In this document: one piece after another, positions 1 to 64,000 of the stretch
How the letters are laid out: every line of letters starts with the position of its first letter
Numbering within the stretch: position 1 is the first letter of the stretch
Source of the DNA: Gammaproteobacteria bacterium
Lineage (GTDB): Bacteria; Pseudomonadota; Gammaproteobacteria; Enterobacterales; Kangiellaceae
Reading direction: 5' to 3'
Assembly (NCBI GenBank): GCA_013373545.1
Contig: JABXHQ010000019.1
Location: 1-64,000 of the forward strand
Length of the DNA stretch: 64,000 nt
The notes under the pieces: model-generated
The model's database searches: none
Told to the model about the DNA's origin: nothing
Seen by the model: only the letters and a program-made list of their open reading frames with translations
Made by a program: the position numbers and the translations under genes

Positions 1-1
1 C

Positions 2-1012
2 AGATCCCATGATGTACGTTTTGCCGCGGAGACTCTAGGATTCAGTCACATACCGAGTCAAAAAGTTATTAAATCAATGTTTGGTAATGAATTGGCTGTG
101 GTCCATGATCCAAGATGGAAAGCTGGCACACCAAGAGACAGTGGTACCGGTTGGGATTTTGACGATATTCGCGATCATTATTTTCAAGAGCTGTTTAAAT
201 CCAGTGCGCTAGAGCAGCGTTATGTTGATCCTGAACGTTATATGCAGCTCTCTGAGCTAGTCAGTGGTGAAGTTGTTGCACGCGTATTTAATGAGTGGCG
301 CAGCAGTGCGAATAACTGTAGTGGCGCACTTACTTGGTTTTTTCAAGATATTAAACTTGGTGCTGGCTGGGGAATTATTGATGGCCTTGCGCAGACTAAA
401 GCTGCGTATTATTTCCTAAAAAGAGCCTGGCAACCGCTCTTTGTTGGCTTAACCAATGAAAATTTCCAAGGCGTTAATGCCGAGGTCCATAATGAACGTG
501 ATTGTGATTTTAATGGCCACTTGGACATTCGATTGATTGATCAGCATGACCAAGTTATCGCGCATGAATCCATTGCGCTTACTATCGCGAAACGGAAAAG
601 CGAGACGTTTAATTTAGATGCCGTACTCGGTCACTTTTTTGATCTTGCCTACGTTTACAAATTCGGACCCAAAAACATTAAAGCTATCGCTACTACCTTA
701 TTCGAGGATGAACAGGTGGTGGCTGACAATCATTATTTTCCCAATGAGCTGCCAGTGGCTTATTGTGATTGTGAGTTAACCATTGAAACGCACACGATTG
801 ACCCAGAAAACCTAACCATAACTCTATTATCTAATAAGTTGTTATACGGCGTGAAAGTGGAAGTGCCGGGATTTTTTCCTAGCGATAATTTCTTTACGCT
901 AACTCCAGGAATGGCAAAAACTATTTTCTTGCAGCAACAAGAAGAAGTTCCTCGTCGCAAGGGCGTGATAACTGCGCCGGCGCTCAATGAAGCCAAAAGA
1001 ATAAAATTTTAA
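2..1012 (+). CDS. Glycoside hydrolase family 2 / beta-mannosidase-like protein, C-terminal part (gene truncated by left window edge)
   Basis: Frame stays open upstream of the listed ATG (RSHDVRFAAETLGFSHIPSQKVIKS...) to the window edge; 'SGALTWFFQDIKLGAGWGIIDGLAQTKAAYYFLKRAWQP' resembles beta-mannosidase C-terminal segments. Confidence 0.65.
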   Translation, partial: RSHDVRFAAETLGFSHIPSQKVIKSMFGNELAVVHDPRWKAGTPRDSGTGWDFDDIRDHYFQELFKSSALEQRYVDPERYMQLSELVSGEVVARVFNEWRSSANNCSGALTWFFQDIKLGAGWGIIDGLAQTKAAYYFLKRAWQPLFVGLTNENFQGVNAEVHNERDCDFNGHLDIRLIDQHDQVIAHESIALTIAKRKSETFNLDAVLGHFFDLAYVYKFGPKNIKAIATTLFEDEQVVADNHYFPNELPVAYCDCELTIETHTIDPENLTITLLSNKLLYGVKVEVPGFFPSDNFFTLTPGMAKTIFLQQQEEVPRRKGVITAPALNEAKRIKF

Positions 1013-1030
1013 AAAACGGACAAGTTTGTA

Positions 1031-2815
1031 ATGGATGACAAATACTCTGTAGTTCGCAAGCCAATGTATTTTGGTAAAGATGCGCAGTTATTTGGCTGGT
1101 TTCACTATCCGAAATCGGCTGAGATGCGAGATACGGCTATCTTAATCTGCCAACCAATTGCCCTCGAATACATGAGTGCTTACCGAAGCATGCGCTATAT
1201 GGCCGAAGCGTTCGCCAAGAATGGTTATCCAACGCTAAGATTTGATTATTTAGGTACCGGTGATTCTGGCGGTTATACCGAAGACGATCGTTTAGTTGAA
1301 GATTGTGTCTTGAGCATAGAGCAAGCTGTGCAAACCTTACGCGAGCTTTCGGGATGTCAGAAAATTTGTTTAATAGGTTTAAGATTAGGCGCAAGTTTTG
1401 CCGCTTTGTACGCAAATCAGCATCAAGTCGATGAATTGATTCTTTGGGCACCGGTGGAAAGTGGTAAGCGTTATTTGCGCGAAATAAAGGCTTTACAAAT
1501 GGCGAGTGCACAGTCCAGTGCCAACTCCGATCTGCTTGAAGCCGCGGGAATGGTTTATTGGCCGAATACTCAGTCTAAACTCAAATCAATGGCATTAACG
1601 ACATTGCAGCCAAAGGCCAAAGTGGTAACCATTGTTCCGCGTGACGACTTAGCCGTTACCACAACTTTACTCGATGCATGGCAAACTCTCGAGAATGCAA
1701 CCGTTCAGCAGTTGACGCTTCCAGGCTCACAAGGAATGTTGTTGTTAGCCGAAGATACAATCGTGCCATTCGAGGCATTTCAATTGATTGTGGATGAACT
1801 GAATACACGCTGTTTACCAGCCGCAAACGATATAAACATTGCATCGAGTGAGTCGAAAATGTCAACCGCTGGCGTCGAGTATAATGCGAACTATGAATTC
1901 CAACGTTCCCATCTTGTCGCTGAAGAGTTTAGCTTTTATGACCAGTCGGAACAATGGTTTGGTGTTCTGAGCCAAGGTACCGCGAGCGCAAAAATTTGCT
2001 TAGTTATCGTCAATTCTGGTGCTATACATCGAGTCGGATCGAATCGCATGCATGTGATTATGAGCCGTGGCTATGCCGCTATGGGCTTGCCGGTATTCCG
2101 AATGGATATTCCTGGTCTTGGTGATAGTTTAACTTCTAATACTGAACTGGAAAATCAAGAGCACATTGAAGGATCGGAAGAATTTCTCGCGACCGCCATT
2201 GAGCATCTGCAGCAACGTTATGGATTTGAGAATTTCATTGTCGCGGGATTAAGCAGTGGTGCTTTTTATGCGTATAACGGACTTATTCGATTATTAGATA
2301 AGCCCATTAAAGATGCCCTCGTACTTAATCCGGAGCAATTCTATAATAGCAAGGGACGTGAAACGAATCTGGCGAAACAACAAAGCGGGTGGATGTATTA
2401 TCGTGCGCAAATTACTAACCCCGAGAAGTGGAAGAAATTCTTTTCAGGAAAAGTCAATTATCGCTACATTCTATCCATAGTGGTTAATAAATTTGTTAAT
2501 GTGTTTAATCGACATAAAAATAAGTTAAAAAAGCAATCGAATGATATTCACACCATAAAAAATGATTTGTCTCATGATCTAAATGTTATTGTAACGTTAG
2601 ATAAAAGTATTCATTTTGTACTGAGTGAGAATGACCCGGCTAATTTAATTTTGAATACTCTTGCGCCGGTAACAGTGAAGCGACTTATCAGCGAGCAAAA
2701 AATTGCTAAGACCCTAGTGCCTAATGCTGATCATACCTTTTCACGTTATCGACCGATGTTAAATATGATCGAGCAAACTAAGCAATATTTAAAACGATAC
2801 TTAATAACGGATTAA
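1031..2815 (+). CDS. Two-domain alpha/beta hydrolase; exosortase-A-associated hydrolase 2-like + hydrolase 1-like fusion
   Basis: 594 aa with two alpha/beta-hydrolase-like halves; N-half 'GLRLGAS', C-half 'GLSSGAF' and 'NADHTFSR'. Confidence 0.75.
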   Translation: MDDKYSVVRKPMYFGKDAQLFGWFHYPKSAEMRDTAILICQPIALEYMSAYRSMRYMAEAFAKNGYPTLRFDYLGTGDSGGYTEDDRLVEDCVLSIEQAVQTLRELSGCQKICLIGLRLGASFAALYANQHQVDELILWAPVESGKRYLREIKALQMASAQSSANSDLLEAAGMVYWPNTQSKLKSMALTTLQPKAKVVTIVPRDDLAVTTTLLDAWQTLENATVQQLTLPGSQGMLLLAEDTIVPFEAFQLIVDELNTRCLPAANDINIASSESKMSTAGVEYNANYEFQRSHLVAEEFSFYDQSEQWFGVLSQGTASAKICLVIVNSGAIHRVGSNRMHVIMSRGYAAMGLPVFRMDIPGLGDSLTSNTELENQEHIEGSEEFLATAIEHLQQRYGFENFIVAGLSSGAFYAYNGLIRLLDKPIKDALVLNPEQFYNSKGRETNLAKQQSGWMYYRAQITNPEKWKKFFSGKVNYRYILSIVVNKFVNVFNRHKNKLKKQSNDIHTIKNDLSHDLNVIVTLDKSIHFVLSENDPANLILNTLAPVTVKRLISEQKIAKTLVPNADHTFSRYRPMLNMIEQTKQYLKRYLITD

Positions 2816-2817
2816 CA

Positions 2818-3768
2818 ATGAATAATGGACCAATAAAAGTCGTTGTATTTGCCAACACGGGCATTGAAATTGTCAAGCCTCTTTATGACGCTGGAATTAA
2901 TATTGTAGGAGTGATTGAAAGTAAAGATCGCCATACGATTACAAATCCAATAAAGAAAATATTAACCAATATTAATCGGTTTATTACCGGTCGAGATCGT
3001 GCGCAAAGCTTACGTGAATTTGCCGATAGCAAAAAAATTCCTTATCTAACTTACAAAGATAAACAACCTGAAGATGTTGCCGATTGGATCAAGAGTCTAT
3101 CAGCCGAGTTATTGGTTTCGCATCAAGCGCCGATTCTTCCTGAAGTGGTTTTTACTGCGGCTACTTTCGGCTCGATTAATTTGCACCCTACTTTGCTGCC
3201 TAAATACCGAGGCTCAAATCCTTTCTTCTGGATGTACTACCACAAAGATATGACGGCGGGCATTACCATCCATAAAATAGACCATGATATTGATACCGGT
3301 GGGATTTTAGTACAACGATCGTGTTCCGTTGATTATGGCACGAGCGCAGAACAACTTGAGCGAGATATAGTGAAACATCTAGCGGTACCTGCACTGATTG
3401 AATTGATAACTGATTTCAATCCAAATCTTCCCACTATCGAACAGCCGGAAGACAGCCCCACTCCCTATGCAAGACGTATGGAAGACGCTGAATACCGCGA
3501 TCTAATTTTAACCAAAGGCTTTAATATTAAGCAGTTTTGGCACTTATTACACGCCAATCAGCAATGGAAAACTGCGTTAATCGGTGAGCTCTATGACAAC
3601 GCATACGATTGGCAGATCGGCCAGTACGAAACCAGTGAACATGATCACCCCTTTGGCAAGCTCATATTAGACAAGAAGAAAGTAGGCATTGCCCATCCGG
3701 AAGGTGTTGTTTGGTTTGAACGACGCTTTAATTTAAATCGCTTTATTGCCAATCGAGTATTGAATTAA
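2818..3768 (+). CDS. Formyltransferase family protein (putative sugar/amine N-formyltransferase)
   Basis: 'SINLHPTLLPKYRGSNPF...HDIDTGGIL' matches the N-x-H...D formyl-transfer core of the Fmt/PurN fold; EPS context. Confidence 0.85.
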   Translation: MNNGPIKVVVFANTGIEIVKPLYDAGINIVGVIESKDRHTITNPIKKILTNINRFITGRDRAQSLREFADSKKIPYLTYKDKQPEDVADWIKSLSAELLVSHQAPILPEVVFTAATFGSINLHPTLLPKYRGSNPFFWMYYHKDMTAGITIHKIDHDIDTGGILVQRSCSVDYGTSAEQLERDIVKHLAVPALIELITDFNPNLPTIEQPEDSPTPYARRMEDAEYRDLILTKGFNIKQFWHLLHANQQWKTALIGELYDNAYDWQIGQYETSEHDHPFGKLILDKKKVGIAHPEGVVWFERRFNLNRFIANRVLN

Positions 3769-5510
3769 TGATGAACCAAACCACGCAATTTATCTCGATT
3801 GATTGTGACGGTTATCCGCTAAATGCCGTATGGCGATTAGCAAACAGTGCCTCTATCACTAAAACGGTCTTTATAATCTGTCCAGGAATCGGTACCGATT
3901 ATAACAATGCATATCGGAATTTTCGCTACCTTGCGCGATCACTCAATCAAGCTGGTTTTGATACTTTAACGATTGACTATTTAGCGACCGGTAGCTCTAG
4001 TGATGGACCAGAAACACTCAATGTGATTGAGAAGTTCGAGTTTAGTATTACTTCTGCGGTTTCTTTTTGTCGGGCACACTATCAAAATATTTGCCTCATC
4101 GGTTTTCGTGTTGGCGCAACTTTGGCACTTAAATATGCAGCAGACTATAACCTTGATGGTGTGGTTGCCTGGTCGCCTATTCTTAAAGGTAAAAGCTTTC
4201 TTAGAGAAGTAAAATTATTAGCTGCGAGTGCTGAGTTAAATCATGAAACTAGCGAAGACCTAGAAATATCGGGTGTGATTTTAGACCCGCCTACTCAGGC
4301 ATATCTAGCACAAATTGACATTACTCAAATGACTCCTCGTGCGCGGGAAACACTTTGTGTACTCGATGCTACAAGTAAACGTTTAGAAAAAGTAATTGAC
4401 CGATGGCGTGAGTGCGATAACACAAGTGTTACGGTGCTCGAAAGCACCGAAACTCAAGATCTATTAATCGATGCACACCTAACTAAAGTAGCAAGCGCTA
4501 CTAATCAAGCTATTGTAGATACCGTTGCCACTTGGTTTGATAATAATGAAATGCATAATCAAGAGATACCGAAATTCGTATCCGAATTAGTTATTAATCA
4601 TTCGTTTATCGAAACATGCTGTTTTGATGGCGCGCGTTTTTCTGTTCGCTGTCAACCCACTGATGTATCAAAAGATAAACCAGTAATTCTGTTTTTGAGT
4701 TCAGGCTCCAATCACAATGTCGGGCCGCATCGGCTTTACGTTGAATTAAGTCGCAAATTAGCGAGCTCTGGTTTTACTAGCTATCGAGTTGACATGCCTG
4801 GTTTAGGCGAAACGCCAGCAGAAGATTTAGAGAGTGAAAACTTTTCATATATGCCAAAGCCAACGGACTTTCTTGAGCGGTTTGTAGCTGCCCACGATTT
4901 GCAGCATAGTTCGCTTATTTTAATTGGACTTTGTTCGGGAGCTTTTCATTCATTTAAGGCTGCTGCCGAAAGCGAAACGATGCCCATTAAGGCGATCATT
5001 CCTATTAACCCGCTAACATTTTATTGGCAGCAGGGTATGACGATTGATGACGCACCGAGTGTTAATTTTAGTAAGTGGAGTTGGTACCGGCAATCCATGA
5101 AGGATATTAATCGATGGAAAAAGCTTTTTTCGGGAAAAGTAGCCATAAAGCCGATAATTGCTGTCATCGCTGAGCGGATTAAGTCGCAGCTAAAGGCGCG
5201 CTCAACGAATCAACTCAGTGAGCCTGAAAATGCTAATGGAAAATTTGAAGTCAATCAAAATATTACTCGGACGTTGCATCGTATCGACGAGCTCAATCGT
5301 CCGATAAGATTTATATTTTCGGAGAATGATCCTGGGTTAGAAATATTAAAGGCGTCGAGTAAAAAGGCATTCAATCAACAAAAGAAGAAAGGGCAGATCA
5401 GTGTTTCATTTATCGCCAATGCCGATCACACCTTTTCGCGTCAAGCCGTTAGAAAGCAGTTGATCGATCAGTTGCTAGCTGAGCTTAGCGCCGTGACCGA
5501 GGGGGCGTAA
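3768..5510 (+). CDS. Two-domain alpha/beta hydrolase; paralogue of 1031..2815
   Basis: 580 aa with the same two-half architecture: 'GFRVGAT' (N-half), 'GLCSGAF' and 'NADHTFSR' (C-half). Confidence 0.75.
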   Translation: MMNQTTQFISIDCDGYPLNAVWRLANSASITKTVFIICPGIGTDYNNAYRNFRYLARSLNQAGFDTLTIDYLATGSSSDGPETLNVIEKFEFSITSAVSFCRAHYQNICLIGFRVGATLALKYAADYNLDGVVAWSPILKGKSFLREVKLLAASAELNHETSEDLEISGVILDPPTQAYLAQIDITQMTPRARETLCVLDATSKRLEKVIDRWRECDNTSVTVLESTETQDLLIDAHLTKVASATNQAIVDTVATWFDNNEMHNQEIPKFVSELVINHSFIETCCFDGARFSVRCQPTDVSKDKPVILFLSSGSNHNVGPHRLYVELSRKLASSGFTSYRVDMPGLGETPAEDLESENFSYMPKPTDFLERFVAAHDLQHSSLILIGLCSGAFHSFKAAAESETMPIKAIIPINPLTFYWQQGMTIDDAPSVNFSKWSWYRQSMKDINRWKKLFSGKVAIKPIIAVIAERIKSQLKARSTNQLSEPENANGKFEVNQNITRTLHRIDELNRPIRFIFSENDPGLEILKASSKKAFNQQKKKGQISVSFIANADHTFSRQAVRKQLIDQLLAELSAVTEGA

Positions 5511-6653
5511 ATGAAGAAATTTTTTCCACAACTAGCATGGTTGAGGGCAATAGCTGCGTTCGCAGTTGTTTTCTACCATATTCGACGCGGCGTTAATGTA
5601 AGCTATAACGGTGAAGATGCGATAGTTGACAACCTATTTTTACGTTCAATTGATCTGGGTGACTTTGGTGTATTGCTTTTCTTTGTTCTTAGCGGAACAA
5701 CACTTTACTTAAATCATCAAAGCTTTACCGCGCAGCATACGATAGGGCACTTTTTCTTAAAGCGAGTTTTTCGAATTTGGCCCGCTTTTTTTGTTTCTAT
5801 GCTCATTTCGATTGCATTTATTCCAATATTTACCCATTTCTACATTGCTGATTTGCAGGGTTACTGGATCGAAGTTCACGCTGATAATAATTATGCCTTG
5901 TCTGATGTTTTCAAATACTTAGGTTTGATTTTTAATATTACCGGACCCCATGGTAAATTTAATGTTGTGTATTGGTCGTTGCCGATTGAATTTCAATACT
6001 ATCTTTTATTTCCATTGTTAGTATTGTCAATTCGCTGGTTTAAGTATTTTGGACCTTTATTGCTAGGCGGATTATTGTATGGTTTATTGCATACGCCGGT
6101 GCGCGATCTCATCGCCAATTCGTGGACACTTATGCTGGCCTATACTTTTTGTGGTGGAGTGTTGATTGGTCACTTATACAAAACCTTTCAACACAAGATC
6201 CAACTACCCAATAGCGTTGCATTGATCTTGGTTGTGTTACTGTTCATTACCACCAGTTTAGTCAATCAGTTTTATGAAGCTTTACCAAATTGGATTCAAA
6301 ACTTGCCAATCATTGGAATTGAAATGAATATGTTTGGGGTGTTAGCCCTTGCCGTCGTGCTAATTATGATTTTTAGTGATTTTGATAACCAAGCGCAGGG
6401 ACCCGTAAAGCGTTCATTGACATTCCTTGGCGAAATTTCTTACAGCGTGTATTTGTATCACTGTATATTTATTGCTATCGGTGTTTTACTTGTCATTCAG
6501 TTTAATATTAATAACTATATTGCAAAGCTGTTTACGGTATCCAGTGTGACCTTAATTGGGACAATACTCATCTCGTACCTAAGTTATCAATATGTCGAAA
6601 AGCCGGGAATTAAGATAGGACGACGCTTAATTAAAAAAGGCCAGTCATCATGA
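5511..6653 (+). CDS. Acyltransferase family 3 membrane protein
   Basis: N-terminal 'LAWLRAIAAFAVVFYHIRRG', multi-TM, 'LGEISYSVYLYH'. Confidence 0.9.
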   Translation: MKKFFPQLAWLRAIAAFAVVFYHIRRGVNVSYNGEDAIVDNLFLRSIDLGDFGVLLFFVLSGTTLYLNHQSFTAQHTIGHFFLKRVFRIWPAFFVSMLISIAFIPIFTHFYIADLQGYWIEVHADNNYALSDVFKYLGLIFNITGPHGKFNVVYWSLPIEFQYYLLFPLLVLSIRWFKYFGPLLLGGLLYGLLHTPVRDLIANSWTLMLAYTFCGGVLIGHLYKTFQHKIQLPNSVALILVVLLFITTSLVNQFYEALPNWIQNLPIIGIEMNMFGVLALAVVLIMIFSDFDNQAQGPVKRSLTFLGEISYSVYLYHCIFIAIGVLLVIQFNINNYIAKLFTVSSVTLIGTILISYLSYQYVEKPGIKIGRRLIKKGQSS

Positions 6654-7321
6654 GAGTGATTAGTATTATATTAATATTCTTAGCGGCGAGTTGTAGTGAT
6701 ATTAGTGGTAACAATAACGAGCTTACTGACTACTATCATAAGCAATTTGCGCAGCACTTGGTCGAGCAAACTCAAATAGCCCCTAATGCTTTAGTATTGT
6801 TGGGTGACAGTTTAACGGAAGATTTGGCTGAGCAAGATTTTTTCACGCATGTGGTTAATTATGGAATACGTCAAGACACCACCTATGGTCTCTATTTGCG
6901 TGTTCAGCAATATGAACGTGTACAAGATGCTCGAGCGATTGCTTTACTCATCGGAATTAATGATTTTTGGCGTGGGCGCGATAATAAAAATATCGTGGAA
7001 AATATTGTTAAAATCATTGACCTGCTTCCTCAGGATACTCCAGTGGTTGTGTTTGGCTTGTTACCCGTAGATGAGCGCAAAGGTTGGCAAGGATGGAATC
7101 AGCGCATCAAACAGGTTAATGCAAGCATCGAAGCTCAGCTCAAAGGTCGCGGCGTGGTATTCGACAACTTGGGCGCAGAGCTTATTGATCAAAGTGGAAA
7201 TTTAGCGCCTCAATACCATGTTGGCGATGGCGTCCACCTCACGTCAGCGGCGTATAAAATATGGGCACAACGGTTGCTTCAAGCGCTTAATCAACAAGGT
7301 ATTAAAGATGGAAATTCGTAA
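6650..7321 (+). CDS. SGNH/GDSL hydrolase, putative lipoprotein
   Basis: Lipobox-like 'FLAASC'; 'LLGDSLT', 'GIND', 'DGVHLT' blocks. Confidence 0.9.
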   Translation: MRVISIILIFLAASCSDISGNNNELTDYYHKQFAQHLVEQTQIAPNALVLLGDSLTEDLAEQDFFTHVVNYGIRQDTTYGLYLRVQQYERVQDARAIALLIGINDFWRGRDNKNIVENIVKIIDLLPQDTPVVVFGLLPVDERKGWQGWNQRIKQVNASIEAQLKGRGVVFDNLGAELIDQSGNLAPQYHVGDGVHLTSAAYKIWAQRLLQALNQQGIKDGNS

Positions 7322-8357
7322 ACTCAACGCGTTACGGGGCATTGCTGCAATTATCGTGATGATCAGTCACTTTAGTAATGCAACCAACCTTTGGGGGGGG
7401 GCGCTTGGAAAAGGCGGCGGACAATTTGGCGTGATGTTGTTTTTTATTCTAAGCGGATTCTTAATGTCACTGCTGTATGCCAACAAGGCTTTTACTTTAC
7501 CTCAGGTTTATCGCTATGCCGTCGCACGCTTTGCTCGCGTAGTACCGCTTTTTTTGGTGGTTGTGTTGGTTTCATTTTTACTGATGAAGCTTAATGTGAC
7601 GGGGGTGCTTTATAACATTGACTCAACGAGTGAATTATTAGCACACTTACTAATGCTCTCTGGCGAATCAGTGCTTTGGACCATTCCGGCTGAAATTCAA
7701 TTTTATGTAATCTTTGTTGGGTTATGGTTGTTGTTTAGCCGCTCGCCGAAGCAGTTGTTGTATACCTTATTGGTTACATTTATGCTGCTATTTTATATCG
7801 GGTACGCTCGTCCCATTGGTGATGTATTTGGGATGAAAGTAGATGTGTCCATTGTTCAATCATTACCTTACTTTATCGTCGGTACGCTATTAGGCCATCT
7901 GTATCACTATATTGATCATTTTAAGCCTTACCAAAGTCATGGGGTTTTACTATTACTATTGGTGGTACCGCTGTTATTCCCACAAGTTTATCAAGCGTTA
8001 AGCCAGCAAACCCATGATTTATGGCAAGATACCGGCATCTGGCTGGTGATGACGCTGATCTTTTTTGCCATCACTTTTTTATTACCAGACTCTAATCCAG
8101 TCATGAGCAACCGAGTTGGAGATTTTCTTGGTAAAATTTCTTATTCGATGTATCTATTACATATGCCAGTGCTTTGGCAGATTGAAAAACTTGGTATTAA
8201 CTCTCATGCTCTGGCGTTTGTACTGTTTATGAGCGCAGCAATTTTTGTGGCTTGGTTGAGTTATTTGGTTATTGAAGCGCCGGCGCGGGAAGGTTTACGC
8301 CGGCTACTCGCTCCAAAGCCGAATAGCCAATCACTTGCCGGTTCAAAAGTCAGTTAA
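7308..8357 (+). CDS. Acyltransferase family 3 membrane protein
   Basis: Start moved to ATG 7308 (MEIRKLNALRGIAAIIVMISHF); 'LGKISYSMYLLH'; overlaps the SGNH stop by 14 bp. Confidence 0.9.
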   Translation: MEIRKLNALRGIAAIIVMISHFSNATNLWGGALGKGGGQFGVMLFFILSGFLMSLLYANKAFTLPQVYRYAVARFARVVPLFLVVVLVSFLLMKLNVTGVLYNIDSTSELLAHLLMLSGESVLWTIPAEIQFYVIFVGLWLLFSRSPKQLLYTLLVTFMLLFYIGYARPIGDVFGMKVDVSIVQSLPYFIVGTLLGHLYHYIDHFKPYQSHGVLLLLLVVPLLFPQVYQALSQQTHDLWQDTGIWLVMTLIFFAITFLLPDSNPVMSNRVGDFLGKISYSMYLLHMPVLWQIEKLGINSHALAFVLFMSAAIFVAWLSYLVIEAPAREGLRRLLAPKPNSQSLAGSKVS

Positions 8358-9118
8358 CCTTCCGGTATTGGGTCTTTTTTGATTTGGAAGACGAAAATAA
8401 AGCGATGAGTTTTTCCCTTTACCTGGCTATCCCAAATATCCACTTTAAGTGGATCATCTGGGTTGGCCAGAATGTTACTGCTACTGACCATTTCAAATCC
8501 ATTATCCACAAACTGCTGCTCAACGTATTTTGCGTCAATTCGATGTAACTTGCCGGTTAGGTAGTGCTCGCTACCTGCCGGAGCTGCATGATCAATGACG
8601 ACGACTTTACCATCGGGTTTCAAATTTACTTTTAGTTGATTAAAAAAATTGCTTCTCAGCGCGCGATCGTGCAAAGAGTCGAGCTGTAAGTACAAGTCAT
8701 GGAATACTTGCGATAAGAAAATGAGATCAACCGGTTCGGGCAAATTGAAGTCATTGGTGTTGCCGGTAACAAGTTGCACATTCGCAAGGCGGTGATTATC
8801 CATGCGCTGATCAAGGGCTTCGCTATGTTTATCGATATAGGATGGGAAGTTATGTAAATAAACTTTACCTTCCGGAGCAACCAGATAGTTAAATAATTCG
8901 GCATAGTAGCCATCGCCACCTTTAATGTCGGCTATTGTCATTCCTGGCTTTATGGCTAAATAACGCAGCACCGCCGCGGGTTGCCGTTTTGCGTCTTGCT
9001 TGGTGTCTTGACTGGGGCGCTGTGGATTGAATACGGCTGCTTCGTACTGATCGGCTGGCTCGGGGCTAGAGCAAGCTCCTAGCAGCAATAGACTTGAGAT
9101 CATGAATGTGCGTAGCAT
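8354..9118 (-). CDS. Class I SAM-dependent methyltransferase-like lipoprotein
   Basis: Lipobox 'LLLGACSS'; 'IKPGMTIADIKGGDGYYAELF' SAM-binding-like motif. Confidence 0.75.
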   Translation of the reverse strand: MLRTFMISSLLLLGACSSPEPADQYEAAVFNPQRPSQDTKQDAKRQPAAVLRYLAIKPGMTIADIKGGDGYYAELFNYLVAPEGKVYLHNFPSYIDKHSEALDQRMDNHRLANVQLVTGNTNDFNLPEPVDLIFLSQVFHDLYLQLDSLHDRALRSNFFNQLKVNLKPDGKVVVIDHAAPAGSEHYLTGKLHRIDAKYVEQQFVDNGFEMVSSSNILANPDDPLKVDIWDSQVKGKTHRFIFVFQIKKDPIPEG

Positions 9119-9297
9119 AACGTTGGCCTCTCATATTTCGCATTTATCCTTAGCTTAATACGGGCGCGTAATCTAATGCAATTCGCAAAGGATAAACTGC
9201 TATAATCAGCTGGGTGAGAGGTGAGCGTTAAATGACTATACATTTACGGACGCTTACCTTAAAATTAAGTAATGAGATATTATCAAGGACGATATCG

Positions 9298-10452
9298 ATG
9301 ATGATCACTGTATCGCTATTTTGGATATTCCTGGTGGGAGCCCTTTATAGCTATTTTCTGTACCCCATTTTACTAAAACTGATGCCAAAGCAGCGCAAAA
9401 TAGCGCCGATCAGCGATGATTTGGGTAACTTAAACGAGATCCCATTTTTGAGCTTTATTATTACTGCGTTTAATGAAGAGTCAGGGATCCGGGAAAAAAT
9501 TGAAAATACCTTAACGGTAGATTACCCCGCCGATAAACTCGAAATAATCGTTGCGTCGGATGGATCAACGGATGGCACCAATGACATTGTGCGTGAATAC
9601 CAAGAGCGTGGTGTGCGCCTAGCGGAAGTGACTGAACAAAAAGGTAAGGAAAACGCGCAGCGCTTTGCAATTGGTGAAGCTCGTGGTGCAGTAATAGTGT
9701 TTTCCGATGTTAGCACTCGAATTGAACCAAATGCGCTAAAGATTATTGCCAACGCTTTTGCCGATGCTGCCATCGGAGCAGTTTCTTCCGAAGATCGTTT
9801 TATTACCAAAGACGGTAAAGTGGCCGGTGAAGGTGCCTACGTAAAGTATGAAATGTGGTTACGTAAGCTCGAAAGCTCAGTGGTGTCCTTAGTCGGCTTG
9901 AGCGGCTCTTTCTTTGCTGCCCGTAGCGAAATTTGTCAAAACTGGGATATTAGCGTTCCGAGTGATTTTAACACTGCGCTGTCTTGTATTGTTCATCGTA
10001 AGGCAGCAATTACGGTACCGAACCTATTGGGCTATTACCCTAACTTAGCGGATGAGTCTAAGGAATATCAGCGTAAATTGCGCACGGTTATTCGTGGGAT
10101 TGCTGCGTTGTTTAAACGCTCTGAAGTAGCTAATCCATTTCGCCATGGTTTTTTTGCCATTCAAGTTATTAGCCATAAAGTCATGCGCTGGTTAGTTCCT
10201 TGGTTTCTGTTAGGCCTGTTGATAACAACTATTTTACTTTATTCAGTACATTGGATTTATCAAGCGGCATTGTTTGCGCAGGTGTTGTTTTATGCGGTGG
10301 CTTTAATTGGCTATTTATCAAGTCAACTACGACAGAAAACACTTATTAAGCTTCCGTTCTTTTTCACTCAGGTGAATATCGCCATTGCCCATGCTTCATT
10401 GCAATACCTCGGAGGGAAACGAGTAACGCGATGGAGTCCATCTAAACGTTAA
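9298..10452 (+). CDS. Glycosyltransferase family 2, membrane associated
   Basis: 'FIITAFNEESGIREKIENTL...IVASDGSTDGTNDIV'; ATG 9298 preceded by AAGGA. Confidence 0.9.
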   Translation: MMITVSLFWIFLVGALYSYFLYPILLKLMPKQRKIAPISDDLGNLNEIPFLSFIITAFNEESGIREKIENTLTVDYPADKLEIIVASDGSTDGTNDIVREYQERGVRLAEVTEQKGKENAQRFAIGEARGAVIVFSDVSTRIEPNALKIIANAFADAAIGAVSSEDRFITKDGKVAGEGAYVKYEMWLRKLESSVVSLVGLSGSFFAARSEICQNWDISVPSDFNTALSCIVHRKAAITVPNLLGYYPNLADESKEYQRKLRTVIRGIAALFKRSEVANPFRHGFFAIQVISHKVMRWLVPWFLLGLLITTILLYSVHWIYQAALFAQVLFYAVALIGYLSSQLRQKTLIKLPFFFTQVNIAIAHASLQYLGGKRVTRWSPSKR

Positions 10453-10464
10453 AGGAATTGACGA

Positions 10465-11469
10465 TTGTTTAAGGAAAAACTCATCAAGCCTGTTACGGCG
10501 TTAGTCAATCTAACGCCCAACCGATTGGTCCGAAGTGTTTGTGGCCAATTGGTTCCAATCTTTTTTCTCCATCGATTATATCCAGGATACGATAGAGAAG
10601 ACGATAGTATCTTAAAGCACTTGTCGTGGTGCTTAGAATATATTCGCAGCAATGGCTATACCCCCATTCGACTGATTGATTTAATCGAAGCTCGGATCAA
10701 TCAAACTGCATTACCCAAAAACCCCGTTGTGTTTACTTTAGATGATGGTTTTGACGACCAATATGAACTAGCGCTCCCTTTGTTTAATCAGTTCGATACG
10801 CCTTACACGTGTTTTGTGATATCAAAATTTTTGGATGGTGAGCTGTGGCCTTGGGACGACCAAATTCGTTATGTCGTAGAGCAAACCGCGCTCACCCAAT
10901 ATAAAATTACTTTGCCTGACCAATCCATTGTAACTGCGACGAGTGATGATCCCGAACAGGTGATCAGCCAATTGCATCATCATTTAAAATTGGTGGATCA
11001 ATCGAATTTATATGACTGGATCGATTCATTTTACCAACAGCTGCAGGTTGATAAGCCGAAGCAAGCACCGTTGCACTATCGACCTATGTCATGGCATCAA
11101 GCGCAAGCAATTATTGATAATGGTCATGATATCGCTCCACATACGATGACACACCGGATTCTTTCGCGGCTTAATGATCAACAATCGGAGCAAGAGATCA
11201 TTGGTTCGTGGGATCGAACTTGTGAAATGCTAAACGGTGTAGCTCCGGTGTTTGCTTATCCAACGGGACGCATCACTGACTATGGGCGCAGAGAAATGGC
11301 GACTATCGCTCGCTCAAGCATTAAATGCGCCGTTTCCACCGTTCCGGGGCATGTTCGAGAAGCCTCTGAGAATGAAAACTTACCACGCTTTGTACTACCC
11401 GATAATCGATTTGATTTTGTTCAGTACTTGAGTTTTATTGAGGCGCTAAAACAACGATTTGCGAAATAG
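10465..11469 (+). CDS. Polysaccharide deacetylase family protein
   Basis: 'VVFTLDDGFDDQYE' and 'HTMTH' motifs; TTG start. Confidence 0.85.
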   Translation: MFKEKLIKPVTALVNLTPNRLVRSVCGQLVPIFFLHRLYPGYDREDDSILKHLSWCLEYIRSNGYTPIRLIDLIEARINQTALPKNPVVFTLDDGFDDQYELALPLFNQFDTPYTCFVISKFLDGELWPWDDQIRYVVEQTALTQYKITLPDQSIVTATSDDPEQVISQLHHHLKLVDQSNLYDWIDSFYQQLQVDKPKQAPLHYRPMSWHQAQAIIDNGHDIAPHTMTHRILSRLNDQQSEQEIIGSWDRTCEMLNGVAPVFAYPTGRITDYGRREMATIARSSIKCAVSTVPGHVREASENENLPRFVLPDNRFDFVQYLSFIEALKQRFAK

Positions 11470-12594
11470 TTATGGGCACATTTCTTGGTAGAGCTCAACA
11501 TACTCGAGAATATTTTTTTCAATATTAAAATGCTGATCTACTCGCTGGAACGCTTTTTCAGCGTTCACCTTTAGTCGTTCTTGATGCTCAATATACTCTA
11601 AGATTTGGGCCGCTGCTGCACGCTCATCGTCATCAATAAAGTTGCCAATGGCTTCGTTATCCATCTCATCTAAAAGCGCTTTAAATGTTGGTAACGCAGT
11701 GGCAATTACAGGGGTTTTTAACACCATTGCTTCTAATAAAGTGATCGGTAGTCCCTCATGCTTTGAGGTAAACATCAATGCATTAAATTGCTTGAGATAC
11801 GGCTGCGGATTACTCAAAAAACCGTAAAAAGTAATTAGTTTGGCGACGTTTAGTTGCTCGGCCAGTTGTTCTAGCTCAGCTTGTAAGGGCCCCTCTCCGA
11901 CGATATGTAGGTGTATGTTTAAATCACTTCTTAACTCTTTGACATAGGCGAGAATAGTAATAATTTTGTGAACCTGCTTAACCTCACTCAAGCGTCCGAC
12001 AAAGCCTAGGTGAAAACAGTCGGGTGCTAACCTTAATGAAATCGGTTGCTGTGATTTTTCTAACACTTCGCTAAGATCGATGCTGTTGGAAATAGTAACG
12101 ACTTTATTTGGATAACGAGGTGCAATCTGCTGAGCTAAATCGTCAGATACAGCTATTACTCGCTGTTGCCAATGGCGCCCAACCCAACTATCGATCCAAG
12201 TAACGATACGCTGTTTTAACTGACGGCTGTGCTCACTTGCCCCGTGCACGGTACGTAACGATTGAATGCCATTAATTTTTGCAATAATCCCGGCAATTAG
12301 ATTTTCTTTCTGGCGATGAGAGTGAATAATATCAGGCCGTTGTTGTTTAATATATCCAGCAACCTGTTGATATAAGCCATAGGTGTTGAAGGTTTGCTCG
12401 GAAAACACGGTAACCGTTATTCCCGCTGCCTTTAGTCGGGCTGCCAATTCTCCCTCATTAAATAAAATTACCTGAACTTGAATATTTTCTTGGCGCGCAA
12501 GATGCCTGGTCAAATGATAAAGCTGGACTTCGGCGCCAGCCCATAAGTCGCCAGAAGCTATATGTAAAATTGTAATAGGGCGCTGCATAGCCAT
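11470..12594 (-). CDS. Glycosyltransferase family 4
   Basis: 'HLGFVGRLSEVKQVHKII' and 'SKHEGLPITLLEAMVLKTPVIAT'. Confidence 0.9.
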   Translation of the reverse strand: MAMQRPITILHIASGDLWAGAEVQLYHLTRHLARQENIQVQVILFNEGELAARLKAAGITVTVFSEQTFNTYGLYQQVAGYIKQQRPDIIHSHRQKENLIAGIIAKINGIQSLRTVHGASEHSRQLKQRIVTWIDSWVGRHWQQRVIAVSDDLAQQIAPRYPNKVVTISNSIDLSEVLEKSQQPISLRLAPDCFHLGFVGRLSEVKQVHKIITILAYVKELRSDLNIHLHIVGEGPLQAELEQLAEQLNVAKLITFYGFLSNPQPYLKQFNALMFTSKHEGLPITLLEAMVLKTPVIATALPTFKALLDEMDNEAIGNFIDDDERAAAAQILEYIEHQERLKVNAEKAFQRVDQHFNIEKNILEYVELYQEMCP

Positions 12595-12631
12595 AGCCAG
12601 TCCTTAGGCGTTAATCGAGGAGTGTTCTAAA

Positions 12632-12659
12632 TTGTACTGAATCTCTAACCTGATATAAT
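12632..12659 (+). promoter_or_regulatory. Sigma-70-like promoter for asnB-like gene
   Basis: TTGTAC-16 nt-TATAAT about 50 bp upstream of the ATG at 12711. Confidence 0.55.
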
Positions 12660-12710
12660 ACACCAATGTTGCCATGAGCTCATGCCGAACAACGGGAAAA
12701 ATGGATTTTT

Positions 12711-14672
12711 ATGTGTGGTATTGCTGGAATTGTTAATTATCAATCGACCACCGAAGTATTGCGTCAAATCGCGCAAGAAATGGTAGTGGCGATGGACCAT
12801 CGTGGTCCGGATGCCAATGGCTTGTGGCATGACAATGACACTCACTCAGTGTTGGCTCATTGTCGCCTTGCCATTCAAGACCTCAGCCCCTCGGGTGCCC
12901 AGCCAATGACTTCACATAGCGACCGCTATGTGATTGCATTTAATGGCGAAATTTATAACTTTCAAAAACTACGCGGTGAGCTTTCGGTCAATACCCAATT
13001 TAATGGTCATTCCGATACCGAGGTGTTGTTAGCCGCCATTGAGCACTGGGGACTTGCTAGAACCTTGACGCGCATTGATGGCATGTTTGCGTTTGCCTTG
13101 TTTGATCGGAAGGAGCGACAGCTTTACTTAGTCCGCGATCGCATCGGAGAGAAGCCGCTCTACTATGCTGTGATTAATCAGCAGCTGTTGTTTGCCTCAG
13201 AACTCAAAGCCATCTTTAAAGCTTGTCCGGCACGCCAGTTTACTCACGATGCTGCCGCTCTGGCGAGCTATTTACGGTATGGTTACATAAACGCACCACA
13301 CAGTATTTTTAAAGAAATCCGAAAGCTTCAACCCGGTCACTTCATTCAAATTGATTTAAGCGACTCGACTCAAGCAAACTCAAGTTTAGCGATAGAACAA
13401 ATTCAGCAGCAAATGTATTGGGATGTTCCGAGTGCCATCAAACAGGGCCATAGTGATTTGATAACCGATGCTGTTACTGCAACGGATCAACTTGATACGT
13501 TGCTCAACACTATTATTCAAGAGCAATCCATTGCCGATGTACCTTTAGGCGCATTCTTATCGGGCGGGATCGATTCATCGACGGTCGCTGCAATTGTACA
13601 AGCCAACAGCCAAGCGCCTATTGATACTTTTACCATCGGCTTCCATGATCCGAGTTTCAATGAGGCCGAACATGCTAAGGCGGTCGCTGCGCACATCGGA
13701 TCTCGTCATCATGAACACTATATTACGGGTAATGATACCTTGGATTTAGTGCCAAAAATGGCGCAAATTTATGATGAGCCTTTTGCTGATTCGTCGCAAA
13801 TTCCAATGTTTATTGTGAGCCAGTTAGCACGCTCAAAAGTAACCGTTTGTTTGTCCGGAGATGGCGGCGATGAACTGTTTGCTGGTTATAATCGGTATAC
13901 TCAAACGGAGCGTATGTTCCAACGATTGTCAGGATTGCCCAGTGGCGTTAATCGTCTATTAAGTGGTTTATTAACCGCTATGTCTCCACGTGTTTACGAT
14001 AAAACCTACCAAAGCTTAATGCGTTTAACAGGCCGCAAAGGTAGCGCTAATGTTGGTTTAAAAGTTCATAAATTGGCCGGCTTGATGCGTCAGCAGAATC
14101 TACAGCAAGCCTACCAGTATCTTTCAAGCTACAGTGCAGCGCCTACGGATTTACTCCTAACCGATACTGATGAACCTACGTTTGATAATCAGATTGATTT
14201 TCAACAGGCGTTTCTAAGCGCTGCAATGGAATGGGATCAACGATATTATTTGCCTGGCGATAATTTAGTGAAAAGCGATAGAGCCAGCATGGCAAATAGT
14301 TTGGAAATGCGGCTACCACTTTTAGACCGAAAATTAATCGAGTTTTCTTGGCGCATTCCCAATGAATTTAAATTACGCGAACAAAAAAGCAAATGGCTGC
14401 TACGCCAAGTCCTTTATCGTTATGTACCTGAAGCATTAATTGAACGACCCAAAATGGGCTTTTCAATTCCTATTGGCCAGTGGCTTCGAAGTGATTTAAA
14501 ACCAATGGTGTCAGAACTACTCAGTATTAACTATTTAGAGCAACAAAATATTTTTGACCCTCATCGCATTCAAAAGTTAGTCCAGCAACATGACCGCAAT
14601 CAGTTTGATCACAGTAATCTACTTTGGTCGATTTTGATGTTTCAAATGTGGCAAAAAAGTTATTTGGGGTAG
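12711..14672 (+). CDS. Asparagine synthase (glutamine-hydrolysing)-like amidotransferase, XrtA-associated type
   Basis: 'MCGIAGIVNYQ' N-terminal Cys nucleophile; 'GAFLSGGIDSSTVAAI'. Confidence 0.92.
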   Translation: MCGIAGIVNYQSTTEVLRQIAQEMVVAMDHRGPDANGLWHDNDTHSVLAHCRLAIQDLSPSGAQPMTSHSDRYVIAFNGEIYNFQKLRGELSVNTQFNGHSDTEVLLAAIEHWGLARTLTRIDGMFAFALFDRKERQLYLVRDRIGEKPLYYAVINQQLLFASELKAIFKACPARQFTHDAAALASYLRYGYINAPHSIFKEIRKLQPGHFIQIDLSDSTQANSSLAIEQIQQQMYWDVPSAIKQGHSDLITDAVTATDQLDTLLNTIIQEQSIADVPLGAFLSGGIDSSTVAAIVQANSQAPIDTFTIGFHDPSFNEAEHAKAVAAHIGSRHHEHYITGNDTLDLVPKMAQIYDEPFADSSQIPMFIVSQLARSKVTVCLSGDGGDELFAGYNRYTQTERMFQRLSGLPSGVNRLLSGLLTAMSPRVYDKTYQSLMRLTGRKGSANVGLKVHKLAGLMRQQNLQQAYQYLSSYSAAPTDLLLTDTDEPTFDNQIDFQQAFLSAAMEWDQRYYLPGDNLVKSDRASMANSLEMRLPLLDRKLIEFSWRIPNEFKLREQKSKWLLRQVLYRYVPEALIERPKMGFSIPIGQWLRSDLKPMVSELLSINYLEQQNIFDPHRIQKLVQQHDRNQFDHSNLLWSILMFQMWQKSYLG

Positions 14673-14679
14673 TCAACAC

Positions 14680-15603
14680 ATGCAGTCCATCTCTATTGTT
14701 ATACCCGCATTTAATGAGCAGAAATATATTGCTCAATGCTTGCGATCTATTGAAAAACATCGCCACATTATCGCGACTTCGCTAGAGGTTACGGTTGTAA
14801 ATAATGGTTCGACCGATGATACATCAAAGATCGCAAAGCAATTTGCAGTGAATGTTCTCGATATTGAGCGCCACTCAGTATCCTATGCGCGAAATTTTGG
14901 GGTCGCCAATAGCCAGGGTAGCGTAATTGCATTCGTTGATGGTGATGTTGAATTAACCGAACAATGGTTTGTCGCGCTTAATCAACTGGCTTGCAATCTT
15001 AGCGACGAGCAGCCGATTGTGACCGGATTTCAATGTCGTGTACCACCAGATGGCAGTTGGATTGAAAAGCACTGGTTTGCTAATTTAACTGACCAATACT
15101 TGGGTGGTGCGAATATCATTACAACTCGACACACTTTTAGCTTGTTACAAGGTTTTGATGAACAGCTAAAGACCGGCGAAGATTATGATTTTTGTTTACG
15201 AGCAATCAAGCAAGAACTGAACTATCAAGTCAATTCTGAGTTCAATGCGATTCATCTCGGCTTTCCTCATCGTTTGCAAGATTTTATTCGACGTGAAATG
15301 TGGCACGGCGAAGGAGATTTTCGTTCGTTCGAAAAATTTCGCCAGTCGATCGTTGCAATATTAGCATGTTATTACTTGATCGCTACATTGGCCGCTTTAA
15401 TTTGCTTGGTCATCCAGTTATATGTTTTTGCAAGCTTGTTTGCACTCAGCGTTTTAGGACTCAATGGATTGATAACATTAAAACGATTTGGGCTGCGCTC
15501 TCTTAGCAACTTCGTGATTAATTATTTCTTGAATGGCGTGTACTTTTTTGCACGTGTTGGCTCGTTATGGAAAGCGTTAAAAAAACGACATCTTAAATAC
15601 TAA
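14680..15603 (+). CDS. Glycosyltransferase family 2
   Basis: 'ISIVIPAFNEQKYIAQCLRSI...VVNNGSTDDTSKIA'. Confidence 0.9.
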   Translation: MQSISIVIPAFNEQKYIAQCLRSIEKHRHIIATSLEVTVVNNGSTDDTSKIAKQFAVNVLDIERHSVSYARNFGVANSQGSVIAFVDGDVELTEQWFVALNQLACNLSDEQPIVTGFQCRVPPDGSWIEKHWFANLTDQYLGGANIITTRHTFSLLQGFDEQLKTGEDYDFCLRAIKQELNYQVNSEFNAIHLGFPHRLQDFIRREMWHGEGDFRSFEKFRQSIVAILACYYLIATLAALICLVIQLYVFASLFALSVLGLNGLITLKRFGLRSLSNFVINYFLNGVYFFARVGSLWKALKKRHLKY

Positions 15604-15633
15604 AAAAAAAGGAGCTTCAAGCTCCTTTTTTTA
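15604..15633. terminator. Bidirectional Rho-independent terminator between convergent genes
   Basis: aaaaaaaaaGGAGCttcaaGCTCCttttttt. Confidence 0.85.
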
Positions 15634-16416
15634 TTCGTTGACACCCGCTTCGGTCGGGTTTTTCGGTTTGACAAAGGGCTCATTATTAATGAGCAAGTTG
15701 TCGATAAAGAAATGGGTATCTTCAGCGTATCCAGAATTCGCCCAACCTAAAAGATACAGCTCATTAGTATAGTTTTCTCCATCTCCGCCATACATATTTA
15801 AACTGGTCTCGTTACACACCAGCACGCCATTCTTCCACATCTTCATAACGCCATCATTTGCGCTAGAGCTGGTTGGAACTTTTACTTGTGCCATAATTGT
15901 CATCCAAGTTCCGCGATCTGCGGTGGTAATAATGTTGGCACCGCCCGCTGGTGCAAAAGCACGTTGCAGTTGTCCATTATGGTAGCGATGGATCGACAAA
16001 CTTGAGCCGCCATTACCATTGGGTTGCAAAGACCAATTAACTTGAAAGCCGGGGGCGCGATAATCAGTTTTGAAAATGGCAAGAAACTTATTGTTACTGG
16101 CGCCATCAACTCGATGAACATAATTATCGGGAATGTATAAGTCGTACTTGATCCATAGCTCACCGGTTTGTGGGTACTGTAAACGTTGCTCAGAAAAGGA
16201 GTCAGTACCCAATGGCGCTGCTGGGTAACTAAACTTCATTGCATAATTGCCATCTTTGGCGCGCTCTTGAGTGACAGAAATATTTTTGCTGTTGATGTAA
16301 GAAACGCCGTTTTGACTTTGATTTAAATTTCCAGATTCAAAACCATCGTTAAACAATGGATCCGCACTGGCAACACTGGCCACGGTCATTAACAAAGCGG
16401 GTACGATATATCGCAT
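15631..16416 (-). CDS. Secreted concanavalin-like polysaccharide lyase-like protein
   Basis: Signal peptide MRYIVPALLMTVASVASA; 'GFESGNLNQSQ...ELWIKYDLYIPDNY...FFIDNLLI' beta-sandwich type pattern. Confidence 0.6.
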   Translation of the reverse strand: MRYIVPALLMTVASVASADPLFNDGFESGNLNQSQNGVSYINSKNISVTQERAKDGNYAMKFSYPAAPLGTDSFSEQRLQYPQTGELWIKYDLYIPDNYVHRVDGASNNKFLAIFKTDYRAPGFQVNWSLQPNGNGGSSLSIHRYHNGQLQRAFAPAGGANIITTADRGTWMTIMAQVKVPTSSSANDGVMKMWKNGVLVCNETSLNMYGGDGENYTNELYLLGWANSGYAEDTHFFIDNLLINNEPFVKPKNPTEAGVNE

Positions 16417-16565
16417 AATGAAATTCCATTTGATTGGTTAAAGTTTAGTCTAGTATAGACCTTCCATTGACAATTTGAGCTTATTCACAAATTTAAATTT
16501 TAGTGTTCCTTGCTGTTAACTAAGTCACATTTGTTTATATAGTTCAGGAATAAAAGAGACTTAAC

Positions 16566-17765
16566 CTAATCCAAAATACTATTATAAATATCGACAACTT
16601 GCTTTGCATAAGCTTCTGCATTCAGTGTTTCCACAAATTCCAAAGCTTTATCGCGATAGTTATTGCGTGTTTGGCTGTCCTTGGCCAAGGTGATGATTGC
16701 TGTAGATAATTCTTGTGGATTGAGTGGATCAGCAATTAAACCATTACTTTTATTTTTTACCAATTCCTTGCCAGCACCGTGGCTAGACGCAATGATCGCC
16801 ACTTTATTTTGCATCGCTTCTGTGATCACTAAGCCGAAAGGCTCCGGCTTAATGGAACAGTGTACAACCAAATCACATAACTGATAATGTAGGTCGGTAT
16901 TGGTGGTATACCCAGAGAAAATCACGTCATTAGTTAATTGTAGTTTCTCGATCTGATTACTAAGTTGCTCGCGGTAACCACCGTATTCAGAATCATCCCC
17001 TACCAATAAGGCGACTGCATTCGGTACTTCGCGTTTAACCTGTTGAAATGCAGCTAGAAACTCTAATTGGCCCTTCCAAGCCACTAAGCGCCCGAAGACA
17101 CCGACCACGAAACGCTTACCTATCTTTAACTCTTCTTTTCGTGCGTCGATTTCAGCTGAAGAATAATAGTGGATAGTGTTTTGGATAGGATTAAAAAGCA
17201 TCGACATCTTCTTGCTAGCAATGAAATCACTACTGGCTGCACTATCGTATACGCATTGTGAAATAGCGATGTAATGATCACATTGTGATAACCATTTACG
17301 GGTAGTACGGCTAGAATCATTCAAATATCCATGAAAGTGCCATACAATTTTTTTGCCCAATTTTTTGGCGACTTTTATACTATCGTAGCAATTATTATTG
17401 TGAATTATCTCGATGTTATTGTCTTTAATGATTTTCTTAATAGCTTTGGTATAAGCTGTATTCTTAAATATTTCAAGAATGTTGTGACCTAAAGAAAGTA
17501 ATTTTCGCAGCGGCGCAAATTTAATATTGCTCAACCTTTCAGCTAGCTCCATCTTATCTTTATAAGTTACAGGCTTTTGTAAATTTATTATTGTGACATC
17601 TTCATTAAAGTGATGGCGAATTAAAGCAGCATCGACCGGAGTCACGACAAATGATCGATATCCTAACGCGGAAATTTCATTTGCTATTCTAGCAGCGACC
17701 ACTAATGAGCCGCCGAAAGATAGCCCGGTATCAATAAAAAGAACATTTTTCATAGTTTGATCCAC
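16566..17765 (-). CDS. Glycosyltransferase family 4
   Basis: 'VVGVFGRLVAWKGQLEFLAAF' and 'PEPFGLVITEAM'. Confidence 0.9.
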   Translation of the reverse strand: MDQTMKNVLFIDTGLSFGGSLVVAARIANEISALGYRSFVVTPVDAALIRHHFNEDVTIINLQKPVTYKDKMELAERLSNIKFAPLRKLLSLGHNILEIFKNTAYTKAIKKIIKDNNIEIIHNNNCYDSIKVAKKLGKKIVWHFHGYLNDSSRTTRKWLSQCDHYIAISQCVYDSAASSDFIASKKMSMLFNPIQNTIHYYSSAEIDARKEELKIGKRFVVGVFGRLVAWKGQLEFLAAFQQVKREVPNAVALLVGDDSEYGGYREQLSNQIEKLQLTNDVIFSGYTTNTDLHYQLCDLVVHCSIKPEPFGLVITEAMQNKVAIIASSHGAGKELVKNKSNGLIADPLNPQELSTAIITLAKDSQTRNNYRDKALEFVETLNAEAYAKQVVDIYNSILD

Positions 17766-17768
17766 TGA

Positions 17769-18629
17769 TCACATCTTCCATATTTGGCTAAGATCTCGAC
17801 CAATCATTTTACCCGTGCGCTCAATAATATCACAATAGTAGTCATGGTTTTGACGAGCGACCTCATCGCGATACTGATCCTGTGATTTTGGATCAACTTC
17901 CTTGATAGCGACATTACGCAGCTTTGTTTTTAAACCTTTGGGAATAATTCTTGAAAGAATATCCCATGCTTTTGAGTAAGACAACTTATGCAGGATCCCT
18001 TTGCCAGTTGCTGACATCACTTTCTCTGGGCGTGCATTTAATTGATCCTTAACCACAGAAAAGTCAAAGTCTTCACTTACACCGAGAAACTTAAACACTT
18101 TCAATAACTCTTGTTCAGGTTGGCTGATAAGCTCTTCAAAAAGTAATATATGAATATTCTCAGCACCGAACAGTTCTTGATAAGGTTTAATTTGCATCGG
18201 GTAATCTGAGAAGCTGAGATAACCCGGAAATGAGTTGACTGCATCTAGCATATTCTTGGTTTGCCCATCAGTCACCTGCGGCCGGCGTGTATGCCAATAG
18301 TGGCTAACGGTGCGTTTGAGCGGATGACGCATTACATAAATGATTTTTGCATCAGGTGAAAACGCCTTTAAGCGCTGCGCAACATTACTATATTGTGGAA
18401 TTTTTGCATAATCGGTTGAGCCTTCACCGCGATATTGGTGCGCTTCAGTCGCACCATCAAATAAACTCATGTACTCATTAAACTCTTGCTCGGAATAACT
18501 ATCGGTCTTGAACAAGCCGGGCTCTTTAGGTTCACTCATAAAGAGCGCAGGATGAAAGCTAAGGTAGTGATGTAAAGAAGTCGTTCCTGACTTCATTGCG
18601 CCAATAATAAATAAATTGGGCTTGTTCAT
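17769..18629 (-). CDS. Sulfotransferase
   Basis: 'FIIGAMKSGTTSLHHYLSFHP' PAPS-binding loop; 'KIIYVMRHPLKRTVSHYWH'. Confidence 0.9.
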   Translation of the reverse strand: MNKPNLFIIGAMKSGTTSLHHYLSFHPALFMSEPKEPGLFKTDSYSEQEFNEYMSLFDGATEAHQYRGEGSTDYAKIPQYSNVAQRLKAFSPDAKIIYVMRHPLKRTVSHYWHTRRPQVTDGQTKNMLDAVNSFPGYLSFSDYPMQIKPYQELFGAENIHILLFEELISQPEQELLKVFKFLGVSEDFDFSVVKDQLNARPEKVMSATGKGILHKLSYSKAWDILSRIIPKGLKTKLRNVAIKEVDPKSQDQYRDEVARQNHDYYCDIIERTGKMIGRDLSQIWKM

Positions 18630-18652
18630 GAGTTGTACGTCCTTTTTGTTTC

Positions 18653-20116
18653 TTAAGTCAATTTAAAAACACGCTTGAAGAGCGCATTATTAGTAATGAT
18701 TGTGAGTAGATAGTTACGCTGTGTTTTTAACCAAGGCAGGCAAAGCAACATTGCTAAAATGAATAAATAAAGTATGCCTATGATGAAGATCCCAGTCCAA
18801 CTTCTAAAATTAAGTTGAGCAATCACCACACAACTAATGCTCGCCATGGCCAACACTACAAGCATTGCTCGATAGGGTACTTGGACAAAAAATTCTCGGT
18901 TGCCAGCAATGGCAATGTAGCAAAACCGACTGACAAAGCAGGCGAGTGTCGCGATGGCAGCACCGAGCAAACCATACTGTGGGATGAGCAAAATAAACAA
19001 CAACAAAATAACCGCTACCGATAGATAAGTCGCATAGGTAATATGAATGGTTTTACCGCTTTTAAGCAGGCCAAAGCGCATGAAGTCTGACCAAGCGTGA
19101 AAAACATAGCCGATTACTATAAATGGAACGTAGCGTCCCGCTTCTTGATAAGCCGGATCGGCAATCAAGTCGATGAGTAGCGGAGCCACATTTATTAGTG
19201 CGGCAGCGGCAAATAGTATAATAATATTAATGTTGAGAAATACTTCGCCAAATAACTGACTCGACTTCTCTTGTTTTGCATAAATATATTGTTGCGGTTC
19301 CCAATACATAGCAAAGGGTGACCAAATAAGGGAAAACAAAAGGAGTCCGAATTTGTATGCTAAGGCATAAAGTCCAACCGCCGCGGTACCTAAGTAGGTG
19401 TTAATGAAATAGCGATCGCCAAAGTTAATTAAATACATGCCAAAAGAAGACACAATAATTGGCCAGCTGAAAATATACAGCTTCTTAATAAAAACAAAAT
19501 CCAACTGCCAAGTTAAAAATCGAGTGGAAGTAAACAGGAAAAATATCGATACAGCAAGGTTACTGAGGATAGACGCATAAACTACGCCCCAATAGCCCAT
19601 GTTTTTATACCAAATGAAATAAAGACAAAAGATAACTTGTAGTATCAATTTACCGATATTAATCGAAACGAAAGTAATGGGTTTATCTTGAATACGTAAA
19701 TGGGCAAGGAACAGCTCATTGCATCCAGTGAGTAATAACGTTAGCGAGAATATCCTCACTAACCAGCCATCTTCACTAATACCTAAATGAGCTTCTAAAG
19801 CTGATGCAGCAAGCCACAACGCACCTAAGGCAACGCTATAGAGAACCGTGATAAAGTACAGCGTTGATGAAAAAACATTTTGTTTTTCTTGTGCACTGTT
19901 AGCTTCTGAATAAAACCGAAACATGCCCGCTGTTATTTTAGCTCCAATCAAAAGTGCGGCCAGTTCGACCAATAACACTAGCAACTCTACAGTGCCGTAG
20001 TCACTGGGTGATAGATTTTTTGTGTAGATAGGCAATGTGATGAAACTTGCAAAGCCACCAACCAAGCGTCCAATACCATAAATTAAAGTCGACCTAACTG
20101 CTGACTTAGCCATCAT
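18653..20116 (-). CDS. Oligosaccharide flippase (Wzx-like)
   Basis: About 12 TM; 'GRLVGGFASFITLPIYTKNLSPSDYGTVELL'. Confidence 0.9.
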   Translation of the reverse strand: MMAKSAVRSTLIYGIGRLVGGFASFITLPIYTKNLSPSDYGTVELLVLLVELAALLIGAKITAGMFRFYSEANSAQEKQNVFSSTLYFITVLYSVALGALWLAASALEAHLGISEDGWLVRIFSLTLLLTGCNELFLAHLRIQDKPITFVSINIGKLILQVIFCLYFIWYKNMGYWGVVYASILSNLAVSIFFLFTSTRFLTWQLDFVFIKKLYIFSWPIIVSSFGMYLINFGDRYFINTYLGTAAVGLYALAYKFGLLLFSLIWSPFAMYWEPQQYIYAKQEKSSQLFGEVFLNINIIILFAAAALINVAPLLIDLIADPAYQEAGRYVPFIVIGYVFHAWSDFMRFGLLKSGKTIHITYATYLSVAVILLLFILLIPQYGLLGAAIATLACFVSRFCYIAIAGNREFFVQVPYRAMLVVLAMASISCVVIAQLNFRSWTGIFIIGILYLFILAMLLCLPWLKTQRNYLLTIITNNALFKRVFKLT

Positions 20117-21449
20117 TTTTCGCCTCTAATGGCGCAGCAAAGGGATCTTTTCGTTGTTGCTTAGCTTTACGTGCAAAAATATTCTTGATGGCAATGTTAA
20201 ACGCTAACGCAATCCATAAAAATGGATAGTAGGCAACCGTAACAAACTGACCTGCAATAAAAAATCCAGCTGCACCATACAAAATCGCCCAATTAATCTG
20301 CAACACTACTTGTTCAGAGGGAGTTGGGTTTTCAATCTTAGGATTTTTACGAAAGGCAAACCAAAAGAACCCCATAAAAACAATTAAGCCTGGGTAGCCC
20401 ATGTCGGTACCAACTTGAATTAAAATATTATGAGGCAATTGGGCGCGATTACGCCCAACCAAATCATGTGAATAATGATTGTTGTAATAGCTTGGGAAGT
20501 TATAAAACCCAACTCCGGTTAATGGATGATCTTGGATCATCTTCATACCGTTTTTCCAGTAGAGCAAGCGCTGAATTGAAGTTTCATCTTCGCCGGCTGA
20601 TTGGAATCGTGCAACTTGCTCCTGTGGCAAAAACTTATACGCGGCAAAAACAATAATTGCTAATCCGATAATAGGTTTAATGCGTAAGACCTGTTTACGA
20701 AACATAAACAGCAAAATGATTGCAAGCGCTAGCTGAGAGCCACGACTACTGGCGCCGAGAATGGTGAGTGCTGCGCATGCGCTAAAAAGCGCGATTATGG
20801 CTTTTTCTGTCCACTTAATTTTAATGTCTACGCGAGTAAGTAAAAAGAAAACAACCGGAAATAGAGTGAGCATTAATATGGTTAGTTCGCCGGAGTTTTT
20901 AAAGTATCCCTCTGGGCCCTCTAATCCCCAAGTCGCAAATACGAAACCGCGACTTGCCCATACTAAAGTGGTGCCCACCGCGATTTTCGCTGCACTAAAA
21001 ACAAAGATTAGGGTAAATATGTATAACCGCTCTTTAGTATTAACGATGGTAATGATTAAAAAGTAAATAACTAGCCAGCCATAAAAATTAATAAAATATT
21101 GCTGTGACACGCTACTGTCATATGCATGTAAACTGGATAAATAAATCAATAAGCCAAAAATAATCATTAGCTTATTGATAGGAGAGCTAACCCATTGTAC
21201 TGACTTGTCGAGAAATGCGAACCCTAGTGATGCCATTAATAATAATTGCGCCCAAGGCATGAAATCTATAACTGGGAAGATAGCTTGCGGTCGAGTATAT
21301 TCGAAAAAAAGATAGGCGCATATGAACCAAAAAGAAGGGTGCTCGGATTTAAAGTAGCGCCACATCGCTCCGACTTTTAAAAAGAAAAAGTCTTCGACCG
21401 TCAGCTTGCGGTTATCAGACTTCTTTTTTATAAAGGTCGTATCGTTCAT
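20106..21449 (-). CDS. O-antigen ligase/polymerase-like membrane protein (Wzy/WaaL superfamily)
   Basis: Multi-TM; 'GSSRGSQLALAIILLF', 'HPLTGVGFYNFPSYY...LPHNILIQVGTDMGYPGLI'. Confidence 0.9.
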   Translation of the reverse strand: MNDTTFIKKKSDNRKLTVEDFFFLKVGAMWRYFKSEHPSFWFICAYLFFEYTRPQAIFPVIDFMPWAQLLLMASLGFAFLDKSVQWVSSPINKLMIIFGLLIYLSSLHAYDSSVSQQYFINFYGWLVIYFLIITIVNTKERLYIFTLIFVFSAAKIAVGTTLVWASRGFVFATWGLEGPEGYFKNSGELTILMLTLFPVVFFLLTRVDIKIKWTEKAIIALFSACAALTILGASSRGSQLALAIILLFMFRKQVLRIKPIIGLAIIVFAAYKFLPQEQVARFQSAGEDETSIQRLLYWKNGMKMIQDHPLTGVGFYNFPSYYNNHYSHDLVGRNRAQLPHNILIQVGTDMGYPGLIVFMGFFWFAFRKNPKIENPTPSEQVVLQINWAILYGAAGFFIAGQFVTVAYYPFLWIALAFNIAIKNIFARKAKQQRKDPFAAPLEAKNDG

Positions 21450-21452
21450 TAG

Positions 21453-22262
21453 TTACTCGCTATCGGGAAAAGACTGCGTGGCTAATATTTCTAGTTCAGC
21501 ATAAACATTAGCACATAACTCCTCAATTTCTGGATGTAAGGCGAAATCCTTTTTCTTGCTTTTAGGGTTGGTATGAATCTCACTGATGTCCAGAGAAGAT
21601 TGATCGAATCCAATGAAAGTGAAAATCTTCTTAAACATAGATTGTGGATTCTGGGTTAAGCTTTCATATTTGAAACACTTAAAGCGACTGAAATCTAAGG
21701 GTTTATGAACAACTAGTTTATTGCGCAAATACCAAAATAATGCGGCGGCATCTAGATCACTAATATCTTGCTTTAGATAGTGAGCGACTAAACGACGGTC
21801 TTCTTCTGAAACTAACTCATTGCGCCAGTCAGTTGGATGATTGTCAACAATAAAGCTCAGGTCACGCTTACCATTATTATTGCCAAATTTGCGGATGTTC
21901 GACATAGCGACCGTTTTGTAGTGCCGATATGGCCATAAGATTTTTACGCGCTTATCAAGGTCTAAATAATGTTGAAATTTTTGACTGTCGAGCAATGGCT
22001 TTGCGACCACTAGTGGTGCTTTAGAGCTATCAAAAATTTTAAAAGCCTTTTGGTCGTTCAATAAACGCATATCATCGAAAGCTTCGCTGAGCTCTCGAAA
22101 TACCGCGGTTTGTTTATGCCAATCAAAGGTTCTCATTAGCATACTGGTACCCGAACGCTGACATCCCATAATCAACAAAATGGTACGCGGTGTTTTCGGC
22201 AACAAGCTGAATTTTAAATGCTTTAGCTTTCGATGAGACCAAAAGCGAAGTTTGTTAAACAC
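21453..22262 (-). CDS. Sulfotransferase-like protein
   Basis: 'ILLIMGCQRSGTSMLMRTF' P-loop; proposed GTG start at 22262 gives an 8-bp overlap with the upstream GT4 stop (listed ORF begins at 22340). Confidence 0.8.
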   Translation of the reverse strand: MFNKLRFWSHRKLKHLKFSLLPKTPRTILLIMGCQRSGTSMLMRTFDWHKQTAVFRELSEAFDDMRLLNDQKAFKIFDSSKAPLVVAKPLLDSQKFQHYLDLDKRVKILWPYRHYKTVAMSNIRKFGNNNGKRDLSFIVDNHPTDWRNELVSEEDRRLVAHYLKQDISDLDAAALFWYLRNKLVVHKPLDFSRFKCFKYESLTQNPQSMFKKIFTFIGFDQSSLDISEIHTNPKSKKKDFALHPEIEELCANVYAELEILATQSFPDSE

Positions 22263-23385
22263 GTGAGTTACCCTTATGGTTAAATTCTTTTTTTGCGAGT
22301 GAATGGAATAAGTCGAAGTAGCGACCGGCTGATGTTTCAATACTGAAATTAGATTTTACATACTGCCATGCCTGTTCAATCATGGTTTGCTGCGCTTCGG
22401 TATTCAGAACTTGCGTAATGGCTTGTGCAATCGCCTTAGAGTTCTCATTTTCGATTAAAATACCGGTAACTCCAGGTTCAATGATTTCTTCAGGTCCGCC
22501 ACAGCGCGTACACACAACAGGAACTTTGGCAGCCATTGCTTCGATGGTCGACAATGAAAATCCCTCGTCGCGTGAGGATAGCAAATACATATCTGCCGCT
22601 TTTAGGAAGCTGGCGACGTTGTCCACGAAACCTATGAACTTAACCTTAGTACCAACAATGTTTGGCTCGGCCGATTGCCGATAAGTTTGCAGTTGCTCTT
22701 CACTGTATTCGCCAGCAATTAAAAAGGTTATATCATCGGGTACTTGACTGGCGGCTTGTACTACAAGGTCATATCCTTTGGAATGATTAGCATTCCCAAT
22801 CATTGCAACCAGTTTATGCTCAGCAGGAATATTAAACTGTTGACGCAGATTGCTGGCCAGGGCTTCATCGAAGCGTTCGATAGCAAGACCGTTATAAATG
22901 ATTTCACACTTACTTTCTGGCGCATGTAAGCGACTATTCAGTTGTTGCTTTAGATAATTAGAAACAAACACGAGTTTGGTTGAAAAGCGGCGCACGAGCC
23001 AAGCTTTGATTGCTAACAGTCGTTCATCCGGCGCAATATCGATAATGCCATGAAAAGTTGAAATTAAGGGCGTTCTCGTGAGGGCCGCAGCAATCGCACA
23101 ATAAATGCTACTGCCAAACAGGTGTGCATTGATGATCGCCACTTGATGTTGCTTAATCAATTGGGTGAGCTTTTTGATTAAGGGACGGTTAAACGAACCT
23201 GACATGGGTTGGAAAATAGGTTGAATGTCGAGCCGGCGCAACTGATCCGCGAGCCAACCGGGACCTGGTAGCAGAACGATTGGAGTGAACTCACTACGAT
23301 CGAGCTCAGCAATCAAGTTAACGAAAACTGTCTCGGCGCCGCCGGAGCCAGCGACATCTGTTACGAATAGTACAACCTTTGGCAT
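22255..23385 (-). CDS. Glycosyltransferase family 4
   Basis: 'GSGGAETVFVNLI', 'SSRDEGFSLSTIEAMAAKVPVVCT'. Confidence 0.92.
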   Translation of the reverse strand: MPKVVLFVTDVAGSGGAETVFVNLIAELDRSEFTPIVLLPGPGWLADQLRRLDIQPIFQPMSGSFNRPLIKKLTQLIKQHQVAIINAHLFGSSIYCAIAAALTRTPLISTFHGIIDIAPDERLLAIKAWLVRRFSTKLVFVSNYLKQQLNSRLHAPESKCEIIYNGLAIERFDEALASNLRQQFNIPAEHKLVAMIGNANHSKGYDLVVQAASQVPDDITFLIAGEYSEEQLQTYRQSAEPNIVGTKVKFIGFVDNVASFLKAADMYLLSSRDEGFSLSTIEAMAAKVPVVCTRCGGPEEIIEPGVTGILIENENSKAIAQAITQVLNTEAQQTMIEQAWQYVKSNFSIETSAGRYFDLFHSLAKKEFNHKGNSRV

Positions 23386-23583
23386 TCACAATCCTTGTTA
23401 TAATGTTGCCAATAGTAAACGTGCTTGCTCAAGTCAAAGGTGATTGTTAGCCTTAGATTGGCCTAACCAAGCGACTTAGAGAGCTGGTTTCTTGTTTGCG
23501 ATAATTGTACAATATTCGATTACCTTGATCCAGCGTCTGATGGTTCAAAGCCGCTGCGGAAATGGACTTTACAAAGGTTACCA

Positions 23584-24567
23584 ATGTCATTAAAACAGCT
23601 GATCAAAAAACCGCTGAATCTAGCAGCTAACTATTTCGGTGCTCATCGGCGTAGGGTTGCCGAGCCACGTTTGTGGATCATGATGTATCATCGCATCTTG
23701 CCAAAAGATGATCCGCGTTATCATCGAGAAGAGCCGGGCATGGTAGTACAGCCTGATACCTTTGCCATGCACCTAGAAACATTGGGTAATGAGTTTGAGT
23801 TAGTGAGCTTAGATGACTGGTGTCAACGAGCGCAGCAAGGCGGTTCTTTACCGGCTAAAGCGTGCGCCATTACTTTTGATGATGGCTGGCTAGACAACTA
23901 TGAGTATGCTTGGCCGATTTTACAGCAGAAACAAGTTCCCGCAACTTTGTATGCAGTCAGTGAGTTGATTGGCACACGGCAAAAATTTTGGCCAAATCGG
24001 CTGGTAACCATTTTGCAGCATCCCGAATTTAACTCACACCAGTTCGCTTGGGCCAAACAAATTCCCACCGGTGTTGATCGTGAGCTTGCGGCACAGGCGA
24101 TCTACCAATTAAAAGCGTTTAATGATCGACAAGTACTGGATTGGATAGAACAAGCTGAGCAAGCTTTGAATATTGAGTTATCCTCTCACGCTGATTTAAT
24201 GGATTGGCAGCAGTTGCAACAATTAGCTGAGCATCCATTAATGACCATTGGCTCTCACACCTGCCGTCATATGCGTTTACGCGCCGATTTAGACGAAGAA
24301 ACCATGCATTATGAAGTTGCGCAAAGTCAGCAGCATTTAGCGCAAAAACTAACTCAGGATGTGGCGCATTTTTGCTACCCTAACGGTGATTTTACTGATG
24401 CGGCGACTGCGCTAGTCGCCAAGCAGTACCGCAGTGCGGTAACTACTCAAGTGGGAATAAATCACTTATCAACACTCAACTGGCATCGTTTGTTGCGGAT
24501 TGGAGTTCATGAAGATGCTAGCAGTAGCGCCACCCAATTGATGGCACGAGTAGCCTGCTGGCCCTAA
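23584..24567 (+). CDS. Polysaccharide deacetylase family protein
   Basis: 'CAITFDDGWLDNYEYA', 'IGSHTCRHMRL'. Confidence 0.9.
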   Translation: MSLKQLIKKPLNLAANYFGAHRRRVAEPRLWIMMYHRILPKDDPRYHREEPGMVVQPDTFAMHLETLGNEFELVSLDDWCQRAQQGGSLPAKACAITFDDGWLDNYEYAWPILQQKQVPATLYAVSELIGTRQKFWPNRLVTILQHPEFNSHQFAWAKQIPTGVDRELAAQAIYQLKAFNDRQVLDWIEQAEQALNIELSSHADLMDWQQLQQLAEHPLMTIGSHTCRHMRLRADLDEETMHYEVAQSQQHLAQKLTQDVAHFCYPNGDFTDAATALVAKQYRSAVTTQVGINHLSTLNWHRLLRIGVHEDASSSATQLMARVACWP

Positions 24568-25616
24568 GGAATATTTTTAACCACATGCGGGCCAATAAAG
24601 TTGGCAATAGGCAAGGGTAATTTTTGCCACAGGTTGATCATTAATTGGAATTTACTGTTGCTGTTACTAATCGGTTGCAACACCTCTCCTTCAGGGAGTA
24701 AGTAATACCAATATAATTGCTCTTGTTCTCCGCCCCATTGCTTCTTAAATTTCAGCGTGCCGGCATCAACTGAAGAGCGACCGAAATCAAATTCGCTGAT
24801 CCCTAATGTGAAAGCATGTTCGAGTATTTTCCAGTACATAAACATATTAACACCGAAACGATTGTAATCACGGTTAGTGGACGCCCAAGGGATCTCTAAT
24901 CGCTGGTTATCTTGAACTAAAAAGCCTGCTCCCACCGGGATACCTTTGATATATACGAGTGCCAAAAAACTCTGACATTGTGCGCAGGTTAAGATATTGT
25001 GAAATAGTTTTTTACTATAAACTGGGGTTCCTAGATCACGCATATTGCGCGCGAAAACTTGATAAAAATCGTCCAGTAACTCTATTCCACCGACTTTGAA
25101 TTCAGCACCTTCACGAATCGGTCGTTTTGCTTGAGCCCGTCGTTTAGCACCAATTGATTTCCACAAGTCATCGGCCGTTTCGGGTAGCTGTAAGATCATG
25201 GTGACTTTATCGAGACGACAGTTCTGCGCTTGAATCAAGGGCAGCGACTCATCTAACGGTTGCGTCATTCGTAGCTCAACATGTTTTGCTTTAATTTGCT
25301 GACATAACGATTGCGCCGCTTGCAATAGTTGCTCGGTAACCGCATTCGAATCGGCTACGACTCCGCCATAATTAAAAAATGGGACACTGGTGAGGAAGTT
25401 ACCAAACGCTAGGCTTTTCTGCTGTACTAAAGGTAAAACACCTACAATTTGACCGTGACTATCGGTGCAGTATAAATAAAAAGTTTTATGCCCAAAGGTT
25501 TGCTCAATAATTGTCTTCCATACGCTACGCAAATAGGTTGATGCATTTAGCTTGGTAACATAGTCATCCCACTGCGGATAATCGGCGCTGGTTAACTGCT
25601 TAATTGAGTAGCTCAT
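24564..25616 (-). CDS. FemAB-like GNAT protein, XrtA/PEP-CTERM-associated type
   Basis: 'FFNYGGVVADS', 'LEIPWASTNRDYNRFGVNMFMYWKILEHAFTLGISEFDFGRSSVDAGTLKFKKQWG'. Confidence 0.85.
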   Translation of the reverse strand: MSYSIKQLTSADYPQWDDYVTKLNASTYLRSVWKTIIEQTFGHKTFYLYCTDSHGQIVGVLPLVQQKSLAFGNFLTSVPFFNYGGVVADSNAVTEQLLQAAQSLCQQIKAKHVELRMTQPLDESLPLIQAQNCRLDKVTMILQLPETADDLWKSIGAKRRAQAKRPIREGAEFKVGGIELLDDFYQVFARNMRDLGTPVYSKKLFHNILTCAQCQSFLALVYIKGIPVGAGFLVQDNQRLEIPWASTNRDYNRFGVNMFMYWKILEHAFTLGISEFDFGRSSVDAGTLKFKKQWGGEQEQLYWYYLLPEGEVLQPISNSNSKFQLMINLWQKLPLPIANFIGPHVVKNIP

Positions 25617-26485
25617 GATTCGAATTTTATCGGTTGTTGTGCCAATGCGTTTAAGTCGAGTGTTGCAATATAATCGGTCATCGCTCCAAACTTAAACTCT
25701 TGCAATAGCTGTTGTAAGCGTTGTTCGCATTTATCTAAATTATTGTAATGTCTGAATTTCGAAAACCAGCTAACTTCAACCTTTGGCTGTTGATGGTCGA
25801 TCTCCCAAGGATGCAGATAAAAAATAAAGGGTTGCTGTTTTTTTACTCGACGCTTGTATAACCAGCGCGTAAACCAATATGGATAGAGTCGAAAGTAGCC
25901 ACCACCCGCAATTGGAATAGTTTGATTAAAGACGGACTCTGTTGACAACGGCAGCTCCAATAGTTGAGCTCCATTTTGGCATTCGATGTAGTAGGGTTGC
26001 CGCGGCGAGTTTGCGATTCCATAGCGGTCGTGAACGATTGGAAAAATGCTCGAGTCATAGGTAAACCCAGCTTCGCTGAGGATATCGAGCGCCCATAGCG
26101 AACGTTTGGTTATCGAGTAACTGGCTGCACGGTAGCCCTTAACGGGTGCGCCAATAATATCTTCTAATAGGCTTTTAGAGCGCAGTGTTTCCTGACGAAA
26201 GACATCCGGGGACTGTTGGTAAATTAATTGGTGACTGTAGCCATGGGATGCGACTTCATGCCCACGAGAGTGGATTTCGCGCACAATCTCTGGATGCTTA
26301 TCAGCGACCCAGCCGAGAACAAAATGAGTCACTTTGACTTGATGTTGGTCAAAAAGATCCAACAGGCGCGTCGTATTATCCACGACTCGTGTTGGTATGG
26401 TGTCCCATTGGTCGGTATTAATACTCTGAGCTAATGCGGCAACTTGGAAATAGTCTTCGACATCAACCGTCATGATGTTCTGCAT
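25613..26485 (-). CDS. Polysaccharide deacetylase, PEP-CTERM/XrtA locus subfamily
   Basis: 'MTVDVEDYFQVAALA', 'SHGYSHQLIY', 'GGGYFRLYPYWFTRW', 'FYLHPWEID'. Confidence 0.9.
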   Translation of the reverse strand: MQNIMTVDVEDYFQVAALAQSINTDQWDTIPTRVVDNTTRLLDLFDQHQVKVTHFVLGWVADKHPEIVREIHSRGHEVASHGYSHQLIYQQSPDVFRQETLRSKSLLEDIIGAPVKGYRAASYSITKRSLWALDILSEAGFTYDSSIFPIVHDRYGIANSPRQPYYIECQNGAQLLELPLSTESVFNQTIPIAGGGYFRLYPYWFTRWLYKRRVKKQQPFIFYLHPWEIDHQQPKVEVSWFSKFRHYNNLDKCEQRLQQLLQEFKFGAMTDYIATLDLNALAQQPIKFES

Positions 26486-26596
26486 ATTCTGATATAATCC
26501 ATTATCTTTCAGCTATGGTGCTATTGTACCCTATTATCCTATAAGCTGATAACCTCTACTGGCGAGCAAAGTGACATTTTTTAAGGGAATAGTTTC

Positions 26597-27748
26597 ATGT
26601 TGAGCAAATTGCGTCCGGTTGGTGAACGTTTTGCACTAAAGTCTGCTGCAGCACCTGATGAGCTGTTTGCGCCGCTGCATAGTTTTTGGTGTGGCAGTGG
26701 CACTTCGGCACTTGCGCTAGCGTTGCACGCTGCCAAGTTGCGCTCACCTGATCGCAGCCAAGTATTAGTACCCGCTTACACTTGCCCTGATGTTATTAGT
26801 GCTTGTTTAGCAGCAGAAGTTGAACCGGTCCTGGTCGATTTTGCTGAAGAGTCTGCTGGTTTGTCTTTAGCGGGAGTTAGCCATGCGATTAATTCCAAGA
26901 CCTTAGCGATAATTGCGATCAACTTTCTGGGTATTCCAGAACGGATCGCCAGCTTACGAGAGCTGATTGATGGCTCACCGATCTTAATTATTGAAGACAG
27001 TGCTCAGGGGATCCCACGTCAGAATGTTGCGGAGTATTGGCAGGGCGATTTGATTACGCTTTCGCTTGGGCGCGGCAAGCCCTTGAATTTATTTGCTGGT
27101 GGAGCGGTGTTAACGCGCGATGCATCCTTACAGGATATTCTGCAGTCCATCACGCCACAATGGCATAGTGAGTCTGCATTGCCCTATCAAATTAAATACC
27201 AGCTTTCACAGTTATTAATGCGACCGCTTGGATTCGGGTTGCTTAACCGAATACCTGGTATAGAGTTCGGCCAAACAGTATTTCGGCCATTACCAGAGGT
27301 GAGTGCTTTTCCAGAATATTTAAGCCAATACCTTGCATTGCGTTTGGCCGACTATCAGGCCATACAATCAATGGCGCTAGTTACAGAATACCGAGAAGGC
27401 ATCGCGCAACTTTCAAACCAAATTATGCCATTAGCTGGCGTCGTGGAACATGCTGAAAATTTATTAAGAATGCCTTTAATTGTTGCTACTCCAAGTCTTC
27501 GAGATAAAATCTTTTCCTTACTGGAGGCTCAAGGTCTTGGTCCTTCTATCATGTATCGAAAAACACTGACAGAGTTTTCCGATATTCCTCTGTCGCTAGG
27601 TAAGGCTTCGAGTTTTCCTAATGCGTGTAAGCTTGCTCAGCGATTGTTAACTTTACCATTGCACCGCGATGTAAAGCCCGATGCTATCAAGCAAATGCTT
27701 GCAATTATTCAACAGGAGACTACCAGCGTCCCTCTTGCTGATAAATAA
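26597..27748 (+). CDS. DegT/DnrJ/EryC1/StrS-like PLP aminotransferase
   Basis: 'LVPAYTCPDVISACLAAEVEPVLVDF', 'IIEDSAQG', 'SLGRGKPLNLFAGGAVLT' (candidate PLP lysine). Confidence 0.8.
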   Translation: MLSKLRPVGERFALKSAAAPDELFAPLHSFWCGSGTSALALALHAAKLRSPDRSQVLVPAYTCPDVISACLAAEVEPVLVDFAEESAGLSLAGVSHAINSKTLAIIAINFLGIPERIASLRELIDGSPILIIEDSAQGIPRQNVAEYWQGDLITLSLGRGKPLNLFAGGAVLTRDASLQDILQSITPQWHSESALPYQIKYQLSQLLMRPLGFGLLNRIPGIEFGQTVFRPLPEVSAFPEYLSQYLALRLADYQAIQSMALVTEYREGIAQLSNQIMPLAGVVEHAENLLRMPLIVATPSLRDKIFSLLEAQGLGPSIMYRKTLTEFSDIPLSLGKASSFPNACKLAQRLLTLPLHRDVKPDAIKQMLAIIQQETTSVPLADK

Positions 27749-29048
27749 AACCGGCTGCAAAAGCTTCGCTCTTGATAATTGCAGGAGCACTGTCGCTAAA
27801 CGCTTGTTCTGAGCGGCGATCGGTAAAGTTTAAGTAGAAACTTAGGTTGCGTGACGCGCGATGGCGATATGTATAAACCGTTTGCCGAATAATATTTTGC
27901 GTGACATTGGTTAAGCTTATATCGAAATCGTTCTCACTAATTGAAGAGAAAATGGACAGAGTATTTTCCGTTTCGCTACCGATAATATTGGCTAAGTTAT
28001 AGCTCATAAATAAACTACGATTACGTCTAAGTTCTTCGCGTTGTTCAAACACGCCGGTTAATTTATTTTCGAAGTAACTTAAGTTTAAGTTGAAAATATT
28101 GTCACTAAAATTATATTGAGCACCACCACCTTTAGAGATCTGAGCCAGGGCAATTGAATCATTTTGCTGATTGATTACTATGCGCCCAGTTGCTTGGTTG
28201 ATGCTAAAAAGACTTGCTACACCTTTATTTAGTTGTACGCTGAAAGACTGTTGATCATTAATATCACGATTAAAGGTTAAGCGGCCATTATCGTCGGTGG
28301 ATGAGCGTCCAAAAATATCTTTAACGCGCGAACGACCAAGCTCGAGGTTCAATGAGTTTGTACGGTTGTTAACAATCCACCTAGCCACTACGTCATATTG
28401 TTCAAAATCTGCGTTTAAAGGGTTCGAGTCGTCTTTGAAGTCAGTGTCTTTCTTTTGATATACCAACTGAATATTGTTAGTGGGATTAATCTGGTTGGTT
28501 AATGCTAACGTTCCTTGCTGCTCATCACGCGAGCTATCTTGTAATGTATTTGTGGTCGCATCGGAGGCAATATCATATAAAGCGTGTTGATAATTAAAGT
28601 TCAGTTGCACCGAGTCACTTAACCGCAAGAAATATTGTGGCAGTAACGCATAGGTTCTACCTTCGCGTAAATTATTGACTTCTTGTGTTTGAAATCGATT
28701 AGCGGGCACCTGAGTTACGTCGGCTAAAGCTATTACCGAGAAGTTATTACTCGAAGGATCGAACTCCGATAAAAAGTTCAAACTATATTGATTTTCTGAG
28801 CGCAAATTTTCGGTAGTGTACTCTAGCCGGGAAAGCTCTGAAGTTAGTGCAAAATTGAAATCGCGATAGTCTTGGTTTTCAATATCAAATAATAGTGAAG
28901 CTTGATATAAATTACCCTCTGAACCGTCAACCAATTGCGAAATATTATTGCTGGTTGCAGCAGAAGTATCAAAAGCATATTCATACTCAGCCGCCGCCGC
29001 TAGGCCGCTAACCGTTAACGTAGCGAAATAAACAAGAGCTTTTTTCAT
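27720..29048 (-). CDS. TIGR03016-like PEP-CTERM-system-associated outer membrane protein
   Basis: Signal peptide, alternating beta-barrel-like sequence, located in the wza-wzz-kinase operon. Confidence 0.75.
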   Translation of the reverse strand: MKKALVYFATLTVSGLAAAAEYEYAFDTSAATSNNISQLVDGSEGNLYQASLLFDIENQDYRDFNFALTSELSRLEYTTENLRSENQYSLNFLSEFDPSSNNFSVIALADVTQVPANRFQTQEVNNLREGRTYALLPQYFLRLSDSVQLNFNYQHALYDIASDATTNTLQDSSRDEQQGTLALTNQINPTNNIQLVYQKKDTDFKDDSNPLNADFEQYDVVARWIVNNRTNSLNLELGRSRVKDIFGRSSTDDNGRLTFNRDINDQQSFSVQLNKGVASLFSINQATGRIVINQQNDSIALAQISKGGGAQYNFSDNIFNLNLSYFENKLTGVFEQREELRRNRSLFMSYNLANIIGSETENTLSIFSSISENDFDISLTNVTQNIIRQTVYTYRHRASRNLSFYLNFTDRRSEQAFSDSAPAIIKSEAFAAGFIYQQEGRW

Positions 29049-29049
29049 A

Positions 29050-29880
29050 TTAGAAATTATTGAGTACTAGGCCAGATAATTTATCTGCGCCAATGGTGCT
29101 AGACGCTTGAATTAAATCTTCTTCGCTACAGCCGGCATATGGAACAACTAAAATGACCTGATCACAGAGATCAAGCAAAATGCGAGTATCCGCTGAACTC
29201 AGTACGCTCGGTGCATTAATAATTGGAAAACGGTCCGGATAACGATTAACCAATTCTTTAATAAATGTCTCCATACGCTCGGAAGTAAAATATTCCGCTG
29301 AACATTCGCGTACTTTGCCACTTGGAACAAAACCTAATCTAGGTACGCGCGTTTTATGCATGCACGAATTAACCCCATCGCTTTCACTCTCTAGATAGTC
29401 AATAAGGCCGTTGCTGTCGTTGAGGTCGAACACAGAATTAAGTGAACGCTCGACAATGTCAGCTTCAATTAACATTGAAGTTTTAGATTCGTCAAGTGCA
29501 AATGTTGCTGCCAAATTGGCGCTAACTAAAGATGAACTAGCATCTGGAACAACCGATGTAACCATAGTGACAAAGTTTTCACTTTTACCTTTGGCCAATA
29601 GTTTTGTACGCAAATTTCGGTAGTGGTTGAGCAGCCCTTTATCTTTCATATCTAAGTGAATTAAGCGGCGTTGCTCTAGCTCTTCAATAGAAAAAGGCGC
29701 TTTCTTCTCCATATTGGCAATGCTTTTTCGCGATGCCGATGGACGTGTCATAACATTAGAGCGCGAAGATTCTGAAACCGTTGCCTCTTCAGTTTGCTGC
29801 TGTTCTTCGGTTTGATTACTTGCTGATTTACTTTCTTCACCCTCAAGGGATTTCAAAAATGCTTTTTCGACTGTACTCAT
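29050..29880 (-). CDS. CpsD/CapB-like (XrtA-associated BY-kinase family) protein with degenerate nucleotide-binding motifs
   Basis: 'TSVVPDASSSLVSANLA', 'MLIEADIVERS', 'FPIINAPSVLSSADTRILLDLCDQVILVV' align by eye with BY-kinase motifs but lack key residues. Confidence 0.8.
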   Translation of the reverse strand: MSTVEKAFLKSLEGEESKSASNQTEEQQQTEEATVSESSRSNVMTRPSASRKSIANMEKKAPFSIEELEQRRLIHLDMKDKGLLNHYRNLRTKLLAKGKSENFVTMVTSVVPDASSSLVSANLAATFALDESKTSMLIEADIVERSLNSVFDLNDSNGLIDYLESESDGVNSCMHKTRVPRLGFVPSGKVRECSAEYFTSERMETFIKELVNRYPDRFPIINAPSVLSSADTRILLDLCDQVILVVPYAGCSEEDLIQASSTIGADKLSGLVLNNF

Positions 29881-29886
29881 AATTTT

Positions 29887-31416
29887 CTACCCTTGAAGTC
29901 TAAAGTAAATGGCAATGGCATAGACCGTCCACACTACTAAAATGGTCGAAGATGCAATAATTAAATTTATTGTATTCTTACGACGATCGTAGGGTGTCGC
30001 GACGTCGTGAACATGAGCCAGTACTGGTAAATTAATAGCATTAGCGATGGTGGTCTCTGCGCGTAATTTGCCATCGATTAAAGTAAAACCATAGACGACA
30101 CCAATCGGAATCACAAAGCTTAGCACTAATCCAGCTAAAATAAGATGTGAAAAACGCAGACCCTTTGGTGTTACCGGTACCGCTGGCTCTTCAAGTACCT
30201 GCAGGCGTAAACCTTGATTTTCTAAGTCGATATTCATCGAAATACGAGCTGTTTCACGTTGGCTTAGCAAGCTTTGGTACATTTGCTGATTAATTTCATA
30301 ATCGCGAGTGAGTTCGGCTATTTCTGCTTCAACATCGTTAATTTTATCGAGAGTTTCACGCTCGCGGTCCATCAGCATTAAAATTTGATTGCGTCGCGCT
30401 TGCAAAGAAGAAATGGTGTTCTCGGTATTAAACATTTGCGCTCGAATCTGCTGTGCGGTTTCCCCCGTTGGAGCTTTATTTTGAACGCGCCCTTTGGCTT
30501 TTTCGCGCTGTGCAATTACCTCATTAACCTGCTGCTTAAGATCTTCAATTTGTCCTTTAAGCTGCACGATATCTGGATAGGTTTCATGATAGTTGAGCTT
30601 TAAGTCCGCTAGGCGGTTTTCCAGCTCGGCAATTCGTTGATTTAACGAGTTTTCTTTATCAATACTGGCGCGGTCTTCAAAGGAAGACTCTCCGGCTAAT
30701 TGTTTTTGATAATTGCCGAGTAATGATTGTTGAGTGGATATGTCTAAATCAACGCTTTCCAATTCGCGCTTTAATTCGATAAGGCGTTCGCTGGCATTTT
30801 GTTTGGCATTTTCAGAAGCATCAATATTTCTCGAGCGGAACTCTTTTAGTGCATTTTCCGACTCTTTCAACTTTTCATGATAAGCCAGCACCTGAGTATT
30901 TACGAAGCCAAAGGCGGCCTGACTTTCGCTCTGTTTTGCAGCTAAACTATCTTCGATGAAAATATCGGTCATTAATTTGACTGTTTCATAGGCTTTGATC
31001 GGATCAACGTTTCGATAGGAAACTTCAATATGATTGTTTCTAACATTGTTTATTTGTGTTGAGTTCCGAATTTCATCTGCTAATTGCTCTATCTTGCGAG
31101 GATCATTGGAACGCTCTTCTGCCCATATTTCTGAGTCAATAATCTTCTTCATCGCTTTTTGACTGAAGATAATTTTATTCGCCATTGCCGCGCGGCTTTG
31201 CACTTGTGTAGTTTCTGCGGTACCGGCCATGATCGGCTCTAGTATATTCTGGTTGACAATTTCAATGGTCGACGACGACGTGTAGACCTTCGGCCAATTC
31301 CAAGCGATTGCCAAAAAGAGGAAAGAGAACACAATATAAAGTCCGAGAACAATACGGCGCTTATTCCATGCTTCTTTCTTGATGACGCGAATGATTGAGC
31401 TAATTTCCGGGCTCAT
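29887..31416 (-). CDS. Polysaccharide chain length determinant (Wzz/GNVR, XrtA type)
   Basis: N- and C-terminal TM, coiled coils, 'YEINQQMYQSLLSQRETARIS...LRLQVLEEPAVPVTPKGLRFSHLI'. Confidence 0.9.
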   Translation of the reverse strand: MSPEISSIIRVIKKEAWNKRRIVLGLYIVFSFLFLAIAWNWPKVYTSSSTIEIVNQNILEPIMAGTAETTQVQSRAAMANKIIFSQKAMKKIIDSEIWAEERSNDPRKIEQLADEIRNSTQINNVRNNHIEVSYRNVDPIKAYETVKLMTDIFIEDSLAAKQSESQAAFGFVNTQVLAYHEKLKESENALKEFRSRNIDASENAKQNASERLIELKRELESVDLDISTQQSLLGNYQKQLAGESSFEDRASIDKENSLNQRIAELENRLADLKLNYHETYPDIVQLKGQIEDLKQQVNEVIAQREKAKGRVQNKAPTGETAQQIRAQMFNTENTISSLQARRNQILMLMDRERETLDKINDVEAEIAELTRDYEINQQMYQSLLSQRETARISMNIDLENQGLRLQVLEEPAVPVTPKGLRFSHLILAGLVLSFVIPIGVVYGFTLIDGKLRAETTIANAINLPVLAHVHDVATPYDRRKNTINLIIASSTILVVWTVYAIAIYFRLQG

Positions 31417-31451
31417 ACAGGCATTCCTTAATACTTAACTAAAGTTCCAAC

Positions 31452-32072
31452 TTAAAATACGCGTTCCGGGATAGATATAATGTCACCGGGCTGCAAGGCA
31501 TAATTCGTGTCCATTTGGCCGTCATTTAAAATATCATCAAGGGCAATTTCAAACGCTTGCACCTTGCCTTGATAGCGGCGAAATAATTTGGCTCCGCTGG
31601 CGGACGCAAATTCATTGAGCCCACCGGCTTCGAGTACGGCATCGAGCACAGTCATGCCTTGTCGATAATTGATAGACAGTGGATCTCGAACCGCGCCAGT
31701 AACACGGATCCGTGACAGGAATTCATGGCTATTTAGCTCTTCGAGTATCACTGCGACTTGGGGATCTTTAATGAAACGTGACAAGCGTCGTGTAATCTCT
31801 GCTGATACCGCTTCTGGCGTTCGGCCACCAGCCATCACTTCTCCAACCAAGGGCACCGAAATTTTTCCATCAGGGCGAACCGGTACGCGGATCGATAAGT
31901 CAGGGTTTTTCCAAACATTGACTGCGACGACATCGTCGACCCCAATATAATATTGTTCAACCAGCATTTGCTTTTGGACACTTTCTGGTTGTTCAAGTTG
32001 AGGTAATTTGGCAGTTTTACCGGCACAGGCCGCAAGTACCAATACTAAAAGAGCTAAACACAACTGTTTCAT
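31452..32072 (-). CDS. Polysaccharide export outer membrane lipoprotein (Wza-like, XrtA type)
   Basis: Start moved to MKQLCLALLVLVLAACAG (lipobox); 'YYIGVDDVVAVNVWKNPDLSIRVPVRPDGKISVPLVGEV'. Confidence 0.92.
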   Translation of the reverse strand: MKQLCLALLVLVLAACAGKTAKLPQLEQPESVQKQMLVEQYYIGVDDVVAVNVWKNPDLSIRVPVRPDGKISVPLVGEVMAGGRTPEAVSAEITRRLSRFIKDPQVAVILEELNSHEFLSRIRVTGAVRDPLSINYRQGMTVLDAVLEAGGLNEFASASGAKLFRRYQGKVQAFEIALDDILNDGQMDTNYALQPGDIISIPERVF

Positions 32073-32281
32073 GAGCTTCCCTATCAACGTTGTTGCAGCA
32101 ATCACCAAGGGCGGTGCTTGATGCGGACAAAATTCTGCTAAGCGAGTCGGACGTTTGGTGGAGTTTTTAGGGACTAATCGTGTCTGATTGTGAGGTGGAT
32201 ACCGACCCAGTGTAACTCCATTTACGCGTGTTGATATCTACTTAAGCGATTTTTGCAATGCTACTCTATAGGCCTTTAAAG

Positions 32282-32297
32282 TGCAACCAAGTTGCCT
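32282..32297 (-). promoter_or_regulatory. Candidate sigma-54 promoter upstream of wza operon
   Basis: Minus strand AGGCAACTTGGTTGCA: GG-N10-GC spacing with intact TTGCA (consensus TGGCAC-N5-TTGCA). Confidence 0.45.
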
Positions 32298-32374
32298 GAA
32301 AATCGACCAGGTTTTGCCTCAGAGATTGACGCATTTAACATTAAGCGATCGGTGATTTGATCGTTTAAATCGGG

Positions 32375-32635
32375 TTATGAGTTTTGCTGCTGGATGACAA
32401 AGTCAACCAAGCTACCGATAGTTTCAAAGACTTCTGCCGTTAAATCATCATCTTGCGCCATAAACTCAAAGGTTTCCTCTAACGAGGTGATCACAGATAC
32501 AATCGCCATTGAGTCGAATTCAGGAAAGTTGCCCAGCAACGGGGTCTCTTCATTCAGCTCGGCGGGCGAGAGGTTCAGTGACAGAGTGTCAACCAATAAA
32601 GTCTTTACAGATTCGGTAATGTCGGCGCGATTCAT
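32375..32635 (-). CDS. Acyl carrier protein (XrtA-type)
   Basis: 86 aa from MNRADITES...; phosphopantetheine site 'EFDSMAIVSVI'. Confidence 0.88.
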   Translation of the reverse strand: MNRADITESVKTLLVDTLSLNLSPAELNEETPLLGNFPEFDSMAIVSVITSLEETFEFMAQDDDLTAEVFETIGSLVDFVIQQQNS

Positions 32636-32813
32636 AATGGTAACTTCGGTGAAAATTGGCGCGATTCTATCAGTAAATTCCGAATTTTGCACTGATCGAA
32701 GTATTTTCTATAACGAAATAACCTTAAGTTGGGATTAAATGATGGCAAACTGCGGCTATTTTTCATAAGCTAGCCGCTTAGTTGTCGAACAATATTAAAG
32801 GGACTGGAAACTC

Positions 32814-34043
32814 GTGCAAGCCACCTCATTTGAGAAAGACAAAATTAAAATTGTATTGTTAGAAGGCATCCACAACAGCGCCGAAAAAGTATTTCGAGCA
32901 GCCGGGTATAGTAACATTGTGACGGCGCCGAAGTCGCTGCCGAGCCCCGAGCTGGAAGAAACGTTAGCGGACGCGCACTTTTTGGGTATTCGCTCGCGCA
33001 CACAAGTGACCGCTGAGCTACTCGAGTCTTGTCCAAAGTTAGCCGCTATTGGTTGTTTTTGCATTGGCACCAATCAAGTCGACTTAGTCGCTACCGCCAC
33101 CCGTGGGATTCCGGTGTTTAATGCACCGTTTGCGAACACTCGCAGTGTTGCTGAACTGGTGCTCGGAGAGATGATTTTGTTACTCCGTGGCGTTCCACAG
33201 AAAAATGCCGCTGCGCATCGTGGTGAGTGGCTAAAGTCGGCCACTCATTCCTACGAAACGCGTGGTAAAACCCTGGGCATAGTTGGTTACGGTCATATCG
33301 GTACTCAGATAGGAATTTTGGCCGAAAACCTCGGAATGTCGGTGCAGTATTATGATATTGAAAGTAAGTTGGCCCTGGGCAATGCACAAGCTGCTGAAGG
33401 CTATCACGAGCTGTTGGCATCGTCGGATGTGGTGACTTTCCACGTCCCGGAAACTGAGTTAACCAAGAACATGATGAATGAAGCCGCATTTGCGCAATTA
33501 AAGCCCGGGGCGATTCTGATTAATGCTTCAAGGGGTACGGTTGTGGATATCGACTGCCTAACAGCGGCTTTGCGCTCTGGACAAGTGGCCGGTGCGGCAA
33601 TTGATGTGTTTCCGGTTGAGCCAAAATCGAATCAAGACGAGTTTCAATCGCCGTTACGTGAGTTTGATAATGTTATTTTGACCCCGCATGTGGGGGGAAG
33701 CACCATGGAAGCTCAGGCCAACATTGGCATTGAGGTCAGTGAGAAGCTGGTTAAGTACAGCGATAATGGTTCGACGTTATCTGCGGTTAATATTCCCGAG
33801 GTCGCTTTGCCTTCTCATGAAGGGAAACACCGTATCTGCCATATCCATCGTAATATTCCGGGAATTTTGGCCAAAATTAATGATATTTTTTCCACCAATA
33901 ATGCCAATATCGCTGCTCAGTTTTTACAAACAAACGAGCAAATCGGCTATGTGGTGACGGATATTGACCGTTCTTCAAGTGTTGCAGCTTTTGAGCAATT
34001 GAAAACGATTGATGGGACGATCAAAACGCGAATATTGTACTAA
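32814..34043 (+). CDS. serA: D-3-phosphoglycerate dehydrogenase
   Basis: 'GKTLGIVGYGHIGTQIGILAENLGM', C-terminal ACT-like domain 'HRNIPGILAKINDIFS'. Confidence 0.95.
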   Translation: MQATSFEKDKIKIVLLEGIHNSAEKVFRAAGYSNIVTAPKSLPSPELEETLADAHFLGIRSRTQVTAELLESCPKLAAIGCFCIGTNQVDLVATATRGIPVFNAPFANTRSVAELVLGEMILLLRGVPQKNAAAHRGEWLKSATHSYETRGKTLGIVGYGHIGTQIGILAENLGMSVQYYDIESKLALGNAQAAEGYHELLASSDVVTFHVPETELTKNMMNEAAFAQLKPGAILINASRGTVVDIDCLTAALRSGQVAGAAIDVFPVEPKSNQDEFQSPLREFDNVILTPHVGGSTMEAQANIGIEVSEKLVKYSDNGSTLSAVNIPEVALPSHEGKHRICHIHRNIPGILAKINDIFSTNNANIAAQFLQTNEQIGYVVTDIDRSSSVAAFEQLKTIDGTIKTRILY

Positions 34044-34053
34044 AAGACGAGCG

Positions 34054-34084
34054 GCGCGGATGTTAGCTGAGCTAGCATCCGCGC
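34054..34084. repeat. 14-bp inverted repeat (hairpin) between convergent serA and rpiA
   Basis: GCGCGGATGTTAGC-tga-GCTAGCATCCGCGC, one wobble; no U tract. Confidence 0.7.
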
Positions 34085-34090
34085 GTCCGA

Positions 34091-34750
34091 TTAGGCGGTC
34101 ATGGTTTTTACGCCGTCCGCAGTTGCCAGCAGTAATACGTCTGCGCTGCGTGCTGCAAATAAACCATTGGTGACGACGCCGACAATCTGATTGATCGCTT
34201 TTTCAAGTGCAATCGGTTGCAAGATATCGAGGTTGTGGACATCAAGGATTATATTGCCATTATCGGTGGTCACGCCTTCGCGATAAACCGGATCGCCGCC
34301 GAGTTTCACTAGCTCGCGCGCTACATGGCCGCGCGCCATCGGAATAACTTCGACGGGAAGCGGAAACTTGCCGAGCTTTTTGACTAATTTACTGTCGTCC
34401 GCGATGCAGACAAATTTTTCCGCTACAGCTGCAACAATCTTCTCACGAGTAAGCGCCGCACCACCGCCTTTGATTAACTCGAGTAGGTGGTTGGACTCAT
34501 CGGCACCGTCAACGTAAACCGGTAAGCGATCAATGGTATTTAAGTCATATACTGGGATGCCATGAGCCTTAAGTCGCTCGGTGGAAGCTTCGGAGCTGGA
34601 TACGGCACCCGCAATCAAATGTTTCTTTTGCGCCAGCGCATCGATAAAAAAGTTTACCGTTGAGCCAGTACCAACACCGACAATCGCGTCTTCTTCAATG
34701 TATTGCAGGGCTTGTTGTGCCGCTTGTTGCTTGAGTTCGTCTTGTGACAT
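34091..34750 (-). CDS. rpiA: Ribose-5-phosphate isomerase A
   Basis: '[16 protein letters not shown]', 'VDGADE', '[16 protein letters not shown]'. Confidence 0.97.
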
Positions 34751-34796
34751 AGGAAAAGGTCCGGTTGATCAATCAAAGGATTCTATTATACGCGAT

Positions 34797-35279
34797 TCAT
34801 TGCTTATGTTGAGCATTCGCCATTGACAATATTATTGACCATTGAGTGGCCGTCACTGGCATAATCGATAAGCGCGAGCCTTTGCGCAGCAAGGCAAAGT
34901 CACTTGCGAGTAATTCTGGGTTGGCTTTCATTGCTTTGAGCGTGACTGGTTTAGGGAATGTTTGCGTGTATTGAACATCCACCATAAACCAGCGAGGGTT
35001 TTCTGCTGATGATTTGGCATCAAAATAGGGGCTGTTGGGATCAAAAGCCGTGTGATCGGGATAACCTGCACGCGTAATGGTCACAATCCCAACGGCGGCA
35101 GGCACTGGACAACTGGAGTGATAAAATAACGCTTGATCGCCCACGTTAAAGTCATCTCGCAACATATTTCTAACTTGGTAATTGCGTACACCATCCCAAT
35201 GCTCGGTTTGATTGCGACGCTGTTTTAAGTGCTCGATACTGAAAGTATCGGGTTCCGATTTCATTAACCAGTAGTTCAC
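34797..35279 (-). CDS. EVE domain-containing protein
   Basis: 'YWLMKSEPDTFSIEHL...EHWDGVRNYQVRNML...GDQALFYHSSC'. Confidence 0.92.
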   Translation of the reverse strand: MNYWLMKSEPDTFSIEHLKQRRNQTEHWDGVRNYQVRNMLRDDFNVGDQALFYHSSCPVPAAVGIVTITRAGYPDHTAFDPNSPYFDAKSSAENPRWFMVDVQYTQTFPKPVTLKAMKANPELLASDFALLRKGSRLSIMPVTATQWSIILSMANAQHKQ

Positions 35280-35512
35280 AAGTAGCCACCTTTTACTTTG
35301 TTATACAAGTTCGCGGTAAAAAATTGCGCTATTTCACATTTAATTTTTAAATTCGCTCTTGCATCGAGATAAACAGTCATTGTACAGTAATTGTCCGCTG
35401 GCAAAGGCATATAAAAATAAACACCCTTGCGCGCGGTTAGGGAAATAAAAACACATAAAGGGATCTCCGAAAAGACCATAACAAAAAACCCGTAGAGGGG
35501 TTGGAGAGCACC

Positions 35513-35674
35513 ATGAGAAAGAAGCCAGACATACTGGTAGTTCTGGCGGCAGTTCTGGGGTTGGGTATTGTTGTTAGCAGTGTAGGAACAAGCGACGCGA
35601 TTACCGACGACAAAAGTACGAAAGTAGCGCAGTCGAAACAACAAGAATCTCAAGTAGCCGGCGTGAACCAGTAA
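35513..35674 (+). CDS. 53-aa single-TM small protein (not in supplied ORF track)
   Basis: ATG 35513 preceded by GGTTGGAGAG; MRKKPDILVVLAAVLGLGIVVSSVGTSDAITDDKSTKVAQSKQQESQVAGVNQ; followed by a strong terminator. Confidence 0.75.
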   Translation: MRKKPDILVVLAAVLGLGIVVSSVGTSDAITDDKSTKVAQSKQQESQVAGVNQ

Positions 35675-35686
35675 GCAAAATAAGAT

Positions 35687-35709
35687 ACCCCGCTAACGCG
35701 GGGTTTTTT
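35687..35709 (+). terminator. Rho-independent terminator
   Basis: ACCCCGC-taac-GCGGGGT followed by T run. Confidence 0.9.
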
Positions 35710-36319
35710 ATGCTTGATGGAAAGAGAAGTTAATTAACCCTGAGGGTGTTGCAATGGCATCCAGTGGGATATCCCAAGGTTCAACCGGTAGTGCTTCAAC
35801 TTGCTGTTGATCGAAAGCAACACCAATAAAACGCGGCCGGTTTCGCTGCTTAATCACATGAGCGAATGTCCGATCGTAAAATCCACCACCCATTCCAAGG
35901 CGCCCGCCGCAGCGGTCAAAGGCGACTAATGGAAACAATACCGCGTCCAATTTGGATATCGCTAATAATTGTTTGGGCGCGCCATCGGGCTCTAATATTT
36001 GGTAGCGGTTCGGGATTAAAGTTGTGTCCGGCGAGTAGGGCGCAAACCACAGTCGGTTCGGTGGTAACGGGCGAATGACGGGTAAGTATAGCTGCTGTTG
36101 ATTGGCCCATAACGCAGTAATCGTAGCGCTTAGATCAAGCTCTCCATCTTGCGCTAAGAAAACCGCAATGCGGCGACTAGCTTTTAGCCATGGATGTGTT
36201 GGAAGGTAGCGTGCCAGATCGAGGGCATAGACTTGTCGTTGTGAATCGCTAAGTGCGCGGCGGCGTTGCCGAATGGTGTTGCGCAATTGTTGCTTAGTGG
36301 TCGCAAAGCTTGTAGTCAT
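35708..36319 (-). CDS. fau: 5-formyltetrahydrofolate cyclo-ligase
   Basis: 'TTKQQLRNTIRQRRRALS', 'LGMGGGFYDRTFA'; synteny with 6S RNA and zapA. Confidence 0.92.
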   Translation of the reverse strand: MTTSFATTKQQLRNTIRQRRRALSDSQRQVYALDLARYLPTHPWLKASRRIAVFLAQDGELDLSATITALWANQQQLYLPVIRPLPPNRLWFAPYSPDTTLIPNRYQILEPDGAPKQLLAISKLDAVLFPLVAFDRCGGRLGMGGGFYDRTFAHVIKQRNRPRFIGVAFDQQQVEALPVEPWDIPLDAIATPSGLINFSFHQA

Positions 36320-36337
36320 AAACGCTCGAAGGGAACA

Positions 36338-36522
36338 GGTGCATCCAGAGTGCCGTTGCAGGTATTGGCCCTAGAACCCACGGCTCTAGGTGGGGATCTT
36401 GGCATCAGATCAGGCTTCCCGGTACATGCCGGACTTGCACAACACTAATAACGGTCGAACCCCGGTTACAAAATTATCGGCTCAAGGACGTTCTCCGCTT
36501 TCGAACACTCCAGGTAGCACCC
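36338..36522 (-). ncRNA. ssrS: 6S RNA
   Basis: Located zapA-[RNA]-fau, same strand; minus-strand 'TTGAGCCGATAATTT' matches the E. coli 6S 'CUGAGCCGAUAUUU' segment; complementary ends GGGTGCTACCTGGAGTGTTCG / CGGCACTCTGGATGCACC. Confidence 0.93.
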
Positions 36523-36527
36523 AAGCT

Positions 36528-36845
36528 CTATGTTAACTCTAACTGGCTATCAGATGCCAATACTTCCTCAATTCGATATTTCAATTGTGACAAGCGTGAT
36601 TTATCGACCGTTGATGTATTAGCCTGTTCGCTGCCGTTAAGCAGCTCAAAGGCTAAATTCAAAGCAGCCATTACGGCAATCCGTTCGGTTCCTACGACCC
36701 TTCCGCTGTCACGGATTTCGCGCATTCGTCCGTCGAGAAAGCGAGCCGCTTCGACTAGTTGATCTTGTTGGCTTTTTGGCGATGAAAATTGATACTCACG
36801 CTCGAGAATACGCAAAGTAATCGGTTTGGCGGATTCTTGGCTCAT
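36528..36845 (-). CDS. zapA: Cell division protein ZapA
   Basis: 'ITLRILEREYQFSSPKSQQDQLVEAARFLDGRMREIRDSG...IAVMAALNLAFELL'. Confidence 0.93.
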   Translation of the reverse strand: MSQESAKPITLRILEREYQFSSPKSQQDQLVEAARFLDGRMREIRDSGRVVGTERIAVMAALNLAFELLNGSEQANTSTVDKSRLSQLKYRIEEVLASDSQLELT

Positions 36846-36850
36846 AGCTA

Positions 36851-37051
36851 TTATCCCATTGATTTGAGGCGGGTGACGATAGACTCGATTTTCTCAGAGG
36901 CGAGTTTGTTTTTTTCTAGCAGGCGAGCTCTATCGGCGATAAGCTCATCTTGCTTTACCTTGAGTGTGCGGTTTTCTTGTTGTAGCTGGTGAAACCGCTC
37001 TAAAAGCTGCTCAACACGCCCTTCAAGTTGAGAAATTTCTGAGTTATCCAT
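36851..37051 (-). CDS. TIGR02449-like small coiled-coil protein
   Basis: 66-aa coiled coil adjacent to zapA. Confidence 0.8.
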   Translation of the reverse strand: MDNSEISQLEGRVEQLLERFHQLQQENRTLKVKQDELIADRARLLEKNKLASEKIESIVTRLKSMG

Positions 37052-37168
37052 AGCAAGCTGTTGTTTTTTATAATGGTTTAAATATAGAGCTACGCGCGGT
37101 TCGGGTCAATGATATAATCGCTCTATTGAGCGGGTAAACACATTAAATTGGTTATTAGCAGGGCAGAA

Positions 37169-37750
37169 ATGACATTGAGTACGCTGAATTTTGATGATTT
37201 GGAAGATATTCTCGCAGCTGAAGAGTGCGAGACACAGGCCAGTGAGTTTCAAGGAATCATCTGTGGTTTGTTTGCTGGCGGCATGAAAAATGACGGTAAG
37301 GCTTGGAAAGCTCCGGTTATTAATCATATTAATGACGGTGAATTATTGGCGCCGGAGGTAATGACGACCTTAGCGCAGTATATTGAACAGCAAGGCCGTC
37401 ATCTAGCAGAGAGTGTTTTTCAACTTGACTTAGTATTGCCGCCAGCGAGCGCAGCAATAGACGAACGGTTGTTGAACATTTGTCAGTGGGTTCAAGGATT
37501 CTTACTCGGCTATGGCATGCAAGTCGGCAAGCAAGAATTGGCCAGCGACGATCTCAATGAAGCAATTACGGACTTATTAGAGATTGCAAATGTTGACCTT
37601 GATGTCGAGGCTAACGAACAAATGGAGCAAGCCTTGTATACGGTTGAGGAGCATGTCAAAGTGGCGGCTCAAGTGGTCTATCTAGAAACCCGCTCCGCGA
37701 TTAATTCGGCGTTGGAACAGATGGCCCAAACCAAGCCTTCGATTCACTAG
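37169..37750 (+). CDS. UPF0149/YgfB family protein
   Basis: 'SEFQGIICGLFAGG', 'WVQGFLLGYGMQ'; upstream of pepP; start moved to ATG 37169. Confidence 0.88.
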   Translation: MTLSTLNFDDLEDILAAEECETQASEFQGIICGLFAGGMKNDGKAWKAPVINHINDGELLAPEVMTTLAQYIEQQGRHLAESVFQLDLVLPPASAAIDERLLNICQWVQGFLLGYGMQVGKQELASDDLNEAITDLLEIANVDLDVEANEQMEQALYTVEEHVKVAAQVVYLETRSAINSALEQMAQTKPSIH

Positions 37751-37774
37751 ATTGTGTAGTTTTAGGAGACAGCA

Positions 37775-39097
37775 TTGATTACCAAACAAGAGTTCGCGCG
37801 GCGCCGCAAGCAGCTAATGGAAACGATGGAGCCAGGAAGTATTGCGATCATTGCTTCCGCTCAAGAGTTAGTGCGTAGCCGTGACACCCACTTTATGTTC
37901 CGCCAAGACAGTGATTTTCACTATCTCACTGGTTTTCCTGAGCCGAATGCGGTGGTGGCTTTGATCCCGGGCCGCGAACATGGTGAGTTTGTCTTATTTT
38001 GTAATGATAAAGATCTTGAGCAAGAAACTTGGCATGGCCGGCGCTTTGGTCCCGATGCCGCCTGTGAAGTGTTTGGCGCTGATGATGCTTTTCCTATTGA
38101 TGATATTGACGATATTCTTCCGGGCATGATGGAAGGGCGCCACCGCATTTACTACGAAATGGGGAAGCACAATGAACTCGACAATCGCATTATGGGCTGG
38201 GTGAATAAGATCCGTCAGCAAGTTAAAAAAGGCGCGCAACCGCCAGGTGAGTTTGTCGATTTGCGCCATGCGTTACACGAGTTACGTTTATTCAAATCTG
38301 CGGCAGAAATTAAGTTGATGCGCAAGTCAGCTGAAATTGCAGTGGACGCTCATTTACGCGCAATGGAAATGTGTCGTCCGGGGATGACGGAGTGGCAGAT
38401 TGAAGCTGAATTACATTATGAGTTTGCCCGTCAAGGCGCGCGCTTTCCGGCTTATTCATCAATCGTTGCCAGCGGTGATAACGCCAACATTCTGCATTAC
38501 ACCGAAAACCAAAGTAAGTTAAAAAAAGGTGATTTGTTATTGATTGACGCTGGCGCCGAATATCAAATGTATGCTTCGGATATTACCCGTACCTTTCCAG
38601 TCAATGGTGTGTTTTCGGCGGCGCAAAAAGCCCTTTACAATTTAGTTCTTCGAGCACAAGAAGCGGCGATCGATGCGGTAAAACCCGGCAATCATTGGAT
38701 GCAGCCGCATGAAACTGCGGTGCAAATTTTAACTGCAGGAATGGTTGAGCTGGGTCTACTCAGTGGCAATGTTGAGGCGCTCATTGAACAAGAAGCTTAT
38801 AAACGCTTTTATATGCATAAAACGGGGCACTGGATTGGCTTAGATGTACACGACGTGGGAGACTATTCCATTGATGGGCAGCCGCGAGTTTTGGAAGCTG
38901 GAATGGTGCTGACGGTTGAGCCGGCAATTTATATTAGCGAAAGTTACACTGATGTCGAAGAGCAATATCGTGGCATTGGTATTCGGATTGAAGATGACAT
39001 TTTGGTAACAGAGTCAGGCCACGAAGTTTTAACCGCGGGCGTGCCGAAAACGATCGCGGAAATCGAAGCCATTATGGCAAAGCGCCAAGCGGCCTAG
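37775..39097 (+). CDS. pepP: Xaa-Pro aminopeptidase
   Basis: 'FMFRQDSDFHYLTGFPEPNAV', 'LLIDAGAEYQMYASDITRTFPVNG', 'HKTGHWIGLDVHDVG'. Confidence 0.96.
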   Translation: MITKQEFARRRKQLMETMEPGSIAIIASAQELVRSRDTHFMFRQDSDFHYLTGFPEPNAVVALIPGREHGEFVLFCNDKDLEQETWHGRRFGPDAACEVFGADDAFPIDDIDDILPGMMEGRHRIYYEMGKHNELDNRIMGWVNKIRQQVKKGAQPPGEFVDLRHALHELRLFKSAAEIKLMRKSAEIAVDAHLRAMEMCRPGMTEWQIEAELHYEFARQGARFPAYSSIVASGDNANILHYTENQSKLKKGDLLLIDAGAEYQMYASDITRTFPVNGVFSAAQKALYNLVLRAQEAAIDAVKPGNHWMQPHETAVQILTAGMVELGLLSGNVEALIEQEAYKRFYMHKTGHWIGLDVHDVGDYSIDGQPRVLEAGMVLTVEPAIYISESYTDVEEQYRGIGIRIEDDILVTESGHEVLTAGVPKTIAEIEAIMAKRQAA

Positions 39098-39117
39098 CGG
39101 TTTAATTGTAGAGACCA

Positions 39118-40407
39118 ATGCTCATGGCCCAGCCCAAGCAAGTTGATATTGCGATCGTTGGTGGCGGTATGGCGGGCGCTACTTTAGCGCTGGCCTTAGC
39201 GCCGCTGTGCAAATCCATTGCTATCATAGAGGCGCACCCCCCTGGTGTTAGCCAACCCAGTTTTGACGATCGTAGTGTGGCGTTGTCATTTGGCTCGCAA
39301 AAAATTTTACAAGCCTTTGATCTGTGGTCGGGCTTGGCAGATGAAGCGGCGTCTATTGAGCACATTCATGTCTCGGATCGCGGCCATTTAGGTTTGTGCC
39401 GATTACATGCCGCCGATGAGCAGCAATCAGCCTTAGGCTACGTCATCGAAAATCGAGTCATCGGCCAAGCCCTGTATCAACGATTAGCCTCCTTTTCGAA
39501 CATTAAATTAATCGCGCCGGCAGAGTTACAATCGCTTGCATACTGTGATGAGCAGATCACCGTGACTTACCGATGTCGCGAACAGTCCGAGCAATTGTCT
39601 GCGAAATTATTGGTCGCAGCCGACGGGAGTAATTCAAAAGTAGCCACCGAGCTGGGCATTTCGCGCAGCCAAGTCGCTTACCCGCAGCAGGCTGTCATTG
39701 CCAACATCGCTACTGAACCCGGCCCAAACGGTTGGGCTTTTGAGCGATTCACCGAACAAGGACCCATTGCATTGCTACCGCTTACCAAGCAACGCTATTC
39801 ATTAGTGTGGACGTTAGCGCCAGACAGTGCTGATGCGGTAATGCAATTGAGTGATGCTGAGTTTTGTAGCAGTCTGCAGCAGAATTTTGGCTTTCGTGCT
39901 GGTCGCATCGTTCGCGTTGGCGAGCGTCATTGCTTTCCTCTTTCGCGGCAAACTCTGTCGAGTAGTTATGCAAAGCGAGCCGTATTTGTTGGCAACGCGC
40001 TGCATACTGGGCACCCGGTCGCTGGGCAAGGGTTTAACCTTGGACTGCGCGATATTGCGGAACTGGTTGAGCTGCTCGCTATTGCCGCAGCGTTAAACGT
40101 TGATTTTGGGAATGACGCGCTACTTAGGTTTTATGGCGAGCGCCGCAAGGATGATATTCATCAGACACTGATGGCGACTGATGCTTTAGTTCGGCTGTTT
40201 TCAACGAAGCTAGCACCACTAGCTTTGGTACGTAACAGTGGTTTAGCCGCGTTGTCTAACTGCTCATGGTTGCGACATCAATTGGCGAGTACGGCCATGG
40301 GACTGCGCCACGATTTACCTGCCGTGGCGCGCGGAGTCCCCCTTGCCGAAGTTTCGCGGCAGCCGAAATATCATCAGCTTAAAGCCTTAACGAGCGCAGG
40401 AATGTAA
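39118..40407 (+). CDS. ubiH: Ubiquinone biosynthesis FAD-dependent hydroxylase (UbiH-like)
   Basis: 'DIAIVGGGMAGATLAL', 'FVGNALHTGHPVAGQGFNLGLRD'; pepP-ubiH-ubiI order. Confidence 0.88.
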   Translation: MLMAQPKQVDIAIVGGGMAGATLALALAPLCKSIAIIEAHPPGVSQPSFDDRSVALSFGSQKILQAFDLWSGLADEAASIEHIHVSDRGHLGLCRLHAADEQQSALGYVIENRVIGQALYQRLASFSNIKLIAPAELQSLAYCDEQITVTYRCREQSEQLSAKLLVAADGSNSKVATELGISRSQVAYPQQAVIANIATEPGPNGWAFERFTEQGPIALLPLTKQRYSLVWTLAPDSADAVMQLSDAEFCSSLQQNFGFRAGRIVRVGERHCFPLSRQTLSSSYAKRAVFVGNALHTGHPVAGQGFNLGLRDIAELVELLAIAAALNVDFGNDALLRFYGERRKDDIHQTLMATDALVRLFSTKLAPLALVRNSGLAALSNCSWLRHQLASTAMGLRHDLPAVARGVPLAEVSRQPKYHQLKALTSAGM

Positions 40408-40411
40408 AATC

Positions 40412-41593
40412 ATGAGCGAGCAATTCGATGTTGTAATTGGCGGTGGTGGAATGGTTGGGCTAGCTCTTGCAAGCTTGTTGCCAAGTGATCTGTCGATTGC
40501 AGTCGTTGACGGCCAACCATGGCAACGAGTGACGCAGCTAGATGACGCGGTTGATCAGCGCGTCAGTGCTATTTCCCCTCGCTCACAGCAGATTTTGAGT
40601 GCAAGTGGAGCGTGGGCTAGTTTACCTTCTGCGCGTCTAACGCCGTATCAGCGTATGGTCGTGTGGGAAAGCGACGGTTGTGCAAGCTTGACCTTTGCCG
40701 CGGAAGAAATGGCGGCCGCCAACCTTGGCCATATTATTGAAAACCGAGTGTTGCGAGCTGCGCTTTATCAAACCCTTGAGTCACAGCGTCATATTCACTG
40801 GTTTAATGCCACCATCAGTGACATTGAATTGCAGGAGCCCATGTCGCAACTCGCTTTATCCGACGGAACGCTATTGTCTACAAGGTTATTAGTTGGCGCT
40901 GATGGAGCGCGGTCGCAAATTCGGCAACAGCTGCGGATCAGCACGGCGCAGCATGACTATCAGCAGCAGGCACTCGTTGCCACCATCAGTACCGAAAAGC
41001 CACACCAATATACTGCTTGGCAACGATTTTTAGCGACCGGTCCGATTGCCTATCTGCCATTATTTGACCAACACCAATGCTCCATTGTGTGGTCGATGGC
41101 CGAGTCACAGTTGGCAGAGTTTTTAACTTTAAGCCTGCCACAACAACAGCAAGCGATTGGAAGAGCGTTGGGATTTGAATTGGGGGCGATAAAGTTGCAA
41201 TCACCGCTGCGTTCATTTCCGTTAGTTGCGCAACATGCAGCGCACTACACGAAACCGGGAGTCGCTTTGATTGGCGATGCAGCACATGCTATTCATCCGC
41301 TCGCAGGGCAAGGCGTTAACTTGGGTTTTAGCGATGCACAGCAATTGGCAGATGTCCTGATCGACACCAGAAGCAAGGGGCATTCGGTTGCCCATTATCC
41401 GGCTTTGCGCGCCTTTGAGCGTGCTCGTAAAGGCGAGAACTATTTAATGCAAAAAGCGATGACGGCGCTTAATTGGGCTTATTCACAACAGAGCTTACCG
41501 CTTAGCGCTTTACGCAATATCGCTGTTCGTAAACTTCAAAATACGCCGCAACTTAAACGTCAATTCATGCGTCGAGCGATGGGAGAGGTTTAG
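40412..41593 (+). CDS. ubiI: Ubiquinone biosynthesis FAD-dependent hydroxylase (UbiI/VisC-like)
   Basis: 'DVVIGGGGMVGLALASLL', 'LIGDAAHAIHPLAGQGVNLGFSD'. Confidence 0.85.
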   Translation: MSEQFDVVIGGGGMVGLALASLLPSDLSIAVVDGQPWQRVTQLDDAVDQRVSAISPRSQQILSASGAWASLPSARLTPYQRMVVWESDGCASLTFAAEEMAAANLGHIIENRVLRAALYQTLESQRHIHWFNATISDIELQEPMSQLALSDGTLLSTRLLVGADGARSQIRQQLRISTAQHDYQQQALVATISTEKPHQYTAWQRFLATGPIAYLPLFDQHQCSIVWSMAESQLAEFLTLSLPQQQQAIGRALGFELGAIKLQSPLRSFPLVAQHAAHYTKPGVALIGDAAHAIHPLAGQGVNLGFSDAQQLADVLIDTRSKGHSVAHYPALRAFERARKGENYLMQKAMTALNWAYSQQSLPLSALRNIAVRKLQNTPQLKRQFMRRAMGEV

Positions 41594-42876
41594 TCTTCGA
41601 GAGGAAAAGTAAGCCGCGCTTGCAGACCTCCACGGCTTAAGTTGATCAATTGAATTTGCCCGTTATGTAACTCAACGATACGTTTTACAATCGCTAAGCC
41701 TAATCCTGAACCACGGCCTGTTCGAGCTTGTTCGCCGCGCGCGAAAGGTTGAAATAGGCGCTCAACATCTATGTCGGGAATGCCGTCGCCATGGTCGGAA
41801 ATGGTAATTACAATCTGCGCACGCTCGACATAGGTGGCGATTTCTATTGGCGGTTTACCATAACGAAAGCCGTTTTCCACGAGATTGATGAGCATCCGCT
41901 TCATCGCTAAAATTTTTACTGGATATTGCGGTAAGGGATTTAAATCTGCGCGCACATCGCGTTGGTGCAGTTGATTGTTTTCGACAATCTGCTCAACGAT
42001 GGTGTTTAAGTCGATGTGTTGTTCGGCCTCATCGCGGCCATCACGAACAAAAGAAATAAATTGATCAATAATGGCATCCATATCTTCGGTGTCAGCGATG
42101 ATGCCATTTTTGGTCTCTTCATCTTGCTCACCCAGAAACTCGGACGCTAGCCGGATGCGTGTTATTGGGGTTCTTAAGTCATGTGAGATCCCTGCAAGCA
42201 GCAAGGTACGATCTTCTTCCAGTTGATAGACGTCTTGCGCCATTTGATTAAAGGCTCGAGTAACCGCAATTAATTCGCGAGCACCTTGCTCTTTTAGGCG
42301 ACCGGGAAAATCACCGCGCCCGACCTCTCGAGCCGCGAGTTCCAAACGTTTTAGTGGGCGATGAAGTTGTCGGGCGAACAGCCAGCCTCCTAGCGAGCTG
42401 AGTAAGAATATTATGCTTAAGTAGGCTGAAACGACAAAAAGCCATGAATAATCGATTCGAATCGAAGGAATACGGATCCAAATGTCTTTCTGTTGGGGAT
42501 GGAGAATCCAGTAGTAAGCTTTATCCGACTCTTCGATGCGTAATTCAGTCCCTTGCCCCAGATATTCGGATAGTTTGTCGGATAAGCTTTTATAGTGTTT
42601 GGCAGAATCGAGTCCATTGCCCAGTGCTTCTTTGAACGCAAACACCTCAATGCCTGTCGCCTGTTCAAATTGCTCAATTACCTTTGGTGAAACATTGTTT
42701 TGTTCATGAATAACAATGGTGTTCATCTGGTTTGCGAGCTGCTTCATTAAAATTTCGCTGTTTGGCTGAACAACGATAAATGCAGTAACGAAAGAGTAGG
42801 CGACCCAATTGATAAACAACAGCATGCCAACTAAAAGAGCGGTGCGGCCAAAAGCGCCTTGGGGAATAATTCTCAT
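41590..42876 (-). CDS. envZ: Sensor histidine kinase EnvZ
   Basis: HAMP, 'LAGISHDLRTPITRIRLASEFL', adjacent to ompR. Confidence 0.92.
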   Translation of the reverse strand: MRIIPQGAFGRTALLVGMLLFINWVAYSFVTAFIVVQPNSEILMKQLANQMNTIVIHEQNNVSPKVIEQFEQATGIEVFAFKEALGNGLDSAKHYKSLSDKLSEYLGQGTELRIEESDKAYYWILHPQQKDIWIRIPSIRIDYSWLFVVSAYLSIIFLLSSLGGWLFARQLHRPLKRLELAAREVGRGDFPGRLKEQGARELIAVTRAFNQMAQDVYQLEEDRTLLLAGISHDLRTPITRIRLASEFLGEQDEETKNGIIADTEDMDAIIDQFISFVRDGRDEAEQHIDLNTIVEQIVENNQLHQRDVRADLNPLPQYPVKILAMKRMLINLVENGFRYGKPPIEIATYVERAQIVITISDHGDGIPDIDVERLFQPFARGEQARTGRGSGLGLAIVKRIVELHNGQIQLINLSRGGLQARLTFPLED

Positions 42877-42927
42877 GTGCCGTGTTGAGCCTGCTGTGGT
42901 CGATTTAAAGCGTTGGCAAGAGCGACT

Positions 42928-43650
42928 TTACGCCGCTCCACCATCGGGTACAAATACGTAGCCGACACCCCAAACAGTCTGTATATAACGCGGCTTGGCG
43001 GGATCCTCTTCAATCATGCGGCGCAAGCGTGACACTTGTACATCAATGCTTCGCTCGAGCGCACTGTAGTCGCGTCCGCGAGCCAAATTCATTAGCTTGT
43101 CACGGGATAGCGGCTGCCGTGCATGAGAAACCAGAGCTTTCAGTACGGCGAACTCGCCGCTGGTTAGACTCATGACTTCTTCGCCGCGGCTCATTTCGCG
43201 GGTAGCCAAATTGAGTTTGAACTCACCAAAGGTGATTTCTTTTTCTTCGGCACTTGGTGCGCCTGGGATTTCTTTCATTCGACGCCGCAGTACCGCCTTA
43301 ATCCGCGCGAGTAATTCGCGTGGGTTGAATGGCTTGGCAAGGTAGTCGTCGGCGCCGAGTTCAAGTCCAATGATGCGATCGACTTCGTCACCTTTGGCGG
43401 TGAGCATAACGATCGGAATTTGATTCTCAGTTGAGCGAAGTCGGCGACAGATAGATAGGCCATCTTCCCCAGGCAGCATTAAATCGAGCACCATTAAGTG
43501 ATAGTTTTCTCGCTCAAGAAAGCGATCCATTTGCTCCGCATTAGCCACCGTTCGGACAATGTAACCTTGCTCTTTTAAGTAGCGTTCTAACAAGCTGCGC
43601 AGCCTCAAGTCATCATCGACGACCAGGATCTTGGGGGTCTCTTCAGTCAT
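42928..43650 (-). CDS. ompR: Response regulator OmpR
   Basis: 'ILVVDDDLRLRSLLERYLKEQGY', winged-helix C-terminus 'SRLRRMIEEDPAKPRYIQTVWGVGYVFVPDG'. Confidence 0.95.
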   Translation of the reverse strand: MTEETPKILVVDDDLRLRSLLERYLKEQGYIVRTVANAEQMDRFLERENYHLMVLDLMLPGEDGLSICRRLRSTENQIPIVMLTAKGDEVDRIIGLELGADDYLAKPFNPRELLARIKAVLRRRMKEIPGAPSAEEKEITFGEFKLNLATREMSRGEEVMSLTSGEFAVLKALVSHARQPLSRDKLMNLARGRDYSALERSIDVQVSRLRRMIEEDPAKPRYIQTVWGVGYVFVPDGGAA

Positions 43651-43917
43651 GGCGACTTCCTATGTATTGTTATCGTTGTCAATTTTTGCACGACTTGGGA
43701 ACTGAGGAACAGTCCCATTTTTCTTATATTATCAATGTATTAGATTAGTCTACAAGCCTTCGAATGTAACCATTTATTGGATAAAATTTTTGATTAGTGG
43801 CCTGATCCCTCCCTTTCGAAACATTGATTAGGTATAATCGCGCGCCTCGACAGTCAAATCTTTAGACACGTCAATCAATAATCAGTACTTAACTTAAGCA
43901 TTGCGGAATCTTTTTTT

Positions 43918-46230
43918 ATGCAGCAAATTTCAACTCAAATCGCCCAAGAATTAGCGGTTGGCGCTCATCAAGTCACCGCCGCCGTTCAACTACTTGATGA
44001 CGGCGCAACGGTACCTTTTATTGCGCGTTATCGGAAAGAGGTCACCGGTGGCCTCGACGATACTCAGCTGCGGCGTTTAGAGGAACGTTTAGGGTATTTA
44101 CGTGAGCTCGAAGAGCGCCGTGGCGTGATTATCAAAAGCATTGATGATCAAGAAAAGCTATCGCCTGAACTGCGCCAAGCTATTGAGCAGGCGACTACCA
44201 AAACCGAGCTAGAAGATTTATACCTTCCGTATAAGCCAAAGCGTCGCACCAAAGCGCAAATTGCCCGCGAAGCCGGTCTTGAGCCATTAGCCTTAACGCT
44301 GCTTGAAGACCCAACGCTTGATCCAGAAGCGCAAGCACAAGGCTTCATTAATGCAGAAGCGAACATTGTTGATACCAAGGCGGCGTTAGATGGTGCACGG
44401 CAAATTTTAATGGAAATGTTTGCTGAAGATGCGCGCTTGCTTGGCCAGCTGCGAGATTACTTATGGGAAAATGGCTATCTTAAGTCGACCTTGGTCGAGG
44501 GGAAAGCTGAAGAAGGTCGCAAGTTTTCGGACTACTTTGACTACTCGGAATTAGTCAACAAAATCCCATCGCATCGGGCGTTGGCCGTGCTGCGTGGGCG
44601 TAATGAAGGTGTACTGGGATTACAACTAGTACCCAACAAAGCACTGTTAGAAGATGAAGCCGCGGCAAACCCCTGTTTGATGATGATTGCCCAGGCATTC
44701 AATATTGAAAATCAGCAACGGGCTGCTGACAGTTGGTTGCAAACGGTCGTGCTATGGACTTGGAAAATTAAATTGCATATGCACTTTGAAACCGAGTTGA
44801 TTTCGCGGTTACGAGAAATGGCGGAAGCCGCTGCTATTGAAGTATTTGCGAATAATTTGCGCGATCTCTTGATGGCTGCGCCAGCCGGACCGAAAGTGAC
44901 CATGGGACTGGATCCCGGTTTGCGAACTGGGGTTAAAGTTGTGGTGGTTGATGATACCGGCAAACTGCTTACCCACACCACGATTTTCCCTCATGCGCCG
45001 CAAAACCAATGGGATCAGTCGTTGCGCAAGCTGGCGACTTTATGCGAGATGCACAAAGTTAACTTAGTGAGTATTGGTAATGGCACGGCTTCTCGAGAAA
45101 CTGACAAGTTAGTCTCCGAGTTGCAAAAAAAGCATCCTGAATTAACCTTTGACCGAATTATGGTTAGTGAAGCCGGGGCATCGGTTTACTCGGCATCAGA
45201 ATTGGCTGCGTTAGAGTTTCCCGACTTGGATGTTTCCTTCCGTGGTGCGGTGTCAATCGCACGTCGATTACAGGATCCGCTCGCCGAGTTAGTGAAAATC
45301 GAGCCTAAGTCGATAGGGGTTGGGCAGTATCAACACGATGTTAGTCAAAGTCAGCTGTCGAAAATGCTGACGGCGGTAGTTGAAGACTGTGTTAACGCCG
45401 TTGGGGTCGATTTGAATACGGCGTCAGCACCACTATTGTCACGGGTATCGGGCCTGAACAAAACGCTGGCTAATAATATTGTGGTGCATCGTGAGCGCAA
45501 TGGCCGCTTTGCCACACGCCAAGAGTTGCTCGCGGTTGAGCGCTTGGGACCAAAAGCGTTTGAACAAGCGGCTGGATTCTTACGCATTACTGGCGGTGAA
45601 AATCCTCTTGATGCTTCCACCGTTCACCCCGAAGCTTATAGTGTTGTTGAGCAAATGCTCCAGCAACTTGACGGTAAGCCGATTGAAGCGGTGATGGGGA
45701 AAGCCGATGTTATTCGCAAGCTGACGCCAGAGTCGTTCGTTAATGAGCAATTTGGTCTGCCGACTATCAATGACATTTTGAAAGAATTAGAAAAGCCTGG
45801 ACGTGATCCTCGTGGCGACTTCAAAATGGCGAAATTTAAAGAGGGTGTGGAACACCTAGAAGATTTGAAACCAAAGATGGAGCTTGAAGGCACCGTCACC
45901 AATGTCACCGATTTCGGTGCCTTTGTTGACATCGGCGTTCACCAAGATGGCCTCGTGCATATTTCCATGATGTCCGATAAATTCATCGCCAATCCACGAG
46001 AGGTGGTGAAAGCGGGTGACATTGTTCGCGTTCATGTGATCGATGTCGATTTAAAGCGGCGACGCATTGGATTATCGATGGTAGGACCGGAGCCAGCTGG
46101 AGCGACAACACCGATGGCGAAAGAGCGGCCGCAGCGGAAAACCGCTGGTCGTAAGCCGGAAAAGCGTGGTGGATCGCCACAAGGTGCTTTAGGTATGGCG
46201 TTAGCCGATGCCCTAAAAAAAGGTCGTTGA
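43918..46230 (+). CDS. tex: Tex/YhgF transcription accessory RNA-binding protein
   Basis: '[23 protein letters not shown]', C-terminal S1 '[26 protein letters not shown]'. Confidence 0.96.
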
Positions 46231-46279
46231 GCCACTTTTTGACAAAAATATTACAGATCAATAAGTTAGCGACCGCGGT

Positions 46280-46313
46280 CAACTTTTATTGTGCAGGCGC
46301 ACAATAAAAGTTG
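46280..46313. repeat. Perfect 15-bp inverted repeat, 4-nt loop, downstream of tex
   Basis: CAACTTTTATTGTGC-aggc-GCACAATAAAAGTTG. Confidence 0.85.
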
Positions 46314-46359
46314 TAAAAAATTGTTTGCAAGCAAGATAGCGGTTTGATATAACTTTGCT

Positions 46360-46447
46360 GCGCTAGCGAATACAAAGAAACTCGGAGCAACCGAGTCTTG
46401 CAGACTGGAAAACCTTTACTGGCCTCACTTGTTGAGGCTTTTTTATT
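46360..46447 (+). ncRNA. Candidate small RNA
   Basis: Promoter TTGCAA (46325-46330)-17 nt-TATAAC (46348-46353); hairpin ACTCGG-agcaa-CCGAGT; terminator GCCTCA-cttgt-TGAGGC-TTTTTT at 46422-46446; no ORF of note. Confidence 0.5.
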
Positions 46448-46455
46448 GCCTAAAA

Positions 46456-46638
46456 TTAATCACCTTGTGATTTCACTGCGCGTTTTGCGAGGAAGCGCCA
46501 GCGCATAACCATGACGCCAGACAATGCAAAAAATAGCCCCGGTATCCAACGCAAAGGGTGATCAATTAACAGTAGCAAGAGCAGTGCAATGCTGACATAA
46601 AGAACCGGCAAAACTTGATAAAGTCGCTTCGGCAACAT
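46456..46638 (-). CDS. Small two-TM membrane protein
   Basis: MLPKRLYQVLPVLYVSIALLLLLLIDHPLRWIPGLFFALSGVMVMRWRFLAKRAVKSQGD. Confidence 0.6.
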   Translation of the reverse strand: MLPKRLYQVLPVLYVSIALLLLLLIDHPLRWIPGLFFALSGVMVMRWRFLAKRAVKSQGD

Positions 46639-46962
46639 GGGCAAATCCTTTGACAAAAAATTCAGTTTATTTTCCTTAACTATTGGCAATCTGCGAAGTG
46701 TCAGCTTGTCCGTAAGCGCTTGTATTGGCGAAAGATGCTGCAATAGTTATATGAGATGTTAAGAGATATCGCGCAAGATTAAAAGTCTTGATTGTTATAT
46801 TCAAGATTTTTATTCCTTTAAGAAATTATCGCAGCTCGGTAATTCTGCTTTTTTAACAAAGTTTGATCGAGCGCAATCTTTTGCTGCGTTGCAGCTCGTT
46901 TCTTCGCCAAAAACAGCATATCCTTGAGTGAAGTGAGTGTTTAATCAATGAGAGGACGTCAC

Positions 46963-47565
46963 ATGTCACTGCGCAATACCTTTGGATTATTGTATGAGCC
47001 TGAAAAGCAATGGCGCAAGATATCGGAAAAGAATGATTCGATCGCCAAAACTTACTTTAAATTTATTGTGGTGATGGCGTTGTTACCCCCTGCAGCTGCC
47101 TACGTTGGTAGTACTTATGTCGGTTGGTCTTTGGGAATGACCGAAACTTATCGACTCACTGCCGAAAGTGCCTTGAAGTTATCCATCGCTGCCTATGTGG
47201 CCATATTGAGTGCGGTTCTGGTACTCGCTTGGTTTGTGCAGTGGATGGCAAAAACATACGGAGCGAACCCATCCTATAAACGCTGCGTAAATCTCACGGC
47301 CTACAGTTGCACACCGTTATTTTTGGTTAGCATATTGGGCGCTTATCCGATCTTATGGTTGAATATGCTGTTCTCCCTTGTCGCGATCGGTTGGGCGGTG
47401 TATTTGTTGTATAACGGGGTTCCTATCATGATGGGAATCGATCGCGATCGTGGCTTTTTGTTCGCCAGCTCCATCTTAACCGTTTGTTTGTGTGTCCTTG
47501 TTGGTATGCTCGCCATTACTGTGATCTTCTGGGGTTCAGGATTAGCGCCGGTGTTTACCAGTTAA
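46963..47565 (+). CDS. Yip1 family membrane protein
   Basis: 'LLYEPEKQWRKISEKNDSI', 5 TM; SD GAGAGGA before ATG 46963. Confidence 0.85.
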   Translation: MSLRNTFGLLYEPEKQWRKISEKNDSIAKTYFKFIVVMALLPPAAAYVGSTYVGWSLGMTETYRLTAESALKLSIAAYVAILSAVLVLAWFVQWMAKTYGANPSYKRCVNLTAYSCTPLFLVSILGAYPILWLNMLFSLVAIGWAVYLLYNGVPIMMGIDRDRGFLFASSILTVCLCVLVGMLAITVIFWGSGLAPVFTS

Positions 47566-47660
47566 TTTGGCAAGCGACATACTTTTTAGCACTTTTAGAT
47601 CTAGTATTTTAAGGCTTGTTTGTTATTCTCTGGTTTTACTGAAGTCGCCAGAGAATAACT

Positions 47661-48203
47661 ATGAAATTGATTAATCAAGCACAACAACTTATCAATAAAC
47701 GATGGTTTAGTGGTGTTGTCGTACTGGTTTGTGCCGGCCTCATGGGGGCTGCCTTATATTTTCAATACGGGCTAAACCTCGAGCCCTGTCCTTTGTGTAT
47801 TTTTCAACGCATCATCGTTATTGCTTTTGGTTGCGTATTTTTGCTGAAAGCTATTTTTAATCCCGCACCAACTGCAAAGTTTCAATATGGATTTTATCTA
47901 CTGGCACTCGTTGTTGCCGGCCTTGGTGTTTTTCTAGCGGGGCGACATGTCTGGTTGCAGCACCTTCCAGAAGAATTAGTCCCGGCGTGTGGTCCGGCGT
48001 TAGACTACCTAATGGAAGTGCTACCTCTTGCGGAAGTTTTAAGCACGGTGCTACAAGGATCCGGTGAGTGCGCTAAACAAGATGGCTGGAGCTTTTTATG
48101 GTTGAACATGCCAGAGTGGATGTTGATTATTTTTAGTTTGATGACGCTGTTTTCTTTGTTCGGTTTGTGGACTCGCTGGCAACAAGGTCGAGCGCCATTT
48201 TAA
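47661..48203 (+). CDS. dsbB: Disulfide bond formation protein B
   Basis: 'GLNLEPCPLCIFQRI' CXXC and a second periplasmic Cys pair. Confidence 0.92.
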   Translation: MKLINQAQQLINKRWFSGVVVLVCAGLMGAALYFQYGLNLEPCPLCIFQRIIVIAFGCVFLLKAIFNPAPTAKFQYGFYLLALVVAGLGVFLAGRHVWLQHLPEELVPACGPALDYLMEVLPLAEVLSTVLQGSGECAKQDGWSFLWLNMPEWMLIIFSLMTLFSLFGLWTRWQQGRAPF

Positions 48204-48207
48204 GCGT

Positions 48208-50148
48208 TTAAAAATTATCAAACGGCAATTGAATTTGTTGTTCATTCGATTGCCGTTGCGAAATCTCACTTTGTTGTTGCGGTCGCGGAATCATTATTGA
48301 GAAGCGGGTTCCCTTACCTAAGTCCGAGTCGACCGTTAAACTACCATGGAGTTGTTCAGTGACAATAAAATAAGACACTGATAATCCCAGCCCAGTCCCT
48401 TTGCCTTCTGGTTTAGTGGTAAAGAAAGGCTCAAAGACACGCTTGCGGGTGGCTGCATCCATTCCTGGACCATTATCTTCAATATCAATGGCTATGGCCT
48501 GTTGGAGGCATTTCACCGTAATTGTAATCATTGGGGTTTGATTGTGCTCTTGATCGGCTATCGCTTGTGCTGCATTGATTAAAATATTGAGCAGAACCTG
48601 GCGCAGTTTATTTTTTTGCGCGTGTATAACCGGCAGCGCGGGATCGTAGTGTTCCTGAATAATAATATGTTTGAAATCCAATTTGCGTTTTTGACTGTAA
48701 TCTTTTTCGGCTAAGCGAATGGCACTTTTTATTTCTTCGACTAAGTTCAAGGATTCGCTTTCACCATGACTGGGGCGGGCGAAACTGAGCATATCGGAAA
48801 CGATGGTAGCGGCGCGCTCTCCCGCTTCTTTGATGGCGTCGAGTGACTCAATGATTTGTTGCTTCTCGAGATACTGGTTAAGGGCGTGAAGATCAAGGTT
48901 AGCTTGTTTTGCTACTTTGCGGTTACGCGGAAAGTTCTCTGACAGGCGGCGGGTAATATTTTGGGTACTCTGTAAGATAGCTCCTAGCGGGTTATTAATT
49001 TCGTGTGCCATTCCGGCGGCTAATCCGCCTAGCGATAGCATTTTTTCCGTTTGCACCAAGATTTCATCAATTTGAACTTTCTCAGTTACATCATCTAATC
49101 GAATAACCACCCCTGGCAAGTTGGAATCGGTGGTTTGGCTGAGAGGATACAATACCACATTAAATTTTATTGGTTTATCGCCTAAATCGACCTCAACGAA
49201 TTCTTTAATCGATTTACGACCTTTGTCACTTTGTTGAATTAAGGCATAGATGTTTGACTTAAACCGCGGTAGTAATTGGGTGATACTCTGTCCTACAGCC
49301 ACAGTCTCAGGAATTTGAAAAACTTTTTCAGCTTCTAAATTCCACTGGGTGACTCGTAGCTTATCGTTCAAAGCTATGATCACCGATGGCATCGAGTTAA
49401 CCAGATTTTCGAGCAGCAGCCGAATTTCAAAGATGCGTTGTTCAGTCAGCTCGCGTCGTTGTACTTCTTCGACCAGTTTTTGGGTGCGCTCTTGCATCCG
49501 ACTCTCCAGTCGATTTCGGACGCGTTCTAGTGCTTCTTTTGAAGCGTGTAATTCTTGCTCAACGATCCGTCTACGAGTGATATCCCGAGTAATTTCCATG
49601 TAGTAAGTGCCTTCCATCCAACCCGCAATCGAGACATGGTTTTCAACCGGAATTTTATCTTGGTTGCGGTTGATATAAAGCGTTTCGAAAGTAACGGTCT
49701 GACCACTGAACAGTTGCTGATGCATGCGCGGGTTTCGATATAAAATACAATCGATATCTAGGTCGATGTTGCGCATTGATTTTAATTCTTCAACAGAATA
49801 ACCGAGTAATTCACATGCGCGACGATTCGCATTGACAATCTGACCATTGGGACGCGTAATGAGAATCATATCGGCGGCGTGATCGATGAGCTCCACAACA
49901 TTTTTTTTCATCTCATCAGTGCGTGATTGTTGCTCGCGCCATAACACACTTAAGCGCACCGCAGGATAGACGAGCAGTACAAAGGTGCCGAGCATTGCCG
50001 CAACAGAGATAAATCCACGGTGGTCGAGAAAGTCGCCCAGGGGCGTTAATTCGAGTGCGTATTGAAGAACTATAGGAAGTAACAGTAGACCGCAAAAAAG
50101 TAACAGCAACCAATATTGCACAGCGGCATATTTGACGTTTCGTAACAT
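48208..50148 (-). CDS. PAS-domain sensor histidine kinase
   Basis: Two TM, PAS repeats, 'GMAHEINNPLGAILQSTQN', 'GKGTGLGLSVSYFIV'. Confidence 0.92.
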   Translation of the reverse strand: MLRNVKYAAVQYWLLLLFCGLLLLPIVLQYALELTPLGDFLDHRGFISVAAMLGTFVLLVYPAVRLSVLWREQQSRTDEMKKNVVELIDHAADMILITRPNGQIVNANRRACELLGYSVEELKSMRNIDLDIDCILYRNPRMHQQLFSGQTVTFETLYINRNQDKIPVENHVSIAGWMEGTYYMEITRDITRRRIVEQELHASKEALERVRNRLESRMQERTQKLVEEVQRRELTEQRIFEIRLLLENLVNSMPSVIIALNDKLRVTQWNLEAEKVFQIPETVAVGQSITQLLPRFKSNIYALIQQSDKGRKSIKEFVEVDLGDKPIKFNVVLYPLSQTTDSNLPGVVIRLDDVTEKVQIDEILVQTEKMLSLGGLAAGMAHEINNPLGAILQSTQNITRRLSENFPRNRKVAKQANLDLHALNQYLEKQQIIESLDAIKEAGERAATIVSDMLSFARPSHGESESLNLVEEIKSAIRLAEKDYSQKRKLDFKHIIIQEHYDPALPVIHAQKNKLRQVLLNILINAAQAIADQEHNQTPMITITVKCLQQAIAIDIEDNGPGMDAATRKRVFEPFFTTKPEGKGTGLGLSVSYFIVTEQLHGSLTVDSDLGKGTRFSIMIPRPQQQSEISQRQSNEQQIQLPFDNF

Positions 50149-50362
50149 CTGTCGAGTCCGTCGGTTATTTTTTTAATTTAACTCATAATAGATGAAATCA
50201 AATAAAAACGCATGATGAAAAAATTTTGACTGTTGCGGCGGATGTGATAAAAAAGGGGAGGCTTGGCAATTGATAAACACAAACTGCGCTAGGATCAAGG
50301 AGGTCAGTTTGTCGCCAAGAATAAAAGCAATAGGTCGATAAGTACAAGATGGGGAGAGGACT

Positions 50363-50806
50363 ATGCTGAATTCTGTCGTACAGGATTCAAAAACCGCGAC
50401 GGTTATTGCGCGTTGGTTGGCGGAAAGGAACGAGCTGTTGGTGTTGTATTGCCGCTTAACCGGAAAGCGAAAAGATCAGGTTTTACCGGACAAGTCTCAA
50501 ATCAATCAATTTTGCGACATTTTAATCGATTATGTCTCGGCCGGACATTTTGAGGTTTACGAACAATTGGTCAGCTATTGTGATCAAAAGGGACCTCAGT
50601 CACTACAGTTGCTTGAAGACGTATTCCCGCAAATCAGCGAAACCACCGACATTGTGGTCGACTTTAACGATAAGTATTCAGACGACCAAGCGCACGAAGA
50701 ATTGATGTCGCAACTTGATCATGATTTGTCTAAGCTTGGAGAGGCCATCGCGTTTCGCGTCGAGCTTGAAGATAAGTTGATCGATACGCTTGCTGAACAT
50801 CACTAA
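50363..50806 (+). CDS. rsd: Rsd/AlgQ family anti-sigma-70 regulator
   Basis: 'VIARWLAERNELLVLYCRLTGKRKD'. Confidence 0.82.
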   Translation: MLNSVVQDSKTATVIARWLAERNELLVLYCRLTGKRKDQVLPDKSQINQFCDILIDYVSAGHFEVYEQLVSYCDQKGPQSLQLLEDVFPQISETTDIVVDFNDKYSDDQAHEELMSQLDHDLSKLGEAIAFRVELEDKLIDTLAEHH

Positions 50807-50823
50807 CCATTGGAGTAAAACTT

Positions 50824-51111
50824 ATGATTCGGGTGATTATTGAGCGCCAGCTGAAGCCTGGGTGCTACGACGAGTATGCTTCAATTATTCGTCATGCGAA
50901 GAAAGAAGCGTCGAAGATGTCCGGTTTTATGGGTGGTGAATTGTATTTTGACCAACAGGATAATCGCCGTATCTTTATTATCGCGGCATGGAACACTCTG
51001 GAGCATTGGCAACAGTGGGACAACAGTGAACAACGTAAGTCGTTAACGGAATCTCTTGCGCCGTTAATGGCAGGCCCTGAGAAAGTGACGGTTCTTACCA
51101 GCCGCCGTTGA
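50824..51111 (+). CDS. Antibiotic biosynthesis monooxygenase (ABM) domain protein
   Basis: 'IRVIIERQLKPGCYDEYASIIRHAKKEASKMSGFMGGELYFDQ'. Confidence 0.82.
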   Translation: MIRVIIERQLKPGCYDEYASIIRHAKKEASKMSGFMGGELYFDQQDNRRIFIIAAWNTLEHWQQWDNSEQRKSLTESLAPLMAGPEKVTVLTSRR

Positions 51112-51436
51112 TTGAATATTTTTGATATTCGTCACGTAAACGACCCGTGATCGCAAAGGCAAACATTTTATAGTCAGCTAACAGTGACCATAAGGGATAT
51201 TGAAAAGTGGCCGGGCGGTTACGTTCAAAAAAGAAATGACCAATCCAAGCAGGACCATAGCCAGCGACTAAAACGAGCCATAGCCATGGCCAAGCTTGCA
51301 TCGAGATGACCACCCCCAACATAATGAGCGAGGCACTGGTACCCAAATAATGCAGGGAGCGAGCAGTGGGTGAGCGATGCTCACCCAAGTAAAAAGGCCA
51401 AAACGCCGCAAATGTGGTGATTGGCGCTTTTGACAT
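51095..51436 (-). CDS. Mpo1-like / DUF962 family protein
   Basis: 'FAAFWPFYLGEHRSPTARSLHYLGTS...GYGPAWIGHFFFERNRPATFQYPLWSLLADYKMF'. Confidence 0.9.
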   Translation of the reverse strand: MSKAPITTFAAFWPFYLGEHRSPTARSLHYLGTSASLIMLGVVISMQAWPWLWLVLVAGYGPAWIGHFFFERNRPATFQYPLWSLLADYKMFAFAITGRLRDEYQKYSINGGW

Positions 51437-52221
51437 TACTTCGCTTCAGCTTCGCTAGCTTTTTCGGCAGCTTTCTCAACGTTTTGAATATCAAGCAATT
51501 CAACGTCGAAAATTAGCGTTGCGCCGCCAGGAATGTTCGGTGGATACCCCTGATCGCCGTAACCCAAATCTGATGGGATATAAAAGCGATACTTGTCGCC
51601 GACACTCATTAATTGCAAGCCTTCAGTCCAACCGGCAATTACTCGGTTTAATGGGAAGGTAGTTGGTTCGCCACGATCGACACTACTGTCGAATTTGGTG
51701 CCATCGATTAAGGTACCGGTGTAGTGTACTTTAACCGTATCAGTGGCGGCAGGCTTATCACCGCCTTCACCTTCACTGATCACTTTGTAGTGCAGGCCAC
51801 TTTCAGTGGTTTTGATGCTTTCGTCAGCTTGTTTAAGTTGTGCGACGTGGGCGCTTCCTTCGTCCTTAACTGGCTGAACTTTTGCTGATTGCTCTTCTTG
51901 CATCTTCGCCTGAATCGCGCCTTGGAAAGCCATTAATTGTTCTTGAATTTGTTGCTCGTCGAATTCCGACTGGCCGTTCAAGCCATCGCTAAAGCCTTTT
52001 GCAAGTAACGCTTTATCGATATTCATTTTCTTCAGCATTTCGTCGTTGGCTAGACGCATGCTTGACATTGCACCAATGGCATAACTTTGTTTTTCAATGT
52101 CACTATTGAAAACCAACTTCTCAGCCGCCTTGGCTTGTTCTTTTGGTTGCTCTTGGTCGGCATTTTGCTGGCAACCAGCGAGTAATGCGCCTACGACCGC
52201 AAGTGGTATTAGTTTTTTCAC
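51436..52221 (-). CDS. FKBP-type peptidyl-prolyl isomerase lipoprotein (Mip/FkpA-like)
   Basis: GTG start giving VKKLIPLAVVGALLAGCQ lipobox; 'VKVHYTGTLIDGTKFDSSVDRGEPTTFPLNRVIAGWTEGLQLM'. Confidence 0.92.
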   Translation of the reverse strand: MKKLIPLAVVGALLAGCQQNADQEQPKEQAKAAEKLVFNSDIEKQSYAIGAMSSMRLANDEMLKKMNIDKALLAKGFSDGLNGQSEFDEQQIQEQLMAFQGAIQAKMQEEQSAKVQPVKDEGSAHVAQLKQADESIKTTESGLHYKVISEGEGGDKPAATDTVKVHYTGTLIDGTKFDSSVDRGEPTTFPLNRVIAGWTEGLQLMSVGDKYRFYIPSDLGYGDQGYPPNIPGGATLIFDVELLDIQNVEKAAEKASEAEAK

Positions 52222-52334
52222 GGTTTTTCCCCTACAGTATTGTTTAATGTACAAAATGAATTGCAGTCTAACGACTTATGTTGCAAATGCCAAACCCGCT
52301 GATTGTGAATTTTCAAACTCGCCTGGGATCTGTG

Positions 52335-53309
52335 ATGCAGGCGTCATTTTATGCCTTGCTTGTGCTGATCCTAAGCAGCTGTGACAAAGGTCCAGAAGCG
52401 GTCGCTAAGTGGCCTCATGCAGCGGTTGGTATGTACGAGGCCTCGTTGTCCGATGATGGCCGCTTAGCCTTGGTGGCGACGGTTAATCATCAAGCTAGCT
52501 TATGGGACCTGGAGCGCAATGAGCGGCTATTTGATTGGCGTCACAATGATAATCCTGACGCAGGGATCACGGCAACTGACCTTTCTCCGGATGGCTCACG
52601 GGCGATTACGGCGGATAATCGAACGTTTGTGATTTGGAATACTCGCAGCGGCAAGCCTTATGGATATTGGCAAGCGCCGGCGACCATTACCGCGGTGGCT
52701 TTAGCGGATAAAGGTAAGTATGTGCTGCTTGGGCTAGTGGACGGGCGCGCCATTCACATTGATATGGAAACCGGTCGTCGTTTGGAATTTACCGGTCACC
52801 GCGATAATCGCATTGCCAGTGTCGATATGTCTGCGAATGGTTTGTGGGCCTTTACCGGCGCATATGATCGGCGCGCTGTCTTGTGGAATACCCAAACGGG
52901 TTTGCCGCGCTACGTTTTCGAACATGAGTCCCGCGTCTCGCAAGTTCGTTTAGAAGCGCAAGGCCGCTTGGCGTTTTCGTCCGGGACTCGTGGAAATGCG
53001 GTCATTTGGGACTTGGAGTCTGGCTCTGAGAGAGTACGTTTAGCTTTGAAGCCGCGCGAATATGTTATCAGTTCGGCGGCGTTTTCTACCGATGGACAAC
53101 TGCTGGCTACCGGCGCTCCGGGGCGTGACATTCGCTTATGGTCAACGCAAAGTGGCGCATTGCTGCAAAGTTGGCAAGCCGCTGTGCGAAATCAATGGAA
53201 GCCCTCGGGAGCCATTGTTTGGGCGGTTGCTTTTACCGCTGATGGCCACTTAGTGAGTGAAGCCTCGTCGGGCTTCGGTGAAAAGTGGCTGTTGCCGGCA
53301 ATGCGTTAA
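52335..53309 (+). CDS. WD40 repeat lipoprotein
   Basis: Start moved to MQASFYALLVLILSSC (lipobox); repeated 'A..LWD...G' blades. Confidence 0.85.
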   Translation: MQASFYALLVLILSSCDKGPEAVAKWPHAAVGMYEASLSDDGRLALVATVNHQASLWDLERNERLFDWRHNDNPDAGITATDLSPDGSRAITADNRTFVIWNTRSGKPYGYWQAPATITAVALADKGKYVLLGLVDGRAIHIDMETGRRLEFTGHRDNRIASVDMSANGLWAFTGAYDRRAVLWNTQTGLPRYVFEHESRVSQVRLEAQGRLAFSSGTRGNAVIWDLESGSERVRLALKPREYVISSAAFSTDGQLLATGAPGRDIRLWSTQSGALLQSWQAAVRNQWKPSGAIVWAVAFTADGHLVSEASSGFGEKWLLPAMR

Positions 53310-54955
53310 CGACCAAAGGTATCGCCAAAAAAGTCGCCTTCTAACCATTGCGGGCGGCGCTCACTATTGGCAATCTCAACCCCGATCAAGTAGTTCACTT
53401 CGGTAAACCGAGTTCCTGCTTCATAATCAATGTTTAAGTCTGCTTGGTCGCTCGGTTGATGGTAGTGGTCGACAAAAAATTGTTGGAAAATTTTGCCTCC
53501 GTCAATGGACTCATCGAGTGACTTAAAGCCCGGTACAAGAAATACCGCAGGAACCCCTTGCTTGACAAAGGAGTAATGGTCGGAGCGAACAAAGATATTC
53601 TGTTGTGGCATGGGATCGGGCGAGAGCTGTAACCCGACTTTTTCCGCAGCATTCTGCACTGAGCGGCCAAGCGTCGAATGTTCGGCGCCAAACGCGATTA
53701 CGTCGCCAATGGGATATAAAATTAATGGCATGTCCAAATTAATATTGGCAACCAGTTGTTCTACCGGAACAGTCGGGTTTTGCGCAAAATAATCGGAGCC
53801 TTGTAACCCTTTTTCTTCGCCGGTAACCGCAATGAATAATACTGAACGCTTTGGCGGGTTTTCGGCAAATAAGCGTGCTGTTTCGAGCATAATTGCTGTG
53901 CCACTTGCATTGTCCATTGCGCCATTATTAATGGCATCAGCGCCGTCGTGATCGGAATGAATACCAATGTGATCTAAGTGCGCGGAATAGACAATGTATT
54001 CATTCTTTAATACGGGATCACTGCCTTCAACATAACCCACTACATTCGGGCTGCTAATGGTGCGATGGTCGGACCCGACCTGAATGGTTGCAGAGGTGCC
54101 CAGGTCAAAGTGCGGTAGTGGGTCTTGATTTTCCGATTTAGCGACTAAATCGGAAAATTGGTGAGGAGCTGACTGGAGTAAGCGGGCGGCGGCATCTTGG
54201 CTTAATAATGCGCCAGCTTTCATTCCTTTAATCCAGTTACCGGGCTCGTTTTGTTGGTTAAGCCAGGTATACGCAGGACGCGCGACTTGCGCTTTCATGC
54301 GCGCAAAAGCATAGCGCTTTTCGCTTTGGGGAGTTTGCAGGTAAATCATGCCAATAGCACCGTGCTTCGCTGCCGCCAATGCGCGTTGATGTCGCGAAGC
54401 GAAGTGAGCGGCTTCTTCCGAGGGAAGATTAGCCGGCTTCTCATTCAGTAACACAACAATTTTATTGGTAACATCAATGTTGGCGTAATCGTCATAGTCT
54501 AAATGTGGTGCACTAATACCATAGCCGACGAATACTAAAGGCGCGGTAATCGACTCAAACTGGCTTGCCGAACTGCCACTGGTAACAAATTGATCGGGTA
54601 GTGAAAAGCTATAGTCGGTATCTTCGTGCAAAGTTAGCGAGGTCTTGCTCATATTTAGCAAGCGTTGTCGGAAGGTGACGTTTTGTAAGTAACTGCCATT
54701 GTCTCCGGCGGGGGTAAGGCCGTATTGACGAAAATGCGACACTACATATTGTGCAGCGATATCATAACCGCGCGACCCAGTGTCGCGTCCTTCAAGTAAG
54801 TCATGAGCCAAAAATTCAATGTGGGCCTTTAGAGCGCCAGCATTAGCCGTCGGAAGCGCAGCACTCGGGCTGGCCGTCTTATCGTTGCTGCAACTGCTAA
54901 CGACAAGTATTAAAATCATTAACCCTATTGCATTGCTTAATTTTCGCTCAAACAT
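53306..54955 (-). CDS. M28 family metallopeptidase lipoprotein
   Basis: 'YSAHLDHIG', 'NGAMDNASGTAIMLE', 'AVTGEEKGLQGSDYF'. Confidence 0.92.
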   Translation of the reverse strand: MFERKLSNAIGLMILILVVSSCSNDKTASPSAALPTANAGALKAHIEFLAHDLLEGRDTGSRGYDIAAQYVVSHFRQYGLTPAGDNGSYLQNVTFRQRLLNMSKTSLTLHEDTDYSFSLPDQFVTSGSSASQFESITAPLVFVGYGISAPHLDYDDYANIDVTNKIVVLLNEKPANLPSEEAAHFASRHQRALAAAKHGAIGMIYLQTPQSEKRYAFARMKAQVARPAYTWLNQQNEPGNWIKGMKAGALLSQDAAARLLQSAPHQFSDLVAKSENQDPLPHFDLGTSATIQVGSDHRTISSPNVVGYVEGSDPVLKNEYIVYSAHLDHIGIHSDHDGADAINNGAMDNASGTAIMLETARLFAENPPKRSVLFIAVTGEEKGLQGSDYFAQNPTVPVEQLVANINLDMPLILYPIGDVIAFGAEHSTLGRSVQNAAEKVGLQLSPDPMPQQNIFVRSDHYSFVKQGVPAVFLVPGFKSLDESIDGGKIFQQFFVDHYHQPSDQADLNIDYEAGTRFTEVNYLIGVEIANSERRPQWLEGDFFGDTFGR

Positions 54956-55087
54956 ACCTAAACCGATCTCTATCTATGAGTGGCGATAGCTTAACGGTTA
55001 CGCGAAAAAATTCCAGTGTCGGTTGGTAACAAGGTTTAACCAAGGTTTATAATAGTGGCTTTGCGCAAACCTTTGAGAACCGATTTT

Positions 55088-56452
55088 ATGCCTTACACAG
55101 TGCCGCCCAACCGCGACTGGTCAGAACGTGACTTATCAGTCATCTGGCACCCATGCACGCAAATGAAAGAGCATGAACAATACCCATTGCTACCGATTGT
55201 GAAAGGTGAAGGTGTGTATTTGGTGGATGATAAAGGGCGCCGCTACATTGACGCGGTCAGCAGTTGGTGGGTGAATATTTTTGGCCATGGTCGCAGTGAA
55301 ATTCGTGCGGCAATCAAGCAACAGGTCGACCAGCTTGAACATGTCATTTTTGCTGGATGTTCGAATATCCCTGCCATTGAACTGGCGGAGAAATTAGTGC
55401 AAGTGACACCGGCGCCACTTAACCGAGTGTTCTATGCTGATTGTGGCTCGGCGGCAGTCGAGGTCGCATTGAAAATGAGTTTTCAATATTGGCAGAACCA
55501 AGGGCAACCGCAACGGCGGCGGTTTATTGCGTTGCAGAATGGTTATCACGGAGAAACCGTCGGTGCTTTATCAGTGGGTGATGTAGCGCTCTATAAAGAA
55601 ACCTTCGGTCCTTTGCTGTTTGACACCATTATGGCGCCGTCGCCGGACAGTTTTAATCGCGAAGCCGGTGAGTCCTGGTACGATTATTCGCTGCGTCAGG
55701 CTCAAGCTCTGGAGCAATTATTGGCGCAACATGCCCATGAAGTTTGTGGTTTTATTTTGGAGCCGTTAGTGCAATGTGCTGGTAATATGCGCATGTATCA
55801 TCCGATTTATCTGCAAAAAGCGCGCGAGTACTGTGATCGCTACAATGTGCATTTGATCTTTGATGAAATAGCGGTGGGGTTTGGTCGAACCGGCACCTTG
55901 TTTGCGTGTGAACAGGCACAGGTGGTGCCCGACTTTATGTGTGTTTCAAAAGGGATCACTGGCGGATTTTTGCCGTTAGCTGCCGTATTAACTTCGGAGT
56001 CTATATATCAAGCGTTTTATGATGAGTACGCCAGTTTAAAAGGTTTTCTTCACTCCCATAGTTACACCGGCAATCCAATCGCTTGCGCCGCCGGTGTTGC
56101 CACATTAAAGTTATTTGAAGAACAGCCCGTGTTACAAAACAACCAAGCGTTAATTGCTAAGATGCGTCAAGTGTCCGAACGTTTTCTTGACCATCCGAAT
56201 GTTGCCGATGTCCGCCAAACCGGCATGATTTTAGCGATAGAAATGATCAAGGATAAAGCTAACAAAACTCCGTTTGATTGGCGCGAACGTCGTGGTATTC
56301 GGGTTTATCAACATGCGTTAACTCAAGGCGCATTACTGCGACCTTTAGGTAACGTTATTTACTTTATGCCGCCATACGTTATAACCGAAGATGAGATTGA
56401 GCGATTGGCGCAAATTGCTTGGGATGGACTCAATATCGCCGTAAAAGACTAA
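55088..56452 (+). CDS. bioA: Adenosylmethionine-8-amino-7-oxononanoate aminotransferase
   Basis: 'VIWHPCTQMKEHE', 'SSWWVNIFGHGR', 'HSYTGNPIACAAGVATL'; start moved to ATG 55088. Confidence 0.95.
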   Translation: MPYTVPPNRDWSERDLSVIWHPCTQMKEHEQYPLLPIVKGEGVYLVDDKGRRYIDAVSSWWVNIFGHGRSEIRAAIKQQVDQLEHVIFAGCSNIPAIELAEKLVQVTPAPLNRVFYADCGSAAVEVALKMSFQYWQNQGQPQRRRFIALQNGYHGETVGALSVGDVALYKETFGPLLFDTIMAPSPDSFNREAGESWYDYSLRQAQALEQLLAQHAHEVCGFILEPLVQCAGNMRMYHPIYLQKAREYCDRYNVHLIFDEIAVGFGRTGTLFACEQAQVVPDFMCVSKGITGGFLPLAAVLTSESIYQAFYDEYASLKGFLHSHSYTGNPIACAAGVATLKLFEEQPVLQNNQALIAKMRQVSERFLDHPNVADVRQTGMILAIEMIKDKANKTPFDWRERRGIRVYQHALTQGALLRPLGNVIYFMPPYVITEDEIERLAQIAWDGLNIAVKD

Positions 56453-56481
56453 TCTAACTGGATGGCTAGGGAGTAATATAA

Positions 56482-57219
56482 TTGGCTACTCGACTTAATC
56501 GTATTTTTCATGATGAAGTGCTCACAGTAAACCAACGCTACACCTTATCTGACGGAGCGACTCGTCATTTAGTAACGGTATTACGGGTTAAACAAAACGA
56601 ACCTTTAATACTGTTTAATGGTGATGGACAAAATTATTTAGCTCGAGTTACGCAAGTGGCGAAGCGAAGCTTAGAAGTTGAGGTCGTTGAACAACAAGCT
56701 AATCATTCTGAATCGCCATTAGCGACTCATTTGATCCAAGCGGTTGCCCGTGGCGACAAAATGGATTGGGTAATTCAAAAAGCGGTTGAACTTGGCGTTA
56801 CTGAAATTACGCCATTGTTTACCGAACGTACCGGCGTTAAATTAACTTCCGATAGGCTCGCCAAAAAACGCCAGCATTGGCAACAGGTTGCGATCAGCGC
56901 CTGTGAACAAAGCGGTCGCTCACAGCAGGTAGCGGTTCATCAGCCGATTGTATTTGACCAGTTACTTGGGATGAATATCAAATGGCGTGACTCGATTATT
57001 TTGCACCCCCATCGTGGCGAGTCGGTGGCGCAATTGCACTCATCCAGCGCTTACAACCTGATCATTGGCCCGGAGGGAGGGTTAACCGAAGATGAAGTTG
57101 ATCAGCTCGCGAAACTAGGCTGTAAGCCTTTGACATTAGGACCGCGAATTTTGCGGACCGAAACCGCCGCTTTAGTCATGCTCTCGATATTACAAAGCCG
57201 CTTTGGCGATCTTTTATAG
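56482..57219 (+). CDS. rsmE: 16S rRNA m3U1498 methyltransferase
   Basis: 'HLIQAVARGDKMDWVIQKAVELGV', 'IIGPEGGLTEDEV', 'LGPRILRTETAAL'. Confidence 0.95.
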   Translation: MATRLNRIFHDEVLTVNQRYTLSDGATRHLVTVLRVKQNEPLILFNGDGQNYLARVTQVAKRSLEVEVVEQQANHSESPLATHLIQAVARGDKMDWVIQKAVELGVTEITPLFTERTGVKLTSDRLAKKRQHWQQVAISACEQSGRSQQVAVHQPIVFDQLLGMNIKWRDSIILHPHRGESVAQLHSSSAYNLIIGPEGGLTEDEVDQLAKLGCKPLTLGPRILRTETAALVMLSILQSRFGDLL

Positions 57220-57277
57220 ATGCTAAAGCATTAGTTTAAATTTATTGGCTACCTTACCTAAAGATAATTGCAAACCA

Positions 57278-57712
57278 TTATTCGTCATCGTCATCGTTAT
57301 TGACTCGTTTTGCATCCGGACAAAACTTAAACACGATGTCGGATATTTTTCGAATTGAAAATGGTTTTACAATAAATCCGTCAGCGCCATTTAAGATCGC
57401 TTTGCGAACATTTTCTGCGGTGTGGTGTGCGCTGATTATGATGACTTTCAAACCTGGAAAATTCGCCTTGATATAAGCGAGCCCATGAAGCCCGTTATCT
57501 TCCGGATTTTTTGCGGAAAGCTCAATATCAAGAAAAACCACTCGATAATTAAAGTGCTCTAACTTATTGTAGAGTTCATCTTTACTGGAAGCTTCATCGA
57601 TCTGATTAATGTTTAACGACTTTAAAATTTCTTTTAGCATTACTCGAACGTCAAATGAGTCATCAACGATTAGTACTTCTCGAAAAGGTTTTAATAAATT
57701 TTCACTTGTCAT
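57278..57712 (-). CDS. Single-domain response regulator
   Basis: 'EVLIVDDSFDVRVMLKEIL', 'VVFLDIEL', K in 'IVKPFS'; acidic tail. Confidence 0.9.
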   Translation of the reverse strand: MTSENLLKPFREVLIVDDSFDVRVMLKEILKSLNINQIDEASSKDELYNKLEHFNYRVVFLDIELSAKNPEDNGLHGLAYIKANFPGLKVIIISAHHTAENVRKAILNGADGFIVKPFSIRKISDIVFKFCPDAKRVNNDDDDE

Positions 57713-59798
57713 GATTTTCCGCCAGAGTCTGGTAATAGTGTTCTACTGATTGAGTTAGGAAGTCCATGCTCATCTTCCAGTTATTATTTTCATCTTCGAG
57801 CAAACAGATACTTTGATAGATTTCATCCATTTGATAATTACCGGATGCTCCTTTTATTCTATGAAGTAATTGTTTTAATTGGGTAAAGTCGTTACTCTCA
57901 ATACGATTAACTAAAGATTTTAATTGTTTAATGTCTTCATTTAAAGTTTTCATATAATCGCTTCTTAACTGCTGTAAGCGCGATCCGGTAAGTTTTCGAG
58001 TGGCCTTTTCAATAATTTCTTTTTGATCGGACTGTGCAGCTAAATGCTCATTAAAGACTTTGATGAGTTCGATATGATCAATGGGCTTGGCAATAGCGCC
58101 CTTAAAACCATGATTGGTATAAAGCTCTAAATCTTGCTTCATAACATTAGCCGTTAGCGCATAAATAGGCGTTGCAATCGCGCAGGCTTTAATCTGTTTG
58201 GCCGCGGTTAAACCATCCATTACAGGCATTTGTATATCGAGCAATATCAGATCAAAATCAACCGTCAAAGCTTTCTCTAATGCCTGCTCACCATTTTCTA
58301 CGCACACAACCTCGATCCCGTAATCAGCTAGAATGTCAGCAATCAAGGCACGATTATCGGGCTGATCTTCGGCGACTAATAAACGACCTTCGAAGCGCTG
58401 ATTAGCGACGTTTTCCTGCTGCTTGGAGTAGGGAGTTACGTTTGGAATGTCGGCTAACCAAATACTATCAGATGGAATTTTTAGTGGTAGCAATAGGGTA
58501 AACTCGCTGCCAACATTTTGCTCGCTGACAACTTTTATATCGCCTTCCATGCGTCGTGCTAATTGATATGAAATATGCAATCCTAGACCTGTTCCTCCAT
58601 AACGTCGAGTGGTTGATGCGTCTCCCTGAACAAAAGGCTTGAACAAGCTGCGTAAGGTTGCTTGGTCCATACCAATACCATTGTCTTTGACCTTAAATAG
58701 CAGTACTTTCATATTTTCATTAGCGGATATGGATAACTCCACCGTACCTGCCTTGGAAAATTTAATCGCATTGGCGCATAAATTGTTGATGATTTGCTTG
58801 AGTCTTATGGGATCACATAAAACTTCCTCAGGAAAAGGAAATTCATAATTAATAATAAAGTTAACTTGGTTTTTATCGGCGAGCTTGTCGAGAGCAACTT
58901 CTAAGTCAGCAATAATTTGAAAAATAGAATGGTTGCTAAGTTCAATCTCAAGTTTACCAGCTTCTACTTTTGACAAATCTAATATGTCATTAATTAGAGT
59001 CAAGAGATAGCGACTACTGTCGAGCATAACTGAGCTGGCTTCACGCAGTTGAGATAAACTTAAAATTTGCTTCTTTATTTTTTCTGCGTAGCCAATAATG
59101 GCGGTTAATGGTGTTCTGATTTCGTGGCTCATGTTCGCTAAAAAGCGAGACTTCATTTGATTGGCTTTCATTTCATCTTCTTGAGCCTTAACGGCCATTT
59201 TATTAATTTCATAAAGTTGTCGCTCAAATCGAAACAAACGCCAGTCGTGCTGGTGCAAGTGACGATAACTAATATAGGTAAGCGCCATCACTATGGATAA
59301 CGTAATGCCGTAACTCATGATGGTAAGAGGGCCAGCTGATTGCTGCCCTTTGATGATTAATATCAGGACACAATTGGAAAATAATAAGCGCATAAAAATC
59401 TTTTGTTCGAGATGCAAGATTGAAAATGCGAACAGAGCAATGACGGTAATGGAAATCTGAATGATTTGTAAATTGGTCGTAATCATCCCGGTTAAGTGAA
59501 GTGCGCTGAAAATCAGCCAGCTGGTGGGAGGCAGTACCGACTCAAATGACTTGATTCGTCGTTGGTGAGCGAGGAAAGTTAAATAAAATAAAATACCCGC
59601 AAGCGCAATAAGTATGAAGGCCGCTAGGCCTAACGACTGGTTATCATTGATTATTAATGCGGTCAGCGTAAATATAACGGTAGCCGCTCCAAGGAGCAGA
59701 AAATACGTTTGACATAAAGGGATCGCTCTTTGCCTTTGTAAGGCATTAAAATATGGCTCTAAATGACTATTGGATATATCAGGGATAAATCCGGACAT
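57702..59798 (-). CDS. Hybrid histidine kinase with receiver and Hpt domains
   Basis: 'FLANMSHEIRTPLTAIIGYAEKI', 'LILLDIQMPVMDGLTA', 'LLHRIKGASGNY'. Confidence 0.93.
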   Translation of the reverse strand: MSGFIPDISNSHLEPYFNALQRQRAIPLCQTYFLLLGAATVIFTLTALIINDNQSLGLAAFILIALAGILFYLTFLAHQRRIKSFESVLPPTSWLIFSALHLTGMITTNLQIIQISITVIALFAFSILHLEQKIFMRLLFSNCVLILIIKGQQSAGPLTIMSYGITLSIVMALTYISYRHLHQHDWRLFRFERQLYEINKMAVKAQEDEMKANQMKSRFLANMSHEIRTPLTAIIGYAEKIKKQILSLSQLREASSVMLDSSRYLLTLINDILDLSKVEAGKLEIELSNHSIFQIIADLEVALDKLADKNQVNFIINYEFPFPEEVLCDPIRLKQIINNLCANAIKFSKAGTVELSISANENMKVLLFKVKDNGIGMDQATLRSLFKPFVQGDASTTRRYGGTGLGLHISYQLARRMEGDIKVVSEQNVGSEFTLLLPLKIPSDSIWLADIPNVTPYSKQQENVANQRFEGRLLVAEDQPDNRALIADILADYGIEVVCVENGEQALEKALTVDFDLILLDIQMPVMDGLTAAKQIKACAIATPIYALTANVMKQDLELYTNHGFKGAIAKPIDHIELIKVFNEHLAAQSDQKEIIEKATRKLTGSRLQQLRSDYMKTLNEDIKQLKSLVNRIESNDFTQLKQLLHRIKGASGNYQMDEIYQSICLLEDENNNWKMSMDFLTQSVEHYYQTLAENHDK

Positions 59799-59941
59799 AA
59801 TTTTAGTATATCCTATTGCGATGTTTAGTTTATTGATTTGATTTTAGTCGAATTAAAACTATTGAATATCGATATTGTGAGATATCACTTGGTTTCATTT
59901 GGAAAGATGACATAGTTCATTATTTTGGGCGTGGGGAAACA

Positions 59942-60451
59942 ATGATTACGAGCACTAACCGCATCACTTTGAGACAATTACAGTTAGCCGATGCTGACTT
60001 TATCCTTGAATTAGTTAATCAACCGGATTGGTTGCAATATATTGGTGACAAAGGCGTTAAGGATTATCAAGCGGCGCAGCGTTATCTAAATGAAGGTCCG
60101 CTGCGAAGCTATCGTGAGCATGGGTTTGGTTTATATCGTTTGGCACTGCATGATGATACGCCAATCGGGCTATGTGGACTGCTTAAACGCGAAACGCTTG
60201 ATTGTCCCGATCTTGGCTACGCATTGCTGCCGCAATATTATGGTCAAGGTTATGTGACTGAGGCGGCAACTGCGTTGTTGCAATATGAAGCAATGCACCA
60301 TCGATTGACAAAAGTTGCTGCGCTCACCTTACCGAATTACCAAAAGTCACAAAATGTGTTGCTGCGTCTGGACTTCCAATACATCGATACCCGTTCGATA
60401 GCCGGCGTGGAGAGTGATTACTTTGAGCTATCTATTAATTCGAATAATTAA
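59942..60451 (+). CDS. GNAT family N-acetyltransferase (RimJ-like)
   Basis: 'ITSTNRITLRQLQLADADFILELVN', 'DLGYALLPQYYGQGYVTEAATALL'. Confidence 0.9.
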   Translation: MITSTNRITLRQLQLADADFILELVNQPDWLQYIGDKGVKDYQAAQRYLNEGPLRSYREHGFGLYRLALHDDTPIGLCGLLKRETLDCPDLGYALLPQYYGQGYVTEAATALLQYEAMHHRLTKVAALTLPNYQKSQNVLLRLDFQYIDTRSIAGVESDYFELSINSNN

Positions 60452-60515
60452 ATCGACCGAAAGACGTTTTCTTTTTGCTTGACCGGCGTAAACTAAGCTC
60501 ACAACAGGAGCGCTT

Positions 60516-61052
60516 ATGGTTAAAAACTCACATGACAGTTATGGCTACGTTAGCAAGTCATTGCATTGGTTGATGGCGCTAATGGTTGTGGCTTTGTTTA
60601 GTGTCGGTGCTTACATGGTGACACTCGATTACTATAGTCCTTGGTATAAGACTTTACCGTTTTATCATAAGAGTACTGGGGTCGTTGTCGCCGCCTTGTT
60701 ACTGCTGCGGGTTTTGTGGCGTTTGGCTAACCTTCAACCGCAGCCACTGCCAACACACACTCGGTGGGAGAAAGCTTTAGCACGGGTGGCGCATGCCCTG
60801 ATCTACGTTTTGTTATGTGGGATTGTTGTTTCAGGTTATTTAATCTCAACCGCAGACGGCCGCGCGATTAGTGTTTTCGATTGGTTCTCTATTCCGGCTG
60901 CCGGAGAATTATTTTTAGATCAAGCAAGAATAGCAGGCGCGATTCACGAATACTTGGCGTATGGATTAATGACATTGGTGGGCGTGCATGCTTTAGGCGC
61001 TTTAAAGCACCATTTTATTGATAAAGATAAAACCCTCAAAAGAATGCTTTAG
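60516..61052 (+). CDS. Cytochrome b561 family protein
   Basis: 'SKSLHWLMALMVVALFSVGAYM', 'HKSTGVVVAALLLLRVLWR'. Confidence 0.92.
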   Translation: MVKNSHDSYGYVSKSLHWLMALMVVALFSVGAYMVTLDYYSPWYKTLPFYHKSTGVVVAALLLLRVLWRLANLQPQPLPTHTRWEKALARVAHALIYVLLCGIVVSGYLISTADGRAISVFDWFSIPAAGELFLDQARIAGAIHEYLAYGLMTLVGVHALGALKHHFIDKDKTLKRML

Positions 61053-61089
61053 ATTGTTAATTTTACTTGTGTAGGAAAGGAGAGTTTAT

Positions 61090-61644
61090 ATGAAATATTT
61101 TGGATTAGCATTAGTGTTAAGTATTTCGATGGCATCGAGCTTTGCAGCTGATTATGTTATCGATACTAAAGGTGCGCATGCTTCGATCAATTTCCGCGTT
61201 AGCCATCTTGGCTATTCTTGGTTACTCGGTCGATTTAATACATTCGATGGAAAGTTTAGCTATGATGCTGCAAAGCCCGAAGAGTCAGTCATTATGGTGA
61301 ACATCGATACTACCAGTTTAGATTCAAATCATGCTGAGCGTGATAAGCATTTAATGAGTGATGATTTTTTGCATGCGGATAAATTTCCAAAGGCTACCTT
61401 TAAAAGTACTCAAGTAACCGATAAAGGTGACGGAAAATTAATGGTGACTGGCGATTTTACTCTGCATGGTGTTACTAAGTCGATTGTTATCGAAGCGCAA
61501 AAAGTGGGTGAGGGTGAAGATCCTTGGGGTGGATATCGTGCTGGCTTTTCTGGTACCACCAAAATCAACATGGGTGATTTCGGTTTTAAGAAGAACTATG
61601 GCGACGTTTGGCTAGATTTACATGTCGAAGGTGTGCGTCAATAA
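61090..61644 (+). CDS. YceI family protein
   Basis: Signal peptide; 'DTKGAHASINFRVSHLGYSWLLGRFNTFDGKF'. Confidence 0.93.
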   Translation: MKYFGLALVLSISMASSFAADYVIDTKGAHASINFRVSHLGYSWLLGRFNTFDGKFSYDAAKPEESVIMVNIDTTSLDSNHAERDKHLMSDDFLHADKFPKATFKSTQVTDKGDGKLMVTGDFTLHGVTKSIVIEAQKVGEGEDPWGGYRAGFSGTTKINMGDFGFKKNYGDVWLDLHVEGVRQ

Positions 61645-61687
61645 ACGGTTAACAAGACGGAGGCGTAAGCTTCCGTCATTGTCGCAT

Positions 61688-62761
61688 TCAGGTACCTAAT
61701 CCATGACTGTTATGAGCAACAACCGCCTGAAGTTTTTTGATCGCTTGTGCTTCTAGTTGGCGGGTCCGCTCTGTACTTTTTCCAATAACGGCACCAATTT
61801 CGCGAAAGCTATGATGATCGACATTGTTTAAACCGAAACGCAATATTACGATGGTTTGTTCTAAAGGTGTCAGTGACTCTAGCAATTTATTGACGCTGTG
61901 CCCTGCCAATTGATCGGCAGGATCATCATGAACCATCTCGCTAAACACCTCATACCCACTCGACTCTTGATCGCGCGGACTATGGTCAAACGATTGATCA
62001 GGAAAAGCCATCACTAGCAGAGACTCGAGCTCGCTGCGTGAACAATCGAGTTGATGGGCGATTTTTTTAATATTCCCCTGAGTAAAGCTAAGACCTTTTT
62101 TATTCAATTGATGAATTAGTGAAAGCATTTTATCGAACAACTGCTCGGGGCGGCGTACAACACTGGAATTGCGTTTAAGATAGAGCGATATATGTTGACG
62201 GATCCACCACCAGGCATAAGTTGAAAAGCGAGTGCCGTGGCTTAATTGATATTTTTCAATCGCCTTTAGTAAGCCGATATTACCCTCTTGAATTACGTCG
62301 TTCCATGGCAGGCTTAGATAGTTGTATTCGCGTGCAACTTTTATCACTAGCCTTAAATTGTGCAAGGCAATCTCTGCTCTGAGACTGAATAATTGCTGCA
62401 ATGCTTGTTCTGCCGCTTTGTGCTGTGGCTTCGATATATATCCGCTTGCCTGCTTTAGTAGCCTTTGCAATTGCGTCAATGAGCAGTGTTGTTTGACTTC
62501 CGAAAGTAGTTCGAGCCAATCGTCATCCTGTGGCAAGTCACAGGACTTAGCATGCGCCGATCGATTCAGAAACCTTGTTACCGCTGCGCAGTCTAGGTGC
62601 TGGTAGCGACTTAAATTGTGCGTGCGTTGGTTGAGGGTTTGCAATAAAAATTTCCCCAGTTGTGTTTGATAGCGCTGGAAAAGCAGCTGTTCGGCGTCGG
62701 CCGCTAATGGCTCGTAGTCGCGGACTGTTTGATAAAAGTCATGCGATAGCTGTTCGTTCAT
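61688..62761 (-). CDS. Alternative sigma-70 family RNA polymerase sigma factor
   Basis: 'HNLRLVIKVAREYNYLSLPWNDVIQEGNIGLLKAIEKYQLSHGTRFSTYAWWWIRQHI' (region 2), 'LTPLEQTIVILRFGL...SFREIGAVIGKSTERTRQLEAQAIKKL' (region 4); start set to ATG 62761. Confidence 0.9.
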   Translation of the reverse strand: MNEQLSHDFYQTVRDYEPLAADAEQLLFQRYQTQLGKFLLQTLNQRTHNLSRYQHLDCAAVTRFLNRSAHAKSCDLPQDDDWLELLSEVKQHCSLTQLQRLLKQASGYISKPQHKAAEQALQQLFSLRAEIALHNLRLVIKVAREYNYLSLPWNDVIQEGNIGLLKAIEKYQLSHGTRFSTYAWWWIRQHISLYLKRNSSVVRRPEQLFDKMLSLIHQLNKKGLSFTQGNIKKIAHQLDCSRSELESLLVMAFPDQSFDHSPRDQESSGYEVFSEMVHDDPADQLAGHSVNKLLESLTPLEQTIVILRFGLNNVDHHSFREIGAVIGKSTERTRQLEAQAIKKLQAVVAHNSHGLGT

Positions 62762-62776
62762 ATGAGAGGATACACC

Positions 62777-62805
62777 TTGTTTTATCACTTAGTGTTAACA
62801 ATGAT
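62777..62805 (+). promoter_or_regulatory. Candidate MerR-type operator/promoter
   Basis: TTGTTT-17 nt-AATGAT with palindrome TTATCACTTAGTGTTAA (62782-62798) covering the spacer. Confidence 0.4.
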
Positions 62806-62863
62806 GCTCCAGAGTAAAAATATCAACGTATCTACTTTAGACAACAACTCAACGGTTAAGCAT

Positions 62864-63775
62864 ATGTCTAATAGTCAAAGAACATTTAGCATTGGAACAG
62901 TAGCGCGCCTCGTCGGCGTTTCGACTCATGTGTTAAGAGTTTGGGAAAGACGCTACGATTTGCAGTTATCGTCGCGTAACGACAAAGGGCGACGCGTCTA
63001 TTCAGCAACGGAGATTGAAAAGCTTAAGCTGATAAAGCGTGCGTTGGACGCCGGCTATAAAATTTCGGACATCGCTGAAATGAGTTTGAGTGAGCTCTCT
63101 CACCTCGGTACGTCCAGCGGAGAGGCGCAAAACGTAAAGTCGAATAAAGGACGCTATCTAGTTTACGGAGAACGTCTATCGCATTGGTTATTTCGCTCAC
63201 GGTCGGACATTGACTATCGCACTATCGACGACTTGATGCTATTGACTCAAACGATTCATCAGTCGGGCGTGTTTCCTAAAGGCGTTATTTTGGAGTTAGA
63301 TGCAATAACCCCAGAAGTGGAAGAAATGATTTACATCACACGGTTGGAGTTGCCAGAGAATGTCGATATTTGGATCCTCTCTCCTAACGTTGAAAAGTCG
63401 GTAATTATTCGACTCACTCAAGCGCAAATCAGAGTAGTGGATAAGCCTCTGGAGCAACGCAGCGTTGATGACTTGGTGGCACAACTGAAAGGGCAAGCGC
63501 CGGGTCATTTAGAGGCGGCAGCGCAAGAGTTGCAGCCACAACAGCTCAACGCATTGACCGAGCATGACAATCCAATTCTTTGCGATTGCCCAAAACATTT
63601 GGCTGACATTTATATCAAAGTCGATGAGTTCATTCGCTATACGAATGATTGTGAAAAAATGTCGCCCAAAGATAGCGCTGTACATCAATACATTGCAGAG
63701 AAAATGATCGAGTTAAGAGCGCGCGTCACTCAGCTCACGCTAGACGTAGCGAAGATGGACGGATTGGATATTTAG
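62864..63775 (+). CDS. MerR family transcriptional regulator (CarH/LitR-like N-terminal HTH)
   Basis: 'FSIGTVARLVGVSTHVLRVWERRYDLQLSSRNDKGRRVYSATEIEKLKLIKRALDAGYKISDIA'; start set to MSNSQRTF. Confidence 0.88.
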   Translation: MSNSQRTFSIGTVARLVGVSTHVLRVWERRYDLQLSSRNDKGRRVYSATEIEKLKLIKRALDAGYKISDIAEMSLSELSHLGTSSGEAQNVKSNKGRYLVYGERLSHWLFRSRSDIDYRTIDDLMLLTQTIHQSGVFPKGVILELDAITPEVEEMIYITRLELPENVDIWILSPNVEKSVIIRLTQAQIRVVDKPLEQRSVDDLVAQLKGQAPGHLEAAAQELQPQQLNALTEHDNPILCDCPKHLADIYIKVDEFIRYTNDCEKMSPKDSAVHQYIAEKMIELRARVTQLTLDVAKMDGLDI

Positions 63776-63811
63776 CGGCACTCAGAAAGTACCGCTAGAT
63801 ATTAGAATAGT

Positions 63812-64000
63812 TTAACGCTTAAAGTGTAAGTCGAAAAAGTTGCGAATCATATTGAGTCGATGCATCTGCGTTTTCTTGCCGCGAATACTATGTTTCTTGC
63901 CTGGATAATCCATTACAAAGAACGGCAAGTTATTGTCCTGGAGCAGGGTATATAACATCGTACTGTTCTTAAATAAAACATTGTCGTCTGCCATCCCATG
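63812..64000 (-). CDS. S9 family (prolyl oligopeptidase/DPP IV-like) peptidase, C-terminal fragment truncated by right window edge
   Basis: Open to the window edge: 'HGMADDNVLFKNSTMLYTLLQDNNLPFFVMDYPGKKHSI', with HGxxDDNV and terminal KxHS-type catalytic motifs. Confidence 0.85.
   Translation of the reverse strand, partial: HGMADDNVLFKNSTMLYTLLQDNNLPFFVMDYPGKKHSIRGKKTQMHRLNMIRNFFDLHFKR

What the first reader, a model, noticed from the sequence alone, without database searches (positions are those of the whole stretch)
1031..5510. Duplicated hydrolase2-hydrolase1 fusion proteins flanking a formyltransferase
Seen: two ~590-aa paralogues, each with two alpha/beta-hydrolase halves, bracket a formyltransferase with near-contiguous stops and starts. 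In both, the N-half nucleophile elbow reads GLRLG/GFRVG (Arg where Ser is expected) and the C-half reads GLSSG/GLCSG (Ser in one, Cys in the other), with a conserved NADHTFSR. Known: XrtA-type EPS loci usually carry separate 'hydrolase 1' and 'hydrolase 2' genes of unknown substrate. Inference: this locus has fused the pair and duplicated the fusion, suggesting the two hydrolases act as one unit with a structural N-half, and that the paralogues may act on different substrates.
Basis: partly seen in the sequence, partly recalled or inferred. Interest (0 to 1): 0.68.

Follow-up and report, generated by a model that had tools for sequence, protein, structure and literature searches.

The report
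Fused hydrolase pair in amino-acid-carrier operons
The two big proteins are real fusions of two linked enzymes, and that fusion turns out to be a widespread, near-constant companion of genes that load an amino acid onto a small carrier protein next to sugar-coat genes, which suggests that it passes the cargo on to a surface sugar.

Summary
Two tandem alpha/beta-hydrolase proteins (594 and 580 aa, 30% identical) bracket a formyltransferase in one tight operon. In both, the N-half is TIGR03101-like and the C-half TIGR03100-like, all below the curated cut-offs.

The interpretation needs correcting. The fusion is old and widespread (73 full-length relatives from many phyla), not made at this locus. 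Arg at the N-half elbow and Cys, not Ser, at the C-half elbow are the rule throughout the family, split pairs included. The real oddity is Ser408 in the first paralogue (Cys in 74 of 75 aligned proteins; Ser also in its two orthologues).

Context gives the role. The adjoining contig overlaps the window by 141 bp and carries carrier protein, acyl-CoA-dehydrogenase-like enzyme, amino acid:[carrier protein] ligase, DUF1839 and GH2 genes. In 399 genomes, every genome with this ligase clade (16/16) has the fused hydrolase; none with the other clade (0/12) does. Split pairs sit beside other carrier-charging enzymes (TIGR03098 ligase, NRPS modules).

Best reading: a Cys-dependent, carrier-protein-linked acyltransferase decorating exopolysaccharide, with a non-catalytic N-half. 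That this ligase system modifies a surface sugar was predicted in 2010; the hydrolase pair was not named there. Activity is untested.

The parts
2..1012 (+). 3' part of the GH2 beta-mannosidase-like gene; its 5' part is on contig C79, which overlaps the window start by an exact 141 bp
   Evidence: tblastn 51% to the GH2 of G003; contig overlap; GH2 family by PDB sequence search
1031..2815 (+). fused hydrolase2-hydrolase1 protein, paralogue A (594 aa)
   Evidence: model pLDDT 90.3, pTM 0.91
1376..1390 (+). N-half elbow GLRLG of paralogue A, Arg118 at the nucleophile position (between strand 111-117 and helix 119-130)
   Evidence: Arg in 70 of 75 fused proteins; strand and helix
2246..2260 (+). 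C-half elbow GLSSG of paralogue A, Ser408 (codon AGC at 2252-2254) where 74 of 75 aligned proteins have Cys
   Evidence: Ser also in the two orthologues
2726..2740 (+). ADHTF motif of paralogue A with the expected catalytic His568
   Evidence: His in 74 of 74 proteins with the column filled
2818..3768 (+). formyltransferase of the Fmt / sugar N-formyltransferase / LgrA fold; among the neighbourhoods examined, only in genomes with both hydrolase paralogues
   Evidence: found between the L037 and L038 pairs, absent from the other 100 loci
3768..5510 (+). fused hydrolase2-hydrolase1 protein, paralogue B (580 aa)
4101..4115 (+). N-half elbow GFRVG of paralogue B, Arg114
4926..4940 (+). C-half elbow GLCSG of paralogue B, Cys389 (codon TGT at 4932-4934), the family norm
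5421..5435 (+). ADHTF motif of paralogue B with the expected catalytic His554
5511..6653 (+). Acyl_transf_3 membrane acyltransferase, next gene of the operon
   Evidence: PF01757, 99 bits; conserved order in G002 and G003
6650..7321 (+). GDSL/SGNH hydrolase, next gene of the operon
   Evidence: PF13472, 61 bits; conserved in G002 and G003
7281..8357 (+). second Acyl_transf_3 acyltransferase (ORF can start at 7218)
   Evidence: PF01757, 107 bits

Best explanation
The fused proteins are the last enzyme of a six-gene module: carrier protein, acyl-CoA-dehydrogenase-like flavoenzyme, amino acid:[carrier protein] ligase, DUF1839, GH2 and hydrolase2-hydrolase1. Shown: the gene module, its conservation, the co-occurrence with one ligase clade, the conserved Cys/Ser-Asp-His set in the C-half and its absence in the N-half, and predicted rigid packing of the two halves. 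Inferred: the ligase loads an amino acid on the carrier protein, the flavoenzyme modifies it, and the C-half takes the (amino)acyl group from the phosphopantetheine arm onto its Cys and passes it to an amine or hydroxyl of an exopolysaccharide precursor. The N-half, with Arg at the elbow, is a non-catalytic partner that probably holds the carrier arm or shapes the acceptor site. In this genus the fusion was duplicated and a formyltransferase joined it; paralogue A changed Cys to Ser and may handle a second acyl form (for example an N-formylated one) or a second acceptor.
For: Own genome: ligase 92% identical to the G003 ligase at C79:2595-3521, with carrier protein, flavoenzyme, DUF1839 and GH2, and C79 overlaps the window start by 141 bp. 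The ligase is over its NCBIfam cut-off (439 vs 357 bits) and so is the carrier protein of G003, 97% identical to the own one (109 vs 72 bits); the nearest solved structure is the B. japonicum ligase Bll0957. In 399 Pseudomonadota genomes, 16 of 17 with the fused protein have the ligase (Fisher p 3e-20), all of one ligase group (283 bits or more), while the 12 genomes with the other group (250.5 bits or less) lack it; their neighbourhoods also lack DUF1839 and GH2. The seventeenth has an amino acid adenylation ligase and a carrier protein. The contrast holds even inside one genus, g126. Of 101 neighbourhoods, 40 have the ligase, 20 an AMP-forming ligase with a carrier protein, 5 NRPS condensation plus adenylation domains; of 15 genomes without the ligase nearby, 12 have it elsewhere. 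In split form hydrolase 2 follows the carrier domain of NRPS modules in one chain (C-A-T-hydr2), the usual thioesterase place. Cys408 74/75, His568 74/74, Asp/Glu535 71/74, Arg118 70/75. Prior prediction that this ligase system joins an amino acid to a cell-surface sugar: PMC2922099.
Against: No activity, substrate or acceptor has been shown. DUF1839, a papain-like Cys protein (PMC10318531), sits in the same module, and an uncharacterised linked ORF was proposed in 2010 to be the amide-forming enzyme; if that is DUF1839, the hydrolase pair must do another step here. Ligase, flavoenzyme and carrier protein occur without the hydrolase pair in the other clade, so the pair is not needed for carrier charging itself. 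19 of 101 neighbourhoods show no carrier or charging enzyme. The 80 scanned loci were chosen by similarity to the query. Foldseek finds only generic esterases and lipases. The coordinates of the models were not available, so triad geometry was not measured.
Confidence: 0.52

Rival explanations
1. Proofreading thioesterase: the pair hydrolyses wrongly charged or stalled acyl-carrier protein (a type II thioesterase role), and DUF1839 is the transferase that makes the amide or ester bond.
For: Hydrolase-type catalytic set; an uncharacterised linked ORF proposed as the amide-forming ligase (PMC2922099); DUF1839 is papain-like with a catalytic Cys (PMC10318531) and is present in all 15 other genomes with this ligase clade.
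Against: In the AMP-ligase and NRPS settings DUF1839 is nearly always absent (present in 1 of 20 and 0 of 5) while the pair is present, so there the pair is the only conserved candidate for the transfer. Editing enzymes are usually optional, but the pair is present in 16 of 16 genomes of this ligase clade.
Confidence: 0.22
2. Exopolysaccharide esterase or deacylase that trims or remodels acyl groups on the finished or lipid-linked polymer, unrelated to the carrier protein except by sharing the pathway.
For: Model resembles feruloyl esterases and lipases; acyltransferase-3 and GDSL genes follow in the operon.
Against: Association is with carrier-protein-charging enzymes of three unrelated kinds, including fusion of hydrolase 2 directly behind a carrier domain. 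The Cys nucleophile is unusual for an esterase.
Confidence: 0.12
3. Division of labour between the paralogues (compatible with the main reading): B (Cys389) is the transferase and A (Ser408) is a true hydrolase that sets the degree of substitution or edits the carrier.
For: Cys to Ser change only in the A orthologues of three species; A and B form separate well-supported clades each holding all three species.
Against: Ser is also used by many acyltransferases of this fold, and nothing measured separates the two activities.
Confidence: 0.3
4. The formyltransferase acts on a nucleotide sugar, as sugar N-formyltransferases do, and its place between the paralogues has nothing to do with carrier-bound amino acids.
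For: Among its closest PDB sequence matches is a GDP-4-amino-4,6-dideoxymannose formyltransferase.
Against: Fmt and the LgrA formylation domain, which act on charged amino acids, score in the same range; it occurs only with the duplicated pair in this genus.
Confidence: 0.45

Closest known systems
TIGR03101 / TIGR03100 hydrolase 2 and hydrolase 1, exosortase A system-associated
   Same: Domain order and homology of both halves (all 75 fused proteins match both models); Arg and Cys elbows as in members over the cut-offs.
   Different: Below both cut-offs; one polypeptide instead of two; no exosortase found in the genome; [quoted passage not shown]
Amino acid:[carrier protein] ligase system (B. 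japonicum Bll0957 and relatives)
   Same: Ligase and carrier protein families over their cut-offs, with the flavoenzyme gene beside them.
   Different: The clade with 39-41% identity to the query ligase shows only ligase, flavoenzyme and, in 10 of 12, carrier protein; the clade described here adds DUF1839, GH2 and the fused hydrolase.
Cell-surface sugar aminoacylation predicted in PMC2922099 (2010, note added in proof)
   Same: Ligase, carrier protein, redox enzyme, conserved uncharacterised protein, glycosidase and glycan genes; predicted target is a surface sugar.
   Different: The tandem hydrolase is not mentioned in that note, nor the link to the XrtA hydrolase pair.
D-alanylation of teichoic acids (DltA-DltC-DltB-DltD), from general knowledge
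   Same: Works alike in outline: amino acid on a small carrier protein, then on a surface polymer; in L094 and L172 the charging enzyme resembles DltA.
   Different: No DltB-type gene was identified here; the proposed transfer enzyme is an alpha/beta hydrolase pair.
Cys-nucleophile alpha/beta hydrolases that transfer acyl groups (PHA synthase GxCxG, Cys thioesterases of NRPS), from general knowledge
   Same: GxCxG elbow with Asp and His; one fused member weakly matches class III PhaC.
   Different: No close homology; paired with a pseudo-hydrolase half.

Membership tests
TIGR03101 hydrolase 2 (N-half) | score over curated cut-off 202.75 | tested here: not met
   86.5 and 64.2 bits over the first 150-160 residues
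TIGR03101 hydrolase 2 (N-half) | Arg at the elbow, as in members over the cut-off | tested here: met
   Arg118 / Arg114; split members all Arg
TIGR03100 hydrolase 1 (C-half) | score over curated cut-off 168.45 | tested here: not met
   152.6 and 114 bits; best E among 75 fused proteins is that of P0001 itself
TIGR03100 hydrolase 1 (C-half) | Cys-Asp-His catalytic set | tested here: met
   met in paralogue B (Cys389, Asp521, His554); paralogue A has Ser408, Asp535, His568
XrtA/PEP-CTERM system | exosortase gene in the genome | tested here: not met
   no TIGR02602 match in a genome 99% complete
XrtA-type exopolysaccharide locus | export, chain-length, deacetylase and FemAB genes over cut-off | tested here: met
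   TIGR03027, 03007, 03006, 03019 over cut-off; TIGR03018, 03097, 03108 below
Amino acid:[carrier protein] ligase module | ligase NF005479 and carrier protein NF005480 over cut-off in the operon | tested here: met
   ligase of own genome 439 vs 357 bits; carrier protein of G003, 97% identical to own, 109 vs 72 bits
Amino acid:[carrier protein] ligase module | loading of an amino acid on the carrier protein | not testable with these tools
   needs biochemistry
Carrier-protein-dependent acyltransferase | acyl transfer from carrier protein through the Cys | not testable with these tools
   needs biochemistry
Type II thioesterase | hydrolysis of acyl-carrier protein | not testable with these tools
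   needs biochemistry

The most novel reading that the evidence does not exclude
Hydrolase 2 and hydrolase 1 form a previously unrecognised kind of two-domain carrier-protein acyltransferase: a Cys-Asp-His hydrolase half coupled to an Arg-elbow pseudo-hydrolase half. It is shared by three carrier-charging systems (amino acid:[carrier protein] ligase, XrtA acyl-CoA-type ligase, NRPS modules) and puts amino acids or derivatives on surface polysaccharides. It would give both the XrtA hydrolase pair and one clade of amino acid:[carrier protein] ligases their function.
Probability: 0.4. Interest if true: 0.75.

Novelty: new variant of a known kind. Interest (0 to 1): 0.58.

Why it matters
What amino acid:[carrier protein] ligases are for was described as unknown in 2022 (PMC9437257), and the hydrolase 1 / hydrolase 2 pair of XrtA loci is annotated without a substrate. 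The two puzzles meet here: the fused pair follows one ligase clade in 16 of 16 genomes and is absent in 12 of 12 genomes of the other. That turns both into one testable question, with a purified carrier protein, one ligase and one fused enzyme. It would also explain an alpha/beta-hydrolase half whose elbow residue is Arg across the family.

Tried and rejected
The first scan of genome contigs with the single protein found no relative because its peptide patterns were too specific; the alignment scan worked. Rejected: that the fusion is special to this locus; that Ser is the ancestral elbow residue; that the Cys in paralogue B marks a specialised enzyme (it is the norm); that the N-half keeps a canonical triad (no conserved His after strand 8, though His25, Cys40, Asp72 and Ser79 are conserved there and unexplained); that the locus depends on an exosortase in this genome. 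Structure search did not point to any acyltransferase or esterase in particular. Papers on floc formation and on the PEP-CTERM system held nothing on the pair, and a full-text search for carrier protein ligase together with exopolysaccharide found none.
Full report
What was checked. The three reading frames lie exactly as described, 1031-2815, 2818-3768 and 3768-5510 on the + strand, with a gap of 2 bp and an overlap of 1 bp; the genes after them run on in the same way to 8357. The two large proteins are paralogues over their whole length, 30% identical. Their N-halves match hydrolase 2 (TIGR03101) and their C-halves hydrolase 1 (TIGR03100), below the curated cut-offs. The middle protein is a formyltransferase.

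The fusion is not local. Within the family of this genome, full-length fused proteins are in three other species of the genus and in three genomes of another genus; two species of the genus hold both paralogues with the formyltransferase between them. The locus of the third species is on a contig of the same length as one of Pleionea sediminis, so the window very probably belongs to the GTDB genus that holds that species. A scan of one genome per species gave 80 loci, of which 73 encode a single fused frame of 535 to 678 aa, from Pseudomonadota, Myxococcota, Gemmatimonadota, Verrucomicrobiota, Planctomycetota, Acidobacteriota and Actinomycetota by their titles; plasmids of Rhizobium, Azospirillum, Cupriavidus and Burkholderia hold it too. 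Trees of each half keep the fused proteins apart from the split pairs (one change on the N-half tree, two on the C-half tree); the exception, L167, is a second fusion nested among canonical XrtA-type split pairs with support 100. Several deep branches of the trees are weak.

The elbows. In 75 aligned fused proteins the N-half elbow residue is Arg in 70 and the C-half one is Cys in 74; the single Ser is paralogue A of the window, and its orthologues in the two sister species also have Ser. In the split pairs, including those over the TIGR cut-offs, hydrolase 2 has Arg and hydrolase 1 has Cys throughout. So Arg is a trait of hydrolase 2 as such, Cys of hydrolase 1, and the unusual step is Cys to Ser in paralogue A. 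The C-half keeps His in all and Asp or Glu in 71 of 74; the N-half has no conserved His in its last third. The model of paralogue A has mean pLDDT 90.3 and pTM 0.91, with Arg118 and Ser408 each between a strand and a helix as in a nucleophile elbow.

The neighbours. In the sister species the genes before the first hydrolase are a carrier protein, an acyl-CoA-dehydrogenase-like protein, an amino acid:[carrier protein] ligase, DUF1839 and a GH2 protein. The window begins inside that GH2 gene. The same genes of the window's genome are on contig C79, whose end overlaps the window start by 141 identical bases, so they very probably form one run with the hydrolases. Among 101 neighbourhoods from the scan and the phylum survey, 40 have the ligase, 6 more the rest of the module, 20 an AMP-forming ligase with a carrier protein, 5 NRPS condensation and adenylation domains, 4 a carrier protein only; 19 show none of the markers. 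Of 15 genomes lacking the ligase nearby, 12 have it elsewhere in the genome.

The control. In 399 genomes of the phylum, 28 have the ligase and 17 the fused hydrolase; 16 have both. The 28 ligases fall in two score groups without overlap: 283 bits or more, all with the fused hydrolase; 250.5 bits or less, none with it. The second group's neighbourhoods have ligase and flavoenzyme, mostly with the carrier protein, but no DUF1839, GH2 or hydrolase; the genomes of the first group have DUF1839 and GH2 beside the ligase (for 13 of them, for G100 and G306, for the window's own). The two groups occur side by side in family f54 and genus g126, and the hydrolase follows the ligase type, not the kinship. 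The one fused hydrolase without the ligase, in G375, has an amino acid adenylation enzyme and a carrier protein directly before it, as has L094 from Burkholderia, so the charging enzyme has been exchanged while carrier and hydrolase stayed.

Split pairs in the same setting. In genomes of the window's own family, hydrolase 2 forms the C-terminal part of a condensation-adenylation-carrier chain, followed by the hydrolase 1 gene. In canonical XrtA loci a small carrier protein gene directly precedes hydrolase 2 and the TIGR03098 ligase stands next to it. Carrier protein, charging enzyme and hydrolase pair are thus the common core; the other genes vary.

What it probably does. A Cys-Asp-His hydrolase that keeps company with carrier proteins of several kinds, in polysaccharide loci, most simply takes the acyl group from the carrier and hands it to a sugar (inference, about even odds). 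A thioesterase that edits the carrier is the strongest rival; DUF1839 may make the bond instead where it is present. The formyltransferase may act on the aminoacyl group or on a sugar; its matches do not decide. Which of the two paralogues does what is open.

What was known. A 2010 note in proof already predicted, from gene neighbourhoods, that this ligase system joins an amino acid to a cell-surface sugar, with the linked uncharacterised protein as ligase (PMC2922099); DUF1839 was later placed in the papain-like fold and linked to glycans (PMC10318531). [quoted passage not shown] I found no paper in the held library that names the hydrolase pair as part of it, but most subscription papers, including the 2010 PNAS paper on the ligase, are not held.

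Limits. The 80 scanned loci were picked by similarity to the query, so their proportions are not survey frequencies; the 399-genome comparison is the less biased one. Genomes of one family are not independent. All function is inferred.

Noticed in passing
window 32378-32653, - strand: A second small carrier protein, of the type that precedes hydrolase 2 in canonical XrtA loci (TPLLGNFPEFDSMA), lies beside the export gene of the same locus, although this genome shows no split hydrolase pair; its partner is not clear.
   Followed up: partly
whole genome of the window (G000): No exosortase (TIGR02602) was found in a genome rated 99% complete although four XrtA-type exopolysaccharide genes score over their cut-offs.
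   Followed up: partly
window 17769-18629 and 21453-22340, - strand: Two proteins that look like sulfotransferases by eye (not checked against a library), hinting at a sulphated polysaccharide.
   Followed up: no
L039 (G022:C2:49000-68900): One locus carries the fused hydrolase with carrier protein, flavoenzyme, DUF1839 and GH2 but no ligase, and about 6 kb on an NRPS-like gene with a split hydrolase 2 / hydrolase 1 pair.
   Followed up: partly
L167 (G182:C5:651000-667000), 7384-9243: Independent fusion of hydrolase 2 and hydrolase 1 within the canonical XrtA-type lineage.
   Followed up: partly
N-half of the fused family, P0001 residues 25, 40, 72, 79, 150, 151 (window 1031-2815): His25, Cys40, Asp72, Ser79 and Arg150-Glu151 are nearly invariant in the N-half of fused proteins; Cys40 is also kept in the NRPS-linked split forms but mostly not in canonical XrtA ones. 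Role unknown.
   Followed up: partly
L175 and L176 (G100, G306): The fused hydrolase lies in an open frame of about 1,110 codons with some 540 codons ahead of it, and its N-half elbow is GQGLG instead of GxRxG; not examined whether the extra part is coding.
   Followed up: no
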